This document shows, in pieces, positions 1 through 64,000 of a stretch of DNA of 64,000 nucleotides; position 1 is the first letter of the stretch, and each line of letters starts with the position of its first letter. A program made the translations under genes and the position numbers. The stretch comes from Methylobacterium sp. AMS5 (GTDB lineage: Bacteria > Pseudomonadota > Alphaproteobacteria > Rhizobiales > Beijerinckiaceae), in the NCBI RefSeq assembly GCF_001542815.1, contig NZ_CP006992.1, forward strand, positions 3,167,501-3,231,500. The letters are read 5' to 3'. The notes beneath the pieces were generated by a model. It made no database searches and had not been told where the DNA came from. It saw only the letters and a program-made list of their open reading frames with translations.

Positions 1-203
1 GGTGCCATCCCGCACCGATCTTCGGCAGCCGAGGCGCAGGATGCGGGCAGCGACGACCGTTCTCGACCTTGAGATGGTCACTCTTCCCCTTGACCGCAGC
101 GGCCGGAACGCCCACCGCGTCATCGTTTCAAGGGCGTTCGACCGAGCCTTGCGACGTCCTGCTCAACGATCGGGACCTCATCCGGCCCCGAAAGGCGACC
201 GTC

Positions 204-722
204 ATGATCTCATCCGACCCCGAGGCCGTGTCCGCCTCGGCTTACCGCGAAGCGATGGCTCAGATCGCGAGTGCGGTGCATCTCGTGACCACGGACGGGC
301 CCGGCGGCCGTGCGGGCCTCACGGCGACGTCGGTGTGCAGCGTCAGCGACAGCCCGCCGACGCTGTTGGTCTGCCTCAACCGCGGCTCATCCGCCTATCC
401 GGCCTTCCTGCGCAACGGCGTGCTCTGCATCAATACGCTCACGGTGGCGCATGAAGACCTCGCCACCGATTTCGCCGGCCGCGTGCCGCAGGCCGAGCGC
501 TTCGCGGGACCGGCCTGGGGCCGGTTGCAGACCGGCGCTCCGGTGCTCGCGGGTGCCCTCGTCGCCTTCGATTGCCGGATCGTCGATCGCCACGAGGTGG
601 GCACGCATGACGTGCTGATCTGCGCCGTCGAGGCACTCGCCGAGATCAGCGGCGCCGAGAGCCTGCTCTATGCCGGGCGGCACTATCGCGTCCTGCCGCG
701 CCAGGATTCCAAGGGCGACTGA
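204..722 (+). CDS. rutF: Flavin reductase-like protein, probably RutF (NADH:FMN reductase)
   Basis: A 172-residue flavin reductase-like FMN-binding protein. The best match I recognise is RutF, which in the Rut uracil-degradation pathway supplies reduced FMN to the monooxygenase RutA; the related HpaC-type reductases do the same for other two-component monooxygenases. Family signatures seen are [16 protein letters not shown] near the N-terminus, [20 protein letters not shown] in the flavin-binding core and the following LCINTL strand. The frame is open further upstream, but family homology begins at MISSDPEAV, so ATG 204 is chosen. No other rut gene lies in the window, so the exact partner oxygenase is inferred. 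The first 200 bases before it show no convincing gene. Confidence 0.65.
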
Positions 723-895
723 CCGCCCTTGCGGAGGCGCAAAGCCAGCAGCCTCGAAGCCCGCCGAGACACGCCTCTCCCGGCAGATCGGTGCCGGGGG
801 ATCGACGGTTCGGGCGTGCTTCGAGGCCAAGCTTTCGCCCCACCGCTCGGCATGGAGCGGACGGGCCTACCGAAGCAACGTCGCCGGACAGACGC

Positions 896-1144
896 TCAGC
901 GCTCGTAGTGGCGCGCGCGGGCGGTGTTGGCGTTGAAGGTACTGCGGGTCTGACGCTGCGGCGCGAACAAGCTGGGATCGCGATCCGGGACGCCGAACAG
1001 GTTCAGCGGCTCGGCCGAGCGGGCAACACTGCCGGTCGTCTCCGCCTGCTGCGCCCCGGCGATCCGGCCCCGATCGCCAGCCAAAGCGCCACCCGCCGAG
1101 ACAGCGAGCGCGATGAGTGCGGCGGAGAAGATGCGTACGGACAT
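896..1144 (-). CDS. Small secreted hypothetical protein
   Basis: An 82-residue protein that I do not recognise. It begins MSVRIFSAALIALAVSAGGALA, a clear Sec signal peptide with probable cleavage after the ALA, so the mature product is about 60 residues, polar and arginine-rich, and presumably periplasmic. The frame is open 15 codons further upstream, but the ATG at 1144 puts the signal peptide at the N-terminus. It runs convergently toward the RutF-like gene. The upstream region contains two sharp palindromes that could be its operators. Function unknown. Confidence 0.55.
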   Translation of the reverse strand: MSVRIFSAALIALAVSAGGALAGDRGRIAGAQQAETTGSVARSAEPLNLFGVPDRDPSLFAPQRQTRSTFNANTARARHYER

Positions 1145-1540
1145 TTTCGTGTCTCCCGAACGAGTTGTTTCGGTCAGGGAGTTAAGCACGGCGCGAGCGT
1201 AATGCTCACATAATTTGTGCAGCTAAGCCCGCCGAATAGCCATCAATTGCATGCAATGTGAGCAACAAGAGAGCGCCGGAGAGCCCCTAGCCAGGGGGCG
1301 ACACCCCGGCACTAGAATATATTGTATATTCTTCAGCTACTTATCTGGATAACTCGAGAATCTGCCTGCTTGCTTAGCATCTGGCACGATCCTTTCCCGT
1401 CATGTGCGCGCGGACACGGCGCGCGTTTCTGCCGGGACTAAACGAGGGGCATTGCGTGGAGAACCACCGAGGCCGCCGCGACCACCCCTCACGGGCGATC
1501 GTCGGGGGCGAATCGGTGATGGTCGCCCGCGCCGCGACCA
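1145..1540. other. Intergenic region with two palindromes, no convincing gene
   Basis: About 400 bases without a supported gene. It is locally AT-rich compared with the surroundings. It holds a perfect 12-base palindrome, ATTGCATGCAAT, at 1246-1257, and a perfect 7-base inverted repeat with a 3-base centre (GAATATA-TTG-TATATTC) at 1315-1331. Both lie upstream of the leftward secreted-protein gene and could be regulator-binding sites. A TGGCACG motif at 1382 lacks the GC of a sigma-54 -12 element. Confidence 0.4.
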
Positions 1541-1774
1541 ATGTGGATGGGCGTACCGATCCCCCCGCTGATCGGCGGTCGTCCGGTGCCGATCGCCACC
1601 GACGAACTTCGCTTCCACATCAACGAGCATTTCCGCCGCGCCGGGCTCACCCTGACCGAGCCCGCCTTCCTCGACGGGGTGCCGATCCACTTCGGCGTGG
1701 CCGAGCCGGAGGGGCCGTATCGCGCCCCCCTCGTCGCCAGCCCCTGGAGAAACCAGACCTATCGCGCCAGCTGA
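1541..1774 (+). CDS. Short hypothetical protein, possibly a gene remnant
   Basis: A 77-residue open frame ending tail to tail with the deaminase gene, overlapping it by 16 bases. The sequence (for example HINEHFRRAGLTLTEP, then FLDGVPIHFGVAEPEGP) does not look like a random antisense translation and loosely recalls the N-terminal part of toprim/primase-like proteins of mobile elements, where an AGL...P..DG pattern precedes a glycine-rich loop. That resemblance is only impressionistic. No clear ribosome-binding site is seen. It may be a short real protein or the leftover end of a longer gene. Confidence 0.3.
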   Translation: MWMGVPIPPLIGGRPVPIATDELRFHINEHFRRAGLTLTEPAFLDGVPIHFGVAEPEGPYRAPLVASPWRNQTYRAS

Positions 1775-3135
1775 GTGTCGCCGAACAGGTGCCGGGCGAG
1801 CCGCGAATGCTCCTCGCGCAGGCGCCCGGTCTCGATACCGAGGGGCTGCCCGTCGATCACCCGCCAGCGCCCGGCCACCATCACCCGGTCCGCCCGGTGG
1901 GCGCCGCAGAGCACCAAAGCCGCGAGCGGATCGTGGGCGCCGGAGAAGCGCAACTCGTCCAGGGTGAACAAGGCCAGATCCGCCTCGCGGCCGGGCTCGA
2001 TCCGGCCGATGTCACTGCGACCGAGGCAGGCGGCGGAGCCCTCCGTCGCCCAGCGCAGGGCGTCGAGATGGGTCACCGCCTCGGCGCCGTAGGTCAGGCG
2101 GTTGATCATCAGGGCGTGGCGCACGCCCTCCATCAGGTTCGAGCTGTCGTTCGAGGCCGAGCCATCGACACCGAGGCCGACCGGGGAACCCGCCGCCTCC
2201 AGCTCGCAGGTTCGGCAATGGCCCGAGGCGAGCACCATGTTCGAGGTCGGGCAATGGCAGACGCCGACGCCCGCCGCGCCGAGGCGACGCACCTCGTCGT
2301 CCTCGAAATGGATGCCGTGGGCGAGCCAGGCCCGCCGGGTCATCCAGCCGACCTCCTCCAGGTAATCGACCGGGCGCTGCCCGAACACCTCCAGGCAAAA
2401 GGCGTTCTCATCACGGGTCTCGCCGAGATGGGTGTGAAGCGGGCAATCGTAGCGCTCGGCCAGGGCCGCGCTCTCGCGCATGAGCCGCTTGGTGACGGCG
2501 AAGGGCGAGCAGGGAGCGAGCCCGATCCGTACCATCGCGCCGGGCGCGGGATCGTGGAACAGGCGCAGTACCCGTTCGCTATCGGCGAGGATGGTGTCGT
2601 CGTCCTGCACCAGCGTCTCGGGCGGCAGGCCGCCGTCCTTTTCCGACAGGCTCATCGAGCCGCGGGTGACGACGGCGCGGATGCCCAAGCGGCGCGCCTC
2701 CTCGACCTGGATGTCGACGGCCGCCTCAAGCCCTCGCGGGAACAGGTAGTGGTGGTCGCCGGCCGTGGTGCAGCCCGACAGGAGCAGCTCGGTGTAGGCG
2801 AGCCGCGTCGCGAGCCGGAACGCCTCCGGCGTCAGCCGCCCCCAGATCCCGTAGAGCGCCTGAAGCCAGGGAAAGAGCGGCTTGTTGATCGCGATCGGGT
2901 GCGCGCGGGTGAGCGTCTGGAAGAAGTGGTGATGCGTGTTGACGAGGCCGGGGATGACGACGTGGCGCGAGGCGTCGAACGTCTCGTCCACCGGCGCGGA
3001 GGGCTGCCCGCCAGCCGGCACCCGTTCGGCGATGCGGCTGCCCTCGACGACGAGGCCGGCGCCGGCTCCGTCCGCCAGGATCGCGAGGGGATCGCGTATC
3101 CAGAGCCGCCGCGCGACCGTGCCATCCGCTACCAT
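1759..3135 (-). CDS. 8-oxoguanine deaminase (amidohydrolase family)
   Basis: A 458-residue zinc amidohydrolase of the TrzN/AtzB/guanine-deaminase-like group, best matching 8-oxoguanine deaminase, which converts 8-oxoguanine to uric acid in the cytoplasm. Metal and catalytic motifs are all present: NTHHHFFQTL (HxH) near residue 75, THLGETRDE with the third metal histidine, GIHFEDDEV, and GVDGSASNDSSN with the metal-binding aspartate. The frame stays open more than 800 bases upstream of the ATG at 3135, but that stretch has no family similarity, and MVADGTVARRLWIRDP is the usual start. It could act in purine salvage or in clearing oxidised guanine. A different substrate such as another aminated heterocycle cannot be excluded. 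Confidence 0.8.
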   Translation of the reverse strand: MVADGTVARRLWIRDPLAILADGAGAGLVVEGSRIAERVPAGGQPSAPVDETFDASRHVVIPGLVNTHHHFFQTLTRAHPIAINKPLFPWLQALYGIWGRLTPEAFRLATRLAYTELLLSGCTTAGDHHYLFPRGLEAAVDIQVEEARRLGIRAVVTRGSMSLSEKDGGLPPETLVQDDDTILADSERVLRLFHDPAPGAMVRIGLAPCSPFAVTKRLMRESAALAERYDCPLHTHLGETRDENAFCLEVFGQRPVDYLEEVGWMTRRAWLAHGIHFEDDEVRRLGAAGVGVCHCPTSNMVLASGHCRTCELEAAGSPVGLGVDGSASNDSSNLMEGVRHALMINRLTYGAEAVTHLDALRWATEGSAACLGRSDIGRIEPGREADLALFTLDELRFSGAHDPLAALVLCGAHRADRVMVAGRWRVIDGQPLGIETGRLREEHSRLARHLFGDTQLAR

Positions 3136-3410
3136 GCCGACTCCTGAGATCTTCGAAGGTGAGACCGGACCCATTGCCGCTCCGGTTGTATCGGACAGCG
3201 AAGATAGGGGTGGAGCCGCCGAGGAAAAAGCGTGTTGCCTGAGACTTGTGGTGGAATATTCGCAGAGCTTCGCGTTTTGATACATCGATCTATGGACGCC
3301 ACGCGCAGGCGCCCCTATCTTTGCTGAAAGCTTCCGCAACGGGTGCCGGTGCACGCGATGTGAAAGCCCACAGCCGGCGTTGTCCTTCTCCGACCCCGAG
3401 AGGATTTTCC

Positions 3411-4031
3411 ATGTCGCGCGGCAGCCGCTTTTCGACTTTTCTCCTCCTGCTCGGCACCATCCTGGCGGCGTCCTCTGCAGACGCCGAGGATAAGTCCGCC
3501 GGCCAATGGACCGATCCACCGGCCAAAGTGAACACCCCGGCGATGAACGCCACCGCGGCGAAACCGGCCGCGACCCCAGCGAAGGTCGACGAGCCCAAGG
3601 TCTCGACCCGCTCCGAAACCCGGCCGACCCGACGCGCGACCAGGGTTCGCCCAGAGCGGATTCGAACGGCCGCGAGCCGCGCCCGGCCGATACGCCAGGT
3701 ACGGGTGGCAATGTCGCGGAAGGCAGAGAGTCGACTGAGCCGGCGTGTCGTGGCCCGGATGATTCCGCCACCAAGGACGGCCAGGGCGACGGGACGGAGC
3801 CTGAGCCCGGTCTACGGGTACATCGCCGCCGATGCCCCGGCCGAGGCCTATTACGAACAGCGCCGGATCGGGGCCGTCGGAAATAGGCCGGGCGATCTCG
3901 GACTACCCTCGGAAAGCGGACCGGCCTATCGCACCGTCGGGACACGAGGGGACGGCCACCTCGTCATGCGCTGGCGAGGGCCAAGCGTGCCGACCGGCCT
4001 CGTGATCGACCGCCCATCACCGTTCGACTGA
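3411..4031 (+). CDS. Secreted basic, low-complexity hypothetical protein
   Basis: A 206-residue protein with an N-terminal signal peptide (RFSTFLLLLGTILAASSADA) followed by an Ala/Pro/Thr/Arg-rich middle region, probably disordered, and a more ordered C-terminal segment with YGYIAADAPAEAYYEQ. I do not recognise the family. The ATG at 3411 is preferred because it places the signal peptide at the N-terminus; the frame is open 55 codons earlier. It stands alone, divergent from the deaminase gene. It is probably an exported envelope protein; nothing else can be inferred. Confidence 0.55.
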   Translation: MSRGSRFSTFLLLLGTILAASSADAEDKSAGQWTDPPAKVNTPAMNATAAKPAATPAKVDEPKVSTRSETRPTRRATRVRPERIRTAASRARPIRQVRVAMSRKAESRLSRRVVARMIPPPRTARATGRSLSPVYGYIAADAPAEAYYEQRRIGAVGNRPGDLGLPSESGPAYRTVGTRGDGHLVMRWRGPSVPTGLVIDRPSPFD

Positions 4032-4106
4032 CACGGCGCGGACAACAGAGGCGACTCCACCCTTCGAGAAGGCGGGGCCGTCAGATACCGGAAACGTGAG
4101 GGGCGC

Positions 4107-4340
4107 TCAGCGAGCGCGGCCGGGACGAGCCGGCTCGAACACGATACGGCGGTGATAGGCGCACCAGCTCTTGCCATCGGCGACCGGAGCCCCGCAGCAC
4201 ACGGCCTGGTCGCTCGGCTCACCGATAATGAACTTGCAGACGAAAGTGCCGGATTGCGCGAAGGGGACACGAAGATCGGCGGAGGGTTCGGCAATCGCAT
4301 CGGCCTCGCCGACTTGCGGCAGGCGGAAAAGTTGGTTCAT
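4107..4340 (-). CDS. Short protein with GcrA-type C-terminal zinc segment
   Basis: A 77-residue protein whose second half (CKFIIGEPSDQAVCCG, then APVADGKSWCAYHRRI) resembles the C-terminal end of GcrA, the alphaproteobacterial cell-cycle regulator, where the pattern CKWPIGDP...FCGAP....YC..H is typical. The N-terminal helix-turn-helix of full GcrA (usually about 170 residues) is absent. The start is uncertain: the ATG at 4340 gives 77 residues, an in-frame ATG at 4433 gives 108, and the open frame extends to 4607. None has a strong ribosome-binding site. It may compete with or supplement GcrA at RNA polymerase, or be a degenerate copy; that is inference. Confidence 0.55.
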   Translation of the reverse strand: MNQLFRLPQVGEADAIAEPSADLRVPFAQSGTFVCKFIIGEPSDQAVCCGAPVADGKSWCAYHRRIVFEPARPGRAR

Positions 4341-4870
4341 CGTGCGGACACTCGGTGTTCGGACTCGCTGGACCCAAGCGAGGAGCGGCACAGCGCCCTG
4401 GGCCTGGACGGATGTTTCGGCCGGCCCACTCATCTCACGCGATCCGTACGGCAACGGCCAGTCCCGGCGGAGTGCGGGACCGGCGTCGCGAGCGGGCGCG
4501 AAACGAAGGTCGGCAGATAGTCTGCTGTAAGTATACCTGATTCCCCGACAAACAACCCCTGCGCCGGCGCGACAGCTGCGCGCTGGAAGCAGGGTTACAT
4601 CGTTCACCCGACGAAAGGCAGGCGGACACCTGCCTTAAAAACCCTGTGAAAACGATAATCGAAGTCGAGACACAACGTTCCCGACCCGGCTGCGACCCTC
4701 CTCACGACGGGTCACCGCGTTCCTTGCGACGCGGACGGGCGGCAGCTATCCCGTTTCGGCGTGCCTCATGACAATCCCCGCCATCGATCGCCTCTCCTTC
4801 TAGCACGGCGGCGCAGCGGGAATGGAGTGAGAGACACGGATCCTCTGGAAGACGGCGCACCGGGCCTCGC
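4341..4870. other. Intergenic region, nothing convincing
   Basis: About 530 bases between the leftward GcrA-like gene and the rightward epimerase gene. The first part may code if the upstream start of the GcrA-like protein is used. The rest has only short, compositionally biased frames. It must hold two divergent promoters, but I cannot place their elements. Confidence 0.4.
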
Positions 4871-5884
4871 ATGCATGCTCTCGTCACGGGCTCGGCCGGC
4901 TTCATCGGCCACGCGCTGAGCCGCCGTCTGCTGGCGGCGGGCTTGGGCGTGACGGGCTTCGACGGCCTCTCACCCTACTACGATGTCGGGCTGAAGCGAG
5001 CCCGGCACGCGGATCTCGCCCGATTTCCCGGCTTCGAGGCGGTGGAGGCGCGGCTCGAGACGCCCGGCGCGCTCCTCGACGTGATGGCGCGGGTCAAGCC
5101 GGACCTCGTCTTCCATCTCGCGGCGCAGGCGGGGGTTCGCTACAGCCTCATCGACCCCGGCGCCTATGTCGAAGCCAACCTCGTCGGCTTCGCAAACCTG
5201 CTGGAGGCGGTGCGCGCCCATCCCGTCAAGCACCTGCTCGTCGCCTCGACCAGTTCGGCCTATGGCGGCAATGCGAGCGTCCCGTTCCGCGAGACCGACC
5301 GTGCGGTCTCGCCGCTCACCCTCTACGCCGCCTCGAAGCTCGCCAACGAGGCGATGGCGCATTCCTACGCTCACCTGTTCCGCGTGCCGACGACCGCATT
5401 CCGCTTCTTCACGGTCTACGGACCTTGGGGGCGGCCGGACATGGCCCTGTTCCTGTTCACCCGGAAGATCCTGGCGGGCGAACCGATCGAGGTGTTCGGC
5501 GAGGGGGCGGCGGAACGGGATTTCACCTTCATCGACGATCTCATCGATGCGATCGTCGCGCTGTCGGAGCGCCTGCCGCCGATGCCTGCCGAGGGCGGCC
5601 CGGTCTCGGCGGCCGACACCCTGAGCACGGTCGCGCCCTATCGTCTGGTCAATATCGGCGGCGGCCGCCCGGTCCGGCTCGATGCCATGATCGGCGCCCT
5701 GGAGGCGGCCCTGGGGCGCAAGGCCGAGCGCGTGCTGAAGCCGCTCCCGCCCGGCGACGTGATCCGGACCCATGCGAGCCCCGACCTGCTGCGCGACCTC
5801 GTCGGCCGCTTGCCCGAGACGCCGCTGGAGACCGGCATCCCCGCCTTCGTGAGGTGGTATCTCGACTATTACGGGGACCAATAG
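4871..5884 (+). CDS. UDP-glucuronate 4-epimerase-like NAD-dependent epimerase
   Basis: A 337-residue short-chain dehydrogenase/reductase-type nucleotide-sugar epimerase. It has the NAD-binding loop TGSAGFIGHAL at residues 6-16, the LAAQAGVRYS segment, the catalytic STSSAYGG and the YAASK (YxxxK) pair, followed by FRFFTVYGPWGRPDMALF, a signature typical of UDP-glucuronate 4-epimerases that make UDP-galacturonate. The next gene encodes UDP-glucose dehydrogenase, which produces the UDP-glucuronate substrate, so the two form one pathway for acidic surface polysaccharide or lipopolysaccharide. The 235-base gap with an inverted repeat suggests the two may be transcribed separately. Confidence 0.85.
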   Translation: MHALVTGSAGFIGHALSRRLLAAGLGVTGFDGLSPYYDVGLKRARHADLARFPGFEAVEARLETPGALLDVMARVKPDLVFHLAAQAGVRYSLIDPGAYVEANLVGFANLLEAVRAHPVKHLLVASTSSAYGGNASVPFRETDRAVSPLTLYAASKLANEAMAHSYAHLFRVPTTAFRFFTVYGPWGRPDMALFLFTRKILAGEPIEVFGEGAAERDFTFIDDLIDAIVALSERLPPMPAEGGPVSAADTLSTVAPYRLVNIGGGRPVRLDAMIGALEAALGRKAERVLKPLPPGDVIRTHASPDLLRDLVGRLPETPLETGIPAFVRWYLDYYGDQ

Positions 5885-5946
5885 AGCCCTTGCGGGACAG
5901 CGCATTCAGGCGAAGAGAGGCCGGAGGGCGCCTCGCTCGATCCTCG

Positions 5947-5977
5947 GTCCCGAAAACGGATCACAGCCTTTCGGGAC
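5947..5977. repeat. Inverted repeat GTCCCGAAA/TTTCGGGAC
   Basis: Perfect 9-base arms (5947-5955 and 5969-5977) separated by 13 bases, in the gap between the epimerase and dehydrogenase genes. The arms match those of the element at 7466-7504, so this is a member of the same intergenic palindrome family. It may end or weaken transcription from the epimerase gene. Confidence 0.6.
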
Positions 5978-6119
5978 CTCACCGTCCCCCGGATGCGCCC
6001 GCGCCGGCCACGCTGAGCGAATTGCCCGAACCGGAAAATATGCCGAACCTCGTGACGGGCGGTCTCCTCGACGGTTTTTGAGGATCGAAGGTCCGCCGCT
6101 TCAGGGAGACGGACCACCG

Positions 6120-7436
6120 ATGCGCATCGCGATGATTGGCTCGGGCTATGTCGGCCTCGTGTCGGGCGCCTGCCTGGCCGATTTCGGCCACGAGGTCGTC
6201 TGCATCGACAAGGATCCCGGCAAGATCGCCGCCCTCAACGAGGGCCGCATGCCGATCTACGAGCCTGGTCTCGACACCCTCGTCGCCGAGAACGTGCGGG
6301 CCAAACGCCTCACCTTCTCCACCGACCTCAAGCCCGCCGTTGCCCAGGCGCAAGCGGTGTTCATCGCGGTGGGCACCCCGTCCCGCCGCGGCGACGGCTT
6401 TGCCGACCTCTCCTACGTCTATGCCGCGGCCCGCGAGATCGCCGAGGCGCTGACCGGCTACACCGTGGTCGTCACCAAATCGACCGTGCCCGTCGGCACC
6501 GGCGACGAGGTCGAGCGCATCCTCCGCGAGGCCCGCCCCGACATCGATGTCGGCGTCGCCTCCAACCCCGAATTCCTGCGCGAGGGTGCGGCCATCGGCG
6601 ACTTCAAGCGGCCCGACCGCATCGTCATCGGCGCCGAGGACGCCCGCGCAGTCGCCGTGATGCAGGAGGTCTACCGCCCGCTCTACCTCAACGCCGCGCC
6701 GATCCTGCTCACCGGACGGCGCACGGCCGAGCTGACCAAATATGCCGCCAACGCGTTCCTGGCCACCAAGATCACCTTCATCAACGAGATCGCGGATCTG
6801 TGCGAGCAGGTCGGGGCCAACGTGCAGGAGGTCGCCCGCGGCATCGGCCTCGACAACCGCATCGGCGCGAAGTTCCTGCATGCGGGACCGGGCTACGGCG
6901 GCTCGTGCTTCCCCAAGGACACGCTGGCGCTGGTGAAGACGGCGCAGGATTACGGCACGCCGGTGCGGATCGTCGAGACGGTGGTGGCGGTCAACGACCA
7001 GAGGAAGCGCGCGATGGCGCGCAAGGTGATCGCGGCCTGCGGCGGGTCCGTGCGGGGCAAGCGGGTGGCGCTCCTGGGCCTGACGTTCAAGCCGAACACC
7101 GACGACATGCGCGACGCGCCCTCGCTGTCGATCATCGCCGGCTTGCAGGATGCGGGCGCGCAGATCGTGGCCTACGATCCGGAGGGGATGGAGCAGGCGC
7201 GGCCGCTGCTTCAGGGCGTCGCTTACGCCGAGGACGCCTATGCCTGCGCCGAAGGCGCGGACGCGCTGGTGATCGTGACGGAGTGGAATGCGTTCCGGGC
7301 GCTCGATCTCGCCCGGCTGAAGGGGCTCATGCGCGCCCCCGTCCTCGTCGATCTGCGCAACGTCTACGCGCCGGAAGAGGCTCGCCGCCAAGGACTGCGC
7401 CATGTCGGCGTCGGTGCCCTGGCCCGCCTCGACTGA
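6120..7436 (+). CDS. ugd: UDP-glucose 6-dehydrogenase
   Basis: A 438-residue cytoplasmic enzyme that oxidises UDP-glucose to UDP-glucuronate with two NAD. The N-terminal Rossmann motif is MIGSGYVGLVSGACLAD; the catalytic-domain hallmark GPGYGGSCFPKDT carries the active-site cysteine, and the lysine and asparagine of the TKYAANAFLATKITFINE helix are intact. The C-terminal UDP-binding domain (GLTFKPNTDDMRDAPS) is complete. The ATG at 6120 is chosen over upstream in-frame codons because MRIAMIGSGYVG is the usual start. It pairs with the preceding epimerase gene to make UDP-galacturonate. Confidence 0.95.
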   Translation: MRIAMIGSGYVGLVSGACLADFGHEVVCIDKDPGKIAALNEGRMPIYEPGLDTLVAENVRAKRLTFSTDLKPAVAQAQAVFIAVGTPSRRGDGFADLSYVYAAAREIAEALTGYTVVVTKSTVPVGTGDEVERILREARPDIDVGVASNPEFLREGAAIGDFKRPDRIVIGAEDARAVAVMQEVYRPLYLNAAPILLTGRRTAELTKYAANAFLATKITFINEIADLCEQVGANVQEVARGIGLDNRIGAKFLHAGPGYGGSCFPKDTLALVKTAQDYGTPVRIVETVVAVNDQRKRAMARKVIAACGGSVRGKRVALLGLTFKPNTDDMRDAPSLSIIAGLQDAGAQIVAYDPEGMEQARPLLQGVAYAEDAYACAEGADALVIVTEWNAFRALDLARLKGLMRAPVLVDLRNVYAPEEARRQGLRHVGVGALARLD

Positions 7437-7465
7437 TCCGGCCGTCGTTCGGTCGGTCTCCGGAA

Positions 7466-7504
7466 CATCGTCCCGAAAGCCGGCAACCACCTTTCGGGAT
7501 GATG
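7466..7504. repeat. Intergenic inverted repeat CATCGTCCCGAAAG / CTTTCGGGATGATG
   Basis: Two 14-base arms with one mismatch separated by 11 bases, lying between the convergent dehydrogenase and VanZ-like genes. RNA from either strand would form a stable stem, so it may act as a bidirectional terminator. Related copies occur at 5947, 20427 and 31415, which marks it as a repeated element rather than a gene-specific terminator. Confidence 0.7.
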
Positions 7505-7506
7505 CT

Positions 7507-7851
7507 CTAACGCGCCGTACGGCGGGCGAGCAGGAGATGCATCCCCTGCGCCGCGAGCCCGCCGGCCAAAGCCGCGCCGCCCTTCACCAGAAAATCGATG
7601 AGCCGGCCATGCCGGCTCACGGTCAGGCCCTGTGCCGCCTCGAGCCCCCCGGCGAGGACCACGGCCGCGACGAGCGCCCATCCCCAGCGCCGCGGATACG
7701 AGAGCACGAGCAGGAAGCCGAACAGCGCGTAGGCGCCGGCCCGCTCCAGGGTCGGGGACGCCAGGACCGGACGCGCTTCGAGCGGCGAAAGCGTCACGGC
7801 GACGAGGCCGATGGCCACGACCCATGCCATCAGGCGAACAAGCGTCAGCAT
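7507..7851 (-). CDS. VanZ-like small membrane protein
   Basis: A 114-residue integral membrane protein with about four hydrophobic segments (LMAWVVAIGLVAVTLSP, then YALFGFLLVLSY, WALVAAVVLAGGLEAAQ and a C-terminal helix). The pattern 'LSP... EK-like helix ... GGLEAAQ.....R......DFLVKGGAALAG' is that of the VanZ-like family, whose function outside glycopeptide resistance is unknown. The start at 7851 (MLTLVRLMAW) places the first membrane helix at the N-terminus; the frame extends upstream to a GTG at 7938. It is convergent with the dehydrogenase gene. Confidence 0.6.
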   Translation of the reverse strand: MLTLVRLMAWVVAIGLVAVTLSPLEARPVLASPTLERAGAYALFGFLLVLSYPRRWGWALVAAVVLAGGLEAAQGLTVSRHGRLIDFLVKGGAALAGGLAAQGMHLLLARRTAR

Positions 7852-7934
7852 AGGATCTCGTGCGCGCAAGCCGGCACCAAGGTCAAGCAGGCCGGTCGCG
7901 CACGCCGCCGGAAGCCCGATGCCACCCATCAGCC

Positions 7935-8015
7935 TCACTCCACCGAAGCCGCGATCAGCGAGAAGATCAACCCGAGGGCAAGGTTGCCGGCGAGCAGGAT
8001 CATGAACAGGGTCAT
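7935..8015 (-). CDS. Possible 26-residue membrane peptide
   Basis: A very short frame encoding one hydrophobic helix (MTLFMILLAGNLALGLIFSL). It lies just upstream of the VanZ-like gene, and its stop overlaps the most upstream possible GTG start of that gene. No ribosome-binding site is visible. It could be a small membrane peptide co-transcribed with the VanZ-like gene, or chance. Confidence 0.15.
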   Translation of the reverse strand: MTLFMILLAGNLALGLIFSLIAASVE

Positions 8016-8022
8016 GACCGCG

Positions 8023-8247
8023 TCACGCCGTGCAGGTCAGGACGATGTAGGGCCAGCGCGGAGGGCACGAGGTCCGTGGCGCCTCCGGCGCGCGTGTCGC
8101 GCTCCGGACATCGCCCCGCCCACCGACGGCACCGACATCCGCGGAGCGAGCCTCCGGTACGGCCCCACGCGCCGGCAGGCAGGGAACAATGCAGAATCCG
8201 ATCAGGATGATCGAGGCGGCACGGGCGGCAACGACGATCTTCGGCAT
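8023..8247 (-). CDS. Small secreted hypothetical protein
   Basis: A 74-residue protein starting MPKIVVAARAASIILIGFC, a plausible Sec signal peptide with cleavage near PARGA. The mature part is about 45 residues with two cysteines near its ends. A strong ribosome-binding site, GAGGGGAAAG, directly precedes the ATG on the minus strand, which supports translation. Family not recognised. Confidence 0.45.
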   Translation of the reverse strand: MPKIVVAARAASIILIGFCIVPCLPARGAVPEARSADVGAVGGRGDVRSATRAPEAPRTSCPPRWPYIVLTCTA

Positions 8248-8571
8248 CTTTCCCCTCGCGACATCTCACGTTTCGCGGGAAGCTCGTTAGCCTTGGCTGT
8301 TTGCGGGGATGTTGCGTCGACTGTTGCGTCGAATGCACGGCCAATCGGATGCGGTGACGGGCAGGGCGTCATGCGCTTCGCGGCCCAAAAATATCTTTGA
8401 GGATGCCCGCGGATACTTAAGTGCAAATGATGCCGGATATCCCTAATTTGGAGGATGCAATTGTCCCGAAACCGTTGCCTGCTACGTCCCGAGGGGCCGA
8501 GGCCGCAGTGAGACCGGGGCGCACAAAGGGGGCGCCGGCTGCGACGCGACGCCCCCGAGGGGGACGGGGTC
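8248..8571. other. Intergenic region, nothing convincing
   Basis: About 320 bases between divergent small genes. The segment around 8300-8470 is less GC-rich than its surroundings and probably contains the promoters of both. I see no hairpin terminator and no repeat family member here. Confidence 0.4.
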
Positions 8572-8799
8572 ATGGTGAGGAATGGGGCGGTTCATCCGCG
8601 CTGGGTCTTGCGCAGGGACGAGCGGCGGACCGGGCGATACGACGGCAACAAGGTGGTGCGGTGGATCGCACGCCCGACGCTGATGAAGGGGCGCAAGAAA
8701 GGATCGGCCACGGCCGACGCCGAGGACGGCACGGGAAGCTACGCGCCACCGTCCCGCCCGAACGGATACGGGGGCCTGCGGATCGTCTCCGACATGTGA
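8572..8799 (+). CDS. Small basic hypothetical protein
   Basis: A 75-residue, arginine- and lysine-rich open frame (for example RWVLRRDERRTGRYDGNKVV) of unknown family. The case for a real gene is a purine-rich GAGGGGGAC about 8 bases before the ATG and a non-repetitive amino-acid sequence. A 90-residue minus-strand frame (8570-8842) covers the same place but is Arg/Pro/Ser-biased like an antisense shadow. Low confidence. Confidence 0.3.
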   Translation: MVRNGAVHPRWVLRRDERRTGRYDGNKVVRWIARPTLMKGRKKGSATADAEDGTGSYAPPSRPNGYGGLRIVSDM

Positions 8800-9107
8800 T
8801 GTGACGGGAGAGGCCGGGGGAATCGCCGCGTCCATCGGGCATGCGCTCGATTGCTCGCGCGAGGCCCCCGCCGCGAAATCACGCCACCGCCGTTCCGTAC
8901 CTTGCAACCAAGGTCGGCATGCGATGCTCATGTCGGAGCCGACGGCAGACCGGGCCGGTTCTCGCAGCGGCTCCGGGAGGGTTTGCGCAAGATCCGTGAG
9001 GATTGACGCTGCACGCGAGCCGGGAATCTCTTGGCAAGGCCTTCGGCGCGGTACATGCTCGCCTTCGAAAGCCGCCGGACAACGCGGCGGCATCGGAGGG
9101 TCGTCCC
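8800..9107. other. Intergenic region, nothing convincing
   Basis: About 310 bases upstream of the small gene at 9108. All frames here look like shadows. The last 15 bases contain the GGAGGG ribosome-binding site of that gene. Confidence 0.4.
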
Positions 9108-9380
9108 ATGCTCGCCGCCAACCGCTTGGTCAAATCGGCCTGGATCGCCGTCGATGTCACCAAGGAGCGCACCGAACGGGTGCTCGTGGTCGAAGCCTAT
9201 ATCGCCGTCAGTCCGCTGGAGAAGAATTTCGACGCCCACCGCTACGACAAGGTCGTGGAGGATGTGCGCCGCGTTCTCGCCGAGCATCCCGAGATCGACC
9301 GTGCCTCGATCTTGAGCATGCATCGGGATGCCGGCTGCACGGCCCTGTTCCGCAGCCAGCCCGCTCCCGCCACGGCGTGA
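9108..9380 (+). CDS. Conserved-looking small cytoplasmic hypothetical protein
   Basis: A 90-residue soluble protein. A GGAGGG ribosome-binding site lies 7 bases before the ATG at 9108, which fixes the start even though the frame is open 35 codons earlier. The chain alternates strand-like (SAWIAVDV, RVLVVEAYIAV) and helical (YDKVVEDVRRVLAEH) stretches, as in a compact alpha/beta fold. No family recognised. It is convergent with threonine deaminase. Confidence 0.5.
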   Translation: MLAANRLVKSAWIAVDVTKERTERVLVVEAYIAVSPLEKNFDAHRYDKVVEDVRRVLAEHPEIDRASILSMHRDAGCTALFRSQPAPATA

Positions 9381-9501
9381 CGCGATCCGGTTCGCTCCGG
9401 AGGACCGGCAAAGGCCGACGTGACGAGAGCGAGCCGGGCGGGAAACACCCGGCGCCTTGGTCACTGCCGGTCAGGCGGCCTTCGCTCCGTGCGACTTTGC
9501 G

Positions 9502-11034
9502 TCAGTGGCCGTGCGCTCCAATGCCGTTGTCGAGGAACAGCCGGTAGGCCGGGTTGTCGGTCTCGTCGACATAGGGATAGGCGAGCATTTCGAGGGCGGC
9601 GTCGAAGCGGGCGCGTTCCGCCGCCGGCACCTCGATCCCGGCGAGCACCCGGCCGTAATCGGCGCCGTGATTGCGGTAGTGGAACAGGCTGATGTTGAAG
9701 CCGTCACCGAGCGCTTCCAGGAACTTCATCAGCGCGCCCGGCCGCTCGGGGAACTGGAAGCGGTAGAGCCGCTCGTCGGCGAGCCCCGCCGCGCGCCCGC
9801 CCACCATGTAGCGGACATGCACCTTGGCCATCTCGTTGTCGCTCATATCGGCGACGCGGTAGCCGGCGCTCTCCAGGGCCGCGATCAGATCGCGCTTCTC
9901 GGGCTTGCCGCCGGGCAGGTTGATGCCGACGAAGATGCGCGCCTCGCTGCCTTGCGCGTAGCGGTAGTTGAATTCGGTGATCGCGCGGGGGCCGAGCGCG
10001 CCGATGAAGGCGCGGTAGGCGCCCGGCCGCTCGGGGATGGTGACGCCGAGCAGCACCTCGCGTTCCTCGCCGATCTCCGCCCGCTCGGCGATGTGGCGCA
10101 GGCGGTCGAAGTTGAGGTTGGCGCCCGACGAGATCGCGACCAGCGGCCCGGCTCCGGGATTCCGTGCCGACCAAGCCTTGGCCCCGGCCAGACTCAGCGC
10201 GCCGGACGGTTCGGAGATCGCGCGGGTGTCGTCGAAGATGTCCTTGACGGCGGCGCACATCGCATCGGTATCGACGGTGATGACCCCGTCGAGATGCTCG
10301 CGGCAGAGCCGGAAGGTCTCCTCGCCGGCCTGCCGCACCGCGACGCCGTCGGCGAACAGGCCGACGCTCGGCAGCATCACCCGGTCGCCCGCCCGAAGCG
10401 CCTCGGACATGGTGGCGGCATCGTCCGGCTCGACGCCGATCACCTTTGTCTCGGGGCGCAGATATTTCACGAAGGTGGCGATGCCGGCCGCCAACCCGCC
10501 GCCGCCGATCGGCACGAAGATCGCCTCGATCGGTCCGGTATGCTGATGCAGGATCTCCATGCCGATCGTACCCTGTCCGGCGATCACCTCGGGATCGTCG
10601 AACGGGTGCAGGAAGGTCAGGCCCCATTGCGCTTCGAGGCGCCGGGCCTCGGCCAGAGCCTCGTCGAAGGCGTCGCCGTGCAGGACGACCTCGGCGCCGC
10701 GGGCCCGGCAGGCATCGACCTTGATCGCGGGGGTCGTGCGCGGCATCACGATCACCGCTCGCACGCCGAGTTTGGCCGCGGCCAGCGCGACGCCCTGGGC
10801 ATGGTTGCCGGCCGAGGCGCAGATCACTCCGCTCGCGAGCCGCTCCTGGGACAGCGAGGCCATCTTGTTGTAGGCGCCGCGCAGCTTGAACGAGAAGACC
10901 GGCTGCAGATCCTCGCGCTTGAGGAGGACGGGGCGGCCGAGCCGTTTCGTCAGGCGGGGCATCGGATCGAGCGGGCTCTCGATCGCCACGTCGTAGACGC
11001 GAGCGGAGAGGATCTTCTTGATGTAGTCGGTCAC
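9502..11034 (-). CDS. ilvA: Threonine ammonia-lyase, biosynthetic
   Basis: A 510-residue PLP enzyme that deaminates threonine to 2-oxobutanoate, the first committed step to isoleucine. The N-terminal fold-type II catalytic domain has the PLP lysine in VFSFKLRGAYNKM (around residue 50), the ASAGNHAQGVALAA phosphate/PLP loop, and the glycine-rich FVPIGGGGLAAGI. The C-terminal third contains two ACT-like regulatory units (IPERPGAYRAFIGAL and FPERPGALMKFLEALG), as in isoleucine-feedback-controlled biosynthetic forms of about 510 residues rather than the short catabolic forms. The start codon is GTG at 11034; no closer in-frame ATG retains the N-terminal helix. Confidence 0.93.
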   Translation of the reverse strand: MTDYIKKILSARVYDVAIESPLDPMPRLTKRLGRPVLLKREDLQPVFSFKLRGAYNKMASLSQERLASGVICASAGNHAQGVALAAAKLGVRAVIVMPRTTPAIKVDACRARGAEVVLHGDAFDEALAEARRLEAQWGLTFLHPFDDPEVIAGQGTIGMEILHQHTGPIEAIFVPIGGGGLAAGIATFVKYLRPETKVIGVEPDDAATMSEALRAGDRVMLPSVGLFADGVAVRQAGEETFRLCREHLDGVITVDTDAMCAAVKDIFDDTRAISEPSGALSLAGAKAWSARNPGAGPLVAISSGANLNFDRLRHIAERAEIGEEREVLLGVTIPERPGAYRAFIGALGPRAITEFNYRYAQGSEARIFVGINLPGGKPEKRDLIAALESAGYRVADMSDNEMAKVHVRYMVGGRAAGLADERLYRFQFPERPGALMKFLEALGDGFNISLFHYRNHGADYGRVLAGIEVPAAERARFDAALEMLAYPYVDETDNPAYRLFLDNGIGAHGH

Positions 11035-11136
11035 GGGCAGGCTTTCGGCCGCGTCATCGGGCAGGGCACGACCGGGACTTAGTCCTTCCGCGGCCGGGAT
11101 GCGAGAGCGGGATACTCGGGGGAGGGGCGCGCACTG

Positions 11137-11727
11137 TCAGAGTCGGATCCCGGCATGGACTTGGCCCGGATCGAGAGGAGAGGCGAAGGCCGCGCCGATG
11201 CCGTCGCGGAAGATGCGCACCACCTGCGCGGCCGTGCCGCCGATGGTGATGCGCGCCCCGCGCGAGAGCGTGTGATCGAGGGCGAGCGCCGCGCCGGACG
11301 CCGAGATGTTGATGAGCCGCCCCGGCAGGACGCGACCGTCCTCGAGGGTCACGAGCACGTCCTTGCGGGCCGGATTGATCCGCGGATGCGCCCGCGCCGC
11401 CTCGAAGGTCCGCCCCTGCTCGCGGGCCAGCGCCAGCAGGGCGCGGGCGACCTCGGCCGTCCGCTGCCGCGATGCCATGAGGCGGACGGCGAACAGGTTG
11501 TCGCCGCTGCTGACGACGCGGGCCTCGACTTGGCCGACATAGCGGATGCTGCAGGTGAGCGGCTCATCGACCGCCGGCTCGGATGCCGAGCGGAAGGTGA
11601 TGCCGGCCCGTGAAAGATCCTGGGTCACCGCGTAGAAGTCGGGCTGCCGCCGGCCCCAGCACAGCGCCGGGAGGAACACCGTATGGAGGTGGGAAGCTGG
11701 ACGCTCGATCATGGTGCCGCGTGTCAT
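11137..11727 (-). CDS. Double PilZ-domain protein, probable cyclic-di-GMP effector
   Basis: A 196-residue protein with two PilZ-like units. The first (residues 15-90) keeps DLSRAGITFRSA but not the arginine motif. The second (115-190) has arginines in RINPARKDV followed by LINISASGAALAL, the N/DxSxxG motif, so it is the more likely cyclic-di-GMP binder. Two diguanylate cyclase/phosphodiesterase genes lie at 36-40 kb and a large flagellar cluster at 16-27 kb, but nothing in the sequence ties it to either. The start is ATG 11727 or ATG 11712; neither has a clear ribosome-binding site. Confidence 0.75.
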   Translation of the reverse strand: MTRGTMIERPASHLHTVFLPALCWGRRQPDFYAVTQDLSRAGITFRSASEPAVDEPLTCSIRYVGQVEARVVSSGDNLFAVRLMASRQRTAEVARALLALAREQGRTFEAARAHPRINPARKDVLVTLEDGRVLPGRLINISASGAALALDHTLSRGARITIGGTAAQVVRIFRDGIGAAFASPLDPGQVHAGIRL

Positions 11728-12163
11728 CGTCGCACGACAATGGCCGCACGGCCCTGAACGGAAAACGCCGAAAATCCCTCGAATTTTTACGAAAATTCAG
11801 CGGGCGAACCACCGGGCCAAGTGCTCGAATGTGAAAACGAACCGCCACGTCTTACCATCGGCCCGATCCTGCTCTCCCCACTGTCGAAGAAATTCGACTT
11901 CAGAGGATTTTGCTCAGTCTCCTGCCTGCAATCGGCAAAGATCTATACGTGACACTTCTATTGGATGACGAAAGCGGCGACACCACTACGAAGCGTGATT
12001 CGACATTGCGCTTTCCGGCGGGATGAATTCTGATCCCATCCGACAGCCATTCCAGGAGAGCATAACGCTCATGCTCAGATAGGAAGGCGAATGGGGAGTG
12101 GATCATCCGGCTCTCTCGTCAGGCCGGTTGTCAGGTGGCGGCCGCTCCGGGCATGGTCGGGCG
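11728..12163. other. Comparatively AT-rich intergenic region
   Basis: About 435 bases between the leftward PilZ gene and the rightward slyX gene, clearly less GC-rich than either neighbour from about 11760 to 12080. One minus-strand frame (11900-12106, 68 residues, starting MIHSPFAFLSEHERYALLEW) reads like a possible small protein, but it has no ribosome-binding site and no recognised family. The divergent promoters of pilZ and slyX should be here. Confidence 0.35.
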
Positions 12164-12382
12164 ATGAGCGACCCGCCGCCCGACACCGATCGCATTGCAC
12201 GTCTCGAGATTCGGCTGACCGAGCAGGAGGCCGTGATCGAGGATCTGAACGCAGCCATCACCGCGCAGTGGACGGTGATCGACCGTCTCACCCGGCAGCT
12301 CGGCCGGTTGCAGGAGCAGGTCGAGGACAGCGCCTTCCGGAGCGCCAGTGGCGCGCCGGAGCCGCCGCCACCGCATTACTGA
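12164..12382 (+). CDS. slyX: SlyX family protein
   Basis: A 72-residue cytoplasmic coiled-coil protein. The segment RIARLEIRLTEQEAVIEDL followed by NAAITAQWTVIDRLTRQL matches SlyX, and the C-terminus ends in the family's characteristic Pro-rich PPPPHY tail. The biochemical role of SlyX is unknown. ATG 12164 is preferred because family homology starts at MSDPPPD; the frame is open 22 codons earlier. It is followed after 35 bases by a small secreted protein, probably in the same transcript. Confidence 0.85.
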   Translation: MSDPPPDTDRIARLEIRLTEQEAVIEDLNAAITAQWTVIDRLTRQLGRLQEQVEDSAFRSASGAPEPPPPHY

Positions 12383-12417
12383 GGCGAGTTGGCCTCGTGC
12401 GGGCAGGGGAGAGCGTA

Positions 12418-12726
12418 ATGCGGAGGGTGATGCGCTGCCTCGGCCTGTGCCTCGCACTGGTGCCGTTCTGCGCGGGCGCGTTCGAGCGCGCGCCGCATCC
12501 CTCCGAGGCACCGATGGAACCCTGTCCGAGCCAGGGGGCGGGCTTCTTCCGGATTCCGGGCACGGCGAGCTGCATTCGCCTGTCGGGCCGGGTAACGGCC
12601 GGTGCCGATATCGGCCCGCGCCGTAGCACCGTCCCCGTGCAGGGCCGCATCGCGGTCGAGACAAGGAGCGATTCCGCCCTCGGGCCCGTGCGCAGCTTCG
12701 TCCGGATCGAGGCGGGACAACGCTGA
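12418..12726 (+). CDS. Small secreted protein resembling the N-terminus of an alphaproteobacterial porin
   Basis: A 102-residue protein with a signal peptide (RCLGLCLALVPFCAGAF). The mature part contains CPSQGAGFFRIPGTASC and IRLSGRVTAGADIG, closely recalling the first beta-strands of alphaproteobacterial porins (C..YG.GF..IPGTDTC.R..G.VR). Full porins run several hundred residues, whereas this ends after about 75 mature residues, so it is either a dedicated small periplasmic protein or a truncated porin. A GGGGAGAG ribosome-binding site precedes the ATG. It lies 35 bases after slyX and is convergent with dksA. Confidence 0.6.
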   Translation: MRRVMRCLGLCLALVPFCAGAFERAPHPSEAPMEPCPSQGAGFFRIPGTASCIRLSGRVTAGADIGPRRSTVPVQGRIAVETRSDSALGPVRSFVRIEAGQR

Positions 12727-12747
12727 GGACCGCCGAAGCCCGCCGGA

Positions 12748-13167
12748 TCAGTCGTCGCGATAGACGCGCTCGCGGCGCTCGTGGCGTTCCTGCGCTTCCA
12801 GCGACAGTGTCGCGATCGGCCGCGCATCGAGGCGCTTGAGCGAGATCGGCTCGCCGGTCTCTTCGCAGAAACCGTAGGAGCCGTCCTCCAGCCGGGCCAG
12901 GGCCGCGTCGATCTTGCTCGTCAGCTTGCGCTGGCGGTCGCGGGCGCGCAGCTCGATCGCCCGATCCGTCTCCGAGGAGGCGCGGTCGGCGATATCCGGA
13001 TGGTTCTCGTTCTCGCTCTGAAGCGCGGTGAGAGTCCCCTGCGCCTCACGCAGGATCTCGCTCTTCCAATTGAGCAGCTTGCGCCGAAAGTACTCGCGCT
13101 GCCGCTCATTCATGAAGGGCTCGCCGTCGGAGGGCCTGTAGCCGTCCTCGATCGTGACCTTCGCCAT
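12748..13167 (-). CDS. dksA: RNA polymerase-binding transcription factor DksA
   Basis: A 139-residue DksA/TraR-family protein, the partner of ppGpp that binds in the secondary channel of RNA polymerase. The coiled-coil domain spans residues 15-95, with the tip acidic DIADRASSETDRA. The C-terminal globular domain reads YGFCEETGEPISLKRLDARP, where only one of the four zinc-finger cysteines of the E. coli protein remains. Loss of these cysteines is, as far as I know, common in alphaproteobacterial DksA and does not imply a dead gene. It is transcribed alone, convergent with the porin-like gene. Confidence 0.9.
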   Translation of the reverse strand: MAKVTIEDGYRPSDGEPFMNERQREYFRRKLLNWKSEILREAQGTLTALQSENENHPDIADRASSETDRAIELRARDRQRKLTSKIDAALARLEDGSYGFCEETGEPISLKRLDARPIATLSLEAQERHERRERVYRDD

Positions 13168-13436
13168 CGTCTTATCCTCGCGCTCCCTGCCGGTCAGCGG
13201 CGATCGTCGGCGAGGCTATAATCGAGCTGGGCAAGCTCTACAACGCGCGGATGCCGCCTCGCACCGTCGCGCGTGAAAAGCTCTCGCAATGCGGCAAAGA
13301 CGACACGCTCAAGTGGCCCCCGACCCGACATCAGGTTGAGCCCGTGGGTCCGCGGCCGCAGGCGTGCGGGGAGCGCCGCCCTCGAACGCAAGGCATGCTC
13401 GACTTCGCCCGACCCACTTCCTTCCGGTTTCCCGGT

Positions 13437-14456
13437 TCAGGGCGCACCGCGCAGCCGGACGATGGCGGCGGCGATCTCGTCGGTCAGGGGGCGGGCGAGA
13501 GCGTGCCTGTAATGGGTCTGGTCGAAGAACAGGCCGGGATCGTGCAGGGCCGGCCGCTCAAGGCGCGCGTCGAGGAGCGCGCTGCGCCCGTGCCGTTGCA
13601 ACGCCGCCGCCGCGGCGTTCCGGCACGCGGCCTCGGCGTGGGCACGCGGCGTGCCGGGCCGGGGGAGGCCGGCGGCGTAGACCGGCGGGAAGACCATGAC
13701 CACGGCGGTCTCGGCCGGCAGCGCGGCGAGGGCATTGCCGAGACGGTCCGCGGCGGGAAAGTCCGGCCCTGCTTTGCCCGGAGCCGCCGCGTCGGGCACC
13801 GGTGTTTCGCGCATGACGCGGAGGCGGTCGTCGTCGAGCGTGCCGCGCTTCAGGTAATCCAGCTCGTAGTCCCACCAGCCGTCGGCGACCGCCCGCTTGC
13901 GGCGCGCGCCGACGAGCCAGCCGATGCGGCCGACGACTTCCTGCGCCACGGAAAAGCGCAGGAGCCCCCGCAGATAGGCAAGCGGATCGGGGCTGTAGAG
14001 CCAGAACGGGAACGGCTTGTCGTTGGGCAAGGCCGGATCGTCGGTGCACCAGTACTCGTCCACCGAGAGGATCACGGCCTTCGGCGCCGGATGGTGGCGC
14101 AGGAACCAAACGAGCAGCGCGAGCTGCTCTCCGGGGCCGGTCGCGGGCACGGAGAGCTGCACGAAGGGAATGCCGGTCGCCGCCGTGAGCCGCGCGGGCT
14201 CGATCAGCTGGATGTGCGAATTGCCGAACACCGCGCCTGCGAAAGCCGGGTCGCGCCCGCGTGACGCGGCAGCGGTGCGTGGGCCCTGCGGACGCACGGC
14301 GCCGGCCGAGAACAGCGTCGAGCGCCCGCTGTCGTAGGGATCGATCAGGAAAGCGAGCGTGAGATATCCGGCGAGCAGGCCGATGGCGGTACACAGGAAC
14401 AGGCGCGCGAAGGCCGCCCAGTCCTGCCGCGCGAAGCTGCCGGAGGCGGGTACCAT
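13437..14456 (-). CDS. Membrane-anchored SGNH/AlgX-like protein paired with MBOAT acyltransferase
   Basis: A 339-residue protein with one N-terminal membrane helix (LFLCTAIGLLAGYLTLAFLI) and a large, presumably periplasmic domain. Seen motifs are FGNSHIQLIEPARL (block I-like GNS), LSVDEYWCTDD, VVMVFPPVYAA and FDQTHYRHALA (a D..H pair near the C-terminus), an order matching SGNH/AlgX-type polysaccharide O-acetyltransferase partners. The ATG at 14456 is one base after the stop of the upstream MBOAT gene, so the two are translationally coupled. The inferred role is transfer of acetyl groups, delivered across the membrane by the MBOAT protein, to an exopolysaccharide. A paralogue lies at 49814-50881. 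Confidence 0.7.
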   Translation of the reverse strand: MVPASGSFARQDWAAFARLFLCTAIGLLAGYLTLAFLIDPYDSGRSTLFSAGAVRPQGPRTAAASRGRDPAFAGAVFGNSHIQLIEPARLTAATGIPFVQLSVPATGPGEQLALLVWFLRHHPAPKAVILSVDEYWCTDDPALPNDKPFPFWLYSPDPLAYLRGLLRFSVAQEVVGRIGWLVGARRKRAVADGWWDYELDYLKRGTLDDDRLRVMRETPVPDAAAPGKAGPDFPAADRLGNALAALPAETAVVMVFPPVYAAGLPRPGTPRAHAEAACRNAAAAALQRHGRSALLDARLERPALHDPGLFFDQTHYRHALARPLTDEIAAAIVRLRGAP

Positions 14457-14457
14457 C

Positions 14458-15831
14458 TCAGAACTGGAAGTAGATGAATTCGTAGTTCGCATCGTCCCCG
14501 ATCTTGAGGAGCACGACGACGAACAACAGGGCGAAGGCGGCTGCGAGCCAGCGGTTCGGCGGCAGCCGGTGCACGGCGGCCCAGGCGGTCGGGCCGATCA
14601 TCGCGACGGCGGCGGCGATGAGAATCGTGCGCCACTTGAAGCCCGCCCCCGTGGGCGCCAACCCGAACAACCCCTTGTAGATCGCCAAAGCCGCCTCGAA
14701 CGAGGATGCGCGGAACAGGACCCAGGTCAGGACCACGAACCCGGCCGTCATCGCCCAGCCGAGGAGGTGCGGCAGCCGTCCGCCCGCCCGGCGCCAGAGC
14801 ACGCCTGCCCCGAGGCCCACACCGTGCGCGGCGCCCCAGGCGACGAAGGTCAGCCCCGCCCCGTGCCAGAGGCCGCCGAGCGTCATGGTGGCGAAGAGCG
14901 CGCCGACCTGGACCGCGAGACCGCGGCGGTTTCCACCCATGGCGATGTAGAGATAGTCGCGCAGGAAGCGCGACAGCGTCATGTGCCAGCGTCGCCAGAA
15001 GTCGCGCAGCGAGGTGGCGCGATAGGGCACGTCGAAGTTCTGCGGCAGCACGATCCCGAACAGCAGCGCCAGTCCCAGCGCCATGTCGGTGTAGCCGGAA
15101 AAGTCGAAATAGATCTGGAAGGTGAAGCCGAGCGTCGCCTGCCACGCCTCGGCCATCGTCACCGCCTTGCCCGCGGCCGCCGCCTGGAACACGGGGTTGA
15201 CGTAGACCGAGAGCGGATCGCCGAGGAACACCTTCTTGGAAAGCCCGACCGTCAGCAGCATCAGCCCGCGCCCGATCCGCTCGGCCGCGTCGGGACGCGC
15301 GTAGGGGCGCTCCTCGAACTGGTGCATGATCTCGCTCCAGCGCACGAGCGGGCCGGCGAGAACCTGCGGGAAGAAGGCGATGTAGAGGGCGTAGCGGGTC
15401 AGCCCGAAGGACGGGGCGCGTCCCGCCCTCAGGTCCGTCAGGTACATGATGTGGTGGAAGGTGAAGAACGAGATCCCGAGCGGCAGGGCGAGGTCGATCC
15501 GCGGAAGATCGATGCCGGGGATCATGTCGGCGAGATCGGTGAGGAAGCCGAGATACTTGAAGACGCCCAGCACCGCGAGGTTGCCGGCGAGCGCCACGGG
15601 GAACAGCCAGCCGGTGCGATCCCGCGGCAGAGCGCGGGCCACGAGCCAGTTCACGCCGATGGAGGCGAGAAGCAGCGGCAGGAAGCGCCAATCCCACCAC
15701 GCGTAGAAGACGAAGGACAGCCCGACGAGAAGCGGCAGCCGCGCCTGCGGCCGATAGCGTTCGGCGGCGGCGTGAAGCAGCAGAGCGGCCGGCAGGAAGG
15801 CGAGCAGGAAAACGAAGGAGTTGAACAGCAT
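14458..15831 (-). CDS. MBOAT family O-acyltransferase (AlgI-like)
   Basis: A 457-residue polytopic membrane protein of the membrane-bound O-acyltransferase family. About ten hydrophobic segments run along the chain. Diagnostic motifs are FFPQVLAGPLVRW, the SLRDFWRRWHMTLSRFLRDY segment and the catalytic-histidine region LGGLWHGAGLTFVAWG, all as in AlgI and related proteins that pass acetyl groups to periplasmic polysaccharide transferases. It is the first gene of a two-gene leftward operon with the SGNH-like protein. Alginate itself is not implied; the polymer acetylated is unknown. Confidence 0.88.
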   Translation of the reverse strand: MLFNSFVFLLAFLPAALLLHAAAERYRPQARLPLLVGLSFVFYAWWDWRFLPLLLASIGVNWLVARALPRDRTGWLFPVALAGNLAVLGVFKYLGFLTDLADMIPGIDLPRIDLALPLGISFFTFHHIMYLTDLRAGRAPSFGLTRYALYIAFFPQVLAGPLVRWSEIMHQFEERPYARPDAAERIGRGLMLLTVGLSKKVFLGDPLSVYVNPVFQAAAAGKAVTMAEAWQATLGFTFQIYFDFSGYTDMALGLALLFGIVLPQNFDVPYRATSLRDFWRRWHMTLSRFLRDYLYIAMGGNRRGLAVQVGALFATMTLGGLWHGAGLTFVAWGAAHGVGLGAGVLWRRAGGRLPHLLGWAMTAGFVVLTWVLFRASSFEAALAIYKGLFGLAPTGAGFKWRTILIAAAVAMIGPTAWAAVHRLPPNRWLAAAFALLFVVVLLKIGDDANYEFIYFQF

Positions 15832-16172
15832 CGCGGCGCGGACGATTCCCCTGACGATCCGGCGAGACCGGCGCGCGCCCGCTCACGCGGCCAGCCTTGT
15901 CGGGGATCGAAGCGCAACCGTCAATCGCGCCGAAGCGGCGCGTGGGCGCAGTGGGATCCTCCGCGCGCCCCCAAGGCTACCGTGAGGCGCCCAACGGAAG
16001 TACCGGCAAGCAACCAAGCTCCGAACCAAGAATGACCTCGATCTGTGCAAGGGCCGCCGGCAGTGGGCGTGCAGCACCACGATTGAGACGCGTCAGTCAG
16101 CTTCGGTTCATCGAGGCAGACCTAGCTTCCGGCATCGGCCGTATGGTCCGGCCGCAACGGAGAAATCGTACG
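15832..16172. other. Intergenic region, nothing convincing
   Basis: About 340 bases between the leftward MBOAT operon and the rightward small secreted protein. It should contain both promoters, but I can identify no element with confidence, and no frame looks like a gene. Confidence 0.4.
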
Positions 16173-16463
16173 ATGACGCACGCGAAGGCGTTCGCATTGG
16201 CTGCGGTGATCGCCGGCAGCCTTGGTGTCGCGGGAAGCGCCCAGGCGGCGCCCTTCAGCCCAGCCCCTCTCGCGACGGACAGCGCGCTCGTGGAGCGCAC
16301 CGCCGGCGGCTGCGGGCCGGGCTTCCACCCCAATCCCTGGGGCATCTGCCGCCCGAACTGGGGTCCGCGGCGCTACTGGGGCGGCCCGCCCCCCGGCTAT
16401 TATCGCCCGCGGCCGCTCTACCGGCCCTACGGCTACTACCGCCCACGGCCCTATTACTGGTGA
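16173..16463 (+). CDS. Small secreted GCG/CRPN-type protein with Gly-Pro-Tyr-Arg tail
   Basis: A 96-residue protein with a signal peptide (FALAAVIAGSLGVAGSAQA). The mature part contains GGCGPGFHPNPWGICRPN, the 'GCG...CRPN' prefix that in rhizobial and Methylobacterium genomes precedes low-complexity repeats, and then a tail of YYRPRPLYRP and YGYYRPRPYYW. It is probably exported and surface-associated; the function is unknown. The ATG at 16173 places the signal peptide correctly. A strong hairpin terminator follows the stop codon. Confidence 0.75.
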   Translation: MTHAKAFALAAVIAGSLGVAGSAQAAPFSPAPLATDSALVERTAGGCGPGFHPNPWGICRPNWGPRRYWGGPPPGYYRPRPLYRPYGYYRPRPYYW

Positions 16464-16469
16464 TCGTAC

Positions 16470-16504
16470 GGGCCGGACCTCGCAAAGGGGGTCCGGCCCT
16501 TTTC
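16470..16504 (+). terminator. Rho-independent terminator, usable in both directions
   Basis: GGGCCGGACC at 16470-16479 pairs perfectly with GGTCCGGCCC at 16490-16499 and is followed by TTTT. It lies between the stop codons of the rightward secreted-protein gene and the leftward fliX gene, so it may serve both. Confidence 0.85.
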
Positions 16505-16508
16505 GTGT

Positions 16509-16949
16509 TCAGGCGCCGCGCGCCGCTTCGAGCTTGGCCAGTTCCACCGCCGCGCGCAGTTCGATCTCGGCCACCAGCCCGTCGAGGCGGGCGTCGCCGC
16601 TCTCCGCATTCCGCTCGGCGAGGCGGCCGGCGATGGCCTGAAGGTCGCGCGTCGCTACCCGTCCGCCGATCAGCGCGGCTTTCAGGCGGTCGAGCCCGTC
16701 GAGCAGGTCGTGCCCGCGCTGCACCGAGCGGCGGCGGCGCTCCTTCTGCGCGTCGGCCCCGTCCTGTCCCTGGAGCGTGAGGAGGGCATCGAGCCCGGTG
16801 AGCATGCCGGTTTGGCTCGCGCCCGCGGTCGCCGCCCGGGGCGTCTCTTCCGCTCCCGACGTTGGGGCGAAGGCGCCCGGCGCGGCGGCGCGGCGGGTGG
16901 CGTTGAGCGCACCCGCGGCGGCGGCGGCAAAGCGTGTGTCGACGCGCAT
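16509..16949 (-). CDS. fliX: Flagellar assembly regulator FliX
   Basis: A 146-residue protein matching FliX, the alphaproteobacterial protein that couples early flagellar assembly to the sigma-54 activator FlbD. The chain has an Ala/Thr-rich N-terminus (MRVDTRFAAAAAGALNATRR), then a helical core, LDALLTLQGQ followed by RRRSVQRGHDLLDGLDRLK, ending with a second helix rich in Ala/Glu. ATG 16949 is taken because FliX proteins start with MR(V/I); the frame is open 20 codons earlier. It is divergent from flgI, as in Caulobacter. A one-mismatch CtrA box lies 73 bases upstream. Confidence 0.8.
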   Translation of the reverse strand: MRVDTRFAAAAAGALNATRRAAAPGAFAPTSGAEETPRAATAGASQTGMLTGLDALLTLQGQDGADAQKERRRRSVQRGHDLLDGLDRLKAALIGGRVATRDLQAIAGRLAERNAESGDARLDGLVAEIELRAAVELAKLEAARGA

Positions 16950-17021
16950 GATGGTCCGAAACCTTTTCGCACCCGACGATGCACGGCGGGTTCCGATCTC
17001 CGAAGACATCGGCCGACAGGG

Positions 17022-17036
17022 TTAAGCGCGGGTAAA
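17022..17036 (-). promoter_or_regulatory. CtrA-like binding site (one mismatch) upstream of fliX
   Basis: On the plus strand the site reads TTAA-N7-TAAA; read toward fliX it is TTTA-N7-TTAAC. The consensus for the cell-cycle regulator CtrA is TTAA-N7-TTAA, so one base differs. It is centred about 80 bases upstream of the fliX start codon. Confidence 0.55.
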
Positions 17037-17141
17037 CAGCCCGGCAGAAGCTGCCGGGGCGGCAGGAAACGCTCTCGTCCCCACGCCGCTCCGGCGGTAC
17101 CGAAAAAGAAAAATATCTTTTTTCTTCAGTATCTTAGCGTT

Positions 17142-17156
17142 TGGCACGGCCCTGGC
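17142..17156 (+). promoter_or_regulatory. Sigma-54 promoter of flgI
   Basis: TGGCACGGCCCTGGC matches the sigma-54 consensus TGGCACG-N4-TTGC except for one base in the -12 box, with the -24 GG and -12 GC at the correct spacing. It ends 47 bases before the flgI ATG. This is the expected promoter class for late basal-body genes in alphaproteobacteria that use FlbD/FliX control. The flgF promoter at 24105-24119 is nearly the same sequence. Confidence 0.8.
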
Positions 17157-17203
17157 AGAGATCGAACCGGCGTAAAGTCGCCTGGTCCGGCTGCCGAGTT
17201 CCG

Positions 17204-18334
17204 ATGCCCCTGCCTCGTCCCCTGTTCGCCCGCCGTCTCGTCGCGGTGCTCGCCTGCCTCGCGGTCCTGCTGCCGCCGGCCCCGGCCAGCGCCCTGTCGC
17301 GGGTCAAGGATCTCGCCGCCGTCGAGGGCGTGCGCACCAACCAGCTCGTCGGCTACGGCATCGTGGTCGGCCTCAACGGCACCGGCGACACGCTCAACAA
17401 CATCCCGTTCACCAAGCAGTCCCTGCAGGCGATGCTGGAGCGGCTCGGCATCAACACCCGCGGCGCGACCATGCGCACCCAGAATCTTGCGGCAGTGATG
17501 GTGACGGCCAACCTTCCCCCCTTCGCGACCCAGGGCACGCATATCGACGTGACCGTCTCCTCGCTCGGCGACGCCAAGTCGCTTCAGGGCGGCACCCTGG
17601 TGGCGACCTCCCTGCTCGGCGCCGACGGTGAGATCTACGCCCTGGCGCAGGGCTCGGTGGCGATCGCCGGCTTCGCGGCGGAGGGCGAGGCCGCTAAGAT
17701 CACCCGCGGCGTGCCGACCAACGGGCGCATCTCCAACGGCGCGCTGGTCGAGCGCGAGATGGCTTTCAAGCTCAACGAGGCGCGCTCGCTCCGGCTGTCG
17801 CTGCGCAACCCCGACTTCACCACCGCCAAGCGGATCGCCTCGGCGATCAACGACTTCATGGGCGCCGACACCGCCGAGCCGACCGACCCGGCGACGATCA
17901 CGCTCCAGATCCCGGCCAAGTACCGCGGCAACATGATCCGCCTCATCACCGAGGTCGAGCAACTCAAGGTCGAGCCCGACCAGACCGCGCGGGTGGTTGT
18001 GGACGAACGTTCCGGCATCATCGTGATGGGCCGCGACGTGCGCGTCTCCACGGTCGCCATCGCGCAGGGCAACCTGACGGTGACGATCACCGAGCAGCCG
18101 ATGGTGAGCCAGCCCGCGCCGCTGTCGAACGGCCAGACCGCCTTGGTGCCGCGCACCGGGGTGAAGGTGGATACCGGCGACGGCAACAAGCTCGCCCTGG
18201 TGAAGGAGGGCGTGAGCCTGCGCGAACTGGTCGACGGCCTCAACGCGCTTGGGGTCGGCCCGCGCGACCTGATCTCGATCCTTCAGGCGATCAAGACGGC
18301 CGGCGCACTCCAGGCCGACATCGAGCTGATGTAA
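17204..18334 (+). CDS. flgI: Flagellar P-ring protein FlgI
   Basis: A 376-residue periplasmic protein that polymerises into the P ring around the rod in the peptidoglycan layer. A signal peptide (VAVLACLAVLLPPAPASALS) is followed by the conserved SRVKDLAAVEGVRTNQLVGY, GLNGTGDTLNNIPFTKQSL and the closing LGVGPRDLISILQAIK. Length and motif order are normal for FlgI. The ATG at 17204 is used because it gives the signal peptide; the frame opens 21 codons earlier, inside the sigma-54 promoter. It is the first gene of a flgI, rod-binding protein, FlgN-like operon. Confidence 0.96.
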   Translation: MPLPRPLFARRLVAVLACLAVLLPPAPASALSRVKDLAAVEGVRTNQLVGYGIVVGLNGTGDTLNNIPFTKQSLQAMLERLGINTRGATMRTQNLAAVMVTANLPPFATQGTHIDVTVSSLGDAKSLQGGTLVATSLLGADGEIYALAQGSVAIAGFAAEGEAAKITRGVPTNGRISNGALVEREMAFKLNEARSLRLSLRNPDFTTAKRIASAINDFMGADTAEPTDPATITLQIPAKYRGNMIRLITEVEQLKVEPDQTARVVVDERSGIIVMGRDVRVSTVAIAQGNLTVTITEQPMVSQPAPLSNGQTALVPRTGVKVDTGDGNKLALVKEGVSLRELVDGLNALGVGPRDLISILQAIKTAGALQADIELM

Positions 18335-18360
18335 TTTCTTTCCCATCGGGAGACCGCACC

Positions 18361-18720
18361 ATGCTGCCCCTCGCAACCTTCGCGGCCTCCGCCGCCGTCG
18401 GCGTCGGCAAGAACCTGCTCAACACGCTCGCGAAAACCGACGCGAACACGATGGACACGGCCAAGTCCACCGCCTCGACCAAGGCGCGCAAGACCGCCGA
18501 CGACTTCGAGAAGATGTTCCTGGAGGACAGCTTGGAGAAGCTGACGCAGAGCGAGGGCACGGAAGGGCCGATGGGCGAGAACGGCACCGGCGGCGGCGTC
18601 TGGCGCTCGATGATGGCCAAGGAATACGCCAACGCCATCGTGAAGACCGGTGGCGTCGGCATCAGCAATCAGGTCTATTCCGAGATGATGCGCATGCAGG
18701 AGGCGGGCAATGGCCGCTGA
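18361..18720 (+). CDS. Rod-binding protein (FlgJ N-terminal / CheL type)
   Basis: A 119-residue protein with the rod-binding domain, ARKTADDFEKMFLEDSLEKL followed by GVWRSMMAKEYANAIVKTGG, equivalent to the N-terminal half of enterobacterial FlgJ but without the muramidase half. In Caulobacter and relatives this stand-alone form is called CheL. It probably caps or scaffolds the growing rod in the periplasm. It begins 26 bases after flgI, and its last 11 bases overlap the start of the FlgN-like gene, showing tight operon packing. Confidence 0.85.
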   Translation: MLPLATFAASAAVGVGKNLLNTLAKTDANTMDTAKSTASTKARKTADDFEKMFLEDSLEKLTQSEGTEGPMGENGTGGGVWRSMMAKEYANAIVKTGGVGISNQVYSEMMRMQEAGNGR

Positions 18721-19189
18721 TCGGACCCTCGCCCTGCGCCTCACCGACCGCCCCTCGGCCCAAACCTTCGTGCGCGGGCTGCTCGCCACCATGATCGAGC
18801 TGGAAGCGGTGCTCACCCGCGAGAGCGACGGCGTGCGAGCCGGGCGGATCGCCCAGGCGCTGACGGAATCCGTGTCGAAATCCGAACTCGCCTCCGCCTA
18901 CATGAACGGCCTGGAGGCCGCCAAGGCCAACGCGATCGCGCTCGCCCGCTTCGCACCGGAAGGTCTGGAGGCGCTGAAGGCGGCCCAGCACCGCTTCGCG
19001 GCCGTGGTGGAGACCAACCAGCAGGTGCTCGCCACGGCCCGCGCCGTCTCCGAGGGGCTGATCAAGGCGCTGGCCGAGGAAGTCGCCAAGGCGCGCACGC
19101 CCACCGTCTATGGCCGCCCCTCCGTGTCGCCCTCGCCCTACGGCCGGGGTGCGCAGGGCGGGCCGCTGGTGTTCTCGCGCAGCCTTTGA
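18710..19189 (+). CDS. FlgN-like flagellar export chaperone (tentative)
   Basis: A 159-residue, almost wholly helical protein (for example TFVRGLLATMIELEAVLTRE early and TNQQVLATARAVSEGLIKAL late) with a short Ser/Pro/Gly-rich tail. Its size, helix pattern and position after flgI and the rod-binding gene suggest the FlgN type of chaperone that keeps hook-associated proteins unfolded for export, but I see no unmistakable motif. The ATG at 18710 overlaps the previous gene by 11 bases. Confidence 0.6.
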   Translation: MAADRTLALRLTDRPSAQTFVRGLLATMIELEAVLTRESDGVRAGRIAQALTESVSKSELASAYMNGLEAAKANAIALARFAPEGLEALKAAQHRFAAVVETNQQVLATARAVSEGLIKALAEEVAKARTPTVYGRPSVSPSPYGRGAQGGPLVFSRSL

Positions 19190-19344
19190 ACACTTCGGGA
19201 GAAGACTCCGGGACGCCGCAACCCGCGCGGCGATCTTTCACGGTTTCGTAACGCCGATCCGATCTTCTGGTTGTATCGCCTCGATGCGGCGAACGGCCCG
19301 CGGCCTTCTGGCGCCCTGTTGCCGGCAATTCGAGGAGGCACGGA

Positions 19345-20055
19345 ATGTCGAGGATCAGCGCGAGCCGCGAGCCGAGCCTTCCGCTCCACCGCGGCACACT
19401 TCCCGCAACGGATGCAACTGGATCGAATCGCTCAGCGGCCGGCCGGAAAACCGCCGCCGATCCCGCCGCCACCGTCCAAGTCTCCGGCAAGATCTCCGAA
19501 AAGGCGCAAGCCGCAGCGGACAAGCTGAAGGCGGATCAGGAAGCCGCCGCGGTCGCGGCGCGAACCTTCGACGAGCACCTGAAGGCCCGTTCCGACGCGT
19601 TCGCCGCCAAGCTCGGCACGGCCTTCGAGCGGGAAGGCATTCCCCTCGACGAACCGATCGCCCTGCGGGTCGAGTCCGGGACGCTCGTCACCGACAGCCC
19701 TTACCGCAAAAAGGTCGAGAAGGTCCTCAAGGAGGATCCGGAGCTCGCGAAGGAGTTCGAGGCCATCGCCTCGCTCAAGTCGATGCGGGCCGCGCAGAAG
19801 TCGCTCGAACTCTACAACGAGGAGAAGAAGGGCGCGCGAAGCCGGGACGAGCAGGATCAGGCCTATGGCCGATACACGACCCGGATGCTCGACATCCAGC
19901 GCCTGTCCGGCACGATGGTGCTCGAGGACGGAGCGTTCACCTCGGCGGCCGAGGACTACATGGCCGTGATGTCCGGCGAGCGCATCTCCACGAGCGCCGA
20001 TCCGAGGAAAGAGGTGCTGAAGCGGTACGATTCAATCCTGCAGGCAGCCCGATAG
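19345..20055 (+). CDS. Hypothetical helical protein next to flagellar operon
   Basis: A 236-residue soluble protein of no family I recognise. Residues 1-45 are low complexity and probably disordered; 45-90 form an Ala/Lys/Glu-rich helix (KISEKAQAAADKLKADQEAA); the rest looks like a compact domain (DEPIALRVESGTLVTDSPYR, then YGRYTTRMLDIQRLSGTMVL). A GAGGAGG ribosome-binding site sits 6 bases before the ATG. It is 155 bases after the FlgN-like gene and could be part of the flagellar regulon, but the gap leaves this open. Confidence 0.55.
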   Translation: MSRISASREPSLPLHRGTLPATDATGSNRSAAGRKTAADPAATVQVSGKISEKAQAAADKLKADQEAAAVAARTFDEHLKARSDAFAAKLGTAFEREGIPLDEPIALRVESGTLVTDSPYRKKVEKVLKEDPELAKEFEAIASLKSMRAAQKSLELYNEEKKGARSRDEQDQAYGRYTTRMLDIQRLSGTMVLEDGAFTSAAEDYMAVMSGERISTSADPRKEVLKRYDSILQAAR

Positions 20056-20232
20056 CGGGCGGCAAATTATCCGCCTCCCGCACCGCCTGAAAGAATTTGA
20101 TCTTATGCCGTCATGAAAGTTCCCATCCGATTCGCACGCATGATCTTGGGAAATCGTCCGAAGATCTGACCGATCGGAACTTCCCGCCTGCGTGCCGCTT
20201 GCCTCCGAACACAATCATCGGAGGAAATGCCC

Positions 20233-20409
20233 ATGTCGAACGACGTGCTTATTCCGCTGCTCGCCATCGTCACGATTGTCCTCGTCGCGGCCTTCGCGAT
20301 CTGGCAGCGGGCTCGGGTGGCGCAGTCGAAGAACGACCCGAACCGCTCGGCCTTCACCCAGGCCCACGGCGAAGCGCCTCGCCCGAACCGGCCCGGCACC
20401 GAGCACTGA
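20233..20409 (+). CDS. Small single-pass membrane protein
   Basis: A 58-residue protein with one N-terminal membrane helix (VLIPLLAIVTIVLVAAFAIW) followed by a charged, Pro/Asn-rich tail of about 30 residues. GGAGG at 20220-20224 lies 8 bases before ATG 20233 but only 2 before ATG 20227, so 20233 is chosen. A perfect 12-base-pair terminator hairpin follows at 20475, so it forms its own transcript. Function unknown. Confidence 0.55.
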   Translation: MSNDVLIPLLAIVTIVLVAAFAIWQRARVAQSKNDPNRSAFTQAHGEAPRPNRPGTEH

Positions 20410-20426
20410 CGCGTCCGGAGCAGCGG

Positions 20427-20460
20427 CCCGAAAGGGATTGCCGGCTTTTGGATGACGACG
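20427..20460. repeat. Degenerate member of the CCCGAAAG...CTTTCGGG repeat family
   Basis: CCCGAAAGGGATTGCCGGCT followed by TTTGGATGACG aligns with the reverse complement of the element at 7466-7504, which reads CCCGAAAGGTGGTTGCCGGC and continues TTTCGGGACGATG. The right arm has decayed. It lies between the small membrane protein gene and its terminator. Confidence 0.5.
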
Positions 20461-20474
20461 GTGCAGAACGACAG

Positions 20475-20525
20475 GCGAGAGCCTCGTCCTGGATCCGACA
20501 TCCAAGGCGAGGCTCTCGCTTTCTG
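20475..20525 (+). terminator. Rho-independent terminator
   Basis: GCGAGAGCCTCG at 20475-20486 pairs perfectly over 12 bases with CGAGGCTCTCGC at 20508-20519, followed by TTTCT. It ends the transcript of the small membrane protein before the convergent flgH operon. Confidence 0.8.
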
Positions 20526-20635
20526 CCGGGTGAGGGCGCCTGCGCCCTCCAGCTTGAAAACACTTCAGTAAACGCCCGGTCACCGATCGTTTCCCTTCGG
20601 TCACGGCGTTGGAGCGGGCGTTTTGCGAGGGCCGT

Positions 20636-21388
20636 TTAAAACGGCAACAGGATGTCCACGAGCTGCTGGCCGTAGCGGGGCTGCTGCACGTCGGTGATCT
20701 GGCCGCGGCCGCCATAGGCGATGCGGGCCTGGGCGATCTTGCTGGAATCGATGGTGTTGTCGGACTCGATGTCCTCGGGCCGCACCACGCCGGCGACGAT
20801 CAGCTCGCGCACCTCGAAATTGATGCGGATCTCCTGCTTGCCCTCGACCACGAGGTTGCCGTTGGGCAGCACCTGCGTGACGACCGCGGCGACGTTGGTG
20901 GTCACCGTTTCGGCGCGCTGCACCGAGCCGGCTCCGTCGCTCGACGAGGTCGAGGTGCCGTTGATGAGCTTGTCGGGGGTGATGCCGGCCGCGGCCACGC
21001 CGGCATTCTTCTCGAGGCCGAGGGCGTTGGGCAAACCGAAGGCTTCCGCGTTGGTGCGCGAGCGCTTGGTCTCGTTGTTGAGGTTGGCCCGGTCGGTCAC
21101 ATTGACCTTGATGGTGAGCAGGTCGCCGATCCGCGCCGCGCGCTGGTCCTTGAAGAAGGCCCGCGAACCCGTGCGCCACAGGGAGTTCGGTGCGTAGGAG
21201 ACGGGGCTCACATCGGGCATCGCCATGCGCACCGGCCGGTAGCCGGGCTGGGCGGTCGGATCCTCGATCGCCGAGAGCGTCGGCGTGGCGCCGACCTGGG
21301 AGAGGCGGTCCACGGTGTTGCAGGCGCCGAGCGGCGCGAGCGCCAGGATCACGGCGAGGCGGGAGAGGCGGGGACGGCGAGCGGTCAT
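20636..21388 (-). CDS. flgH: Flagellar L-ring protein FlgH
   Basis: A 250-residue outer-membrane lipoprotein that forms the L ring. The N-terminus carries a lipoprotein signal with lipobox LGAC (cysteine at about residue 23). The family core follows: NSLWRTGSRAFFKDQRAARI, GDLLTIKV.V.DRANL, and the terminal LVVEGKQEIRINFEVRELIV, then GVVRPEDIESDNTIDSSKIA and ARIAYGGRGQI. It is the last of four leftward genes, flgF-flgG-flgA-flgH. A perfect 15-base palindrome, GCCGTTT-A-AAACGGC, spans its stop codon (20631-20645). Confidence 0.96.
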   Translation of the reverse strand: MTARRPRLSRLAVILALAPLGACNTVDRLSQVGATPTLSAIEDPTAQPGYRPVRMAMPDVSPVSYAPNSLWRTGSRAFFKDQRAARIGDLLTIKVNVTDRANLNNETKRSRTNAEAFGLPNALGLEKNAGVAAAGITPDKLINGTSTSSSDGAGSVQRAETVTTNVAAVVTQVLPNGNLVVEGKQEIRINFEVRELIVAGVVRPEDIESDNTIDSSKIAQARIAYGGRGQITDVQQPRYGQQLVDILLPF

Positions 21389-21446
21389 CGGATGGGTCCG
21401 GCGCTGGCGGGAAAGGGAGGGAGACGGAAGCGACGGGGCGCGCGGC

Positions 21447-22493
21447 TCACGGCGCCGCGCTGGCCTGGAGGATCGGCTGAGGCTGCGGGACCGGGCCGAC
21501 CGAGACCCGCCCCGGGGCGATCACCACGGCTTGCAGCACCTTCTTCGAGGCGGCGTTCATCACCGAGACGCTGGCGCCGAGACGGCCGCTCTCGTTGGCG
21601 ATGCCGCGCAGCGACAGCGACACGCCGGCGGTCTCGAACACGATGGCGACGCTGTCGCCGCGGGCGACGAGATCGGGCGGTGCCACGTCGCCGGAGCGCA
21701 GGACGGCGCCGGCGCTGAGGGGGCGCTGCGCCACCTGCCCGACGACCAGGGTCGGCGCGCCCTGCACGTCATTGGGCACCCCGTCGCGCGGGCGGCGCTC
21801 GACGGTAAGGTCGGCGCTGGCGACCGCTTCGCCGCGGTTGAGGCTGCGGGTCAGCACCGCCACCTCGCGGGTCTCGACCGCTACGCCGGCCACCCGCAGC
21901 GACGCCTGACGCTCGCCGAGCACCACGAGGCCGGCGACCCGGCGGGTGCGCGGATCGTAGGTGACATCGACCGCCGCCGCCTGCCCGTCGAGGTCGAGCG
22001 GGGCGAGCAGCATCGGCGCATCGCCGTCGAGGCGCACCGAGAGGGATTTCGGATCGAGGCCGTAACCGGTCTCCAGCGCGCGCTTCAGCGCCGCCTCGAT
22101 CTCCATCGCCCCGACCCGGCGGGCGGCGCGCTGCACCGTCACCTGGAGCCGCCCGCCGGTCTCGATTCCGGTCAGGCCGAGGGAGGCCGCCGCCTCGATG
22201 ATCCGGCGGGCCTGGATCGTGCCGACCGCGCCGAGGGCCGGCGCGCGGAACAATGCGCGGGCGGCGAGATCGGCGGGGGCGCCTTCCACGAGGTCGCCGA
22301 AGCTGAGGGTGTCGCCGCGGGCGGTGACGTCGCCCCGCAGGCGCAGCGTGGTGCCGGCGGCCATCAGCGGCAGGGCGAACAACGTCACCGCGAGGAAGCC
22401 GGCCAGCGCGAGGACGGTCCGGCCGATCATGCCGCGCGAGAGCGGAGTGACGGCCAGCGGGACGGGACGGCGGATTGGCCGGAGGGCGTGCAT
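21447..22493 (-). CDS. flgA: Flagellar P-ring assembly chaperone FlgA
   Basis: A 348-residue periplasmic chaperone needed for P-ring formation around the rod. It has an N-terminal membrane/signal segment (TVLALAGFLAVTLFALPLMA) and a C-terminal SAF/FlgA domain (LTRSLNRGEAVASADLTVER, then RPLSAGAVLRSGDV and GDSVAIVFETAGVSLSLRG). It is longer than enterobacterial FlgA, as usual for alphaproteobacteria. ATG 22493 is chosen because GAGGA from the flgG stop region lies about 10 bases upstream. It is translated right after flgG in the flgFGAH operon. Confidence 0.88.
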   Translation of the reverse strand: MHALRPIRRPVPLAVTPLSRGMIGRTVLALAGFLAVTLFALPLMAAGTTLRLRGDVTARGDTLSFGDLVEGAPADLAARALFRAPALGAVGTIQARRIIEAAASLGLTGIETGGRLQVTVQRAARRVGAMEIEAALKRALETGYGLDPKSLSVRLDGDAPMLLAPLDLDGQAAAVDVTYDPRTRRVAGLVVLGERQASLRVAGVAVETREVAVLTRSLNRGEAVASADLTVERRPRDGVPNDVQGAPTLVVGQVAQRPLSAGAVLRSGDVAPPDLVARGDSVAIVFETAGVSLSLRGIANESGRLGASVSVMNAASKKVLQAVVIAPGRVSVGPVPQPQPILQASAAP

Positions 22494-22507
22494 CACGGGT
22501 CGAGTCC

Positions 22508-23299
22508 TCAACCGCGGAACATCTGCGAGGTGGTGGAGAGCATCTGGTCGGCGGCGGTGACGACCTTGGAGTTCATCTCGTAGGCGCGCTGCGCCGCGAT
22601 CAGCGACGAGATCTCGGTGACCGCGTTGACGTTGGCCTCTTCGAGGTAGCGCTGCTGCAGATTGCCGAAGCCTTCCGAGCCCGGCAGGCCGGTGATGGCG
22701 GGGCCCGAGGCCGCGGTCTCGACGAACAGGTTGTCGCCGATCGATTCGAGGCCGACCTTGTTGACGAAGCGGGCGAGCTGGAACTGGCCGAGCGCCTGCG
22801 GCGCGGTCTGGCCCGGGAGGGTCGCCTGCACCGCGCCGGTGGCCGAGATCGTCACCGAGGTCGCGGTGTTCGGCACCGTTACGCCCGGATCGAGCAGGTA
22901 GCCGTCGCGGGTGACCATCTGCCCTTGCGCGTCGAGGTCGAACGAGCCGTCGCGGCTGTAGGCGGTGCGCCCATCCGGCAGGCGAACGCGAAACAGGCCC
23001 TCGCCGCGGATCGCGACGTCGTAATCCTTCTCGGTCTGCGCCAACGGGCCCTGGCCCATCGCGCGGGCGGTCGAAGTGGTCTTGACGCCCGAGCCCAGCG
23101 CGAGGCCGGCGGGCAGCATCGTGTTCTGGTCCGAGGTCGAGGAGCCGGAGCGGCGCAGGTTCTGGTAGAGCAGATCCTGAAAATGCACCTGCTGGCGCTT
23201 GTAGCCGGTGGTGCGCAGGTTCGCGATGTTGTTCGAGATGACCTGAACGTTGAGTTCCTGGGCCGCCATGCCCGTGGCGGCGGCGTAGAGGGCGCGCAT
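22508..23299 (-). CDS. flgG: Flagellar distal rod protein FlgG
   Basis: A 263-residue rod protein exported by the flagellar type III system, without a cleaved signal. The N-terminus MRALYAAATGMAAQELNVQV with NNIANLRTTGYKR is the conserved rod-protein motif; the C-terminus (LEEANVNAVTEISSLIAAQR, then AYEMNSKVVTAADQML) matches FlgG. Length is normal. It lies between flgF and flgA in the same operon. Confidence 0.97.
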   Translation of the reverse strand: MRALYAAATGMAAQELNVQVISNNIANLRTTGYKRQQVHFQDLLYQNLRRSGSSTSDQNTMLPAGLALGSGVKTTSTARAMGQGPLAQTEKDYDVAIRGEGLFRVRLPDGRTAYSRDGSFDLDAQGQMVTRDGYLLDPGVTVPNTATSVTISATGAVQATLPGQTAPQALGQFQLARFVNKVGLESIGDNLFVETAASGPAITGLPGSEGFGNLQQRYLEEANVNAVTEISSLIAAQRAYEMNSKVVTAADQMLSTTSQMFRG

Positions 23300-23325
23300 C
23301 GGCGTCGGTCCTTAAAGCCGGGGGG

Positions 23326-24066
23326 TCAGGCGACGTCGGCGAGACGGCGGATCGCCGTGCCGCGCAGGTCGTCGAGGCGCGAGATCACGCTCGAGACCAT
23401 CGAGTAGGTGCGGTTCACGTCCATCAGCCGGGTCATCTCGACTACCGGCTTCACGTTGGAGCGCTCCAGCGCGCCGGGCTCCAGATGGGCACCGGGGCCG
23501 GCGGGCCGGGCGGGCGCCTCGGACGAGAACAGGTTGGCGCCCTCCGACTTCAGCGCCTGCGCGTTGGCGAAGTTGACGAGGCGCAGGCGGCCGCGGATGC
23601 CGAGATTGGTCGAGATCGTGCCGTCGGGGGCGATGGCGAGCCCCGTCTCCTGCTGACCGATGGTGATCGGGCCGCCGTCGCCCTGCACCGCGTGGCCGTC
23701 CGAGGTGACGAGGTTGCCGCCTGCGTCGAGTTCGAAGGCGCCGTTGCGGGTGTAGCGCAGGCCCTGCGGCGTCTGGACGGTGAGGAAAGCGTCGCCGCGC
23801 AGGGCCACGTGCATCGGGTTGCTGTCGGGCTCCACCGGCCCCTGCGTGAGGTCGAGCGGGGTGCCCTGGTCGATGACGTAGGAGAGGCGGCGGTCGCTCC
23901 GCTGGAAGCTGTCGGCGGAGGCCACCGGCATCAGATATTCCTGGAAGCGGGCCGAGCGCGCCTTGAAGCCGGTGGTCGAGACGTTGGCCATGTTGTTGGC
24001 GATGACGTCGAGTTCGCGAGCCAGGGCGGTCTGGGCGGAGACGCCGACGAAGAGCGCGTTCTGCAT
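23326..24066 (-). CDS. flgF: Flagellar proximal rod protein FlgF
   Basis: A 246-residue rod protein. The N-terminus MQNALFVGVSAQTALAREL with NNMANVSTTGFKARSARFQE and the C-terminal VVEMTRLMDVNRTYSMVSSV identify the FlgF/FlgG group; the first position in the operon and divergence from FlgG favour FlgF. The frame is open another 48 codons upstream, but ATG 24066 is the family start, 39 bases downstream of a sigma-54 promoter. It leads flgF-flgG-flgA-flgH. Confidence 0.94.
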   Translation of the reverse strand: MQNALFVGVSAQTALARELDVIANNMANVSTTGFKARSARFQEYLMPVASADSFQRSDRRLSYVIDQGTPLDLTQGPVEPDSNPMHVALRGDAFLTVQTPQGLRYTRNGAFELDAGGNLVTSDGHAVQGDGGPITIGQQETGLAIAPDGTISTNLGIRGRLRLVNFANAQALKSEGANLFSSEAPARPAGPGAHLEPGALERSNVKPVVEMTRLMDVNRTYSMVSSVISRLDDLRGTAIRRLADVA

Positions 24067-24104
24067 GGTGTGCCTCGGATGGCGACGGGTTCGTGCCCTC
24101 CACC

Positions 24105-24119
24105 GCAGGGGCCGTGCCA
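24105..24119 (-). promoter_or_regulatory. Sigma-54 promoter of the flgF-flgG-flgA-flgH operon
   Basis: Read on the minus strand, the site is TGGCACGGCCCCTGC, differing from the consensus TGGCACG-N4-TTGC only in one base of the -12 box. It ends 38 bases before the flgF start codon. The first 11 bases are identical to those of the flgI promoter, so both operons should respond to the same activator. Confidence 0.8.
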
Positions 24120-24235
24120 ATCCCGGAAACTTCGTTTTTACCCTAACAATCAGTCGTTTGTCCGAAGCGAAGCCTTGCGCCGGCACCGGCCCGCCGGGGG
24201 ACGGCGGCAAGTCCGACCCGGCAAGTTCTGCCGCC

Positions 24236-24251
24236 TTAACCGAGGGTTAAC
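24236..24251 (+). promoter_or_regulatory. Perfect CtrA box upstream of fliL-fliM
   Basis: TTAA at 24236-24239, seven bases, then TTAAC at 24247-24251: an exact match to the CtrA consensus TTAA-N7-TTAAC. It sits 90 bases upstream of the fliL ATG, in the gap shared with the divergent flgF operon. In Caulobacter the fliLM operon is a CtrA-controlled class II operon, so the same wiring is inferred here. Confidence 0.75.
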
Positions 24252-24340
24252 CACGTCAGCCGAGAACGGAGGGAAGGGGATTGCGCGTCACGCGCGAGCC
24301 CCGTCCCATCGCCCCGATCCGGTTTGCCGACGAGCAGCAC

Positions 24341-24859
24341 ATGGCCAAGAAGCCGAAGAAGGCGCCCGCGGCGGAAGGCGAGGAGGGCGCGGCGGAAGCG
24401 CCGAAGTCCAAGAAGAAGCTCATCATCATCGCCGCCGCGGTGCTGCTGCTCGGCGGCGGCGGAGGCGGGTTCTTCTTCATGAAGAGCCGGGCGGCGCATG
24501 CCGACGCCCACGGCGAGCACGGGGCCGAGAAGCTCGACCCGAAGGCGCAGGCCGTGTTCCTCGACATGCGCGACATGCTGGTGAACCTCAGCCCCGATCC
24601 GGGGGCGACCAAGTCCAACGTGCTCAAGCTGCGCGTCGCGCTGGAGTTGAAGGACGCCAAGGTCGAGGCGACGGTCAAGCCGCTGATGCCGCGGGTCGAG
24701 GACGCCTTCCAGACCTACCTGCGCGAGATCCGGGCGAGCGATCTGGCCGGCTCCGCCGGCCTCTACCGCCTGCGCGAGGAATTGCTGCGGCGGGTCAACA
24801 TCGCGCTGCACCCGGCCAAGGCCGAGGCGGTGCTGTTCAAGGACGTGATCGTCCAGTGA
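24341..24859 (+). CDS. fliL: Flagellar basal body-associated protein FliL
   Basis: A 172-residue inner-membrane protein that stabilises stator-rotor contacts. A Lys/Ala/Glu-rich cytoplasmic N-terminus (MAKKPKKAPAAEGEEGAAEA) is followed by one membrane helix (KKLIIIAAAVLLLGGGGGGF) and the periplasmic FliL domain (LDMRDMLVNLSPDPGATK...LKLRVALEL, ending LHPAKAEAVLFKDVIVQ). ATG 24341 is used because it gives the normal N-terminus. It is the first gene of fliL-fliM-DUF6468-motE. Confidence 0.93.
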   Translation: MAKKPKKAPAAEGEEGAAEAPKSKKKLIIIAAAVLLLGGGGGGFFFMKSRAAHADAHGEHGAEKLDPKAQAVFLDMRDMLVNLSPDPGATKSNVLKLRVALELKDAKVEATVKPLMPRVEDAFQTYLREIRASDLAGSAGLYRLREELLRRVNIALHPAKAEAVLFKDVIVQ

Positions 24860-24938
24860 ACCGCGCGGCCGCCCCGTCCCGAAACCCGGCTCTCCCCGAA
24901 TCCCCCATCGTCAAGACAACCGCGAGCGCGCGACAGGC

Positions 24939-26159
24939 ATGATCGGCCCCGAAGACGAGATGGAGGACGATTGGGCGGCCGCCTTTGCCGAGCAGGGCGG
25001 CGAGGGCGGCGGCGGCGACGCGTCGCTGGCCGAGGAATGGGGCGCGGCGCTCGCCGAGCAGGGCACGACCAAGAGTGCAGGCGACGTCGCCGCCGAATGG
25101 GCGACGATGATCGAGGACGGGGAGACCGAGAATCTTCCCGAACTCGCCGGCAACGACCGCATCCTGAACCAGGACGAGATCGACGGCGTCCTCGGCTTCT
25201 CCCTGCGCGAACTCTCCGCCTCCGGCGCGGGGGGCGTGCGCGCCATCGTCGATTCGGGCGTCGTCCAGTACGAACGCCTGCCGATGCTGGAGATCGTCTT
25301 CGACCGGATGATCCGGTTGCTGTCGACGAGCCTGCGCAACTTCTTCCAGGACAACGTCGAGGTGACGCTCGACAACATCACCTCGGTCCGCTTCGGCGAC
25401 TATCTCAACGCGATCCCGCTCCCGACCCTGCTCGGCGTGTTCAAGGCCGATTCCTGGGAGGGCTCGGGCCTCGTCACCGTCGAGCAGACGCTCGCCTACT
25501 CGACCATGGACCTGCTGCTCGGGGGCAAGCGCGGCGGCTCGTCGAGCCGGCTCGACGGACGGCCCTTCACCACGATCGAGATGAGCCTCGTGCGCCGCCT
25601 CGTCGAGATCATCCTCACCGACCTCGAACTGTCGTTCCAGCCGCTCTCGCCGGTGCGCTTCGGCATCGACCGCATCGAGACCAACCCGCGCTTCGCCACC
25701 ATCACCCGGCCCGGCAACGCCGCGATCCTGATCACGCTCAAGCTCGACATGGACGGGCGCGGCGGCGGGATGCAGATCCTGTTCCCCTACGCGACGGTCG
25801 AGCCGATCCGTGACCTGCTGATGCAGAGCTTCATGGGCGAGCGGCTCGGGCGCGATCAGGTCTGGGAGAGCCACCTCGCCACCGAGATCTGGCAGGCGGA
25901 TGTGGACATGGAGGCGGTGCTCCACGAGGTGACGCTGCCCCTCAAGCGGGTGCTCAACCTCAAGGTCGGCGACACGCTGATGTTCGACCGCAAGCCCTCT
26001 GATCTCATCACCGTGCGCTGTGGCGACTGGGCGCTGACGCAAGGGCGGATCGGCCGGATCGACGACGCGATCGCGGTGCAGATCGCCCGGCCGCTGCGGC
26101 AGTCCCGCACCACGCTGCAGGCCTACGAGATCTCGATGCAGAACCGTAACGACGGGTAG
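24939..26159 (+). CDS. fliM: Flagellar motor switch protein FliM
   Basis: A 406-residue C-ring protein that binds CheY-P and sets rotation direction. After an acidic, Gly-rich N-terminal extension (about residues 1-75) comes the conserved ILNQDEIDGVLGFSL, then the middle domain (LPMLEIVFDRMIRLLSTSLR, GVFKADSWEGSGLVTVEQTL) and the C-terminal SpoA domain (VGDTLMFDRKPSDLITVRCG). The usual N-terminal CheY-binding peptide is not obvious. It follows fliL by 79 bases. Confidence 0.95.
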   Translation: MIGPEDEMEDDWAAAFAEQGGEGGGGDASLAEEWGAALAEQGTTKSAGDVAAEWATMIEDGETENLPELAGNDRILNQDEIDGVLGFSLRELSASGAGGVRAIVDSGVVQYERLPMLEIVFDRMIRLLSTSLRNFFQDNVEVTLDNITSVRFGDYLNAIPLPTLLGVFKADSWEGSGLVTVEQTLAYSTMDLLLGGKRGGSSSRLDGRPFTTIEMSLVRRLVEIILTDLELSFQPLSPVRFGIDRIETNPRFATITRPGNAAILITLKLDMDGRGGGMQILFPYATVEPIRDLLMQSFMGERLGRDQVWESHLATEIWQADVDMEAVLHEVTLPLKRVLNLKVGDTLMFDRKPSDLITVRCGDWALTQGRIGRIDDAIAVQIARPLRQSRTTLQAYEISMQNRNDG

Positions 26160-26172
26160 CGGCAGGAAGACC

Positions 26173-26667
26173 ATGATGACCTTCTTCGTCTCGATGGCCG
26201 CCGACGTGCTCGTCGCCGTTCTTCTGGTCGCCACCATCGCCTCCTCGGTGAAGCTGTCGGGGCGCATCAACCGGCTCAAGGCGGACGAGGCGGCCCTGCG
26301 CTCCACCATCGGCGACCTCATGGTGGCGAGCGCCACCGCCGAGCGGGCCATCGCCGGCCTGCGCGCCACCCTCGACGAGTGCGACCGGACGCTGACCGAG
26401 CGCCTCGCCGGCGCCGAGCGCACCAGCACCGATCTCGCCGCCCATGTGCAGGCGGGGGAAAGCGTGATCAGCCGCATCGCGGCCATCGTCGGCCAGGCGC
26501 GGACCACCGCCACGGCGGCGCCCGCCGCGGCACCCACCGTACCGCGTCCGGTGGCCGTCGAGGCCGTGCCCGCCATCGGCAACGGCGAGCGCGTCGGCGC
26601 GGCGCTCGCCGCGGCTCAGGCCCTGTCCGAACGCGCCCTCGATCGCCTCCGGGCCAGGGCCGCATGA
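26173..26667 (+). CDS. DUF6468-type flagellar-operon membrane protein
   Basis: A 164-residue protein with an N-terminal membrane helix (ADVLVAVLLVATIASSVKLS), a coiled-coil region (RINRLKADEAALRSTIGDLM to about residue 100) and an Ala/Pro-rich tail ending in a helix. Position between fliM and the MotE-like gene is typical of the uncharacterised alphaproteobacterial family DUF6468. A GGCAGGAAGA ribosome-binding site precedes the ATG pair. Its last codons overlap the next gene by ATGA. It is probably a basal-body or motor accessory protein. Confidence 0.65.
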   Translation: MMTFFVSMAADVLVAVLLVATIASSVKLSGRINRLKADEAALRSTIGDLMVASATAERAIAGLRATLDECDRTLTERLAGAERTSTDLAAHVQAGESVISRIAAIVGQARTTATAAPAAAPTVPRPVAVEAVPAIGNGERVGAALAAAQALSERALDRLRARAA

Positions 26668-27461
26668 CCCTTCCCGCGCGCCGACTCGCACGTCTCGCGA
26701 GCCTTCCGGCGCGCCCCTTCCGGCTGCGCCTGATCGACGCCGTGACCCTGGCGGCGATCGGGCTTCTCGTGCTCAAGCTCACGGCGCTGGTCGCCGCGGA
26801 CGAGCCGGCGCCCGGCGCGCCGCTGCCGGATTTCGCCCGCGTGCTGGCCAAGGCGCGCACCAATTACGAACCGACCGACCCGACGACCACGGGCTCCGTC
26901 TCGGCGCCGCCGAAGAAGGCGGAACCCGCCCCGCCGCCGGTCTACCAGCCGCAGGTGCCGGAGCCGGTCTCGGACAGCGAGCGGGCGATCCTGGAAAAGC
27001 TTGCGGCCCGCCGCGACTCGCTCAAGCAGCGCCGTGACGAACTCGACCTGCGCGAGCAGATGCTCAAGGACGCCGAGCGCAAGCTCGAAACCGGCGTGGC
27101 CGACCTGAAGGGGGCCGAGGACAAGGTCGGGTCCGAGGGGACCAAGCGGGCCGAGGCCGAAAAGGCCGGGATGAAGGGCATCGTCCTCATGTACGAGACG
27201 ATGAAGCCGAAGGACGCGGCCCGGGTCTTCGACCGCCTGAACCTCGAGACGCTGGTGCCGATCGTGACGGCGATGAACCCGCGCAAGATGGCCGAGGTGC
27301 TCGCTCTGATGGGCTCGGAGCCGGCCGAGAAGCTGACCGTGGCGCTCGCCAACCGCGCCCGCGGCCTCGAAGCGCCCCAGGCGTCCGCCGCGATCCCCGG
27401 CCTGCCCCCCGGCGAGCTGCCGGCGATCGATCCGGGACCGACGGCACGGACGGCGCGCTAG
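26664..27461 (+). CDS. motE: MotE family protein (flagellar motor stator chaperone type)
   Basis: A 265-residue protein with an N-terminal signal or membrane segment (IDAVTLAAIGLLVLKLTALV), a Pro-rich linker, a coiled coil (LAARRDSLKQRRDELDLREQ to about residue 155) and a C-terminal MgtE-N-like domain (YETMKPKDAARVFDRLNLET, PIVTAMNPRKMAEVLALMG). This is the MotE architecture; MotE acts in the periplasm as a chaperone for MotC in rhizobia. The ATG overlaps the preceding stop codon (ATGA). It ends the fliL-fliM operon and is followed by a hairpin repeat. Confidence 0.8.
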   Translation: MTLPARRLARLASLPARPFRLRLIDAVTLAAIGLLVLKLTALVAADEPAPGAPLPDFARVLAKARTNYEPTDPTTTGSVSAPPKKAEPAPPPVYQPQVPEPVSDSERAILEKLAARRDSLKQRRDELDLREQMLKDAERKLETGVADLKGAEDKVGSEGTKRAEAEKAGMKGIVLMYETMKPKDAARVFDRLNLETLVPIVTAMNPRKMAEVLALMGSEPAEKLTVALANRARGLEAPQASAAIPGLPPGELPAIDPGPTARTAR

Positions 27462-27467
27462 AGCGCC

Positions 27468-27526
27468 TTCCGACGAAGCGGTCACCGGTTCGTCGAAAGG
27501 AGGTGCATCAAGACAAGGGGTTAGAG
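27468..27526. repeat. Intergenic repeat with TTCCGACGAA/TTCGTCGAAA hairpin
   Basis: Arms at 27468-27477 and 27489-27498 pair with one mismatch, followed by CATCAAGACAAGGGGTTAGAG. The end resembles that of the element at 28211-28280 (TTAAAACAAGGGCTTAG), suggesting a shared intergenic repeat type. It lies directly after motE and may act as its terminator. Confidence 0.55.
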
Positions 27527-27561
27527 ACGCCGGCCTGACGCAATCAGGTCGAATACGGCTC

Positions 27562-28062
27562 TCAGGGCGACCCGGCCGGCTCCGCCAGGGCCCGCTCGAT
27601 CGCACCGTCCAGGGCCTCGGGCTTCGTGGAGGGGGAGAATCGGCCGATCACCCGGCCGTTCCGGCCGATCAGGAATTTCGTGAAATTCCATTTGATGGCC
27701 TGCGTGCCGAACAGGCCGCGCTTCTCGCGCTTGAGATCGACGTAGAGCGGGTCGGCGCCCGAGCCGTTGACCTCGACCTTGGCGAGGACCGGAAAGGTCA
27801 CGTCGTAGGTCAACGAGCAGAACTGCTCGATGGCGGCGGCATCGCCCGGCTCCTGCGCACCGAACTGGTTGCAGGGCAGGCCGAGCACCACGAGGCCGCG
27901 GGCACGATGGCGCCGCCACAGGGTCTCCAAGCCCTGATATTGCGGCGTGAACCCGCATTTCGAGGCGGTGTTGACCACCAGAAGCACCTTGCCGCGATAC
28001 TGCGACAGGGGATGCGGTCCACCGCGCGCGTCGCGCGGGACGTGATCGTAGAGGTTGCTCAT
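27562..28062 (-). CDS. Glutathione peroxidase family protein
   Basis: A 166-residue thiol peroxidase of the glutathione peroxidase (BtuE) family that reduces hydrogen peroxide and organic hydroperoxides. Catalytic motifs are intact: NTASKCGFTPQY with the peroxidatic cysteine (around residue 36), GLPCNQFGAQEPG with a second cysteine and the conserved Gln/Asn, and KWNFTKFLI with the catalytic tryptophan and asparagine. Bacterial members usually depend on thioredoxin rather than glutathione. ATG 28062 is preferred over an in-frame codon four residues earlier. It is transcribed leftward, alone. Confidence 0.92.
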   Translation of the reverse strand: MSNLYDHVPRDARGGPHPLSQYRGKVLLVVNTASKCGFTPQYQGLETLWRRHRARGLVVLGLPCNQFGAQEPGDAAAIEQFCSLTYDVTFPVLAKVEVNGSGADPLYVDLKREKRGLFGTQAIKWNFTKFLIGRNGRVIGRFSPSTKPEALDGAIERALAEPAGSP

Positions 28063-28210
28063 GACCGCCCCCAACGCCGTCGATTGCTCAATAGTCCCGT
28101 CTCCAAGGGTGATATTGTCCTAAATTTCCTGGAACGGTTCCAGGCTCGACTGTAAATCCCATTGTCGCCGTGCCGTGCGGCGTCCCTGCAATTGCATCCT
28201 TGAGCAAGCG

Positions 28211-28280
28211 GGGCTAGAGCGCTCTCCGCTGGGCAGCAGACCGGCCCGGCGTAAGAGAGCACGTTAAAACAAGGGCTTAG
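28211..28280. repeat. Intergenic inverted repeat ending TTAAAACAAGGGCTTAG
   Basis: Starts GGGCTAGAGCGCTCTCCGCT; the left stem GCTCTC-CGCTGGGC pairs imperfectly with the right stem GCCCGGCGTAAGAGAGC, then comes ACGTTAAAACAAGGGCTTAG. The flanking GGGCTAGAG / AAGGGCTTAG motifs recur near 27510-27526. It looks like a small non-coding mobile palindrome of the kind common in rhizobia and Methylobacterium. Confidence 0.5.
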
Positions 28281-28358
28281 TGTCTCCCACACAACTCTCG
28301 CCGCGCCAACCGTGTCCGGTGGGGAGACGATCGGTGATCGGGCATTGTGTGAGGCACT
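28279..28358. repeat. 80-bp palindromic element, copy 1 (AGTGTCTC...GAGGCACT)
   Basis: Begins AGTGTCTCCCACACAACTCT and ends GGGCATTGTGTGAGGCACT. The two ends are imperfect inverted repeats of each other. A second copy with the same ends lies at 40498-40576. It immediately follows the repeat at 28211-28280 and precedes the ialB-type gene by 36 bases. Confidence 0.65.
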
Positions 28359-28394
28359 TCCAGAGGCCCGGACGACACTCGCAGGAGCTCCACC

Positions 28395-29093
28395 ATGCCG
28401 TCCCTGTCCCGCGGAACCGCGTCCTCCACGGCGCTTCTGCTCGCCGGATTGATGGCCCTGGTCGGGCCGAACATCGCCTCCGCTCAGGAGGCCGCACCGG
28501 AGGCCGCCCCCGCGGAGCCGGCCGCGCGACCGAAGCCGCGCCCGCGCAAGCCGGCACCGAAGAAGGAAGAGGCGAAAGAGCCGGCGAGCGCCGCCCCCTC
28601 CGGCACGGTGCTGGAGCCCGCAGCGGCCTCCGGATCGGCCCAATGGCCGCCCGGCGCGACCTCGGTCAGCGAAAGCTACGGCGATTGGACGATGAACTGC
28701 AACCGCGCCGAGGCGCGCACCGATTGCGTGATCATCCAGTCGCAGGGCGACCGGCGCACCGGAAAGCGGCTGTTCAGCGTCGAACTGCGGCCGCCCAAGG
28801 ACGGCAAGAGCGAGGGCCTGATCCTGATGCCGTTCGGCCTTCAGATCGAACCCGGCGTCTCGTTCAAGCTCGACGACCGGCAACTCGGCAAGGGCGCGCC
28901 CTTCTCGTTCTGCGTCAGCGACGGCTGCCTCGTGCCGGTCAGCCTGCCGACTCTGGCCACCGACACGATGAAGACGGCCACCAGCCTCACCATCACGGCG
29001 ACGAAACCGGACGCCAAGGAGCCGACGATCATCACCGTGCCGCTCTCCGGCTTCGCGGCCGCCTTCGCCCGGGCGAGCGCCTTCGGGAGCTGA
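28395..29093 (+). CDS. Invasion-associated locus B (IalB) family protein
   Basis: A 232-residue exported protein. The signal peptide (STALLLAGLMALVGPNIASA) is followed by a Pro/Ala/Lys-rich linker (residues 31-75) and the IalB domain: YGDWTMNCNRAEARTDCVII, LMPFGLQIEPGVSFKLDDRQ, PFSFCVSDGCLVPVSL, with two probable disulfide pairs. IalB-type proteins are periplasmic in many alphaproteobacteria; outside Bartonella their role is not known. An AGGAG ribosome-binding site lies 6 bases before the ATG. Confidence 0.88.
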   Translation: MPSLSRGTASSTALLLAGLMALVGPNIASAQEAAPEAAPAEPAARPKPRPRKPAPKKEEAKEPASAAPSGTVLEPAAASGSAQWPPGATSVSESYGDWTMNCNRAEARTDCVIIQSQGDRRTGKRLFSVELRPPKDGKSEGLILMPFGLQIEPGVSFKLDDRQLGKGAPFSFCVSDGCLVPVSLPTLATDTMKTATSLTITATKPDAKEPTIITVPLSGFAAAFARASAFGS

Positions 29094-29139
29094 CGCGCCC
29101 GGTCTCGCGATCGGTCGGAGAAATGGTAAGGCTGCCCCC

Positions 29140-30381
29140 ATGCAGCCCTTTGCCAAAGCGCTCCTTCTCGCCACCGCGATCCTCGCCGGGCCGATCCCAG
29201 CGCGGGCCGAGGCACCGACCGACCCGGCGCCGCCGGATTTCGCGCGATGCCTCGGTGAATTGAAGACGCTCGCCGAGGAGCGCGGCGTGCCGCGGACGGT
29301 GGCCGAGACGGCCCTGTCGGGGATCGCGCCCGATCCCTCGGTGGTGCCGGCGACCCAATCGCAGGCCGAGTTCGTCAAGCCGATCTGGGAGTATATCGAG
29401 GCGAGCGTCACGCCGGAGCGGATCGCGACAGGCCAAGCCAAGCTCGCCCAGTGGTCCGAGGTGCTGGGGCGGATCGAGGCGGCCTACGGCGTCGATCGGC
29501 ACATTCTGGTCGCCTTCTGGGGCGTCGAGTCGAATTACGGGGCCGCCCTCGAAGGCTCCGGCATCCGTCCCGTCGTGCCGGCGCTGGCGACGCTGGCCTG
29601 CGGCGATCCCGCCCGGCCCGGCCTGTGGCGCGACGAACTCGTCGCGGCCCTGAAGATCCTCGGCGACGGCGATGCCGACGCGGAACGGATGCGCGGATCC
29701 TGGGCCGGCGCCATGGGCCACACCCAGTTCATGCCGACCGCGTTCCTGCGCCACGCGGTCGATTTCGACGGCGACGGCAAACGCGACATCTGGCACTCGG
29801 TGCCCGACGCGCTCGCCTCGACCGCCAACTTCCTGAAGCAGTCCGGCTGGCGCGCGGGCGAGGGCTGGGGCCTTGAGGTGCGCCTGCCCGACGGGTTCGA
29901 CTACCGGCTCGCCGACGAGACCACCGAGCGGCCTTTCACCGAGTGGCAGACGCTCGGCCTCAAGCCGGCCAACGGCGCCTTTCCCGATGGTGCGGAGCGC
30001 GCCGCCGCCCTGCTGCTGCCGACGGGCGCGAAGGGGCCGGCCTTCCTGCTGGAACCGAACTTCCGGGTGATCCTGCGCTACAACACGGCGCTCGCCTACG
30101 CGCTGACCGTGGCGCATCTCTCCGACCGGCTGCGCGGCGCGCCCGGCTTCACCCGCGACTGGCCGCGGACCGACCGAATGCTCACGACGGAGGAGCGCAC
30201 CGATCTGCAGACCCGGCTCGCCGCCCTCGGCCACCCGGTCGGCGGCGCGGATGGGAAGATCGGGCCGAAGACCCGTGCCGCGATCCGGGCCTTCCAGGAA
30301 GCCAAGGGCCTCGTCCCCGACGGCTATGCCGATGCCGCGCTGCTCGATCGGGTGCGGGCGACGAACGCGCCGGCCCCGTGA
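29140..30381 (+). CDS. Lytic murein transglycosylase (MltB family) with peptidoglycan-binding domain
   Basis: A 413-residue periplasmic enzyme that cleaves glycan strands to 1,6-anhydromuropeptides. A signal peptide (ALLLATAILAGPIPARAEA) is followed by the catalytic domain, with the catalytic glutamate in FWGVESNYGAALEGSG (around residue 130) and the GAMGHTQFMPTAFLRHAVD motif. The last 70 residues are a PG_binding_1 repeat (LQTRLAALGHPVGGADGKIG, PKTRAAIRAFQ). There is no lipobox, so it is soluble. The quinone reductase gene starts 4 bases after the stop. Confidence 0.92.
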   Translation: MQPFAKALLLATAILAGPIPARAEAPTDPAPPDFARCLGELKTLAEERGVPRTVAETALSGIAPDPSVVPATQSQAEFVKPIWEYIEASVTPERIATGQAKLAQWSEVLGRIEAAYGVDRHILVAFWGVESNYGAALEGSGIRPVVPALATLACGDPARPGLWRDELVAALKILGDGDADAERMRGSWAGAMGHTQFMPTAFLRHAVDFDGDGKRDIWHSVPDALASTANFLKQSGWRAGEGWGLEVRLPDGFDYRLADETTERPFTEWQTLGLKPANGAFPDGAERAAALLLPTGAKGPAFLLEPNFRVILRYNTALAYALTVAHLSDRLRGAPGFTRDWPRTDRMLTTEERTDLQTRLAALGHPVGGADGKIGPKTRAAIRAFQEAKGLVPDGYADAALLDRVRATNAPAP

Positions 30382-30385
30382 GCCG

Positions 30386-30970
30386 ATGCGCGTCCTGCTG
30401 GTCCATTGCCATCCCCGCCGCGACAGCTTCAACGCGGCGCTGCGCGACACGGCCGCCGCCGCGCTCGAAGCGGCGGGCCACACGATCGAACGGCTCGATC
30501 TCTACGGAGCGGGTTTCGATCCGCGGCTGAGTGCGGAGGAACGGGGCGCCTATTACGAGGAGGGTGCCGAGCGGCCGGATCTCGCCGGCCACATCGCCGC
30601 CCTGCGCCGGGCCGAAGCTCTGGTCCTCGTCTACCCGACATGGTGGTTCGGACCGCCGGCCATGCTGAAAGGCTGGTTCGACCGGGTCTGGCTGCCGGGC
30701 GTGGCCTTCGCACTGGGCGGGGCGAAGGTGCTGCAACCACGCCTCACCAACATCCGAAGGATCGCCGTCGTGACGACCTACGGCTCGCCGCGCTGGCTGC
30801 TCTGGCTCGTCGGCTGGCCCGATTGGCGGCTGTTCCGCTTCGGCATCCGCCCGCTCTGCGCCCCGCGCTGCCGGCTCGACTGGATCGCGCTCACCGGCAT
30901 GGATGGAGCCTCGGAGCCGATGCGCGCGCGTTTCATCGAGCGGGTTCGCCGACGGCTGTCGGCGTTCTGA
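30386..30970 (+). CDS. NAD(P)H dehydrogenase (quinone) / flavodoxin-like oxidoreductase
   Basis: A 194-residue flavoprotein of the NQO1/MdaB/KefF group. It begins MRVLLVHCHPRRDSFNAAL, the strand-loop that binds FMN/FAD phosphate, and has VLVYPTWWFGPPAMLKGWFD with RVWLPGVAF, the family's flavin/quinone-site signature. It probably carries out two-electron reduction of quinones and protects against redox cycling. It follows the transglycosylase by 4 bases, so they share a transcript; the link between the two functions is not obvious. Confidence 0.85.
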   Translation: MRVLLVHCHPRRDSFNAALRDTAAAALEAAGHTIERLDLYGAGFDPRLSAEERGAYYEEGAERPDLAGHIAALRRAEALVLVYPTWWFGPPAMLKGWFDRVWLPGVAFALGGAKVLQPRLTNIRRIAVVTTYGSPRWLLWLVGWPDWRLFRFGIRPLCAPRCRLDWIALTGMDGASEPMRARFIERVRRRLSAF

Positions 30971-30976
30971 GCCGTA

Positions 30977-31372
30977 TCAACCGCCCGGGAAGCGCTCGAA
31001 GCTCGGCAACCGGTGCGCCTCCTCCATCCAGGCGACGCGCTCGGCCACCTGGATATGCGCCTGCGGCGGCAGGGCTTCGGGCGTGTCGAGGGTGCCTGTC
31101 TGCACGTCGATCATGCCCGGCAGCATCTGCTCGTTGACGTAGAACAGGCCCGTGCCGCACTTCCCGCAGAAATGCCGCCGTCCGTGCTCGGAGGAGGCGT
31201 AGACCGTGGGCTCGCCGGAGATCGTCACACGCGCGGCCGGCACCATCGCCCAGCCGACCATCGGCGCGCCGGAATGGCGCCGGCAATCCGAGCAGTGGCA
31301 GAGCGCGCTATGGGCCACCTCGGTCGGCATCTCGTAGGTGATGGCCCCGCAATGGCAGCGTCCCGTGAGCAT
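30977..31372 (-). CDS. GFA (glutathione-dependent formaldehyde-activating-like) family protein
   Basis: A 131-residue zinc protein. The GFA fold is marked by GRCHCGAITYE (CxC), CHCSDCRRHSGAPMVGW (CxxC) and GHRRHFCGKCGTGLFY (CxxC). The name comes from Paracoccus Gfa, proposed to condense glutathione with formaldehyde; most homologues have unknown substrates, so a direct role in formaldehyde metabolism is only a possibility in a methylotroph. GGAGG lies 5 bases before ATG 31372, fixing the start. It is convergent with the quinone reductase gene. Confidence 0.85.
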   Translation of the reverse strand: MLTGRCHCGAITYEMPTEVAHSALCHCSDCRRHSGAPMVGWAMVPAARVTISGEPTVYASSEHGRRHFCGKCGTGLFYVNEQMLPGMIDVQTGTLDTPEALPPQAHIQVAERVAWMEEAHRLPSFERFPGG

Positions 31373-31414
31373 GAAACCTCCTCGAATCGCGAAGCAGCGA
31401 TGCGCCGGAGGATA

Positions 31415-31452
31415 GAGCATCGTCCCGAAGGAAGGGGTACCGGCGTTCGGAA
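31415..31452. repeat. Degenerate member of the CCCGAAAG repeat family
   Basis: GAGCATCGTCCCGAAG followed about 15 bases later by GTTCGGAAAAAC resembles the element at 7466-7504, with a decayed right arm. It lies upstream of the leftward GFA gene. Confidence 0.4.
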
Positions 31453-31508
31453 AAACAGACGCTGCGAAGACGAAAGTCCGGGGCCCGATGAGGCCTCAGA
31501 ATGCGAGA

Positions 31509-31541
31509 AGCCGCGGCAGCCCTCTTCCGGCTGCCGCGGCT
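31509..31541 (-). terminator. Strong hairpin downstream of dctA
   Basis: AGCCGCGGCAGCC at 31509-31521 pairs perfectly over 13 bases with GGCTGCCGCGGCT at 31529-31541. It lies 47 bases beyond the dctA stop codon. The following bases (TTCTCGCATTCT on the minus strand) are only partly T-rich, so termination may be incomplete. Confidence 0.65.
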
Positions 31542-31587
31542 CCCATACCGGACGAAGGACGCAGGACGGTGCGCCCTCCTGACCGGA

Positions 31588-32931
31588 TCACTCAGCCGGC
31601 TGAAGGACCGGGGCAGGGGTCGCCTCGGCGACCGGCTTGCCACCCAGCGCGGCGTGAAGCTTGGCCTCGTCGACCTCACCTTCCCAGCGGGCGACGACGA
31701 TGCAGGCCACCGCATTGCCGATGAAGTTGGTGAGGGCGCGGCATTCCGACATGAAGCGGTCGATGCCGAGGATCAGCGCCATGCCGACGACCGGCACGGA
31801 GGGGACGACGGCGAGCGTCGCGGCCAAGGTGATGAAGCCCGAGCCGGTCACACCCGCCGCGCCCTTCGAGGAGAGCATGGCGACGAGCAGCAGCAGAACC
31901 TGCTCGCCGAAGGTGATCGGGGTGTCGGTGGCCTGGGCGATGAAGAGCGCCGCCATCGTCATGTAGATGTTGGTGCCGTCGAGGTTGAACGAGTAGCCGG
32001 TGGGGACCACGAGGCCGACGACGGGGCGCGAGCAGCCGGCCTTCTCCATCTTGTCGATGAGCGAGGGCAGGGCCGATTCCGAGGAGGAGGTGCCGAGCAC
32101 CAGCATCAGCTCTTCCTTGATGTAGCGGATGAGCTTGAGGATCGAGAAGCCGTTGTAGCGGGCGACCGCGCCGAGCACGCCGAGAACGAAGATCGCCGAG
32201 GTCAGGTAGAAGGCGCCGACGAGGTAGGCGAGGTTGGCGAGCGACGAGATGCCGTACTTGCCGATGGTGAAGGCCATCGCGCCGAAGGCGCCGATGGGGG
32301 CGACCTTCATGATGATGTTGACGACACCGAAGATCGCCTCCGACATCACCTTGATGATGTCGAGAACCGGCTTGCCGCGCTCGCCGAGGAAGGCGAGGCC
32401 GAAGCCGAACAGCACCGAGAAGAACAGAACCTGGAGGATCTCACCGCCCGCGAACGCACCGACGGCCGTCGTCGGGATGATGTTCATCAGGAAGTCGGCG
32501 ATGTTCTGCTCCTTGGCCTTGCCGGCATAGGTCGCCACCGCCTTCGGATCGAGCGAGTTCGGGTCGATATGCAGGCCGTGGCCGGGCTGGAGCACGTTGG
32601 CGACGATGAGGCCGACGATCAGGGCCAGCGTCGAGAACGTGATGAAGTAGATGAGCGCCTTGCCGCCAACGCGGCCGACCTTCTCGAGATTGGTCATGCC
32701 GGCGATGCCGGAGACGACGGTGAGGAAGATCACCGGCGCGATGATCATCTTGACGAGCTTGATGAAGGCGTCGCCGAGCGGCTTCATGTCGGCGCCGAGC
32801 TTCGGGTAGAAATGCCCGAGGGCAATGCCGATGGCGACGGCGACCAGAACCTGGAAGTACAGCGTGCGATAGAGCGGCTTGGGTGCGGGCGGCGCGTGGG
32901 GCGCGGTCAAAGGGGACGGCACGGTGGCCAT
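31588..32931 (-). CDS. dctA: C4-dicarboxylate transport protein DctA
   Basis: A 447-residue proton/dicarboxylate symporter of the DAACS family that imports succinate, malate and fumarate. About eight membrane helices, starting with [19 protein letters not shown]. Family hallmarks are all present: [13 protein letters not shown] (the serine-rich re-entrant loop), [34 protein letters not shown] and [14 protein letters not shown]. The gene is divergent from dctB-dctD, with a sigma-54 promoter 151 bases upstream and a probable DctD site behind it. It is flanked downstream by a long perfect hairpin. Confidence 0.97.
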
Positions 32932-33082
32932 GGGCGTTGCTCCCTGTCGGACGGTGGATGGTCCGTCGGATCGGTTCGCCGAACGCCTCCCGAGGAGGAT
33001 TCCGGTCCCGTCCGCTCTTGCTTTTGGCCTCGCGGCACACAGCTCTGCAGTTCAGTCATGGCTGCGTTACGATCAGGGAATG

Positions 33083-33097
33083 GCAACGGGCATGCCA
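33083..33097 (-). promoter_or_regulatory. Sigma-54 promoter of dctA
   Basis: On the minus strand the site is TGGCATGCCCGTTGC. It matches TGGCACG-N4-TTGC at every position but one, with correct -24/-12 spacing. It points toward dctA and leaves a leader of about 150 bases. DctD, encoded divergently, is the expected activator. Confidence 0.8.
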
Positions 33098-33182
33098 AGC
33101 CAAAGGCGCCGGTAACTTTTTATTAAAGCACTGAAATGAATGATATTTCACGTTTTCACGCGCAAGGCGCCCGAATGCCTGT

Positions 33183-33196
33183 TGCGGTGATCCGCA
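33183..33196. promoter_or_regulatory. Probable DctD upstream activating site
   Basis: TGCGG-TGAT-CCGCA is a perfect 5+4+5 inverted repeat about 90 bases upstream of the dctA -24 element. Rhizobial DctD sites have TGCGG-AAAT-CCGCA cores at similar distances. It is only some 50 bases from the dctB start, so it could also influence dctBD. Only one clear copy is seen, whereas rhizobia often have two. Confidence 0.6.
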
Positions 33197-33242
33197 CGCG
33201 GGGCCCCGGATCGTTCCGGAGTTTCGCACTGGACGTGCCGCG

Positions 33243-35120
33243 GTGATCGTCGCCGCTCCGGTTTCCGCGAAAGATTACCGGCGCGCGCTCGTGGTGCTGG
33301 CGGGGCTCGCGGCTCTGTTGCTGTCGGGATGGCTCGGCGGGCGGGTGGCGGAACGGTGGGCGCTCGCCGATCTCAGACGTTCGGCCTCCTCGACGCTCGG
33401 ACTCCAGGTCGCGGCGCTTCGGGCCGAGATGCAGACGCAGAGTTCGCTGCCGCTCGCGCTCGCCGCAGATCCCGAGATCTCCCGTGTGGTGGAACCCGCG
33501 CCCGAACGCGGTCTCGTGGAGGGGGTGAACGATCGCCTCGCACAGATCGCCGAGGCGACCGGTGCGGCCGTGATCTACGTGATCGGCGCCGACGGCGTGA
33601 CGGTCGCCGCGAGCAACGCCACGGCCGAGAAAAGCTTCATCGGCCGCGACTATGGCTTTCGCCCCTATTTCAAGGAATCGATGGCGACCGGCTCCGGCTC
33701 GCAATTCGCCCTCGGCACCGTCAGCGGCCGGCCGGGGTACTATCTTGCTCGCCGGCTGCCCCGCGCGGCTGGGGTCGTCGTGGTCAAGATCGAGTTCGAC
33801 GCGATCGAGGCCGCATGGCGCACGAGTCGCGAGAGCGTGTTCGTCACCGATGCCCGCGGCATCGTTCTGGTGGCGAGCGAGTCGAGCTGGCGCTTCAAGG
33901 CGCTGCGCACCGTCGATGACGCGGAGCGCAAGCGTATCCGCGAGGCGCTCGAATTCGGGGAGGCGCCGCTCTCGCCCCTGCCACTCTACGCCGATCCGGG
34001 TGCGGACGATCTGGTCCGGGTCGGCGGCAGCGCCAAGCCCGCTTGGCCGGCATTGATGCTCGACGCCCCGATACCCGGCACCGAATGGCGCCTCCACACC
34101 CTGACCCCGATCGCCGCCGCGGTTCAGCGCGAGCGGGCGCAGGGCCGGGTGATCGCCCTCCTGACGACGAGTCTCGCCTGGGCCGGGCTCGCCATGCTGA
34201 TGGGAAGGCGGCGGCGGATGCGGACACGGCTCGCCGAGGCCGCCGCCCGGCGCGAGGAACTGGAAGCGCGGGTGGCCGAGCGCACGCACGCGCTCAGCGA
34301 GGCCAACCGGCAGCTTCTCGCCGAGATCGAGGAGCGCCGCCGCGCCGAGGCCGAGCGCGAGCGCCTCGGCCGTGAACTGGCCCAGGCCGGGCGGCTCGCG
34401 GCGCTCGGTCAATTCGCGGCCAGCATGGCCCACGAAATCAATCAGCCGCTCGCCGCGATCCGCTCCTATGCCGACAACACCGCGATTCTCGTGCGCCGCG
34501 GGCGCGTCGAGGATGCGGCGGAGAACGTCTCGGCGATCGGCCGGCTGACCGAGCGCATCGGCACCCTGACCCGCCAGCTCAAGGGCTTTGCCCGCCGCGC
34601 CTCGGGCCGGCGCGAGCCGGTGCGCCTCGCCGATATCGTCCGCGGAAGCCTCGAAGTCGTCTCCTGGCGCGCCGCGCAAGCCGGCATCGCCCTCGATGCG
34701 CCGCTTCCCGCACCCGATCTCGCCGTGCTCGGCAACGGGCCGCGCCTAGAACAGGTCGTCGTCAACCTGCTGCAGAACGCCCTCGACGCCGTGACCGGCC
34801 GCCCGGACCCGTCGATCGCCCTGGGGGTCGAGGCGAGCGAGGAGCGGATCGCGGTCGAGGTTGCCGACAACGGACCGGGGATCCCGGAAGCCGTGCGGGC
34901 GCAGGTGTTCGACCCGTTCTTCACCACGAAATCCGAAGGCCTCGGGCTCGGTCTGGCGATCTGCCGCGGCATCGTCGAGGAATGCGGCGGAACGCTCGGG
35001 CTGCGCTCGGGCGCCGACGGCACGACCTTCCGGATGGAGCTGACCCGCGCCCCCGCCCCGGCGGACGCGGCACAGGACAAGCGGAACGCAAAACCGGTCG
35101 GGAGCCTGGAGGCCATATGA
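33243..35120 (+). CDS. dctB: C4-dicarboxylate sensor histidine kinase DctB
   Basis: A 625-residue membrane sensor that phosphorylates DctD. The N-terminal membrane helix (LVVLAGLAALLLSGWLGG) and a second near residue 305-320 enclose a periplasmic double-PAS/Cache domain carrying the GRDYGFRPYFKESM ligand-site motif. A cytoplasmic coiled coil leads to the dimerisation helix with phospho-His 397 (SMAHEINQPLAAI), then N-box N508, G1 DNGPGI near 542 and G2 EGLGLGLAICRG. The start is GTG 33243; there is no ATG before the sensor domain. Its stop overlaps the dctD start. Confidence 0.95.
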   Translation: MIVAAPVSAKDYRRALVVLAGLAALLLSGWLGGRVAERWALADLRRSASSTLGLQVAALRAEMQTQSSLPLALAADPEISRVVEPAPERGLVEGVNDRLAQIAEATGAAVIYVIGADGVTVAASNATAEKSFIGRDYGFRPYFKESMATGSGSQFALGTVSGRPGYYLARRLPRAAGVVVVKIEFDAIEAAWRTSRESVFVTDARGIVLVASESSWRFKALRTVDDAERKRIREALEFGEAPLSPLPLYADPGADDLVRVGGSAKPAWPALMLDAPIPGTEWRLHTLTPIAAAVQRERAQGRVIALLTTSLAWAGLAMLMGRRRRMRTRLAEAAARREELEARVAERTHALSEANRQLLAEIEERRRAEAERERLGRELAQAGRLAALGQFAASMAHEINQPLAAIRSYADNTAILVRRGRVEDAAENVSAIGRLTERIGTLTRQLKGFARRASGRREPVRLADIVRGSLEVVSWRAAQAGIALDAPLPAPDLAVLGNGPRLEQVVVNLLQNALDAVTGRPDPSIALGVEASEERIAVEVADNGPGIPEAVRAQVFDPFFTTKSEGLGLGLAICRGIVEECGGTLGLRSGADGTTFRMELTRAPAPADAAQDKRNAKPVGSLEAI

Positions 35121-36469
35121 GCAGCGAGCCGGACGGCGCGTCCGAGCGGATCGTCTTCATCGACGACGAGGAGGACGTGCGGCGCGCCAACCGCCAGAGC
35201 CTCGAACTCGATGGCTTCCAGGTCGAGACCTTCGAGGCGGGGGAACCCGCCCTCGCGGCGATCCGGGCCGAGCCACCGGGAGTGGTCGTCACCGACGTGC
35301 GCCTGCCGGGTCTCGACGGGCGCGCCCTGTTGGAGCGGATCCAGGCCGAGGACCCGGACCTGCCCGTGATCCTCATCACCGGGCACGGCGACATCTCGAT
35401 GGCGGTCGCCGCGATGCGCTCGGGCGCCTACGATTTCCTCGCCAAGCCCTACCCGGCCGAAGCGCTGATGGGTTCGGTGCGTCGCGCCCTCGACCGCCGC
35501 CGGCTCGTTCTGGAGAACCGCAGGCTCGTCGCCCGGCTCGACGCGGCGATCGAGGAGGATCCCGCCTTCCTCGGCATCTCGCCGCAAATCGTGCGCCTGC
35601 GCCGCCTCGTTCGCGACGTGGCCGGCGCCGACGTCGACGTACTCGTGCTCGGGGAGACGGGCTCCGGCAAGGAGGTGGTGGCCAACGCCCTCCACCGATG
35701 GAGCCGGCGCGCCTCGAAGAACTTCGTCGCGATGAATTGCGGCGCGCTGCCCGACAGCGTGGTGGAGAGCGAACTCTTCGGCCACGAGGCCGGCGCCTTC
35801 ACCGGGGCGCTCAAGCGCCGTGTCGGACGCATCGAGCACGCCCAGGGCGGCACGCTGTTCCTCGACGAGATCGAGAGCATGCCGCTGGCGCTTCAGGTGA
35901 AGCTGTTGCGGGTGCTGCAGGAGCGGGTGGTCGAGCCGCTGGGCACCAACGAGCGGCGGCCGATCGATATGCGGGTCGTCTCGGCCACGAAGGTCGATCT
36001 CGGCCAGGAGGCCGCTGCCGGCACGTTCCGCGACGACCTCTACCACCGGCTCAACGTCGTCACGGTCGTGATCCCGCCCCTGCGGGAGCGGCGCGAGGAC
36101 ATTCTGCTGCTGTTCCAGCACTTCCTGGCCCGCGCCGTCGCCCGGTTCGGCCGCGAGGCGCCGCCCGTGACGGCGGCGATGCGCGACCACCTCCTGCGCC
36201 ATTCCTGGCCCGGCAACGTGCGCGAACTCGATCATTTCGCCGAACGCTGCGCGCTGGGCCTCTCCGGCCAAGCCGCCCCGGAGGCGGCGCCGACGGCGGT
36301 TCTCAGCCTGTCCGATCAGGTCGAGCGGTTCGAGCGCGGGCTGATCCGCGAGGAGCTGATCATGGCCGGCGGCGACGTGCGATTGGCCGCCGAGTCCCTC
36401 GGCGTTCCGCGCAAGACCCTCTACGACAAGATCGCCCGCTACGGCCTCGCGCCGACCGATTTCCGCTGA
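35117..36469 (+). CDS. dctD: Sigma-54-dependent response regulator DctD
   Basis: A 450-residue transcription activator of the NtrC type. The receiver domain has acidic residues in FIDDEED and phospho-acceptor Asp 60 (VVVTDVRLPG). The AAA+ domain contains Walker A LGETGSGKE, the sigma-54-contacting GAFTGA loop in GHEAGAFTGALKRR, Walker B GGTLFLDEIES and the arginine-finger region. A Fis-type helix-turn-helix ends the protein (DVRLAAESLGVPRKTLYDKI). The ATG overlaps the dctB stop (ATGA). All parts needed to activate dctA from its sigma-54 promoter are present. Confidence 0.96.
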   Translation: MSSEPDGASERIVFIDDEEDVRRANRQSLELDGFQVETFEAGEPALAAIRAEPPGVVVTDVRLPGLDGRALLERIQAEDPDLPVILITGHGDISMAVAAMRSGAYDFLAKPYPAEALMGSVRRALDRRRLVLENRRLVARLDAAIEEDPAFLGISPQIVRLRRLVRDVAGADVDVLVLGETGSGKEVVANALHRWSRRASKNFVAMNCGALPDSVVESELFGHEAGAFTGALKRRVGRIEHAQGGTLFLDEIESMPLALQVKLLRVLQERVVEPLGTNERRPIDMRVVSATKVDLGQEAAAGTFRDDLYHRLNVVTVVIPPLRERREDILLLFQHFLARAVARFGREAPPVTAAMRDHLLRHSWPGNVRELDHFAERCALGLSGQAAPEAAPTAVLSLSDQVERFERGLIREELIMAGGDVRLAAESLGVPRKTLYDKIARYGLAPTDFR

Positions 36470-36482
36470 ACGCGGCGAGACC

Positions 36483-37541
36483 TCACGCGACCGCGGCCCG
36501 CGGCGTCGGACACACACGGTCGCGGCCGGTCCGCTTGGCCTCGTAGAGCGCGCGGTCGGCCCGCTCGATCACGTCGCGGGCGGCTTCGCCCGGCCGGTAC
36601 TGTGCGACGCCGGCCGAGATCGTGACCTGTGCCACGACATCGCCGGTGCCGCGCTTGACCAGCCGCTGACCCCGCAGCCGGGCGCAGATCTGCTGAGCGA
36701 GCGCGACGCCGGCACCGATGCCGGCCTCGCCGAGCACGATCGCGAATTCCTCGCCGCCGTAGCGCGCGGCGAGGTCGCGATCCGTCGTCTTCGCGCTGAG
36801 CAGCCGTCCGACGAGGCGCAGCACCTGATCGCCGAAGCGGTGGCCGTGCCGGTCGTTGAGACCCTTGAAGTGGTCGATGTCGAGCATGAGCAGCGAGAAG
36901 GTGCTGCCGGAATCGCTCCGGGTCCGGGCGATCGAGTCGCGCAGGAACCCGTCGAAGGCCTTGCGGTTGGCAAGCCCCGTCAGCGCATCGGTCGCCGCCG
37001 CGCGCTGCGTCTCGACGAGATCCCGGTGCAGCTTGGCGATGTGGGCGGCGGAGGCCGAGAGCTGGTCCTCCAGCAACTGGTTGCGGGTCTGCGCCTGCTC
37101 GGTCTCGCCGATCAGGGCGACGAGCGCCGTCATCAGCTCATCGGCGGTCGGACGCGCATTCAGGCGGCCGGACCAATGGGTCAGGGCATCACCATAGCCG
37201 GCGAGCGCCCTCCGGCTGCCTGCGACGCGCTCTGCCAGGGTACCGGCCGCCTCTGCCAGCCGCCCCGCTCCATCGAGCACGGAGGCCTCCGTCGCAGTCC
37301 CGGCGATGCAGGTGTCGTAGAGCGCGCTCGCCTGCTCCTCGCTCAGCGTCCCACCGGGGGCGAGACAGGGCGCGAGGCGTTCGCTCAGCGGCGGATTGGC
37401 GCCGGTGAAGAAGGTGTGCAGCAATTCATAGTTCCGCGGGGAGGGCGGCAGCGCATGCTGCCGCAGCGCCTCCCAAGCCCGTTGCGCGGGAGCCAGAGTG
37501 CGGTCGAGGTCCGGATCCGCCTGCTGCATCTGTCCCGGCAT
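36483..37541 (-). CDS. Diguanylate cyclase (GGDEF domain)
   Basis: A 352-residue cytoplasmic enzyme that makes cyclic-di-GMP. The N-terminal 175 residues are a helical region beginning with a motif (LRQHALPPSPRNYELLHTFF) shared by many alphaproteobacterial cyclases; a coiled coil joins it to the GGDEF domain (residues 185-345), whose active site reads RYGGEEFAIVLGE and is intact, with the start LTGLANRKAFDGFL. The I-site RxxD four residues before GGEEF is not clearly kept. ATG 37541 is used instead of a TTG one codon earlier. It is convergent with dctD, 13 bases apart. Confidence 0.9.
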   Translation of the reverse strand: MPGQMQQADPDLDRTLAPAQRAWEALRQHALPPSPRNYELLHTFFTGANPPLSERLAPCLAPGGTLSEEQASALYDTCIAGTATEASVLDGAGRLAEAAGTLAERVAGSRRALAGYGDALTHWSGRLNARPTADELMTALVALIGETEQAQTRNQLLEDQLSASAAHIAKLHRDLVETQRAAATDALTGLANRKAFDGFLRDSIARTRSDSGSTFSLLMLDIDHFKGLNDRHGHRFGDQVLRLVGRLLSAKTTDRDLAARYGGEEFAIVLGEAGIGAGVALAQQICARLRGQRLVKRGTGDVVAQVTISAGVAQYRPGEAARDVIERADRALYEAKRTGRDRVCPTPRAAVA

Positions 37542-37696
37542 CAACGCCTCTAGCCCTCGGAGTCACGGCGGGAGGGATAGCCGGTTACTGTTAAATTTCA
37601 GTCTTTCGCATCGACGCGCCGGTTCGCTCTCCGCTTGAGACTGATGCCGATCCGTCCTCGACAGGTGCCACCCGCCGACCGTCCTCGCGCATCGGC

Positions 37697-40261
37697 TCAG
37701 GCTGCCACCCGCCCCGCGACAAGGGCCATGGCCTGCGCGGCGGGCAGCGGCCGGCCGAGCAGGAAGCCCTGCACCTCGGTGCAGCCCTTGCGCCGCACCC
37801 GCGCCAGCTGCTCCTCCGTCTCCACGCCCTCGGCGGTGATGGTCATGCCGAGGCGCTCGCCCAAGCCCACCACCGCGCGAACCACCGCCGCCGCTACGGG
37901 CTCATCGATGTCGCGGATGAAGGAGCGATCGATCTTGATCTTGTCGAAGGGGAACCGGCAGAGGTAGCTCAGGGACGAGTAGCCCGTGCCGAAATCGTCG
38001 AGCGCGATCCGCACGCCCATGGCACGCAGGCGGTGGAGAGAGCCGATCACGGCGTCCGAATCCTGCATCAGCACGCTTTCGGTGATCTCCAATTCGAGCC
38101 GCCCGGCCGGCAAGCCCGAGGCTGCGAGCGCGCGCATGACGCTCTGCTCCAGCCCGGACTTGCGGAACTGCACCGCCGAGACGTTGACGGCGACCCGCAG
38201 ATCGCCCGGCCAGGAGGCCGCCTCGCGGCAGGCCGCGTGCAGCGCCCAGGCGCCGAGTTGGGTAATGAGGCCGCTCTCTTCCGCCAACGGGATGAAGGCC
38301 GCCGGCGAGATCGGCCCGCGCAGGGGATGATTCCAGCGCAGCAGTGCCTCGAAGCCCTGCGGCGCACCGTCCGCGAGGGCGAAGATCGGTTGGTAATGCA
38401 GCGCGAACCCGCCGGAACGGATCGACTCGCGCATGTCGATTTCCAGGAGGTTGCGGGTCGCGACCGCGAGAGCCATCCCGCTCTCGTACAAACGGAAGGT
38501 GTTGCGCCCGGAATCCTTGGCCCGGTAGAGTGCGATGTCGGCGTTCATGAACAGGGTATCGGCGCTGTCGCCGTGCTTCGGCCAGACCGCCACGCCGATG
38601 CTGACGCCGACGGTGGTGGCGCGGCCGCCGAGATCGACCGGCCGCCCGGCGGCCTGGATCAGCCGGCGGGCGACGGCGGCGATGCGGCGAGGTTTACCCC
38701 TGCTGGGCAGGATGATGGCGAACTCGTCCCCGCCGAGCCGAGCCACCACGTCGTCCTCGCGCAGAGCACCGCGGAGACGGCCCGCGACGACGCGGAGCAA
38801 GGCGTCGCCCGCGGGATGGCCGAAGGTGTCGTTGACCGCCTTGAAGCGGTCGAGGTCGCAGCACAGCACCGCCACCCAGCCGCCGTCCCGCCGGGCCCCC
38901 TCGATCTCGCGGCTCAAAGTTTCCTGGAACAGCCGGCGGTTGGGCAGCCCGGTCAACGCGTCGTGGCGGGCCATGTGCTCGATCAGCGCCTGGGCGCGCT
39001 TGCGCTCCGTCGCATCGGCGACGGTGCCCTCAAACCAGATCGGCCGACCCGCCGCGTCGCGCACGACCCAGGCGGTCTCGGCGACCCAGATGCGTTCTGC
39101 GCCGACGTGACGGCGCACCTCGGACACGAAGTCCTCGACATGGCCCTCCGTCTCCAGACATTCCAGGAAGGCGGCATGCCGGTCCGGCTCGACATACCAA
39201 TCGTGGTTGAAGCCCTCGCCCGGCACGAGCCCGGCGTCATAGCCGTGCAGCCGGGCCAGCGCCCGGTTGGCCTGGACGATGCCGCCGTCGAGCCTGGCGC
39301 GGTAGACGCCGATCACCGCGTTCTGGAACAGAGACTGGTAGTCGGCCTCGGCCGAGCGCAGAGCCGCCTCGCCCTGTCGGCGCTCGGTCAGGTCGGTATA
39401 GGTGCAGACGAGGCCGCCGGAGGCCATCGGCGCGAGCCGCGTCTCCAGGATCGTCCCATTGGGCCGCGTGCCCTCGTAACCCTGAATCCCGGGCGGCGGT
39501 GTCCCCCGTTCTAGCCATTCCCGGGCTTCGGGCGGGGCATTACCGAACTCGCCGCGTTGCGCGAGGTGACGCCGGACCGCCTCGAAGGACGCGCCCTCGT
39601 GCAGAACCTCGTCCGACAGGTCGAGGAGGGCGCGGGCGCGCTGGTTGTGGACTTGGACCCGATCGTCCGGGCCGATCATCACGAGGCCTTGGTCCATCGC
39701 TTCGAGCGCGGCCCGCATCGCCTCGCCGGTCTCGCGCAAGCGCCGCTCGGAGCGGTCCATGTCGGTGACGTCGAGGCAGACGCCGAAGATCGAGACGAGG
39801 CGGCCCACGTCATCGTATTCGCCGATCCCGTAAACGGCCACCACCCGCATCTCGCCATCGGGACGAAGGAGGCGGGAGCGATGCTCGTATCCGCCCCCCA
39901 GGGTCCGGCTGCGGCCCGCGAGCGCCTCGTCCATGGCGGCCCGGACGCCTTCGCGCTCATCCGGGTGGTAGAAGCCAAGATGAGTATGGAGCGGCAGCGT
40001 CGCGCGTTCGGCGTTGCGCCCGAAGATGCGGGCGATCCCGTCCGACCACGCGATGGTGCGGGTGGCGGCATCGATCCGCCAATGGCCGAAGGCGGCGATC
40101 TGCTCGGCCATGGCGTGGGCCGCCTCGATCGCCCGCAGGCGCGCCTCCCATTCAACGAGATGCGCCTCCGCCCGGCGAAGCTCCGCAGCCTCCCGCGGCG
40201 CGTCCTGGACGGGTGCGGCAGCTCCACGGTCGCGGCGTGGCACGGGACGGGACGCGGACAT
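37697..40261 (-). CDS. PAS-GGDEF-EAL cyclic-di-GMP signalling protein
   Basis: An 854-residue cytoplasmic protein. It has three or more PAS-type sensor modules (around residues 55-175, 185-295 and 310-425), then a GGDEF domain with intact RLGGDEFAIIL near 530, and an EAL domain with GFEALLRW, ELEITESVLMQD, DDFGTGYSSLSYL and KIKIDRSFI all intact. Both synthesis and breakdown of cyclic-di-GMP are therefore possible; in such hybrids one activity often dominates. No transmembrane helix is seen. The ATG at 40261 follows a GGGGGAG ribosome-binding site. Confidence 0.92.
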   Translation of the reverse strand: MSASRPVPRRDRGAAAPVQDAPREAAELRRAEAHLVEWEARLRAIEAAHAMAEQIAAFGHWRIDAATRTIAWSDGIARIFGRNAERATLPLHTHLGFYHPDEREGVRAAMDEALAGRSRTLGGGYEHRSRLLRPDGEMRVVAVYGIGEYDDVGRLVSIFGVCLDVTDMDRSERRLRETGEAMRAALEAMDQGLVMIGPDDRVQVHNQRARALLDLSDEVLHEGASFEAVRRHLAQRGEFGNAPPEAREWLERGTPPPGIQGYEGTRPNGTILETRLAPMASGGLVCTYTDLTERRQGEAALRSAEADYQSLFQNAVIGVYRARLDGGIVQANRALARLHGYDAGLVPGEGFNHDWYVEPDRHAAFLECLETEGHVEDFVSEVRRHVGAERIWVAETAWVVRDAAGRPIWFEGTVADATERKRAQALIEHMARHDALTGLPNRRLFQETLSREIEGARRDGGWVAVLCCDLDRFKAVNDTFGHPAGDALLRVVAGRLRGALREDDVVARLGGDEFAIILPSRGKPRRIAAVARRLIQAAGRPVDLGGRATTVGVSIGVAVWPKHGDSADTLFMNADIALYRAKDSGRNTFRLYESGMALAVATRNLLEIDMRESIRSGGFALHYQPIFALADGAPQGFEALLRWNHPLRGPISPAAFIPLAEESGLITQLGAWALHAACREAASWPGDLRVAVNVSAVQFRKSGLEQSVMRALAASGLPAGRLELEITESVLMQDSDAVIGSLHRLRAMGVRIALDDFGTGYSSLSYLCRFPFDKIKIDRSFIRDIDEPVAAAVVRAVVGLGERLGMTITAEGVETEEQLARVRRKGCTEVQGFLLGRPLPAAQAMALVAGRVAA

Positions 40262-40595
40262 CGCTTGGCTCCCCCGCAAGCGCTCGGCCGAGGCCGGCGC
40301 CCGAGGCTGGTGGGGTCAGCGAAGCTTCGCAGCTTGAAGTTAAAGGAGATTGGATACGTCGAGACAATTTCCGGAAGGCTTTTCGTTCTCGCGCTCCTCA
40401 GCGCGCGAACCGCGAATTGCCTTACCGGAGATCCGATGGCCGCCGGGCGACCATCGAACCACCATTCGCCGTGACGACGCGAATTCCGATGAGGCTTAGT
40501 GTCTCTCACGAAACTCCCGCCGCGCTGTCATCGCCAGAGCGAGAACGGTCAGAGACCGGGAGTTTTGTGAGGCACTCTTCGCGCGACCGCCGGCT
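40262..40595. other. Intergenic region with one palindromic repeat
   Basis: About 330 bases between two leftward genes. It contains the promoter region of the PAS-GGDEF-EAL gene and, at the right, the second copy of the AGTGTCTC/GAGGCACT element. No gene is seen. Confidence 0.5.
40498..40576. repeat. 79-bp palindromic element, copy 2 (AGTGTCTC...GAGGCACT)
   Basis: Begins AGTGTCTCTCACGAAACTCC and ends GGGAGTTTTGTGAGGCACT; these ends pair with few mismatches over about 20 bases. Ends, size and the preceding GGCTT match copy 1 at 28279-28358, while the centre differs. It lies 20 bases beyond the gatB stop codon and could act as its terminator. Confidence 0.65.
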
Positions 40596-42068
40596 CTACT
40601 CGATACCGAGCTTGTCCTTCAGCAGCGCGTTGACGGCGGCCGGATTAGCCTTGCCGCCGGTCGCCTTCATGGTCTGGCCGACGAACCAGCCGAGCAGGGT
40701 CGGCTTGGCCTTGGCCTGCTCGACCTTGTCGGGGTTGGCGGCGATGATCGCGTCCACCGCGGCCTCGATGGCGCCGGTATCGGTGACCTGCTTCATGCCG
40801 CGGGCCTCGACGATCGCGCGCGGGTCGCCGCCCTCGGACCAGACGATCTCGAACAGGTCCTTGGCGATCTTGCCCGAGATCACGCCGTCGCCGATCAGAT
40901 CGACGATGGTGCCGAGCTGCTCGGCGGAGACGGGCGTGTCCTCGATGCTGCGCCCCTCCTTGTTGAGGCGGCCGAACAGCTCGTTGATGACCCAGTTCGC
41001 GGCGGCCTTGCCGTCGCGCCCGCGGGCCACCGCCTCGAAGTAATCGGCCGAGGCCCGCTCGGCGACGAGCACGCCGGCATCGTAGGCGCTGAGGCCGAAA
41101 TCCTTGATGAAGCGCGCCTTCTTGGCGTCCGGCAGTTCCGGCAGGCCCGCGGCCAGCGCATCGACGTAGGCCTGATCGAATTCGAGCGGCAAGAGGTCGG
41201 GATCGGGGAAGTAGCGATAGTCGTGCGCCTCTTCCTTCGAGCGCATCGAGCGGGTCTCGCCCTTGGCCGGGTCGTAGAGGCGCGTCTCCTGATCGATCTT
41301 GCCGCCGTCCTCCAAGATCGCGATCTGGCGGCGCGCCTCGGTCTCGATGGCCTGACCGATGAAGCGGATCGAGTTGACGTTCTTGATCTCGCAACGCGTG
41401 CCGAGCGGCTCGCCGGGGCGGCGCACGGAGACGTTCACGTCGGCGCGAAGGCTCCCCTTCTCCATGTCGCCGTCGCAAGTGCCGAGATAGCGCAGGATCG
41501 TGCGCAGCTTGGTCACGTAGGCCCTGGCCTCCTCGGACGAGCGCAGATCGGGCCGGGAGACGATCTCCATCAGCGCCACGCCGGAGCGGTTGAGATCGAC
41601 GAAGCTCTTGGTCGGATCCTGATCGTGAAGGGACTTGCCGGCATCCTGTTCGAGGTGCAGGCGCTCGATGCCCACCGTGATCGACTCACCCTCGGGCAGA
41701 TCGACCAGCACCTCGCCCTCGCCAACGATCGGGTCCTTGTACTGCGAGATCTGGTAGCCCTGCGGCAGGTCCGGATAGAAGTAGTTCTTCCGGTCGAACA
41801 CCGAGCGGAGGTTGATCTGGGCCTTGAGCCCGAGGCCTGTGCGCACGGCCTGGGCAACGCATTCCTCGTTGATGACCGGCAGCATGCCGGGCATGGCCGC
41901 ATCGACCAGCGAGACGTGGTCGTTGGGCTCGCCGCCGAAGGCGGTCGAGGCGCCGGAGAACAGCTTGGAGCGGCTCGTGACCTGGGCGTGGATCTCCATG
42001 CCGATCACGACCTCCCAATCGTGGAGGCCGCCTTTGATGAGCTTCTTCGGATCGACGCGCTCGGTCAT
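40596..42068 (-). CDS. gatB: Aspartyl/glutamyl-tRNA(Asn/Gln) amidotransferase subunit B
   Basis: A 490-residue subunit of the GatCAB amidotransferase, which converts Glu-tRNA(Gln) or Asp-tRNA(Asn) to the amidated form. The GatB signature [20 protein letters not shown] starts near residue 20, followed by [35 protein letters not shown] and [12 protein letters not shown]; the C-terminal YqeY-like tail ([20 protein letters not shown], then [12 protein letters not shown]) is complete. The frame runs open far upstream into a broken methyltransferase gene, but ATG 42068 is the conserved start. gatA and gatC are not nearby. Confidence 0.96.
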
Positions 42069-42319
42069 TCTCTTCGACTTCAGTGCCGGCGCCGCCGGAT
42101 CGGCGCCTGTCCGAGTGTGTAGGGAGCCCGTGCCGGACGGGTCAAGCGGGCGGAGCAACCAGCACGGGGCAATCCCTCGAAGCCGCATCAGCGGTTTCGC
42201 GGCGCGAAGAGCGGGCTCGTCAGGTCGCCCGTCGCGATGAGCATCGAGCGGAGCGAGAGCCTGAGCCCGGGAAGGCGGGCGCGGGCGATCGAGGCCGGCA
42301 AAAACGCGGAGTGATCGCT

Positions 42320-43031
42320 TCAGGCGATGGCCCCGGCGGCGGCGGCCGGCCGCTGCGCGGCGAGCGTTACGGCCGGGCCGTTCACGAAGTCGGGGTCGTC
42401 GGCGATGATCGTCGTCTCGGTCAGCCCGTGATGGGCGAGCACCCGGATCAGATCGGGTCGCTCGATCCAGCGGGTCCGGCCCCGGTTGCCCCCCCAGAAG
42501 GTGGCGAGCCCGCGGTCGCGATAAGTCAGTTCGTGCAGGGTGAGGCGCAATCCCTCGTGCTCGACGGCGCGCGGCACGTGGCGGCGCAGACGCGGCTGCG
42601 AGGCGTAGTAATGCGTCCAGATGAACAACCGGTCGGAGCGCGCGGCGGCGAGCCGGATCAGTTCGAGCGGGTCGAGCATGTGATAGAGGATGCCGCAGGC
42701 GAAGATCAGGTCGTAGCGCGGCCCCGGAGCGGCGAGGTGCCGGCTGACGTCGCCGAGCAGGAAGGTCGAGCGGTTCAGGCCGGCGATGTTCTTGACGATG
42801 AGCGACTTGAGGAAGGCCTCCGAGTTCGAGGATGTCGTAGCCGTCGAAGCGCCCGTCGCGCCCGAGGATCTCGGCTGCCTGGCGCGGGCGCGGATCGGCC
42901 CGGAAGCCCGGAAGCCCGCCGCCCACCGGCAGATCGGGCACGAGTTCGCTGAGATCGCTCGCCCAGCGCCCGTCGAACAGGTCGTAGGCGTTGCGGTGGC
43001 TGGGTGTGGAGGTGAGGAAGACCCGCTTCAT
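42320..43031 (-). pseudogene. Class I SAM-dependent methyltransferase, broken by an internal deletion
   Basis: The 5' part (from ATG 43031) reads [20 protein letters not shown] and continues to [11 protein letters not shown], the first strand of a SAM-binding fold. The protein then changes frame: [49 protein letters not shown] and onward to the stop at 42320 lie in another frame. About 20-25 residues normally found between these blocks, including the SAM glycine-rich loop, are missing. The junction (42818-42828) carries GAACTCGG, which would encode EL at the left edge and NS at the right, so a deletion between short direct repeats is likely. Unless there is a sequencing error, no active enzyme can be made. 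Confidence 0.75.
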
Positions 43032-43062
43032 GCAAGCCCCAATATCGCGCCTGAAGCCGGCT

Positions 43063-43950
43063 TCAAATCACGGGCACGCCGCGCAGCTTGGCCTGATCGC
43101 CCGGCTCGACATGGATCACCACGACCGCCCCCTCGATCCCCGCTTCGATCACCCCCTCAAGCCGGTCGCAGATCGCGTGGGATTCGAACACGGTCATCTC
43201 GCCCGGCACGACGAGGTGGAAGTCGATGAAAGTGGCGCTGCCGGCATGGCGGGTGCGCACGTCGTGGGCCTCCAGGGCGCCCTCGCTGTGAGCCGAGATC
43301 AGGGCGCGGATGCGCGTGACCATCTCGGGCGAGGCCGCCTGATCCATCAGGCCGTTGACCGAATCGCGCACCATCGTCCAGCCCGACCAGAGGATGTTGA
43401 GAGCGACGAGGCCCGCCACCACGGGATCGAGCACCGGCGTTCCCGTGGCGAGGACGAAGCCGAGGCCGAGGAGCACGCCGCCCGACGTCACCACGTCGGC
43501 GAGGATGTGGCGGGCATCGGCCAACAGGGCGGGCGAGCGCAGCCGCCGGCCGCGCCGGAACAGCATCATCGCCCAGACCGCGTTGATGACCGTAGCGACG
43601 CCGTTGACGGCCAGACCGAGCGCGGGCGCGTCGAGGGGCTTCGGGTCGAGGATGCCGAAATACGCCTCGCGCAGGATCAACAGGGCGGCGACAATGACGA
43701 GCGCCCCCTCGATCACCGCGGAGAAATACTCCGCCTTGTGGTGGCCGTAGGGGTGATCCTCGTCGGCCGGCTGCGCGGCGACGCGCACGGCCAGGAACGC
43801 GCAGGCCGCGGCCACGACGTTGATGATGCTCTCCAGCGCATCGGAATAGAGCGCGAGGCTGCCGGTGAGCCAGTAGGCGGTGAATTTCAGCGCCGTGACG
43901 AGCACGCCCACGGCGGCGCTCGCCAGGGCGGCCTTTTCGGTTCCTGTCAT
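43063..43950 (-). CDS. Cation diffusion facilitator (FieF/CzcD-type metal efflux)
   Basis: A 295-residue inner-membrane divalent-metal/proton antiporter. Six membrane helices, beginning [18 protein letters not shown]. Metal-site motifs are seen in helix 2 ([12 protein letters not shown]) and helix 5 ([18 protein letters not shown]), with the [16 protein letters not shown] loop between helices 2 and 3; the C-terminal cytoplasmic ferredoxin-like domain (residues 205-285) is complete and contains [23 protein letters not shown] 43950 is used rather than an upstream TTG. Likely substrates are zinc or iron; the sequence alone does not decide. Confidence 0.9.
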
Positions 43951-44023
43951 GCAGCTCAAGGGGGCGGGGAGGGGACGGCTCCGCCCTTACGATCCGTGGC
44001 CCCGGAAGGCCACGGCAAAGGTT

Positions 44024-44299
44024 TTAGCTCGGGCTATCGCCGTCCCGATCGGGCGCCCGCGCCGATGCGGGCAGGCGGCCGCGGGCGACCTCCTTGGCAC
44101 GGCTGCGTTCGGCTTTCTCGCGGGCGCGCTGCGCCCTGCGGGCATAGTTGCGGCTGATCCAGCCGAAGCTCGCCCGCGCCGACAGCTCGTCGAAGCGAGC
44201 GGCTTCCCGCTCCCAGTAGCGCAGGAGCTGCGCGTCGAGGGTCTCGTGCGGGGCGCGTCTGCCGGTTTCGGTCGTGGTTTCGGTCGTGGTTTCGGTCAT
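44024..44299 (-). CDS. Small basic hypothetical protein with Thr-Glu repeat
   Basis: A 91-residue protein, highly charged and helical after a threonine-rich start (MTETTTETTTETGRRAPHET). The middle (LLRYWEREAARFDELSARAS) and the Lys/Arg/Ala-rich helix that follows suggest a coiled-coil or nucleic-acid-associated protein. The N-terminus is encoded by three 12-base tandem repeats. Function not recognised. The next gene upstream on the same strand (44332-44580) is 32 bases away, so the two may be an operon. Confidence 0.5.
   Translation of the reverse strand: MTETTTETTTETGRRAPHETLDAQLLRYWEREAARFDELSARASFGWISRNYARRAQRAREKAERSRAKEVARGRLPASARAPDRDGDSPS
44264..44299 (-). repeat. Three tandem 12-bp repeats in the start of a small gene
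   Basis: GGTTTCGGTCGT occurs twice and GGTTTCGGTCAT once, back to back, covering codons 1-12 of the gene at 44024-44299. The unit is a multiple of three, so copy-number change would alter only the length of the Thr-Glu tract, not the frame. Confidence 0.8.
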
Positions 44300-44331
44300 G
44301 GCGCGAAGATTCCTGTGGCCGGCAGCACGGC

Positions 44332-44580
44332 TCACGCCTCCGGCGCGGGCGGCGTGTCGGTCTCCTCGACAACCAGCGCCTCCGCATCGCCCCGGAAACT
44401 GCCGGGTCCGACATCGCCGGTGGGATGGCCCGGCGTGCCGAAGGGCTCGCTCGGATAGGCTTCCTCGAAGCGGCGGCGGGCGTCGTCCGCGTTTTCGGCC
44501 TTGAGGGTGATCCTCGGCGTTTCCGGAAGCGGCCAGCGCGGGTCGGCGGGATCCCGTGGGCTCAAGGCAAACCATTTCAT
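44332..44580 (-). CDS. Small hypothetical protein
   Basis: An 82-residue acidic soluble protein starting MKWFALSPRDPADPRWPL. A short alpha/beta core (PRITLKAENADDARRRFEEA) precedes a Pro/Gly/Glu-rich tail. I do not recognise it. The frame is open 22 codons upstream of ATG 44580, but that part is arginine/cysteine-rich and looks non-coding. Probably co-transcribed with the gene at 44024-44299. Confidence 0.45.
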   Translation of the reverse strand: MKWFALSPRDPADPRWPLPETPRITLKAENADDARRRFEEAYPSEPFGTPGHPTGDVGPGSFRGDAEALVVEETDTPPAPEA

Positions 44581-44646
44581 TGTGGGCAGCGTCCTGCATC
44601 GAATCGGGGCTTCAACGCGCGAACGGGCGCCTCGGCTGCACCACAT

Positions 44647-46107
44647 TCAGGCCGGTCCACATTCTTTCAGGTAGTGCGCCGCTTCATCCCAATCGGCCGC
44701 GCCGGCCGCGAGGCCGACATACCCGTCGGGGCGCACCAGATGCAGGCGCCCCGGCTCGGGGTTCGTTCGCGGTGCGGGCTGAACCAGACCGGGGAAGCGG
44801 GCGGCGAGGGCCGTCCCACGCTCGGCATCCGCCGCGTAGAGGACGAAGCGCGGGTCGGTGCCCGCGCCCGGCGGTGGGCCGGCCGCATCCTCCGGCCGCC
44901 AGCGCCGGCCGGCGCCGGGCCCGACCGAGAGCGGAGAGGCGGGATAGCCGATCGCGATCTCGCTCATCGTCGCCGCCATCAGGCGCCGCACGGCGTGAAA
45001 GCCGAGGAGCCCATGCAGGGCGCGGTTGCGGACGGCCTGAGCGAGGGGATGGGTGAGCGTCGCCAGGGCGGTGAGCCGCCCGGCATTGCGCAGAACCATC
45101 TCGCCGACGGCGTTGCGCTCCGAACTGTAGCTGTCGAGGAGCCTCGGCACGGCGGCGCCGCGCCGGACCAGGGCGAGTTTCCAGGCGAGGTTCACCGCGT
45201 CGTGCATGCCGGTGTTCATGCCCTGGCCGCCGGCCGGGCTGTGGATATGCGCGGCATCGCCCGCCAGGAACACGCGGCCCCGACCGTATTCCGAGACCTT
45301 TCGCTCATGGATGCGGAAGCGGCTGAGCCAAACCGGATCCGACACCCGGATGCCGGGCCCGGCCCGTGCGGCGACCAGGGCCTGCACCTCGGCCAGCGTC
45401 GGATCGGGCCTCGGCCGCCCGTCCGCGCGTCCGACCGTGGCGACCACCCGCGCCCGGCCGCCGGGAATCGGGAAGATCACGAACGGACCGTCCCGGTGGA
45501 GATAGACCGCGATCGCGTCGCCGGGCGGGGCCCCCGCGCCGTCGAGGCGGAGGTCGGCGAGCAGCCACTCGTCACCCTGCGCCGTGCCGCGGAAGGGCAG
45601 GCCGAGCCCGTGGCGCACGGCGCTGTGGGCGCCGTCACAGCCGATCAGAAAGGCTGTCGCCACCCGCTCCTCGCGCCCGTCGGCGTGGGAGAGCCGTGCC
45701 TCCACCCCGTCGGGCGTCTGCGCAAAGCCCGTGAGTTCGACCTCGCGCTCGACCGTGACTCCGAAGCTGCGCAGATGCTCGGCCAGCAGCCGCTCGGTGT
45801 CGCTCTGCGGAATCATCAGCCCGAAGGCGTAGGGGCTGGCGATGTCGGAGAAGTCCGGGCCGCCGAGCACCCGTCCGCCGCCGCGCAGGGTCGCGCCGCG
45901 GGCGCGCAAACCCGCCGCGAGGAAGGCCTCGGTGCAGCCCATCCGGTCCATCAATTCGAGGGTGCGCGACCAGACGACGAGCGCCTTGGAGGTCTGCGTC
46001 GCTTGGCGAGCGCGGTCGATCAGCCGGACGCCGACGCCGTAGCGCGTCAGTTCGCAGGCGAGCGTCAGGCCGACCGGCCCGGCGCCGACGATCAGGACGT
46101 CCGACAC
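44647..46107 (-). CDS. FAD-dependent aromatic monooxygenase (PheA/TfdB-type)
   Basis: A 486-residue flavoprotein hydroxylase. It has the FAD Rossmann motif [17 protein letters not shown] at the N-terminus, the [21 protein letters not shown] motif near residue 155 and the second FAD motif [20 protein letters not shown] near 280, all intact, with a short C-terminal thioredoxin-like remnant ending [15 protein letters not shown]. These enzymes hydroxylate phenolic rings or modify polyketides; the substrate here is unknown. There is no in-frame ATG at the N-terminus: starts are GTG 46113 or GTG 46107. AGAGG lies 8 bases before 46107, which is therefore preferred. Confidence 0.85.
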
Positions 46108-46210
46108 ATGCACCGCCTCTGCCCTGCCGACCGGCTCATGCTGCTCCGGCCGGCCTCTCCGATCAATCCGCCATTTGCGTCGGGCGCCCATCCGTGCTGA
46201 TGGCCCTGGG

Positions 46211-47329
46211 ATGCGTGTGGACCTGTTCGATTTCGAGTTGCCGGAGGCTGCGATCGCCCTGCGGCCGGCGAGCCCGCGCGACGCGAGCCGCCTTCTCGTG
46301 GTGCGCCCCGGCGACCCCTTGGCGGATCGCGGAATGCGCGATCTGCCCGCCCTCCTGAACCCCGGCGACGCCCTCGTCTTCAACGACACGCGGGTGATCC
46401 CCGCGCGGCTCTCCGGCATCCGTCACCGGGCCGGCGGCTCGGGACAACGTTGCGAAGCGATGCTACACTTGCGCGAGGCGCCCGACCGATGGCGCGCCTT
46501 CGCCCGCCCGGCCAAGCGCCTCGCTCCCGGCGACCGCATCCGCTTCGGCAGCGAGGGCGCCAGCCCAAGTGCCAGCGAAGTCTGTGCCCTGTCGGGACTC
46601 GACGCCACGGTGGAGGAGCGGGGGGAGGGCGGCGAGATCCTGCTGCGCTTCGACCTGTCCGGGCCGGCGCTCGACGCGGCCATTGCCGGGCTCGGCGCCC
46701 TGCCGCTGCCCCCCTACATCGCGGGCAAGCGCGCCACCGACGCCCAGGACACGACCGACTACCAGACCGTCTATGCCCGCGAGCCCGGCGCGGTCGCCGC
46801 CCCCACCGCCGGCCTGCATTTCTCGGACGCGCTGCTCGCCGGGATCGATGCGGCGGGGATCGAGCGGGTCCACGTCACCCTGCATGTCGGGGCCGGCACC
46901 TTCCTCCCCGTGAAGGCGGACGACACCGACGCCCATCGGATGCACGCCGAGATCGGCATCCTCGATGCCGCCGCCGCCGCGCGGCTCAACGCCGTGCGGG
47001 CGAGGGGCAATCGCGTCGTCGCCGTCGGCACCACCGCCCTGCGTCTGCTGGAGAGCGCGGCCGACCCGGACGGCACGATCCGCCCGTTCTCAGGGGCCAC
47101 CGACATCTTCATCACGCCGGGCTACCGCTTCCGCGCGGTCGACGCCCTTGTGACGAACTTCCACCTGCCGCGCTCGACCCTGTTCATGCTGGTCTCGGCC
47201 TTTGCCGGCCTCGACGCCATGCGCGCGGCCTATGCCCACGCGATCCAATCCGGCTATCGCTTCTACTCCTACGGCGATGCCAGCCTGCTGTTTCCTGAGG
47301 GTGCCCCGGTTTCGGAGTCCATCACATGA
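46211..47329 (+). CDS. queA: tRNA preQ1(34) S-adenosylmethionine ribosyltransferase-isomerase
   Basis: A 372-residue enzyme that transfers and isomerises the ribosyl group of SAM onto preQ1 in tRNA, forming epoxyqueuosine. It begins [20 protein letters not shown], the family N-terminus, and has [21 protein letters not shown].......D..DYQTVY and [20 protein letters not shown], then [15 protein letters not shown] and [18 protein letters not shown]. Length is normal. It leads an operon with a nucleotidyltransferase-like gene and tgt, each start overlapping the previous stop by ATGA. Confidence 0.96.
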
Positions 47330-48168
47330 GTAGCCGGCGCCCGCCGCTCCGGGTCGACGTCGCCCGCACCGTCGATCGCTTCCTCGGCCTGATGGCGAGC
47401 GAGGGCGGCCCGAAACTGCGAGGCCTCTATCTCGTCGGCTCGGTGGCGCTCGGTGATTTCCGGCCGGGCCGCAGCAACATCGATTTCGTCGCCCTCCTCG
47501 AGGGCCCTCTCGGCGGGGCGGAGACGGACGCGCTGGCGCGGGTCCACGCCGCCCTGGCGCGGGCCGGCGGCCCGCATTTCGACGGGTTCTACTTGGCCGT
47601 CGAGGCCCTGCGGCACCCGCCGGAGCCCGGCGCCGTCGTCCCCTTCAGCGTGGACGGGCAGCTTCGCAGCGGCGAGCCCTGCCACGCGGTGAATCCGGCC
47701 GCCTGGCGGTGCCTTGCCCGTTCCAGCCGTCCGATCCTCGGGGCGACGCCGGCCGCGCTGAACATCGCCGACGACGACGCGACGCTGCACGCCTACGGCC
47801 TCGCCCACCTCGAGGCCCATTGGCGCCCCTGGCTTGAGCACCACGAGACGGCGCTGGCCGGCAAGGCGCCCGACGACGCATGCGATGCGGGGGCCCTGGA
47901 ATGGGGCGTGCTGGGGGTGGGCCGCATCATCGAGACCCTCGCCAGCGGCCGGATCGTCTCGAAGACCGAGGCCGGACGCCGCCTGACGGTCCTGCTTCCG
48001 AAGGCCTGCCACGAAGCGGTCGAGGACGCCCTCGCGGCCCGTTTCGGCGACTTGGAAGCGGTGTCGCAGGCGACGATGCGCGCCGGCCTCGATGCGATGC
48101 GTTTCCTGATCGACGCCGCGCCGGGCTATCACGCCCGCCCCGAGCCTCCCACATCCCCGGACCGATGA
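47326..48168 (+). CDS. Nucleotidyltransferase-fold protein (AadA-like) in queuosine operon
   Basis: A 280-residue protein with an N-terminal nucleotidyltransferase motif, [20 protein letters not shown], and a C-terminal helical domain (residues 150-265) laid out like aminoglycoside adenylyltransferases with DUF4111. In the usual GS...GDF.P..SDID motif the first metal-binding Asp is replaced here by Asn (SNIDF), so normal two-metal chemistry is doubtful, though a downstream Asp/Glu could compensate. It overlaps queA and tgt by ATGA at both ends, so it is strictly co-translated with queuosine genes. A role in queuosine modification or tRNA handling is inference from context; aminoglycoside resistance is possible but less likely. 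Confidence 0.7.
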
Positions 48169-49316
48169 CCGAACCGCTCGATCCCCCGACCGACTTCTCC
48201 TTCACGGTCTCCGCCACCGACGGACAGGCCCGCACCGGCCATATCGCCATGCCGCGCGGAAAAATCCGCACGCCGGCTTTCATGCCGGTGGGCACGGCCG
48301 CGACCGTCAAGGCGATGTATCCGGAGCAGGTGCGCGATCTGGGCGCCGACGTGGTGCTCGGCAACACCTACCACCTGATGCTGCGCCCCGGCGCCGAGCG
48401 CATGGCGCGGCTTGGCGGCCTCCACCGCTTCATGCGCTGGGACGGGCCGATCCTCACCGATTCCGGTGGCTTCCAGGTGATGTCGCTCTCCGCGCTGCGA
48501 AAGATCGACGAGGCCGGCGTCACCTTCCGCTCCCATATCGACGGCACCGCCCACCGGATGAGCCCGGAGCGCTCCATCGAGATCCAGGGCCTGCTCGGCT
48601 CCGACATCCAGATGCAGCTCGACGAATGCGTGCGCCTGCCGGCCGAGCGGCTGGAGATCGAGAAGGCGATGCACCTCTCCCTGCGCTGGGCCGAGCGCTG
48701 CCGCGTCGCCTTCGGCGAGCAGCCGGGCAAGGCACTGTTCGGCATCGTCCAGGGTGGCGACGTGCCCGAATTCCGCGTCGAGAGCGCGCGGGTGCTGACC
48801 GAACTCGACCTCAAGGGCTACGCCATCGGCGGCCTCGCGGTCGGCGAGCCGCAGGCCGTCATGCTGGCGATGATCGAGACGGTCGAGCCGCATCTGCCGG
48901 CCGGCAAACCGCGCTACCTCATGGGCGTCGGCACCCCCGACGACCTGATGCAGTCGGTGATGCGCGGCATCGACATGTTCGATTGCGTGATGCCGACCCG
49001 CGCCGGACGCCACGGCCTCGCCTATACCCGGCACGGCCGGATCAACCTGCGCAACGCCCGGCACGCCGAGGACACGCGGCCGCTGGACGAGGCCTCGGAC
49101 TGCCCGGCGGCGCGGGACTATTCGCGCGCCTATCTCCACCACCTCGTCCGTTCCGACGAGATCCTGGGGATGATGCTGCTGACCTGGAACAACCTCGCCT
49201 ACTATCAGGCGCTGATGGCCGGCATGCGCGCGGCGATTGCGGCCGGGCGGCTCGCGGATTTCGTGGCCGAGACCAAGGACGGCTGGGCGCGGGCAGAGGC
49301 CGCCGCGAAGGCGTGA
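48165..49316 (+). CDS. tgt: tRNA-guanine transglycosylase
   Basis: A 383-residue enzyme that exchanges guanine-34 for preQ1 in tRNAs for Asp, Asn, His and Tyr. Catalytic and substrate residues are present: [14 protein letters not shown] (Asp nucleophile region), [28 protein letters not shown], and [20 protein letters not shown] with the second catalytic Asp. The zinc-site segment, [18 protein letters not shown] in E. coli, reads [19 protein letters not shown] here, keeping one of three cysteines. I recall similar changes in other Rhizobiales, so the gene is probably functional. ATG overlaps the preceding stop codon. Confidence 0.95.
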
Positions 49317-49339
49317 CGGCCCGCCGGCCTGAGCCGGCT

Positions 49340-49597
49340 TCAGCGCAGATCGGCGCGCTTCTGGGCCTTGTTGTAGCTGGTGATGGCCGCCTGGCAGCCC
49401 GGCGAGAGCTTGGCCTTGTTCTGCTTGAAGCAGGCACGCACCTCGGTGCTGTCCGGCGCGAACTCGCCGCAATAGCTCAGGTAATCCCCGGTGCAGTGCT
49501 GCCGCAGGGCGTCGCGGTCCCCCGCCGGTGCCGCCGCCGGGCCGGCCAGAGCCGCGCTCGTGGTGATCATCAGGGCGATGGCTGTGCGTACGATCAT
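49340..49597 (-). CDS. Small secreted cysteine-rich protein
   Basis: An 85-residue protein with a signal peptide (VRTAIALMITTSAALAGPAA). The mature part has four cysteines in the pattern QHCTGDYLSYCGEFAPDSTE...RACFKQNKAKLSPGCQ, resembling the Cys-rich repeat unit (CxxDyxxyC....P.s.....C......LS..C) found singly in many alphaproteobacterial periplasmic proteins. Two disulfides are likely. ATG 49597 gives the signal peptide at the N-terminus. It is convergent with tgt; function unknown. Confidence 0.65.
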   Translation of the reverse strand: MIVRTAIALMITTSAALAGPAAAPAGDRDALRQHCTGDYLSYCGEFAPDSTEVRACFKQNKAKLSPGCQAAITSYNKAQKRADLR

Positions 49598-49813
49598 GGG
49601 ACTCTCTGCAACTCCGATTTCACGGCCCCGTCCGCCCCCGCTTTCGGAGCAGGCGCGGCGGGTGAGACCCGACATGGCCGGGCCGCGGGGTGTAGAGACT
49701 GCCGATCGGGCGAGAGTGCGGCCGGCTCGTGGCAGGCCAAGCCACACGGACCAAGCCACTCATGCGCCACGGAGAACCCCACGTTCCGGGGCGCGGTTCA
49801 TCGAATTTTCGGC

Positions 49814-50881
49814 CTAAGGCGCGTGCGCCAGAACCCGGTAGGTGCCCTCAGAATCGTCGCGCCCGCTCGCCTGCGCCGCCTTTAGACCGGCCACGATCCG
49901 GCCGGCGATCGGCAGCCGGTAATGCAGCGGATCCCAGTAATTCGTGTCCTGCGTCGTGATCGGCGACGGGATGCGGAAATCGACCACCGTCGCCCCATGG
50001 GCCGCAGAGATCCGCGTCACCTGCGCCTTGCAGGCGGCCTCCCGCGCCGCGGCGGGTGAGCCGGGCGCGCCCTGCTGCGAGATGTGGACGGGCGGGAAGA
50101 CCAGAAGCGTCCGGGTTTCGGGCGGGGCCTGCGCCAGGAGCGCGTCGAGCCAGCCGAGCGCCGGCATCGCCGCCTCGGCGGGCGTCGGCCGGTAGCCCGG
50201 CGCGGCCTCGGCGGCGGCCTGGATCGCCCCTGCGCTGCGGATATGCGCCTGCGCGCGGGCCGCGTCGTAAAGCGCCTCGGGCGGGGTGAAGACCGCGTAG
50301 CCGTTCTCGGCCAACCGCGCGCGCACGAGCCCGAGCCGGTACAGCGCGGCCTCGAATGCGGTGCCGAGGCTCTGCCAATTCACCTGCCGCAGCGCATCCC
50401 ACAGGGTGATGCGTCCGTAGAGCCAGGCGGGAAAGGCGCGGAAGGTCAGGCGGCGCTCGGCCGCATCCGGCTCGCACCATGTCGGGTCGATGCCGAACAG
50501 CAGCGTTTTCGGCCGCTCGTGGCGCAGGTAGAGCCGGGCCAATTCGCTCTGCTCGTAGGGGGTCGCCGCATTCATCGACAGATTGGCGAAGCGGCCCCCG
50601 AAGGCGCGGCCGAGATCCGCCGGATCGAGCAGGCGCAGGGTCGAGGTGCCGAACACCGCGGCATCGTAGGCGCCGCTGCGCGCGATCTGCGGGTACATGA
50701 AGCGCTGGTTGCCATCCATCAGCGGCCCCTGCGCCCGCCCCGGCCCGGCCCGCAACCCGTAGGGGTCGAGGGCGGCCACGAAGCCGATGCAGACGGCGCC
50801 GAGAACGGCCGCCACACTCAGGAACAGCAGGACGAAGCGCCGCCATTCCGGCGGCGCACCCGCCGGGTTCGCTCTCGTCAT
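49814..50881 (-). CDS. Membrane-anchored SGNH-like protein, paralogue of 13437-14456
   Basis: A 355-residue protein with one N-terminal membrane helix (FVLLFLSVAAVLGAVCIGFV) and a periplasmic domain that repeats the order seen at 13437-14456: LDPYGLRAG, FGTSTLRLLDPADL, FGIDPTWCEPD, LLVFPPVHIS and WDPLHYRLPIA. It probably acts on an acylated cell-surface polymer, but unlike the other copy it has no MBOAT gene beside it. ATG 50881 is chosen to place the membrane helix near the N-terminus; ATG 50914 is also possible. No strong ribosome-binding site is seen. Confidence 0.6.
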   Translation of the reverse strand: MTRANPAGAPPEWRRFVLLFLSVAAVLGAVCIGFVAALDPYGLRAGPGRAQGPLMDGNQRFMYPQIARSGAYDAAVFGTSTLRLLDPADLGRAFGGRFANLSMNAATPYEQSELARLYLRHERPKTLLFGIDPTWCEPDAAERRLTFRAFPAWLYGRITLWDALRQVNWQSLGTAFEAALYRLGLVRARLAENGYAVFTPPEALYDAARAQAHIRSAGAIQAAAEAAPGYRPTPAEAAMPALGWLDALLAQAPPETRTLLVFPPVHISQQGAPGSPAAAREAACKAQVTRISAAHGATVVDFRIPSPITTQDTNYWDPLHYRLPIAGRIVAGLKAAQASGRDDSEGTYRVLAHAP

Positions 50882-51015
50882 CGGGTTTCGTATCGACTCA
50901 GCGGTTGGCACCATGCGGAAGCCGTGTTGACCCTCCCGGCTCGACCCCCTATTGCGAGCCCCACGCCCCGAGCGCAACCGGCCCGCCCCCCGGCGGCCCC
51001 GCGCGAACCGGGTGC

Positions 51016-51091
<76 letters not shown>

Positions 51092-51428
51092 TTATTTTCT
51101 ATTGTCTATCAGTGACTTGCTGAGATCAGCCGGCGTCTGCGCAAATTTGGCTCTTTTTCTACGCACATGTCGCTTGCCCACGTTCGCGTCGCTAATGCCA
51201 TAAGCAGTGCCGCAGCGAGCCAGTGCTCACCTCGTATGGCTCACCTCGGCCTAGAATGCCTTGAGCTGTCAGGCTAACGACCAGTCGCGCCACCATCATG
51301 TAACTGGCCCTCATATCACGACCTAGAGATGTGAATGGGGACGGCTGCGAATCACCCTTGAAGCACCTCCTCCGAAGAGCCTACCAATCTGCCCGAACCG
51401 AGTTGAAAAACCGAAACTGGGGCGGGAA
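51092..51428. other. Intergenic start of the AT-rich insertion, with degraded frames
   Basis: About 340 bases between the tRNA and the ATPase-nuclease gene, less GC-rich than the host. On the minus strand two short frames overlap: one (51192-51314, 40 residues, MRASYMMVARLVVSLTAQG...) and another ending TAA exactly at the tRNA boundary (51092-51226, with GTAYGISDANVGKRHVRRKR). The second recalls the GISD..V.K helix-turn-helix motif of small regulators in rhizobial mobile elements. They may be pieces of one decayed gene. No integrase remnant is recognisable. Confidence 0.3.
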
Positions 51429-53579
51429 ATGCCAACTCTAACGACCGATCTTATCGGGCGCGTGAGGCGATTGTCGTTGAAGCCATCCGCAACCTCTGCG
51501 TTGATGCCGTTATTTGAAGCTGTATCAAATGGTCTTCATGCCATTGACGACCTGCATCGCGACAAAGCGCGTGAGCAGGGCAAAATCATAATTGAAGTTT
51601 TTCGAGCAGATCCCAAAAAACCTAGTTCCGACGTCATCGGGTTTGCCGTCACAGACAACGGCATTGGTCTTAATGACGACAATTATGCTTCTTTCTTGAA
51701 GCCAGACTCTCAGCATAAATTTCAACGTGGTGGCAAGGGAGTTGGCCGGCTAGGCTGGCTCAAGGTTTTCCGCGACATCCGCGTCGACAGTACGTACGTA
51801 GATAAAGATGGAAAGGCGGCTATCCGCTCGTTCGATTTTGTATTGAGGGAAGACGAGCAAGTTTTGCTACACTCTAATGTCGTTCCGTCACAGACAGGGC
51901 CGGGCACCCGAGTATCTTTGAAGACCTACGACACTGCTTACGGCTCAAAATGCCCCGTCGACCCAGCAACATTGCGGCAGAAAGTTATCGGCCACTTTAT
52001 GCAGCTTTTAGCGGCAGAGTTGGCTCCGTCGATCACATTGAATGACGGAATTGAAACTACCGATATCAAGTTGGCATTTAAGGATCTGGTGAAAAATACT
52101 GCCGAGCAAAATGTCAACGTATCTCTTAGCGATGGTGTCAACGTCAATTTATCCATCCGCCATATTAGAGCTTCAAAAGCTATTCGACCCGACACAAACA
52201 AAAAAGCATATAATTGGCTTTTTCTAGCAGCAAATGATCGCGCAGTCGAAGAAACTGTTATTGATGACGCAATTGGGCTTAAAGCCCTTGATGGCGATGA
52301 TGTTTATATTGGCTGTGTCTCGGGCGAACATTTGGATGCCCACGTAAATCAAGAACGCACAGGTTTCAGTTTTGACGCGACGGAAAGTCGCGAAATCAGG
52401 CGCGCTCTACAAGCTTCTGTAATGGGGTACCTAGACTCATACGTCGGGCGTCTAAAAGAGCGCAAGCGCAAGCTCGTGCAACAGGTAATTGAGGAGTATC
52501 CTCAGTTTTTATACTTGCAAGGCGAGATGGAAAATTTCGTAAGCAAGTTAGCACCAGGCGCAACTTCCAGAGAAGCCGTCTTCGTTGAGATGTGCCGGCA
52601 CCGTTTCCGCCGCAACAATCAAGAGCACCACAATATTGAGGAAGTGGTGAAAGCCGGAACAAAACTCACAGACGAGCTCAAAAGAAAAGCCGAAAAATAT
52701 AGAAAATTTGTACAAGATCAACAGCGCGGAGTACTCGCTGAATACGTATTGATGAGAAAAAGTGTTATCGATATTTTGGATCGTTATGCGGAATATCAAG
52801 ACGGTACCTCGAAACATCACCTTGAAGAAGCAGTCCATAAGTTAATAGTTCCTATGCGAACGGATTCCGCAGCGCTAGACATAGGTGACCACAACCTCTG
52901 GCTCATAGATGACCGATTAGCCTTCTTTGCGCATTTTGCCTCAGACCGCCCGCTCAAGACCTATACGGACAACCCTTCACTAGATCGCCCTGACATTGCG
53001 TTCTTCTACGACACCTGTTTTGCTTGGCGGGAACAAGAGGCAGCAAACACGGTAGTGCTAGTCGAGTTCAAGCGTCCGTCCAGAGACAATTACGACGGCG
53101 AAGACAATCCGGTCAAACAAGTAATCGGCTACATTAAGAAATTCAAAACATCAACATCTTTAAAAGATACAAAGGGAAGACAATTATCGCCGAATCTTAA
53201 GAATGCTGCATTTCATTGCTATGTCGTAGCGGATATTACCGACTCGCTCCGCGAGGCTATCGAAGGATATCGCTTCCATGAGACACCGGACGGGCAAGGC
53301 TTGATCGGATACCTAAACAACCCAGATGCGGTAGTAGAAATTATATCATACCCAAAGCTTTTAGCAGATGCAAAAATGCGCAATAGTATCTTCTTTCAAA
53401 AACTCGGCATTACCAACGTTGACCCTTCGTCAGACTACAGCAAGGATTCATCTATCGCGATAGAAGACGTACTAGCAGAAAGCGACGCCGTAGCTCCGAA
53501 GCATTTGACTCAAGACTCTGTTAAATTGGAAGGCTCCACCGAGTCCACATTCACAGAACAAGCAGAAACTAATATATAG
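51429..53579 (+). CDS. GHKL (Hsp90/MutL/MORC-type) ATPase fused to PD-(D/E)XK nuclease-like domain; candidate defence gene
   Basis: A 716-residue soluble protein. Residues 20-170 form a complete Bergerat ATP-binding fold: N-box LFEAVSNGLHAID with Glu 30 and Asn 34, DNGIG at 76-80, the ATP-lid GGKGVGRLG at 101-109 and GPGTRV at 157-162. Residues 175-330 resemble the transducer region of GHL ATPases, with a helical linker at 330-450. The C-terminal part has a nuclease-like layout: LEEAVHKL near 465, PDIAFF with Pro-Asp 521-522, VLVEFKRP with Glu 546 and Lys 548, and QVIGY (QxxxY) at 564-568. ATP-gated DNA cleavage is inferred. Codon use is strikingly AT-rich (many AAA, ATA, TTA) unlike all neighbours, and it sits beside tRNA-Lys, signs of horizontal transfer. 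GGGGCGGG lies just before the ATG. No partner gene is present, so it may work alone. Confidence 0.75.
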   Translation: MPTLTTDLIGRVRRLSLKPSATSALMPLFEAVSNGLHAIDDLHRDKAREQGKIIIEVFRADPKKPSSDVIGFAVTDNGIGLNDDNYASFLKPDSQHKFQRGGKGVGRLGWLKVFRDIRVDSTYVDKDGKAAIRSFDFVLREDEQVLLHSNVVPSQTGPGTRVSLKTYDTAYGSKCPVDPATLRQKVIGHFMQLLAAELAPSITLNDGIETTDIKLAFKDLVKNTAEQNVNVSLSDGVNVNLSIRHIRASKAIRPDTNKKAYNWLFLAANDRAVEETVIDDAIGLKALDGDDVYIGCVSGEHLDAHVNQERTGFSFDATESREIRRALQASVMGYLDSYVGRLKERKRKLVQQVIEEYPQFLYLQGEMENFVSKLAPGATSREAVFVEMCRHRFRRNNQEHHNIEEVVKAGTKLTDELKRKAEKYRKFVQDQQRGVLAEYVLMRKSVIDILDRYAEYQDGTSKHHLEEAVHKLIVPMRTDSAALDIGDHNLWLIDDRLAFFAHFASDRPLKTYTDNPSLDRPDIAFFYDTCFAWREQEAANTVVLVEFKRPSRDNYDGEDNPVKQVIGYIKKFKTSTSLKDTKGRQLSPNLKNAAFHCYVVADITDSLREAIEGYRFHETPDGQGLIGYLNNPDAVVEIISYPKLLADAKMRNSIFFQKLGITNVDPSSDYSKDSSIAIEDVLAESDAVAPKHLTQDSVKLEGSTESTFTEQAETNI

Positions 53580-53695
53580 CCCACAATGCAGTCGACATAA
53601 AACTCTATTAGAAATTATGGCGTGCTGTCGCTTTCAGAGCGTTGATCGTTAGCGACCGGGCAGCCATCCCGGCGCGAACGATACGCGAGACCCCC

Positions 53696-55030
53696 ATGGA
53701 CACCCCACCGGCTCCCACGCTGCACGCCCTCCGCCGCGGCGACCTCGCCGGGGCCAAAGTACTACGCCTGAGCGGAACACTAAAAGAAGTCCCGCCCGAA
53801 ATTTTCGGCCTCGCCGACACCCTGGAGCTGCTGGATCTCAGCGATTGCGGCCTCACCGCACTCCCGGATGACATCGGCCGGCTCAAGCGGCTGCGCGTCC
53901 TGTTCTGCTCGGGCAATCGCTTCGAACGGCTGCCGCCCGCCCTCGGGGATTGTCCGGCGCTGAGCCAGATCGGGTTCCGCGCCACCGGCTTGCGCGAGGT
54001 GCCGGGCGAGGCGCTGCCGCCGGCCCTGCGCTGGCTCACGCTGACCGACAACCGAATCGCGCATCTGCCCGACGCCCTCGGCCGGCGCCCGCACCTGCAG
54101 AAGCTGATGCTGGCGGGAAACCGGCTGGAGGCGCTGCCACCCTCGCTCGAAGGCGCACCAAGCCTCGAATTGCTGCGCCTCTCCGCCAACCGCTTCGCGG
54201 CATTGCCCGCTTGGCTGACGGCTTTGCCGCGGCTCGCCTGGATCGCCTGGGCCGGCAACCCCCTCGACGGCGAGCCGGTGCCGGCCCGCGTGCCGCAGGT
54301 GCCCTGGGACGCGCTCGCGCTCGGCCCCTGCCTCGGCGAGGGCGCCTCGGGGCGGATTCACCGGGCTTTGTGGCGGCGGCCGGACGGGGAGGCGGCGGTC
54401 GCGGTCAAGCTGTTCAAGGGCCGCATGACCAGCGACGGGCTGCCCGAGCAGGAGATGGCGGCCTGCCTCGCCGCCGGCCGGCATCCCCACCTCACCGGCG
54501 CGCTCGGGCGGATCGAGGGGCATCCGGACGGGGTGCAGGGGCTCTTGATGCCGCTGATCCCGGAGGGCTGGCGGGTTCTGGCCGGATCGCCGAGCCTGGA
54601 GAGTTGCAGCCGCGACGTCTACGCGCCGGACTTCGCCCTGCCGCCGGAGACGGCTCTGCGCATCGCGGCCGGCGTGGCGCGGGCGGCGGCCCATCTTCAC
54701 GGCTGCGGTGTGCTCCACGGCGACCTCTACGGCCACAACACCCTGTGGGACGGGGGCGCGGGCGAGGCGGTGCTCAGCGATTTCGGGGCCGCCTCCGTGC
54801 TGCCGCGCGGCGAGGCCGGCGCCTCCTGGCAGCGCGTCGAGACCCGCGCCTGGGGCATCCTGCTCGGCGAATTGCTCGACCATTGCGCGACCGAACCCGC
54901 CGGCATCGCGGATTGGCGCGCGCTGGCGCAGGCCTGCCGGGGGGCCGATGCGCGGGCGCTCCCGTCGATGGCGGAGGTTGTGCGCACCATATCCCCGCTT
55001 CTGTCGCGGGATCGTCACGCGGATGCGTGA
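53696..55030 (+). CDS. Leucine-rich-repeat protein kinase
   Basis: A 444-residue cytoplasmic protein. Residues 20-195 contain about seven leucine-rich repeats (for example LELLDLSDCGLTALPDDI, LQKLMLAGNRLEALPPSL). The remainder is a protein-kinase fold: a degenerate glycine loop LGEGASGRIH, VAVKLFKG with the ATP lysine, HGDLYGHNTLWD (HRD-like, with Gly for Arg) and SDFGAAS (DFG). The activation-loop APE motif is not obvious and the C-lobe is short. Similar LRR-kinases are scattered in Proteobacteria with unknown substrates. ATG 53696 is chosen from the start of the first repeat unit. It is followed, 99 bases later, by the CYTH-CHAD gene. Confidence 0.8.
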   Translation: MDTPPAPTLHALRRGDLAGAKVLRLSGTLKEVPPEIFGLADTLELLDLSDCGLTALPDDIGRLKRLRVLFCSGNRFERLPPALGDCPALSQIGFRATGLREVPGEALPPALRWLTLTDNRIAHLPDALGRRPHLQKLMLAGNRLEALPPSLEGAPSLELLRLSANRFAALPAWLTALPRLAWIAWAGNPLDGEPVPARVPQVPWDALALGPCLGEGASGRIHRALWRRPDGEAAVAVKLFKGRMTSDGLPEQEMAACLAAGRHPHLTGALGRIEGHPDGVQGLLMPLIPEGWRVLAGSPSLESCSRDVYAPDFALPPETALRIAAGVARAAAHLHGCGVLHGDLYGHNTLWDGGAGEAVLSDFGAASVLPRGEAGASWQRVETRAWGILLGELLDHCATEPAGIADWRALAQACRGADARALPSMAEVVRTISPLLSRDRHADA

Positions 55031-55129
55031 TCCATCACGGGTTCAGCCGCGTTGTGCCAGTCCCGTACGATGCGGCAGGATGTAGGCTCGCATCCGCCAC
55101 AACCCTCACGAGGAGCAGGACGAAACCGC

Positions 55130-56668
55130 ATGAGCGACCCGCGCGAGATCGAGCTGAAGCTGGAATGCGAGCCCTCCGACCTCGCCGTCCTGCAGGATCA
55201 TCCGCTCCTGCGTGAGGCGTCGGTGCAGGGGGAAGCGGAGCTCGCCTCCGTCTACTTCGACACGCCGGACCGGCAGTTGCATGCGGCCGGCCTCGGCCTA
55301 CGGGTGCGCGAGAGCAAGGGCCGCTTCGTCCAGACTCTCAAGGCCGAGGGCGACGGCCTGTTCGACCGGCCGGAATGGGAGCAGCCGGTCGAGCGCTCCG
55401 AGCCGGACCGGGCGGCGCTCGCCGACACGCCCTTCGCGCGCCGCGTCGCGGCCGACGCCGTGCTCGAACCGCTCTTCACCACCCGCATCACCCGGCGGAC
55501 CTATCTCGTCGAGCAGGGCGATTCCCGCATTGAGGTCGCCCTCGACCTCGGCCGGATCGAGGCGCCCGCCGCCGGCGACCGGATCGTGTCGATCTGCGAG
55601 ATCGAACTCGAATTGAAGGAGGGGATCGCGAGCGACGTGTTCGCGCTCGCCTACGCCATCGCCGCCCTCGTGCCCGTGCGGCTCGGCGTGCGCAGCAAGG
55701 CCGAGCGCGGCTACGCGCTGGCCGCCGGCAAGCTCGACCGGGTGCGCAAGTCGGAGCCCGTGCCGCTGCGCGACGATATGAGCGCAGCGGAGGCGTTCCG
55801 CGCCGTGGCGCATGCCTGCCTGCGCCATATGCGCATCAACGAGGACATCCTCCTCAAAGGTCGCGACGCCGATGCGCTGCACCAGATGCGCGTCGCGATC
55901 CGGCGCCTGCGCTCGGCCTTCTCGCTGTTCGGCGACCTCGTGGACGACCCGCTCGGCGTCCGCATCCGCGCGGAGCTGAAGGCGGCGACCGAGCCGCTGG
56001 GCCGGGCACGCAACCTCGATGTCTTCCTCGCCACCATCCTGCCGGCCGAGCGCGAGCGGCATCCCGACGAGGTCGGACTGCTCGGCCTTGAGCGGCAGCT
56101 CGAAGACGAGCGCGCGAAGGCCTATCGCGACATCGCCACGCTGCTGCGCTCCGATGCCTGGCGGATGCTGCTGCTCGACCTCATCGGCTGGATCAATGCC
56201 GGCCCCTGGCTGCGGGACGAGAGCCCCGGCCGCGTCTCCCTGCGCGAGGAGCCGGCCCGCGTCTTCGCCGCCCGCGAACTCGACCGGCGGCGGCGGCAGG
56301 TGAAGCGGCGCGGGCGCCATCTCGACGACCTCGACCCCGAGGAGCGCCACCGGGTGCGCATCGCCGCCAAGAAGCTGCGCTACGGTGCGGAATTCTTCGC
56401 GCCCCTGTTCCCCGGCAAGAAGGCGGGCAAGCGCCACGGCGCCTTCGGCAAGGCGCTTTCTGACCTGCAGGACCATCTCGGCGCGCTCAACGACATCGCC
56501 ACCGGCCACGACTTGATGCGGGACCTGACGGTCGAGCCGGCCGGCGCCACGACCCTGTTCGCCGCCGGGATGACGGCGGCCGACATCGAGACGCACAGCC
56601 GCAAGCTCCTGGAAGCGGCGGCCGAGGCGCACGAGGATCTCGTCGACACCAAGCCATTCTGGCGTTGA
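55130..56668 (+). CDS. CYTH and CHAD domain protein
   Basis: A 512-residue protein with an N-terminal CYTH domain (residues 1-205; EIELKLEC is the ExExK metal/phosphate motif, then VYFDTPDRQLHAAGLGLRVR) and a C-terminal CHAD domain (residues 225-505) with conserved basic His helices (LHQMRVAIRRLRSAFSLFGD, HRVRIAAKKLRYGAEFF). CYTH domains act on triphosphates such as inorganic tripolyphosphate, and CHAD binds polyphosphate, so a role in polyphosphate metabolism or granules is likely. AGGAGCAGGA lies before the ATG. Confidence 0.92.
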   Translation: MSDPREIELKLECEPSDLAVLQDHPLLREASVQGEAELASVYFDTPDRQLHAAGLGLRVRESKGRFVQTLKAEGDGLFDRPEWEQPVERSEPDRAALADTPFARRVAADAVLEPLFTTRITRRTYLVEQGDSRIEVALDLGRIEAPAAGDRIVSICEIELELKEGIASDVFALAYAIAALVPVRLGVRSKAERGYALAAGKLDRVRKSEPVPLRDDMSAAEAFRAVAHACLRHMRINEDILLKGRDADALHQMRVAIRRLRSAFSLFGDLVDDPLGVRIRAELKAATEPLGRARNLDVFLATILPAERERHPDEVGLLGLERQLEDERAKAYRDIATLLRSDAWRMLLLDLIGWINAGPWLRDESPGRVSLREEPARVFAARELDRRRRQVKRRGRHLDDLDPEERHRVRIAAKKLRYGAEFFAPLFPGKKAGKRHGAFGKALSDLQDHLGALNDIATGHDLMRDLTVEPAGATTLFAAGMTAADIETHSRKLLEAAAEAHEDLVDTKPFWR

Positions 56669-56791
56669 GGTTACCCCGAGCCGCGAGAGGGCGTTGCGCG
56701 GGAGACGATAGCGCGCAACCTGTGAGTACCGTAAGGCGGAGCGGTAGAAGGGGGCGGGAAACAATCCCGCCGCCAGGGTCCTTTTGTCCCG

Positions 56792-57298
56792 ATGCGTTTC
56801 GAGGTCGAGCGGAAATTCCTCGTGGCCGATGACGGCTGGAAGGCGGGCGTCGTCCGCCGGCACCGGCTCACCGACGGGCTGATCGGGCAGTTCGACACCG
56901 GCAAGGTGCGGGTTCGGCTCGACGAGGACCGGGCCTGGCTCACCATCAAGGGCGCGCGGGTCGGCCTCGGCCGGCCGGAATTCGAGTACGAGATTCCGCG
57001 GGCGGACGCGGAAGCGATGATGCGCCTCGTCTGCGACACCTGTTTCATCGAGAAAACGCGCCACTGCGTGCCGCATGCCGGGCTCGTCTGGGAGGTCGAT
57101 GTCTATGGTGGGACGCTGGCCGGGATGATCCTGGCCGAGGTGGAGCTAGAGGACGAGGCCCAGGCTTTCGAGCGTCCGGCCTGGCTCGGCCGCGAGGTGA
57201 CCGGAGACCCGCGCTTCCGCCAATCGGCACTGCTGCGCCGCTTCGAGGAGGCCGGGCGCGTCGTTACCCTGGACGAGGTGCTGGCCGCCCCGCTGTGA
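56792..57298 (+). CDS. Stand-alone CYTH domain protein (triphosphatase-like)
   Basis: A 168-residue CYTH (triphosphate tunnel metalloenzyme) protein. It begins MRFEVERKFLVADDGWKAG, with the ExExK motif, and has the alternating basic/acidic tunnel strands KVRVRLDEDRAWLTIKG, FEYEIPRADAEAMM and WEVDVYGGTLAGMILAEVEL. The bacterial single-domain forms hydrolyse inorganic tripolyphosphate. It lies 123 bases after the CYTH-CHAD gene, a second copy of the fold, suggesting divided roles in the same pathway. Confidence 0.92.
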   Translation: MRFEVERKFLVADDGWKAGVVRRHRLTDGLIGQFDTGKVRVRLDEDRAWLTIKGARVGLGRPEFEYEIPRADAEAMMRLVCDTCFIEKTRHCVPHAGLVWEVDVYGGTLAGMILAEVELEDEAQAFERPAWLGREVTGDPRFRQSALLRRFEEAGRVVTLDEVLAAPL

Positions 57299-57307
57299 GG
57301 GCCGAGC

Positions 57308-58189
57308 TCAGCGCGTGGTCGGCATCGCCACAGCCGCGGCCACGCGGCGCAGCTTGTCCGGGTTGCGGGTGATGTAGATGCCCGCGATCCGCCCGTCGCG
57401 GATCTCAAATGCCGTCACTTGGAGGACGCCGCCGCGTTCCAGGCTGACGAAGCCCGGCAGGCCGTCCACCCGCACGGCGCGGAGGAGGGTGGCGGGCGAC
57501 CCGGCATATTTCCGGGCAAGCCCCGAGAACAGCCGCAGGACGCGATCGATTCCGAGGATCGGGTTGAGGACGGCGATGACCTTGCCGCCACCGTCCGCCC
57601 GCATCGTCACGGTCTCGGAGAGCAGGCCGCGCAGGGCGGCGACGTCGCCGCTGCGCGAGGCGTCGAAGAAGGCGCGCGCGATCCGCTCGCCCTCCTCGGG
57701 CGGAAGAGGGTAGCGCGGGCCCTCGGCGCGGACATGCCGGCGCGCCCGCACGGCGAGCTGACGCACCGCCGGAGCCGTCCGCCCCAGCGTCGCCGCCACT
57801 TCGTCGAGGGGCACGCCGAACACGTCGTGCAGGAGGAAGGCCGCCCGCTCCAGGGGTGAGAGACGCTCCAGCGCCATCATCAGCGTGAGGGTGAGGCCGT
57901 CTCCGTCTATCGTCTCCTGCGTGTCGAGAGAGGGTTCCGGCAGCCACGGCCCGACATAGACCTCCCGGCGGGTGCGGGCCGATTTCATCGTGTCGAGGCA
58001 GAGCCGCGTGACGATGCGCGACAGGAAGGCCCCCGGCACAGTGACGGCGGCGCGGTCCGCCGCCTGCCAGCGCAGCCACGCGCTCTGAACCACATCCTCC
58101 GCCTCGGCGAAGGAGCCGAGCATCCGGTAGGCAAGGCGCATCAGTCGCGCCCGCTCCGCCTCGAACGGATCGGACGCCTCAGGCCGCAT
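57308..58189 (-). CDS. SigJ-type ECF RNA polymerase sigma factor with C-terminal SnoaL-like domain
   Basis: A 293-residue sigma factor of the ECF41/SigJ class. Sigma region 2 (ARLMRLAYRMLGSFAEAEDV, then VQSAWLRWQ) and region 4 (LSPLERAAFLLHDVFGVPLD, EVAATLGRTAPAVRQLAVRA) are followed by a C-terminal NTF2/SnoaL-like domain (residues 175-285) that in this class regulates the factor in place of a separate anti-sigma. ATG 58189 is preferred; it overlaps the upstream AhpD-like gene by 11 bases. The gene order cupin, AhpD-like, sigJ is typical, since ECF41 factors usually control a linked carboxymuconolactone-decarboxylase-family gene. Confidence 0.9.
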   Translation of the reverse strand: MRPEASDPFEAERARLMRLAYRMLGSFAEAEDVVQSAWLRWQAADRAAVTVPGAFLSRIVTRLCLDTMKSARTRREVYVGPWLPEPSLDTQETIDGDGLTLTLMMALERLSPLERAAFLLHDVFGVPLDEVAATLGRTAPAVRQLAVRARRHVRAEGPRYPLPPEEGERIARAFFDASRSGDVAALRGLLSETVTMRADGGGKVIAVLNPILGIDRVLRLFSGLARKYAGSPATLLRAVRVDGLPGFVSLERGGVLQVTAFEIRDGRIAGIYITRNPDKLRRVAAAVAMPTTR

Positions 58190-58643
58190 CACGGGACGGG
58201 TCGGGATGGTGGACGCCGCGCAGGCCGACCTGCAACCGGTTCCACAGGTTGATCGCGCCGATCTGGAGCGTGAGCTGCACCTGTTCGGCCTCCGTGAAGG
58301 ACGCCCGCAGGTCGGCATAGAGCGCGTCGGGCGCACCCACCTCGGACAGGCGGGTCAGCGCCTCGGCCCAGGCCAAAGCGGCGCGCTCGCGCGGGCTGTA
58401 GAGGGCCGCCTCTCGCCATGCGTTGAGCAGAACGATCCGCATCTCGCTCTCGCCATGCCGGCGGGCCTCGGTGGTGTGCAGGCCGATGCAGTAGGCGCAG
58501 CCGTTGATCTGCGAGGCGCGCAGCTTCACGAGATCGATCAGACGCCGCTCCAGGCCGCCGGTCCGCAGGCTCGTCTCCACCGCCAGCATCGCCTTGATGG
58601 CGGCGGGTGCGTGATCGTAGGGGTTTTCGACGCGTGGCGTCAT
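58179..58643 (-). CDS. Carboxymuconolactone decarboxylase / AhpD family protein
   Basis: A 154-residue protein with the AhpD redox motif CAYCIGLHTTEARRHGE (CxxC followed by His) near residue 50. Such proteins are alkylhydroperoxidase-like. The helical core (MLAVETSLRTGGLERRLIDL, then VKLRASQINGC) is complete. It is translated just before the overlapping SigJ-type sigma factor and probably is that factor's target. The upstream cupin gene ends 33 bases away on the same strand. Confidence 0.9.
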   Translation of the reverse strand: MTPRVENPYDHAPAAIKAMLAVETSLRTGGLERRLIDLVKLRASQINGCAYCIGLHTTEARRHGESEMRIVLLNAWREAALYSPRERAALAWAEALTRLSEVGAPDALYADLRASFTEAEQVQLTLQIGAINLWNRLQVGLRGVHHPDPSRDAA

Positions 58644-58676
58644 AGGCTTCTTCCTTCTCGTGAGGGCGGTTGGCGT

Positions 58677-59111
58677 TCAGCGGATCGGCGTGGTCAGGAC
58701 TGTCTCGTCGCTGTCGAGGACGAAGACGGCGAGCAGGCGTGCCGGCTCGGTGGCGCTCGCGTTGGCGCTGACAGGGTGACGGTCGCCGGGCATCTCCGTG
58801 AAGCTCTCACCGGCCCGGTAGACCCGCTCGGGCCCGTCGTTCACCCGGCTGCGGATCGCCCCTTCCAGCACCGTCGCGGTAATGAAGGCGCTCCCGGCAT
58901 GCCTGTGCGCGGGCGAGGCACCGCCCGGCCCGTAGGTGACGAGTACGGCGCGCAGGCTCTTGCCCGGCACGTTGGGCAGGGCATGGTCGAAGACGAGGGC
59001 GGCCGTGGCGTCCCCGCCTGTCCCGGCGACCGCTCCCCCCTTCATCTCGTGGGCGGCAGCGCCCGTCAGCAGTGCCGCGAACGCGGCGGCACGCAGACAC
59101 GATCGGATCAT
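58677..59111 (-). CDS. Secreted cupin-domain protein
   Basis: A 144-residue protein with a signal peptide (CLRAAAFAALLTGAAAHEM) and one cupin barrel: PAHRHAGSAFITATVLEGAI and YRAGESFTEMPGDRHPVSAN carry the two cupin histidine motifs (HxH...E and H), so a metal is probably bound. It is the first gene of the leftward cupin, AhpD-like, SigJ operon and should be periplasmic. A role in oxidative or electrophile stress is inferred from the operon. Confidence 0.85.
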   Translation of the reverse strand: MIRSCLRAAAFAALLTGAAAHEMKGGAVAGTGGDATAALVFDHALPNVPGKSLRAVLVTYGPGGASPAHRHAGSAFITATVLEGAIRSRVNDGPERVYRAGESFTEMPGDRHPVSANASATEPARLLAVFVLDSDETVLTTPIR

Positions 59112-59305
59112 CGTCCCTCTCCATCGAAGCGGCGACGCGGAGGGCGGCAAGCCGGCCCGTTCCATCGTCCTGCCCCCATGACGAGGCGGAACGCTGCGCC
59201 GTGACATGGGACGCACGAATTTTTCCGGCGCGGCGGGCGGTTTCGTCGGAGCGCCGCCGCGCGCTATGAGTGGGTGAAGGGTTTCTCGAAGAAGGAGCGG
59301 GGGCG

Positions 59306-61033
59306 GTGGGGCAGGCGGCGCGTCCGGGCTTCGGCCGCACCCTTGGCTTGCGCTGGCCCGCCCGGCCGACCTTACGTCAGCTTCGCCTCGGCAGCGGCCT
59401 CGTGCTGTTTGCCTACGTGCTCACGCACCTGCTCTGCCACGCGCTGGGCAACATCTCGCTCGATGCGCTGGAGACCGGGCTCACGGTGAAGGTCGCGCTC
59501 TGGCGCACGCCGCCCGCGCTCCTGGTCCTCTACGGCGCGTTGCTCGTCCACCTCGTCCTCGGGCTCCAGGCCTTCTACGAGCGGCGCTTCTACCGGGTGC
59601 GGCCGGCCGAGACCGCGCAGCTCCTGCTCGGCCTTTCCGTCCCCCTGCTCCTCCTCAGTCACGTCGTCGGCACGCGTCTGGCCTGGAGCGTGGAAGAGCT
59701 CGATCGGGGCTATGCCCAGGTTCTCTATGCGACCTGGGTCGCCGCGCCGGGCCAGGGCCTGATGCAGGCGGTGGGCCTCGTCGTGGCGTGGCTGCACGGC
59801 TGCTTCGGCCTCTATTTCTGGCTCCGGCTCAAGCGCGGCTTTCCCCGCGCCGCGCCCTGGCTGCTCGCGGGCGCGGTGCTGGTGCCGGTGCTGGCCCTCC
59901 TCGGTGTCGTGCAGGGCGGGCGCAGCGTTGCAGCGCTCGCCGCCGATCCGGCGTGGCGGGCGCAGGAACTCGGGCCGAACCATCTCGGGCTGGCCGAGCA
60001 GACCGAACGGCTGGGCGCGATCCGGCGCGGGCTGTTCCTGGCCTATCTGGCGTTGCTCGCCCTCGTCCTGCTCGCGCGTGGCGCCCGCACCCTCGCCGAG
60101 ACGCGGGGCGGCTTCGTGCGCATCGGCTATCCCGACGGACGCACCGTCCGCATACCGCGGGGCAGCAGCGTGCTGGAAGCGAGCCGGCGCGGCCGCATCC
60201 CGCATGCGAGCGTGTGCGGCGGGCGCGGGCGCTGCTCGACCTGCCGCATCCGGGTCGTCGATACGGAGCGCAGCCGCTCCCTGCCGGAGCCGGAACGGGC
60301 CGAGCGTCTCGTCCTCGACCGCATCGGCGCGAGCCCCGGCATCCGGCTCGCCTGCCAGCTCCGGCCCGATGGCGACCTCACGGTCGCGCCGCTATTCACG
60401 CCGCAGGCCCGCGCCGCCTCCGTGCGCGATCCGGAGCGGGCCGCGACCGGCGAGGAGCGGTTCGTCGTTGTGCTGTTCGCCGACCTGCGCGGCTCGACCC
60501 GGTTCGCGGAGGAACACCTGCCCTACGACACCGTCTTCGTCATCGGCCGATTCCTCGGAGCGGTCGGCCGTGCGGTGCGCGAGGCCGGCGGAAGCGTGAA
60601 CCAGCATCTCGGCGACGGGCTGATGGCGATCTTCGGCCTCGATCGCGATCCCAAGCACGCGGCCCGCGACGCCCTGAAGGCGGTCGACGGCATCGCGCGC
60701 CATGTGGAGCAGCTCAACCGCATGCTCGCCGCCGATCTCGGCGAGCGCCTGCGCTACGGCGTCGGCCTGCATGCGGGCATGGCCATCGTCGGCGAGTTTG
60801 GGGACGAGACCGAATCCCGCTTCACGGTGCTCGGCGACACGGTCAACGTCGCCGCCCGGCTCGAAGGGCTGACCGGGCCGATGCGGCAGGTCGCGATCGT
60901 CTCGGAGGCCGTCTACGAGGCTGCCGGACTCACCCCCGGCGCGCTTCAGGAGCTGACGCTGACGGGGCGCGCCCAGCCGCTCCGGGCGCGCCTGATCGTT
61001 GCCGACGCGTCGGCCGCGCTTCAGGACGGCTGA
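59306..61033 (+). CDS. Membrane-anchored [2Fe-2S] ferredoxin-adenylate cyclase fusion
   Basis: A 575-residue protein in three parts. Residues 20-275 contain about six membrane helices with histidines in LFAYVLTHLLCHALGNI and LLLSHVVGT, resembling succinate-dehydrogenase/cytochrome b-type anchors. Residues 275-385 are a [2Fe-2S] ferredoxin domain with C-x5-C-x2-C in CGGRGRCSTCRIRVV and a fourth Cys in IRLACQLRP. Residues 395-570 are a class III cyclase with metal Asp residues in VVLFADLRGSTRFAEEH and LGDGLMAIFG and the VLGDTVNVAARLEGLTG motif. It probably links membrane redox state to cAMP. The start is GTG 59306, preceded by GGAG at 8 bases; GTG 59270 is in frame but has no such site. Confidence 0.9.
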   Translation: MGQAARPGFGRTLGLRWPARPTLRQLRLGSGLVLFAYVLTHLLCHALGNISLDALETGLTVKVALWRTPPALLVLYGALLVHLVLGLQAFYERRFYRVRPAETAQLLLGLSVPLLLLSHVVGTRLAWSVEELDRGYAQVLYATWVAAPGQGLMQAVGLVVAWLHGCFGLYFWLRLKRGFPRAAPWLLAGAVLVPVLALLGVVQGGRSVAALAADPAWRAQELGPNHLGLAEQTERLGAIRRGLFLAYLALLALVLLARGARTLAETRGGFVRIGYPDGRTVRIPRGSSVLEASRRGRIPHASVCGGRGRCSTCRIRVVDTERSRSLPEPERAERLVLDRIGASPGIRLACQLRPDGDLTVAPLFTPQARAASVRDPERAATGEERFVVVLFADLRGSTRFAEEHLPYDTVFVIGRFLGAVGRAVREAGGSVNQHLGDGLMAIFGLDRDPKHAARDALKAVDGIARHVEQLNRMLAADLGERLRYGVGLHAGMAIVGEFGDETESRFTVLGDTVNVAARLEGLTGPMRQVAIVSEAVYEAAGLTPGALQELTLTGRAQPLRARLIVADASAALQDG

Positions 61034-61041
61034 TCGGCCTT

Positions 61042-61863
61042 CTACGCGCGCAGGAAAGCCAAGAGGTCCTCGGTCAGCCGGTCCTTGTGGGTGAACGGAA
61101 TGGCGTGCGGCGCGCCCGCGTAGACTTCGAGACGGGCGCCGGGAATGGCCTGCGCCGCGGCCTTACCGCTGATGTCGAAGGGCACGGTCTGGTCGGCGTC
61201 GCCGTGGATCACCAAGGTCGGCACCCGGAACGCCGCCATGTCGGCCCGGAAATCCGTCCCGCCGAAGGCACGCACGCAATCGACCGTCGCCTTGGGCGAG
61301 GCCCGCATCGCCAGCATCCCGGTCCAGGCCATCAGCTCCGATGAAGCCGGAGAGGAAAGCAGGCCGGCGCCGAAGAAGCTCTTGACGAAGTTCGACCAGA
61401 AATGCGGCCGGTCGCGCTCGATCCCCTCGATCATCCCTTCGAACACGCTGACATCGACGCCCTCGGGATGATCGGGCGTCCTGGCGAGCATCGGCGTCAC
61501 CGCGGAGACGAGCACCGCGCGCGCCACCCGTGCGCCGCCATGGCGCGAGAGGTAGCGGGCGATCTCGCCGCCGCCCATGGAGAAGCCGACGAGGGTCACG
61601 TCCTGAAGGTCGAGGCTGTCGAGCACGGCCTTCAGGTCGTCGGCGAAGGTATCGTAGTCGTAGCCGCTCCAGGGCTGGTCCGAGCGACCGAACCCGCGCC
61701 GGTCGTAGGCGATGGTGCGAAAGCCCGCGCCTGTCAGGGCCGGCTGCTGATATTCCCACATGTCGGCATCGAGCGGCCAACCGTGAATCAGCACGACCGG
61801 AGGGCCGCTGCCCCAATCCTTGTAGAAGAGGCGCGTCGCGTCCCTGGTCTCGATGAAGGGCAT
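61042..61863 (-). CDS. Alpha/beta hydrolase (cofactor-free haloperoxidase/esterase type)
   Basis: A 273-residue alpha/beta-hydrolase of the non-heme chloroperoxidase/aryl-esterase group. The nucleophile elbow is VGFSMGGGEIARYL, the acid lies in VIHGDADQTVPFD and the histidine in GAPHAIPFTH; the oxyanion loop is LIHGWPLDADMW. Members hydrolyse esters and can produce peracids from acetate and hydrogen peroxide. It is probably cytoplasmic, with no signal peptide. It lies 9 bases from the stop of the convergent cyclase gene. Confidence 0.92.
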   Translation of the reverse strand: MPFIETRDATRLFYKDWGSGPPVVLIHGWPLDADMWEYQQPALTGAGFRTIAYDRRGFGRSDQPWSGYDYDTFADDLKAVLDSLDLQDVTLVGFSMGGGEIARYLSRHGGARVARAVLVSAVTPMLARTPDHPEGVDVSVFEGMIEGIERDRPHFWSNFVKSFFGAGLLSSPASSELMAWTGMLAMRASPKATVDCVRAFGGTDFRADMAAFRVPTLVIHGDADQTVPFDISGKAAAQAIPGARLEVYAGAPHAIPFTHKDRLTEDLLAFLRA

Positions 61864-61930
61864 GCCGGGCTCCTTGAGCGGAGCGCGCCGATGCGCGCCC
61901 CATGGGTCCGTCGGGTCGCAGCGGGCCGGC

Positions 61931-63118
61931 TCAGCGGGCCGGAGCGGTCGTGGTCGAGCCGGTGGCGTCGGAGGCGGTCGGCTTGATCGCCCACAGCTCC
62001 GTCGGCAGGCTGATCGGCGCGCCGGGCTTGTAATCGGCCGAATCCTGGATGTGCGAGGTGGTGACGTAGATCGTCCCGTCCGGGCCCTCGCCCAAGGTGT
62101 CCGGCCAGCGCAGGCTTGGGTCCTGCACCAACGTCGTCAAGCCGTCCTTGCCGTCGGCGAGGTCGCGCACCTTCACCGCGTTGTCCTGGGGCGAGGTCAC
62201 GTACATCCGCCCGTCGCGGCGGGCGATCAGCAGACCGTCGGCGACGCCGTTCTCGCCGACCTTCGCGATCTTTCCGGCAAGGCTCTTGTCGGTAAGCGTG
62301 TCGGGCACGACCGAGGCGGCGGCCCAGCCGGTGAGTGCGTCGGTCGGCAGGCTGTAGAGCGTCTTGCCCTTGATCGCCTGCCAGTAGAGCGTCTTGCCGT
62401 CGTTCGAGAGCGCGATGCCGTCGGCGGCGAATTCCACGCCGCGCCCGTCGGGCCGGCGCAGCGGCTTGCCGTCGTAGCTCACGGTCACCGACTTGTCGGG
62501 CATGGTCGCGGGATCGCCCGACAGGATGCGCTTGGCCGATCCGCTGTCGAGATCGACGACGATCAGCGCGCCCTCGGCCCCGGAATCGGTGAGATAGGCG
62601 GTCTTACCGTCCGGCGAGATCCGCACATCGTTGAGGTAGGAGGCTTGGAGCACCGTGGTGGTGTCGAAGGGGATAGTCTTGATGACCTTGTTGGTCTTCA
62701 GATCGATCCCGACGAGCTTCGGGCCGTCCTTGATCACATGCGCCATCGCGGGGGCGGCGGCGTCCACCACCCAGAGCCGATCCTGCCCGTCGGCGACGAC
62801 GCTCTGCACGCAGACGAAATGGTCCTTCGGCGAGAATTCGTCGGCCCGCGCGTTGCGCCACGCATTCCACCGGTCGTCGGGGAAGGGGACGGGCTTGCCG
62901 TCCTTCAACTCTGCCACCGAGACCGGCGCATCCTCGCTCCAGCGCGGGAAGTTGACGAAGATGCGCCCGTCGCGGGCCACCGTGATGCCGGTGACCTGAT
63001 GCTCGAAGCTGGCGACCTTGGTGAGCGCGGCTTTGCCCTCCTGCGCTCGGGCCGGGAGCGGGCTCGCCATCGTGCCCGTGAGGAGTGCTACGGCAAGGGC
63101 GGTCAGGGTTCTGGTCAT
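61931..63118 (-). CDS. Secreted Yellow/major royal jelly protein family protein
   Basis: A 395-residue exported beta-propeller protein. The signal peptide is ALAVALLTGTMASPLPARA; the family core follows (HQVTGITVARDGRIFVNFPR, WNAWRNA...HFVCVQSVVADGQDRLWVVD, SYLNDVRISPDGKTAYLTDS, GVEFAADGIALSNDGKTLYW). Bacterial members of this family have no settled function; related insect proteins act in dopachrome/pigment pathways. No metal or catalytic motif is evident. It is transcribed leftward with the alpha/beta hydrolase 67 bases downstream, possibly in one unit. Confidence 0.85.
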   Translation of the reverse strand: MTRTLTALAVALLTGTMASPLPARAQEGKAALTKVASFEHQVTGITVARDGRIFVNFPRWSEDAPVSVAELKDGKPVPFPDDRWNAWRNARADEFSPKDHFVCVQSVVADGQDRLWVVDAAAPAMAHVIKDGPKLVGIDLKTNKVIKTIPFDTTTVLQASYLNDVRISPDGKTAYLTDSGAEGALIVVDLDSGSAKRILSGDPATMPDKSVTVSYDGKPLRRPDGRGVEFAADGIALSNDGKTLYWQAIKGKTLYSLPTDALTGWAAASVVPDTLTDKSLAGKIAKVGENGVADGLLIARRDGRMYVTSPQDNAVKVRDLADGKDGLTTLVQDPSLRWPDTLGEGPDGTIYVTTSHIQDSADYKPGAPISLPTELWAIKPTASDATGSTTTAPAR

Positions 63119-63162
63119 GGTTCGGCAGCCTTGGGCGAAAGCATCGGTCGCAATTACCCGTC

Positions 63163-63190
63163 GGAACCCCGGCCCGGCCGGCCGGGGTCC
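63163..63190 (-). terminator. Hairpin downstream of the catalase-family gene
   Basis: ACCCCGGC at 63166-63173 pairs with GCCGGGGT at 63181-63188 around a 7-base GC-rich loop. It lies 22 bases beyond the catalase-family stop. There is no T-run, so termination strength is uncertain. Confidence 0.4.
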
Positions 63191-63211
63191 TTCACGAAAC
63201 CGTTGCCCCCG

Positions 63212-64000
63212 TCAGGCCGGCACCTCGGCGATCGAGCCCGGCTCCGCTTCCGGCACGCGGTTGCGCTCGTGGCGGAAGCGGGAGAGGGCCTGATAGGTCT
63301 TCAATCGTGCCCGCATCAGCGAACCGAGGGGACGGTGCGCCGCAAGACTGTGGGCAGGGCGGAAGGAGAGCACGTCGTCGGCATACTGACGCCGCGCCTC
63401 GCTGAACGCGTCCTGCGCCGGCAGAACGAGGCGGGCGACGGTGCGGTAGGGGCTCAGCGCCTCGTCCCAGCGCTTCGAGGCGTCCTCGACCGGCATGTCG
63501 TCGAGGTTCAGGCAGAGTTGGACGCGGATGTCGAACACCCCCTCGCGGCCTTCGAGATAGCTCAGCACCGCGTGGCGGAAGACGTTCCCGTCCTCGCTGC
63601 CGGTGTCGAGCCGCTCGTCGGCGAGCGCCGCCTGGGCCGGGGAGGCGGGAAAGGCCGCGAGCTTGGCAACGTGGTCGCCGTAGCGGAGCGCGGCCTGCGA
63701 GTAGTACGGCTCGGCCAGCGGATGGTGCGGCACGTGGCCGAAGAAGTCGAGGAGCGGCGAACTCTCGCCCTTCACGGATTTCACTACCCCGTCGAGCACC
63801 CGCGCGCCCTGTGAAACCGCCGCTTTCACCGCTTCCGGCGCGGAGGTGGCGGCCTCCAGCTGTTTCATGCTGGCTAAGAAACCCTTGGCATCGGGATTGG
63901 GAAAGACCGGCCCGGTGGCGAACACGAAGTCCTGGGTCGGCGCATCGTGGCCGGGCAGCTTGTCGCCCTCGACGCCGAGCACCTTGATCGCCATGCCGCG
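63212..64000 (-). CDS. Catalase-family protein, C-terminal part (cut by window edge)
   Basis: The final 262 codons of a protein whose start lies beyond the window. RGMAIKVLGVEGDKL at the edge matches the catalase/SrpA segment that follows the distal haem pocket, and LLDFFGHVPHHPLAEPYYS, then YGDHVAKL and DVLSFRPAHSLAAHRPLGSL are typical of the small-subunit, catalase-related (SrpA-like) family with the proximal haem region omitted or altered. The C-terminus (YQALSRFRHERNRV) is normal. Some members act as haem-dependent peroxidases rather than true catalases. The internal ATG at 63994 is not taken as the start, because the similarity continues upstream. Confidence 0.7.
   Translation of the reverse strand, partial: RGMAIKVLGVEGDKLPGHDAPTQDFVFATGPVFPNPDAKGFLASMKQLEAATSAPEAVKAAVSQGARVLDGVVKSVKGESSPLLDFFGHVPHHPLAEPYYSQAALRYGDHVAKLAAFPASPAQAALADERLDTGSEDGNVFRHAVLSYLEGREGVFDIRVQLCLNLDDMPVEDASKRWDEALSPYRTVARLVLPAQDAFSEARRQYADDVLSFRPAHSLAAHRPLGSLMRARLKTYQALSRFRHERNRVPEAEPGSIAEVPA

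Follow-up and report, generated by a model that had tools for sequence, protein, structure and literature searches.

The window is a 64,000-nucleotide stretch of the Methylobacterium sp. AMS5 genome (contig NZ_CP006992.1, positions 3,167,501 to 3,231,500). Its ORF listing holds at 51429-53579, on the forward strand, a single open frame with an ATG start that encodes 716 amino acids. A tRNA-Lys(TTT) gene ends at 51091, about 336-337 bases before the start codon. An LRR-kinase gene (leucine-rich repeats, then a protein kinase domain; Pfam LRR_8, E 1.9e-18, and PK_Tyr_Ser-Thr, E 1.7e-8) lies downstream of the island at 53696-55030, and its DNA matches at E ≤0.001 in 108 of the 111 genomes of the genus, in some by short pieces only. 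The features of the locus are collected in Table 1.

Table 1. Features of the GHKL-nuclease gene and its island, in window coordinates. A1 and A4 are the alignments of 39 and 26 sequences described in the text.
Feature	Position	Strand	Basis
Whole gene, GHKL ATPase - transducer - helical linker - PD-(D/E)XK-like nuclease	51429..53579	+	ORF, conservation, models
Bergerat-fold ATPase domain, ~residues 1-214	51429..52070	+	
GHKL motif I, E30 to N34	51516..51530	+	invariant in A1 (39) and A4 (26)
DNGIG, residues 76-80	51654..51668	+	D76, G78, G80 invariant in A4 (26)
GGKGVGRLG, ATP-lid motif, residues 101-109	51729..51755	+	G101, G104, G106, R107 invariant in A4 (26)
GPGT, residues 157-160	51897..51908	+	G159, T160 invariant in A1 (39), not in A4
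Transducer (S5-like) domain, ~residues 215-336	52071..52436	+	model; MutL rows aligned within 1-336
N307-Q-E-R310	52347..52358	+	R310 invariant in A4 (26)
Long helical linker, ~residues 337-455	52437..52793	+	model helices; confidence lower in second half
PD-(D/E)XK-like nuclease domain, ~residues 456-661	52794..53411	+	
E466, first acid of E-D-ExK set	52824..52826	+	invariant in A4 (26); set named for paraMORC3 in the available text of PMC2292703
P521-D522	52989..52994	+	D522 invariant in A4 (26)
E546-F547-K548	53064..53072	+	E546, K548 invariant in A4 (26)
Q564-x-x-x-Y568	53118..53132	+	Q564 invariant, Y568 nearly so in A4 (26)
Disordered tail, residues 663-716	53415..53576	+	pLDDT <50; unconserved in A1
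tRNA-Lys(TTT), left border of foreign island	51016..51091	+	
Island between tRNA-Lys and LRR-kinase gene	51092..53650	.	no integrase ORF, no second tRNA 3' end

A preliminary description of this DNA, made from the sequence alone, had placed the gene in an AT-rich insertion, and the base composition agrees: the GC content in 500-base windows is 45-51% in the island vs about 69-76% in the flanks, and the gene itself has a GC fraction of 0.467 vs 0.707 for the 5 kb on either side. We compared the gene with its own flanks at 40 loci, omitting L001, which repeats the own copy, L014-L018, which are mere pieces, and the family loci L072-L085. The gene was AT-richer than its flanks in 38 of the 40, with a mean difference of 0.07 and one of 0.24 at the window locus, in hosts of very different GC. 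Because the direction is the same at 38 of these loci, the composition is partly a trait of the family and a weak clock of recent arrival. The recent acquisition proposed earlier stays plausible, but composition argues for it less strongly than had been claimed.

The gene is the sole cargo of its slot, and the longest ORF in the leader between tRNA and start codon encodes 40 amino acids, which agrees with the earlier view of a stand-alone gene. A scan of 50900-53800 for RNA elements returned the tRNA alone, and the leader holds two promoter-like sites vs 3.2 in shuffled sequences and four terminator-like sites vs 3.3 (sd 2.1). With only the tRNA, a 40-aa ORF and site counts near those of the shuffles, we rejected both a partner gene and an RNA element for the leader. 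The leader (about 336 bases) matched none of the 110 other genomes of the genus. When the last 23 bases of the tRNA were searched in the window with up to three mismatches, the single match was the tRNA itself. A classical integrase element with direct repeats was likewise rejected, as the island has no integrase ORF, no att-like repeat and no second tRNA 3' end.

The slot was surveyed in 13 genomes of the genus, ranked 3-15 by LRR-kinase DNA match among the 108 (rank 2, G060, was omitted since its contig ends there). In the stretches of 2.7-20 kb upstream of the LRR-kinase gene (L033-L045), the tRNA-Lys was present in 8 of 13, at distances from the LRR-kinase gene of about 0.66, 0.83, 1.0, 2.2, 6.5, 6.5, 12.8 and 16.8 kb, and the content of these gaps differed. 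In one species the slot holds an AT-rich insert of 2.2 kb whose two genes belong to no Pfam family; another carries AT-rich genes including one for a SocA/Panacea-domain protein (E 5.1e-18). A ninth stretch holds an exact copy of the last 46 bases of the tRNA without a full tRNA, which is what integration into this tRNA would leave. No tRNA-Lys was found within the fetched DNA of the other four. For the genome, the survey describes a tRNA-Lys slot in which different species carry different small cargo.

In a search over 5.8 billion proteins, 7997 candidates were scored, and 1009 of them were relatives at E ≤1e-3. The 120 homologues listed of these relatives are 44-91% identical to the window protein, the best being a Methylorubrum populi protein (91%). 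We built alignment A1 from the window protein and 38 of the 120, and alignment A4 from the window protein, 14 plasmid relatives and 11 of 13 viral-contig relatives, which are 28-78% identical to it; the viral-contig relatives L063 and L066 were omitted from A4, each having a stop in the matched stretch. The ATPase motifs proposed earlier (E30/N34, DNGIG 76-80, GGKGVGRLG 101-109 and GPGT 157-160) and the proposed nuclease array (P521-D522, E546-x-K548 and Q564/Y568) are all present at the residues claimed. In A1, the ATPase residues E30, N34, D76, N77, G78, G80, G101, G102, G104, G106, R107, L108, G109, G159 and T160 are invariant, as are P521, D522, E546, F547, K548, Q564 and Y568 in the C-terminal part. 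The invariant residues of A4 are E30, N34, D76, G78, G80, G101, G104, G106, R107, R310, E466, H470, D494, D522, E546, K548, Q564 and D602; Y568 is nearly invariant there, and G159 and T160 vary. We take E30 to be the general base and N34 to bind Mg, by their roles in the GHKL family. A4 refines the nuclease array by a further invariant acid, E466, N-terminal of P521-D522. Invariance in both alignments excludes motifs arising by chance.

The whole-model fold search covered residues 1-378 only, and the C-terminal part was modelled separately. The ATPase-transducer model matched MutL, Hsp90, MORC, SMCHD1 and Topo VI B, with MutL at the top by Z and Hsp90 rows tied. MutL N-terminal 40 kDa structures align inside model residues 1-336, which places an S5-type transducer after the ATPase and bears out the GHL ATPase and transducer proposed for the N-terminal part. 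For the C-terminal model, the fold rows were tied and headed by restriction-type nucleases. E. coli Shedu SduA (8ps4) ranked first and the nuclease domain of B. cereus Shedu (8ti9) sixth, with 148 and 142 residues aligned at 14-17% identity; NucC, Can2 and Card1 entries also occur among the rows listed. In the numbering of this domain model, strand 87-93 holds or abuts the ExK and helix 107-119 holds the Q and Y. The predicted C-terminal domain thus appears to follow the PD-(D/E)XK pattern of an acid, an ExK within a strand and a Q in the helix that follows, and the invariant residues together with this placement support the PD-(D/E)XK-like domain proposed earlier.

None of the profile libraries used as a check named the window protein as a defence family at threshold. 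Pfam HATPase_c matched it below the cut-off (E 0.0016), and was listed for 39 of the 39 A1 sequences at E ≤1; Bles03, SpoIISA, DUF6249 and DUF6879 were minor Pfam matches, all below cut-off. NCBIfam, run on the window protein only, gave a weak EnvZ match (E 0.13). PADLOC gave no match to the window protein. Among the 39 A1 sequences it matched LmuA in two (best 2.6e-4) and TmtA, PDC-S26, SduA (0.0035) and five others in one each; among the 26 of A4, LmuA, TmtA, DruE and PtuB in one each; and among 19 C-terminal domains, Avs5 in one. By sequence profile, these scattered matches do not name the window family. The PDB held no significant sequence relative: the window protein and the C-terminal profile drew no match as queries, and profile A1 drew three, none better than E 0.13, with a histidine kinase at the top.

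The likeness to Shedu was followed by profile. On the C-terminal domain of the window protein, Pfam SduA_C (DUF4263) reached E 0.14 and 12.8 bits vs a cut-off of 27, in register over the expected stretch. It was listed for 2 of 19 C-terminal domains at E ≤1, and HSDR_N for 3 of 19 (best 0.0032); SduA_C was absent from the Pfam families listed for the 39 (A1) and 26 (A4) full-length proteins. A Shedu alignment, A3, was made of 21 sequences, a Vibrio fluvialis protein and 20 of 120 listed relatives. In hhalign, A3 against the C-terminal profile was not significant (P 0.015, probability 3%), although the ExK, the Q and the C-terminal VEII/LL stretch were in register. The full-length profiles A1 and A4 gave the identical register against A3 (P 0.13 and 0.018).

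The gene is patchy in the genus, with matches in 11 of 111 genomes, the own genome included; two of the 11 match only as two separate pieces and one only over 46 residues. In a wider family sample, 15 of 298 genomes match, again counting its own and several only in part. Two of the 11 genus matches (L009 and L010, from genomes G090 and G027) have one in-frame TGA each in the matched stretch, a sequence feature that suggests turnover of the gene. In tblastn searches, 60 of 72,556 plasmid records matched at E ≤0.01, 48 of them with one place covering at least 80% of the protein, and a scan of IMG/VR viral contigs found 13 loci that carry the gene, which marks it as mobile. Among 50,697 phage records there was one match, of 24% identity. 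This match (ON245412.1, 40028-41995, covering 89% of the protein) is annotated as an N-acetylmuramoyl-L-alanine amidase.

We examined plasmid neighbourhoods in 14 of the 60 records, hand-chosen for taxonomic spread, with flanks of mostly 5 kb (6 kb for the V. fluvialis plasmid, 10 kb for one of the two records with the Gabija-like pairs described below). The controls were 12 hand-chosen stretches on 12 of those 14 plasmids, with none on the Ti plasmid or the V. fluvialis plasmid. By a strict list of names (restriction enzymes or named R-M subunits, Abi, SAVED/CBASS, SIR2, TIR and Shedu, within about 5 kb), defence genes occur in 7 of the 14 neighbourhoods vs 0 of 12 controls. The seven hold Abi; TIR; type I R-M (two); type I R-M with a separate Shedu gene; a CBASS-like set of SAVED, ThiF, Mov34 and nucleotidyltransferase genes; and SIR2 with XamI. 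Two more hold AAA and helicase-like pairs that we read as Gabija-like, which gives 9 of 14; the remaining five are without defence genes, one of them with a VapC toxin and an integrase. A looser list adds two cytosine methyltransferases in one control stretch and a caspase-family gene (2 of 12), and the loosest an HNH endonuclease and a reverse transcriptase (4 of 12). In addition, about 60 bases separate the Agrobacterium larrymoorei copy (77% identity, L003) from the DEAD-box helicase gene of a Hachiman system, whose HamA (Pfam E 1.7e-60) stands behind the helicase. The defence context anticipated in the preliminary description was thus found among relatives.

Other arrangements were seen beside homologues. 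The Hachiman pair of HamA and DEAD-box helicase (L003 12139-15160) is convergent with the A. larrymoorei homologue. In two genera, the same place beside the homologue (L003 5722-8903, L004 5719-8891) is taken by a gene with a metallo-beta-lactamase fold and another of about 620 codons; the latter has no Pfam family, as judged from the L003 pair, to which the Pfam search was confined. Beside the Ancylobacter copy (79%), a YaaC-like gene lies upstream and a tyrosine integrase gene about 3 kb downstream. DUF1403 and ScpB-annotated genes stand directly upstream of the homologue on an Agrobacterium plasmid (L049 3256-4892) and a Rhizobium plasmid (L056 3191-4857). On the V. fluvialis plasmid (L019 1-8016), a type I R-M operon also includes genes for an additional AAA ATPase and for a stand-alone Shedu nuclease, and a paraMORC3-like gene that overlaps the Shedu gene by 4 bases; in Salinivibrio the gene order is kept but the Shedu gene is missing.

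Two described families bear on the function of the gene. According to the available text of Iyer, Abhiman and Aravind (2008, PMC2292703), paraMORC3 proteins combine GHKL and S5 domains with a C-terminal restriction-endonuclease-fold domain bearing E-D-ExK. They are sporadic, prevalent in proteobacteria and bacteroidetes, and a subset is stand-alone without conserved neighbours; paraMORC2-5 were discovered via R-M operons. VcSduA, from the Vibrio cholerae VSP-II of WASA, is described in the available text of PMC12137116 as a GHKL-ATPase Shedu of enzymatic-domain type I-D, encoded by a single gene with an N-terminal GHKL ATPase with motifs I-IV, a clamp-like middle and a C-terminal PD-(D/E)XK domain. 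It protects E. coli from Drexlerviridae and V. cholerae from X29, and defence is lost on mutation of the ATPase glutamate (E27A) or the nuclease lysine (K557A). Its authors connect it with paraMORC3 and Shedu (PMC12137116), and the available part of a second paper again assigns it to Shedu and gives the same phage data. The available part of PMC8011034 mentions neither paraMORC3 nor DUF4263.

Defence is the best reading of the gene, because the catalytic residues are invariant in A4 and because of the predicted folds, the patchiness, the mobility, the defence neighbours and the VcSduA precedent. We consider it likely, with good confidence, that the gene, the only cargo of the tRNA-Lys slot, encodes a nuclease of the paraMORC3 / GHKL-ATPase Shedu kind that acts as a single protein against phages (or plasmids). 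On ATP binding, two copies would pair through their N-terminal ATPase heads, by analogy with MutL, MORC and VcSduA, and this pairing may close a MutL/MORC-like clamp around DNA. In the transducer, R310 would read the nucleotide state; like the basic residue of MutL/Hsp90 transducers, it might reach the ATP phosphate. The long helical linker would position the C-terminal PD-(D/E)XK domains (E466, D522, E546, K548, Q564) on the trapped DNA, and the nuclease pair would then cut captured foreign DNA, with phage DNA as the presumed substrate and with a trigger, a target and a choice between self and non-self that we infer. Of the earlier proposal of a defence protein in which ATP-driven dimerisation gates cleavage, an ATP-gated nuclease is likely; motifs and folds are shown here, and dimerisation is carried over from MutL, MORC and VcSduA.

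Direct cutting of invading DNA competes with an abortive system, in which the triggered nuclease would degrade host DNA unselectively and the infected cell would die. Effectors of the NucC, Can2 and Card1 types can act in this way, and such entries are among the fold rows of the C-terminal model. VcSduA, on the other hand, protects at all tested multiplicities, which its authors read as direct restriction (available text of PMC12137116), and we regard an abortive system as unlikely. It is also improbable, to about the same degree, that the family forms a separate GHKL-nuclease defence branch whose nuclease is not a true Shedu and is invisible to profiles; there, the ATP-closed DNA clamp itself would be the sensor, and topological capture, not sequence or modification, would trigger cutting. 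We give still less weight to the protein being an accessory subunit of an R-M system elsewhere in the genome instead of a complete system. Type I R-M operons of Vibrio fluvialis and Salinivibrio do end with a relative of the gene, and R-M operons were the route to paraMORC2-5; but the window gene is alone in its slot, the stand-alone paraMORC3 genes noted by Iyer et al. (PMC2292703) lack conserved neighbours, and VcSduA defends alone (PMC12137116).

The top rank of MutL by Z, with Hsp90 rows tied, could point to a housekeeping MutL- or topoisomerase-like DNA repair protein. A repair gene is hardly credible in view of the presence in only 11 of 111 genus and 15 of 298 family genomes, the mobility on plasmids and viral contigs and the foreign composition; it was rejected for this patchiness, and no conserved syntenic copy is seen across the genus. 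A decaying, inactive import is just as improbable: an in-frame stop occurs in 2 of the 11 matching genus genomes, but in the window the frame of the gene is uninterrupted and all its catalytic residues are present, and Methylorubrum populi has a protein on record that is 91% identical. The gene of the window is intact and probably a working defence gene of the described architecture.

With this gene, the GHKL-nuclease (paraMORC3 / VcSduA) defence architecture reaches into a divergent and mobile group, in which the closest relatives with a name are alphaproteobacterial. Because PADLOC and NCBIfam miss the window protein and its Pfam scores stay under the cut-offs, genes of this kind are probably undercounted in automated surveys. 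If the clamp model is true, the protein would offer a simple one-protein system for how MORC/MutL-type ATPases gate a nuclease.

Compared with known systems, the window protein shares the ATPase and transducer fold of the MORC, MutL and Hsp90 GHKL ATPases, which to our knowledge lack this C-terminal nuclease domain. Its C-terminal model may share the fold of Shedu SduA (E. coli 8ps4, B. cereus 8ti8/8ti9), at 14-17% identity, in tied rows and with a non-significant profile match, and we know of no GHKL ATPase in the Shedu SduA of 8ps4 and 8ti8/8ti9. The GHKL motifs, S5-type transducer and C-terminal E-D-ExK of paraMORC3 are all present in the window protein, and no difference was found from the available published description, the comparison being with text and not with member sequences (PMC2292703). 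By its published description, VcSduA is likewise one gene with GHKL motifs and PD-(D/E)XK residues in the same domain order, and by our reading of the motifs its E27 and K557 correspond to E30 and K548 of the window protein; it is reported with DUF4263 (PMC12137116), whereas the window family is below the cut-off of that Pfam model. The essential VcSduA positions are resembled in relatives, as E27/K556 in V. fluvialis and E27/K558 in Acinetobacter; the Vibrio cholerae matches are 91-96% identical to the R-M-linked form of V. fluvialis and are not claimed as VcSduA. The preliminary description had not recognised the gene as one of the named defence systems. That premise finds no support, since paraMORC3, published in 2008 (PMC2292703), has this architecture, and VcSduA, with the same domain order, is anti-phage (PMC12137116). 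The window gene is most probably a member of a described antiviral nuclease family, not a new kind of system, and its value is that of a divergent member unnamed by the profile libraries tried.
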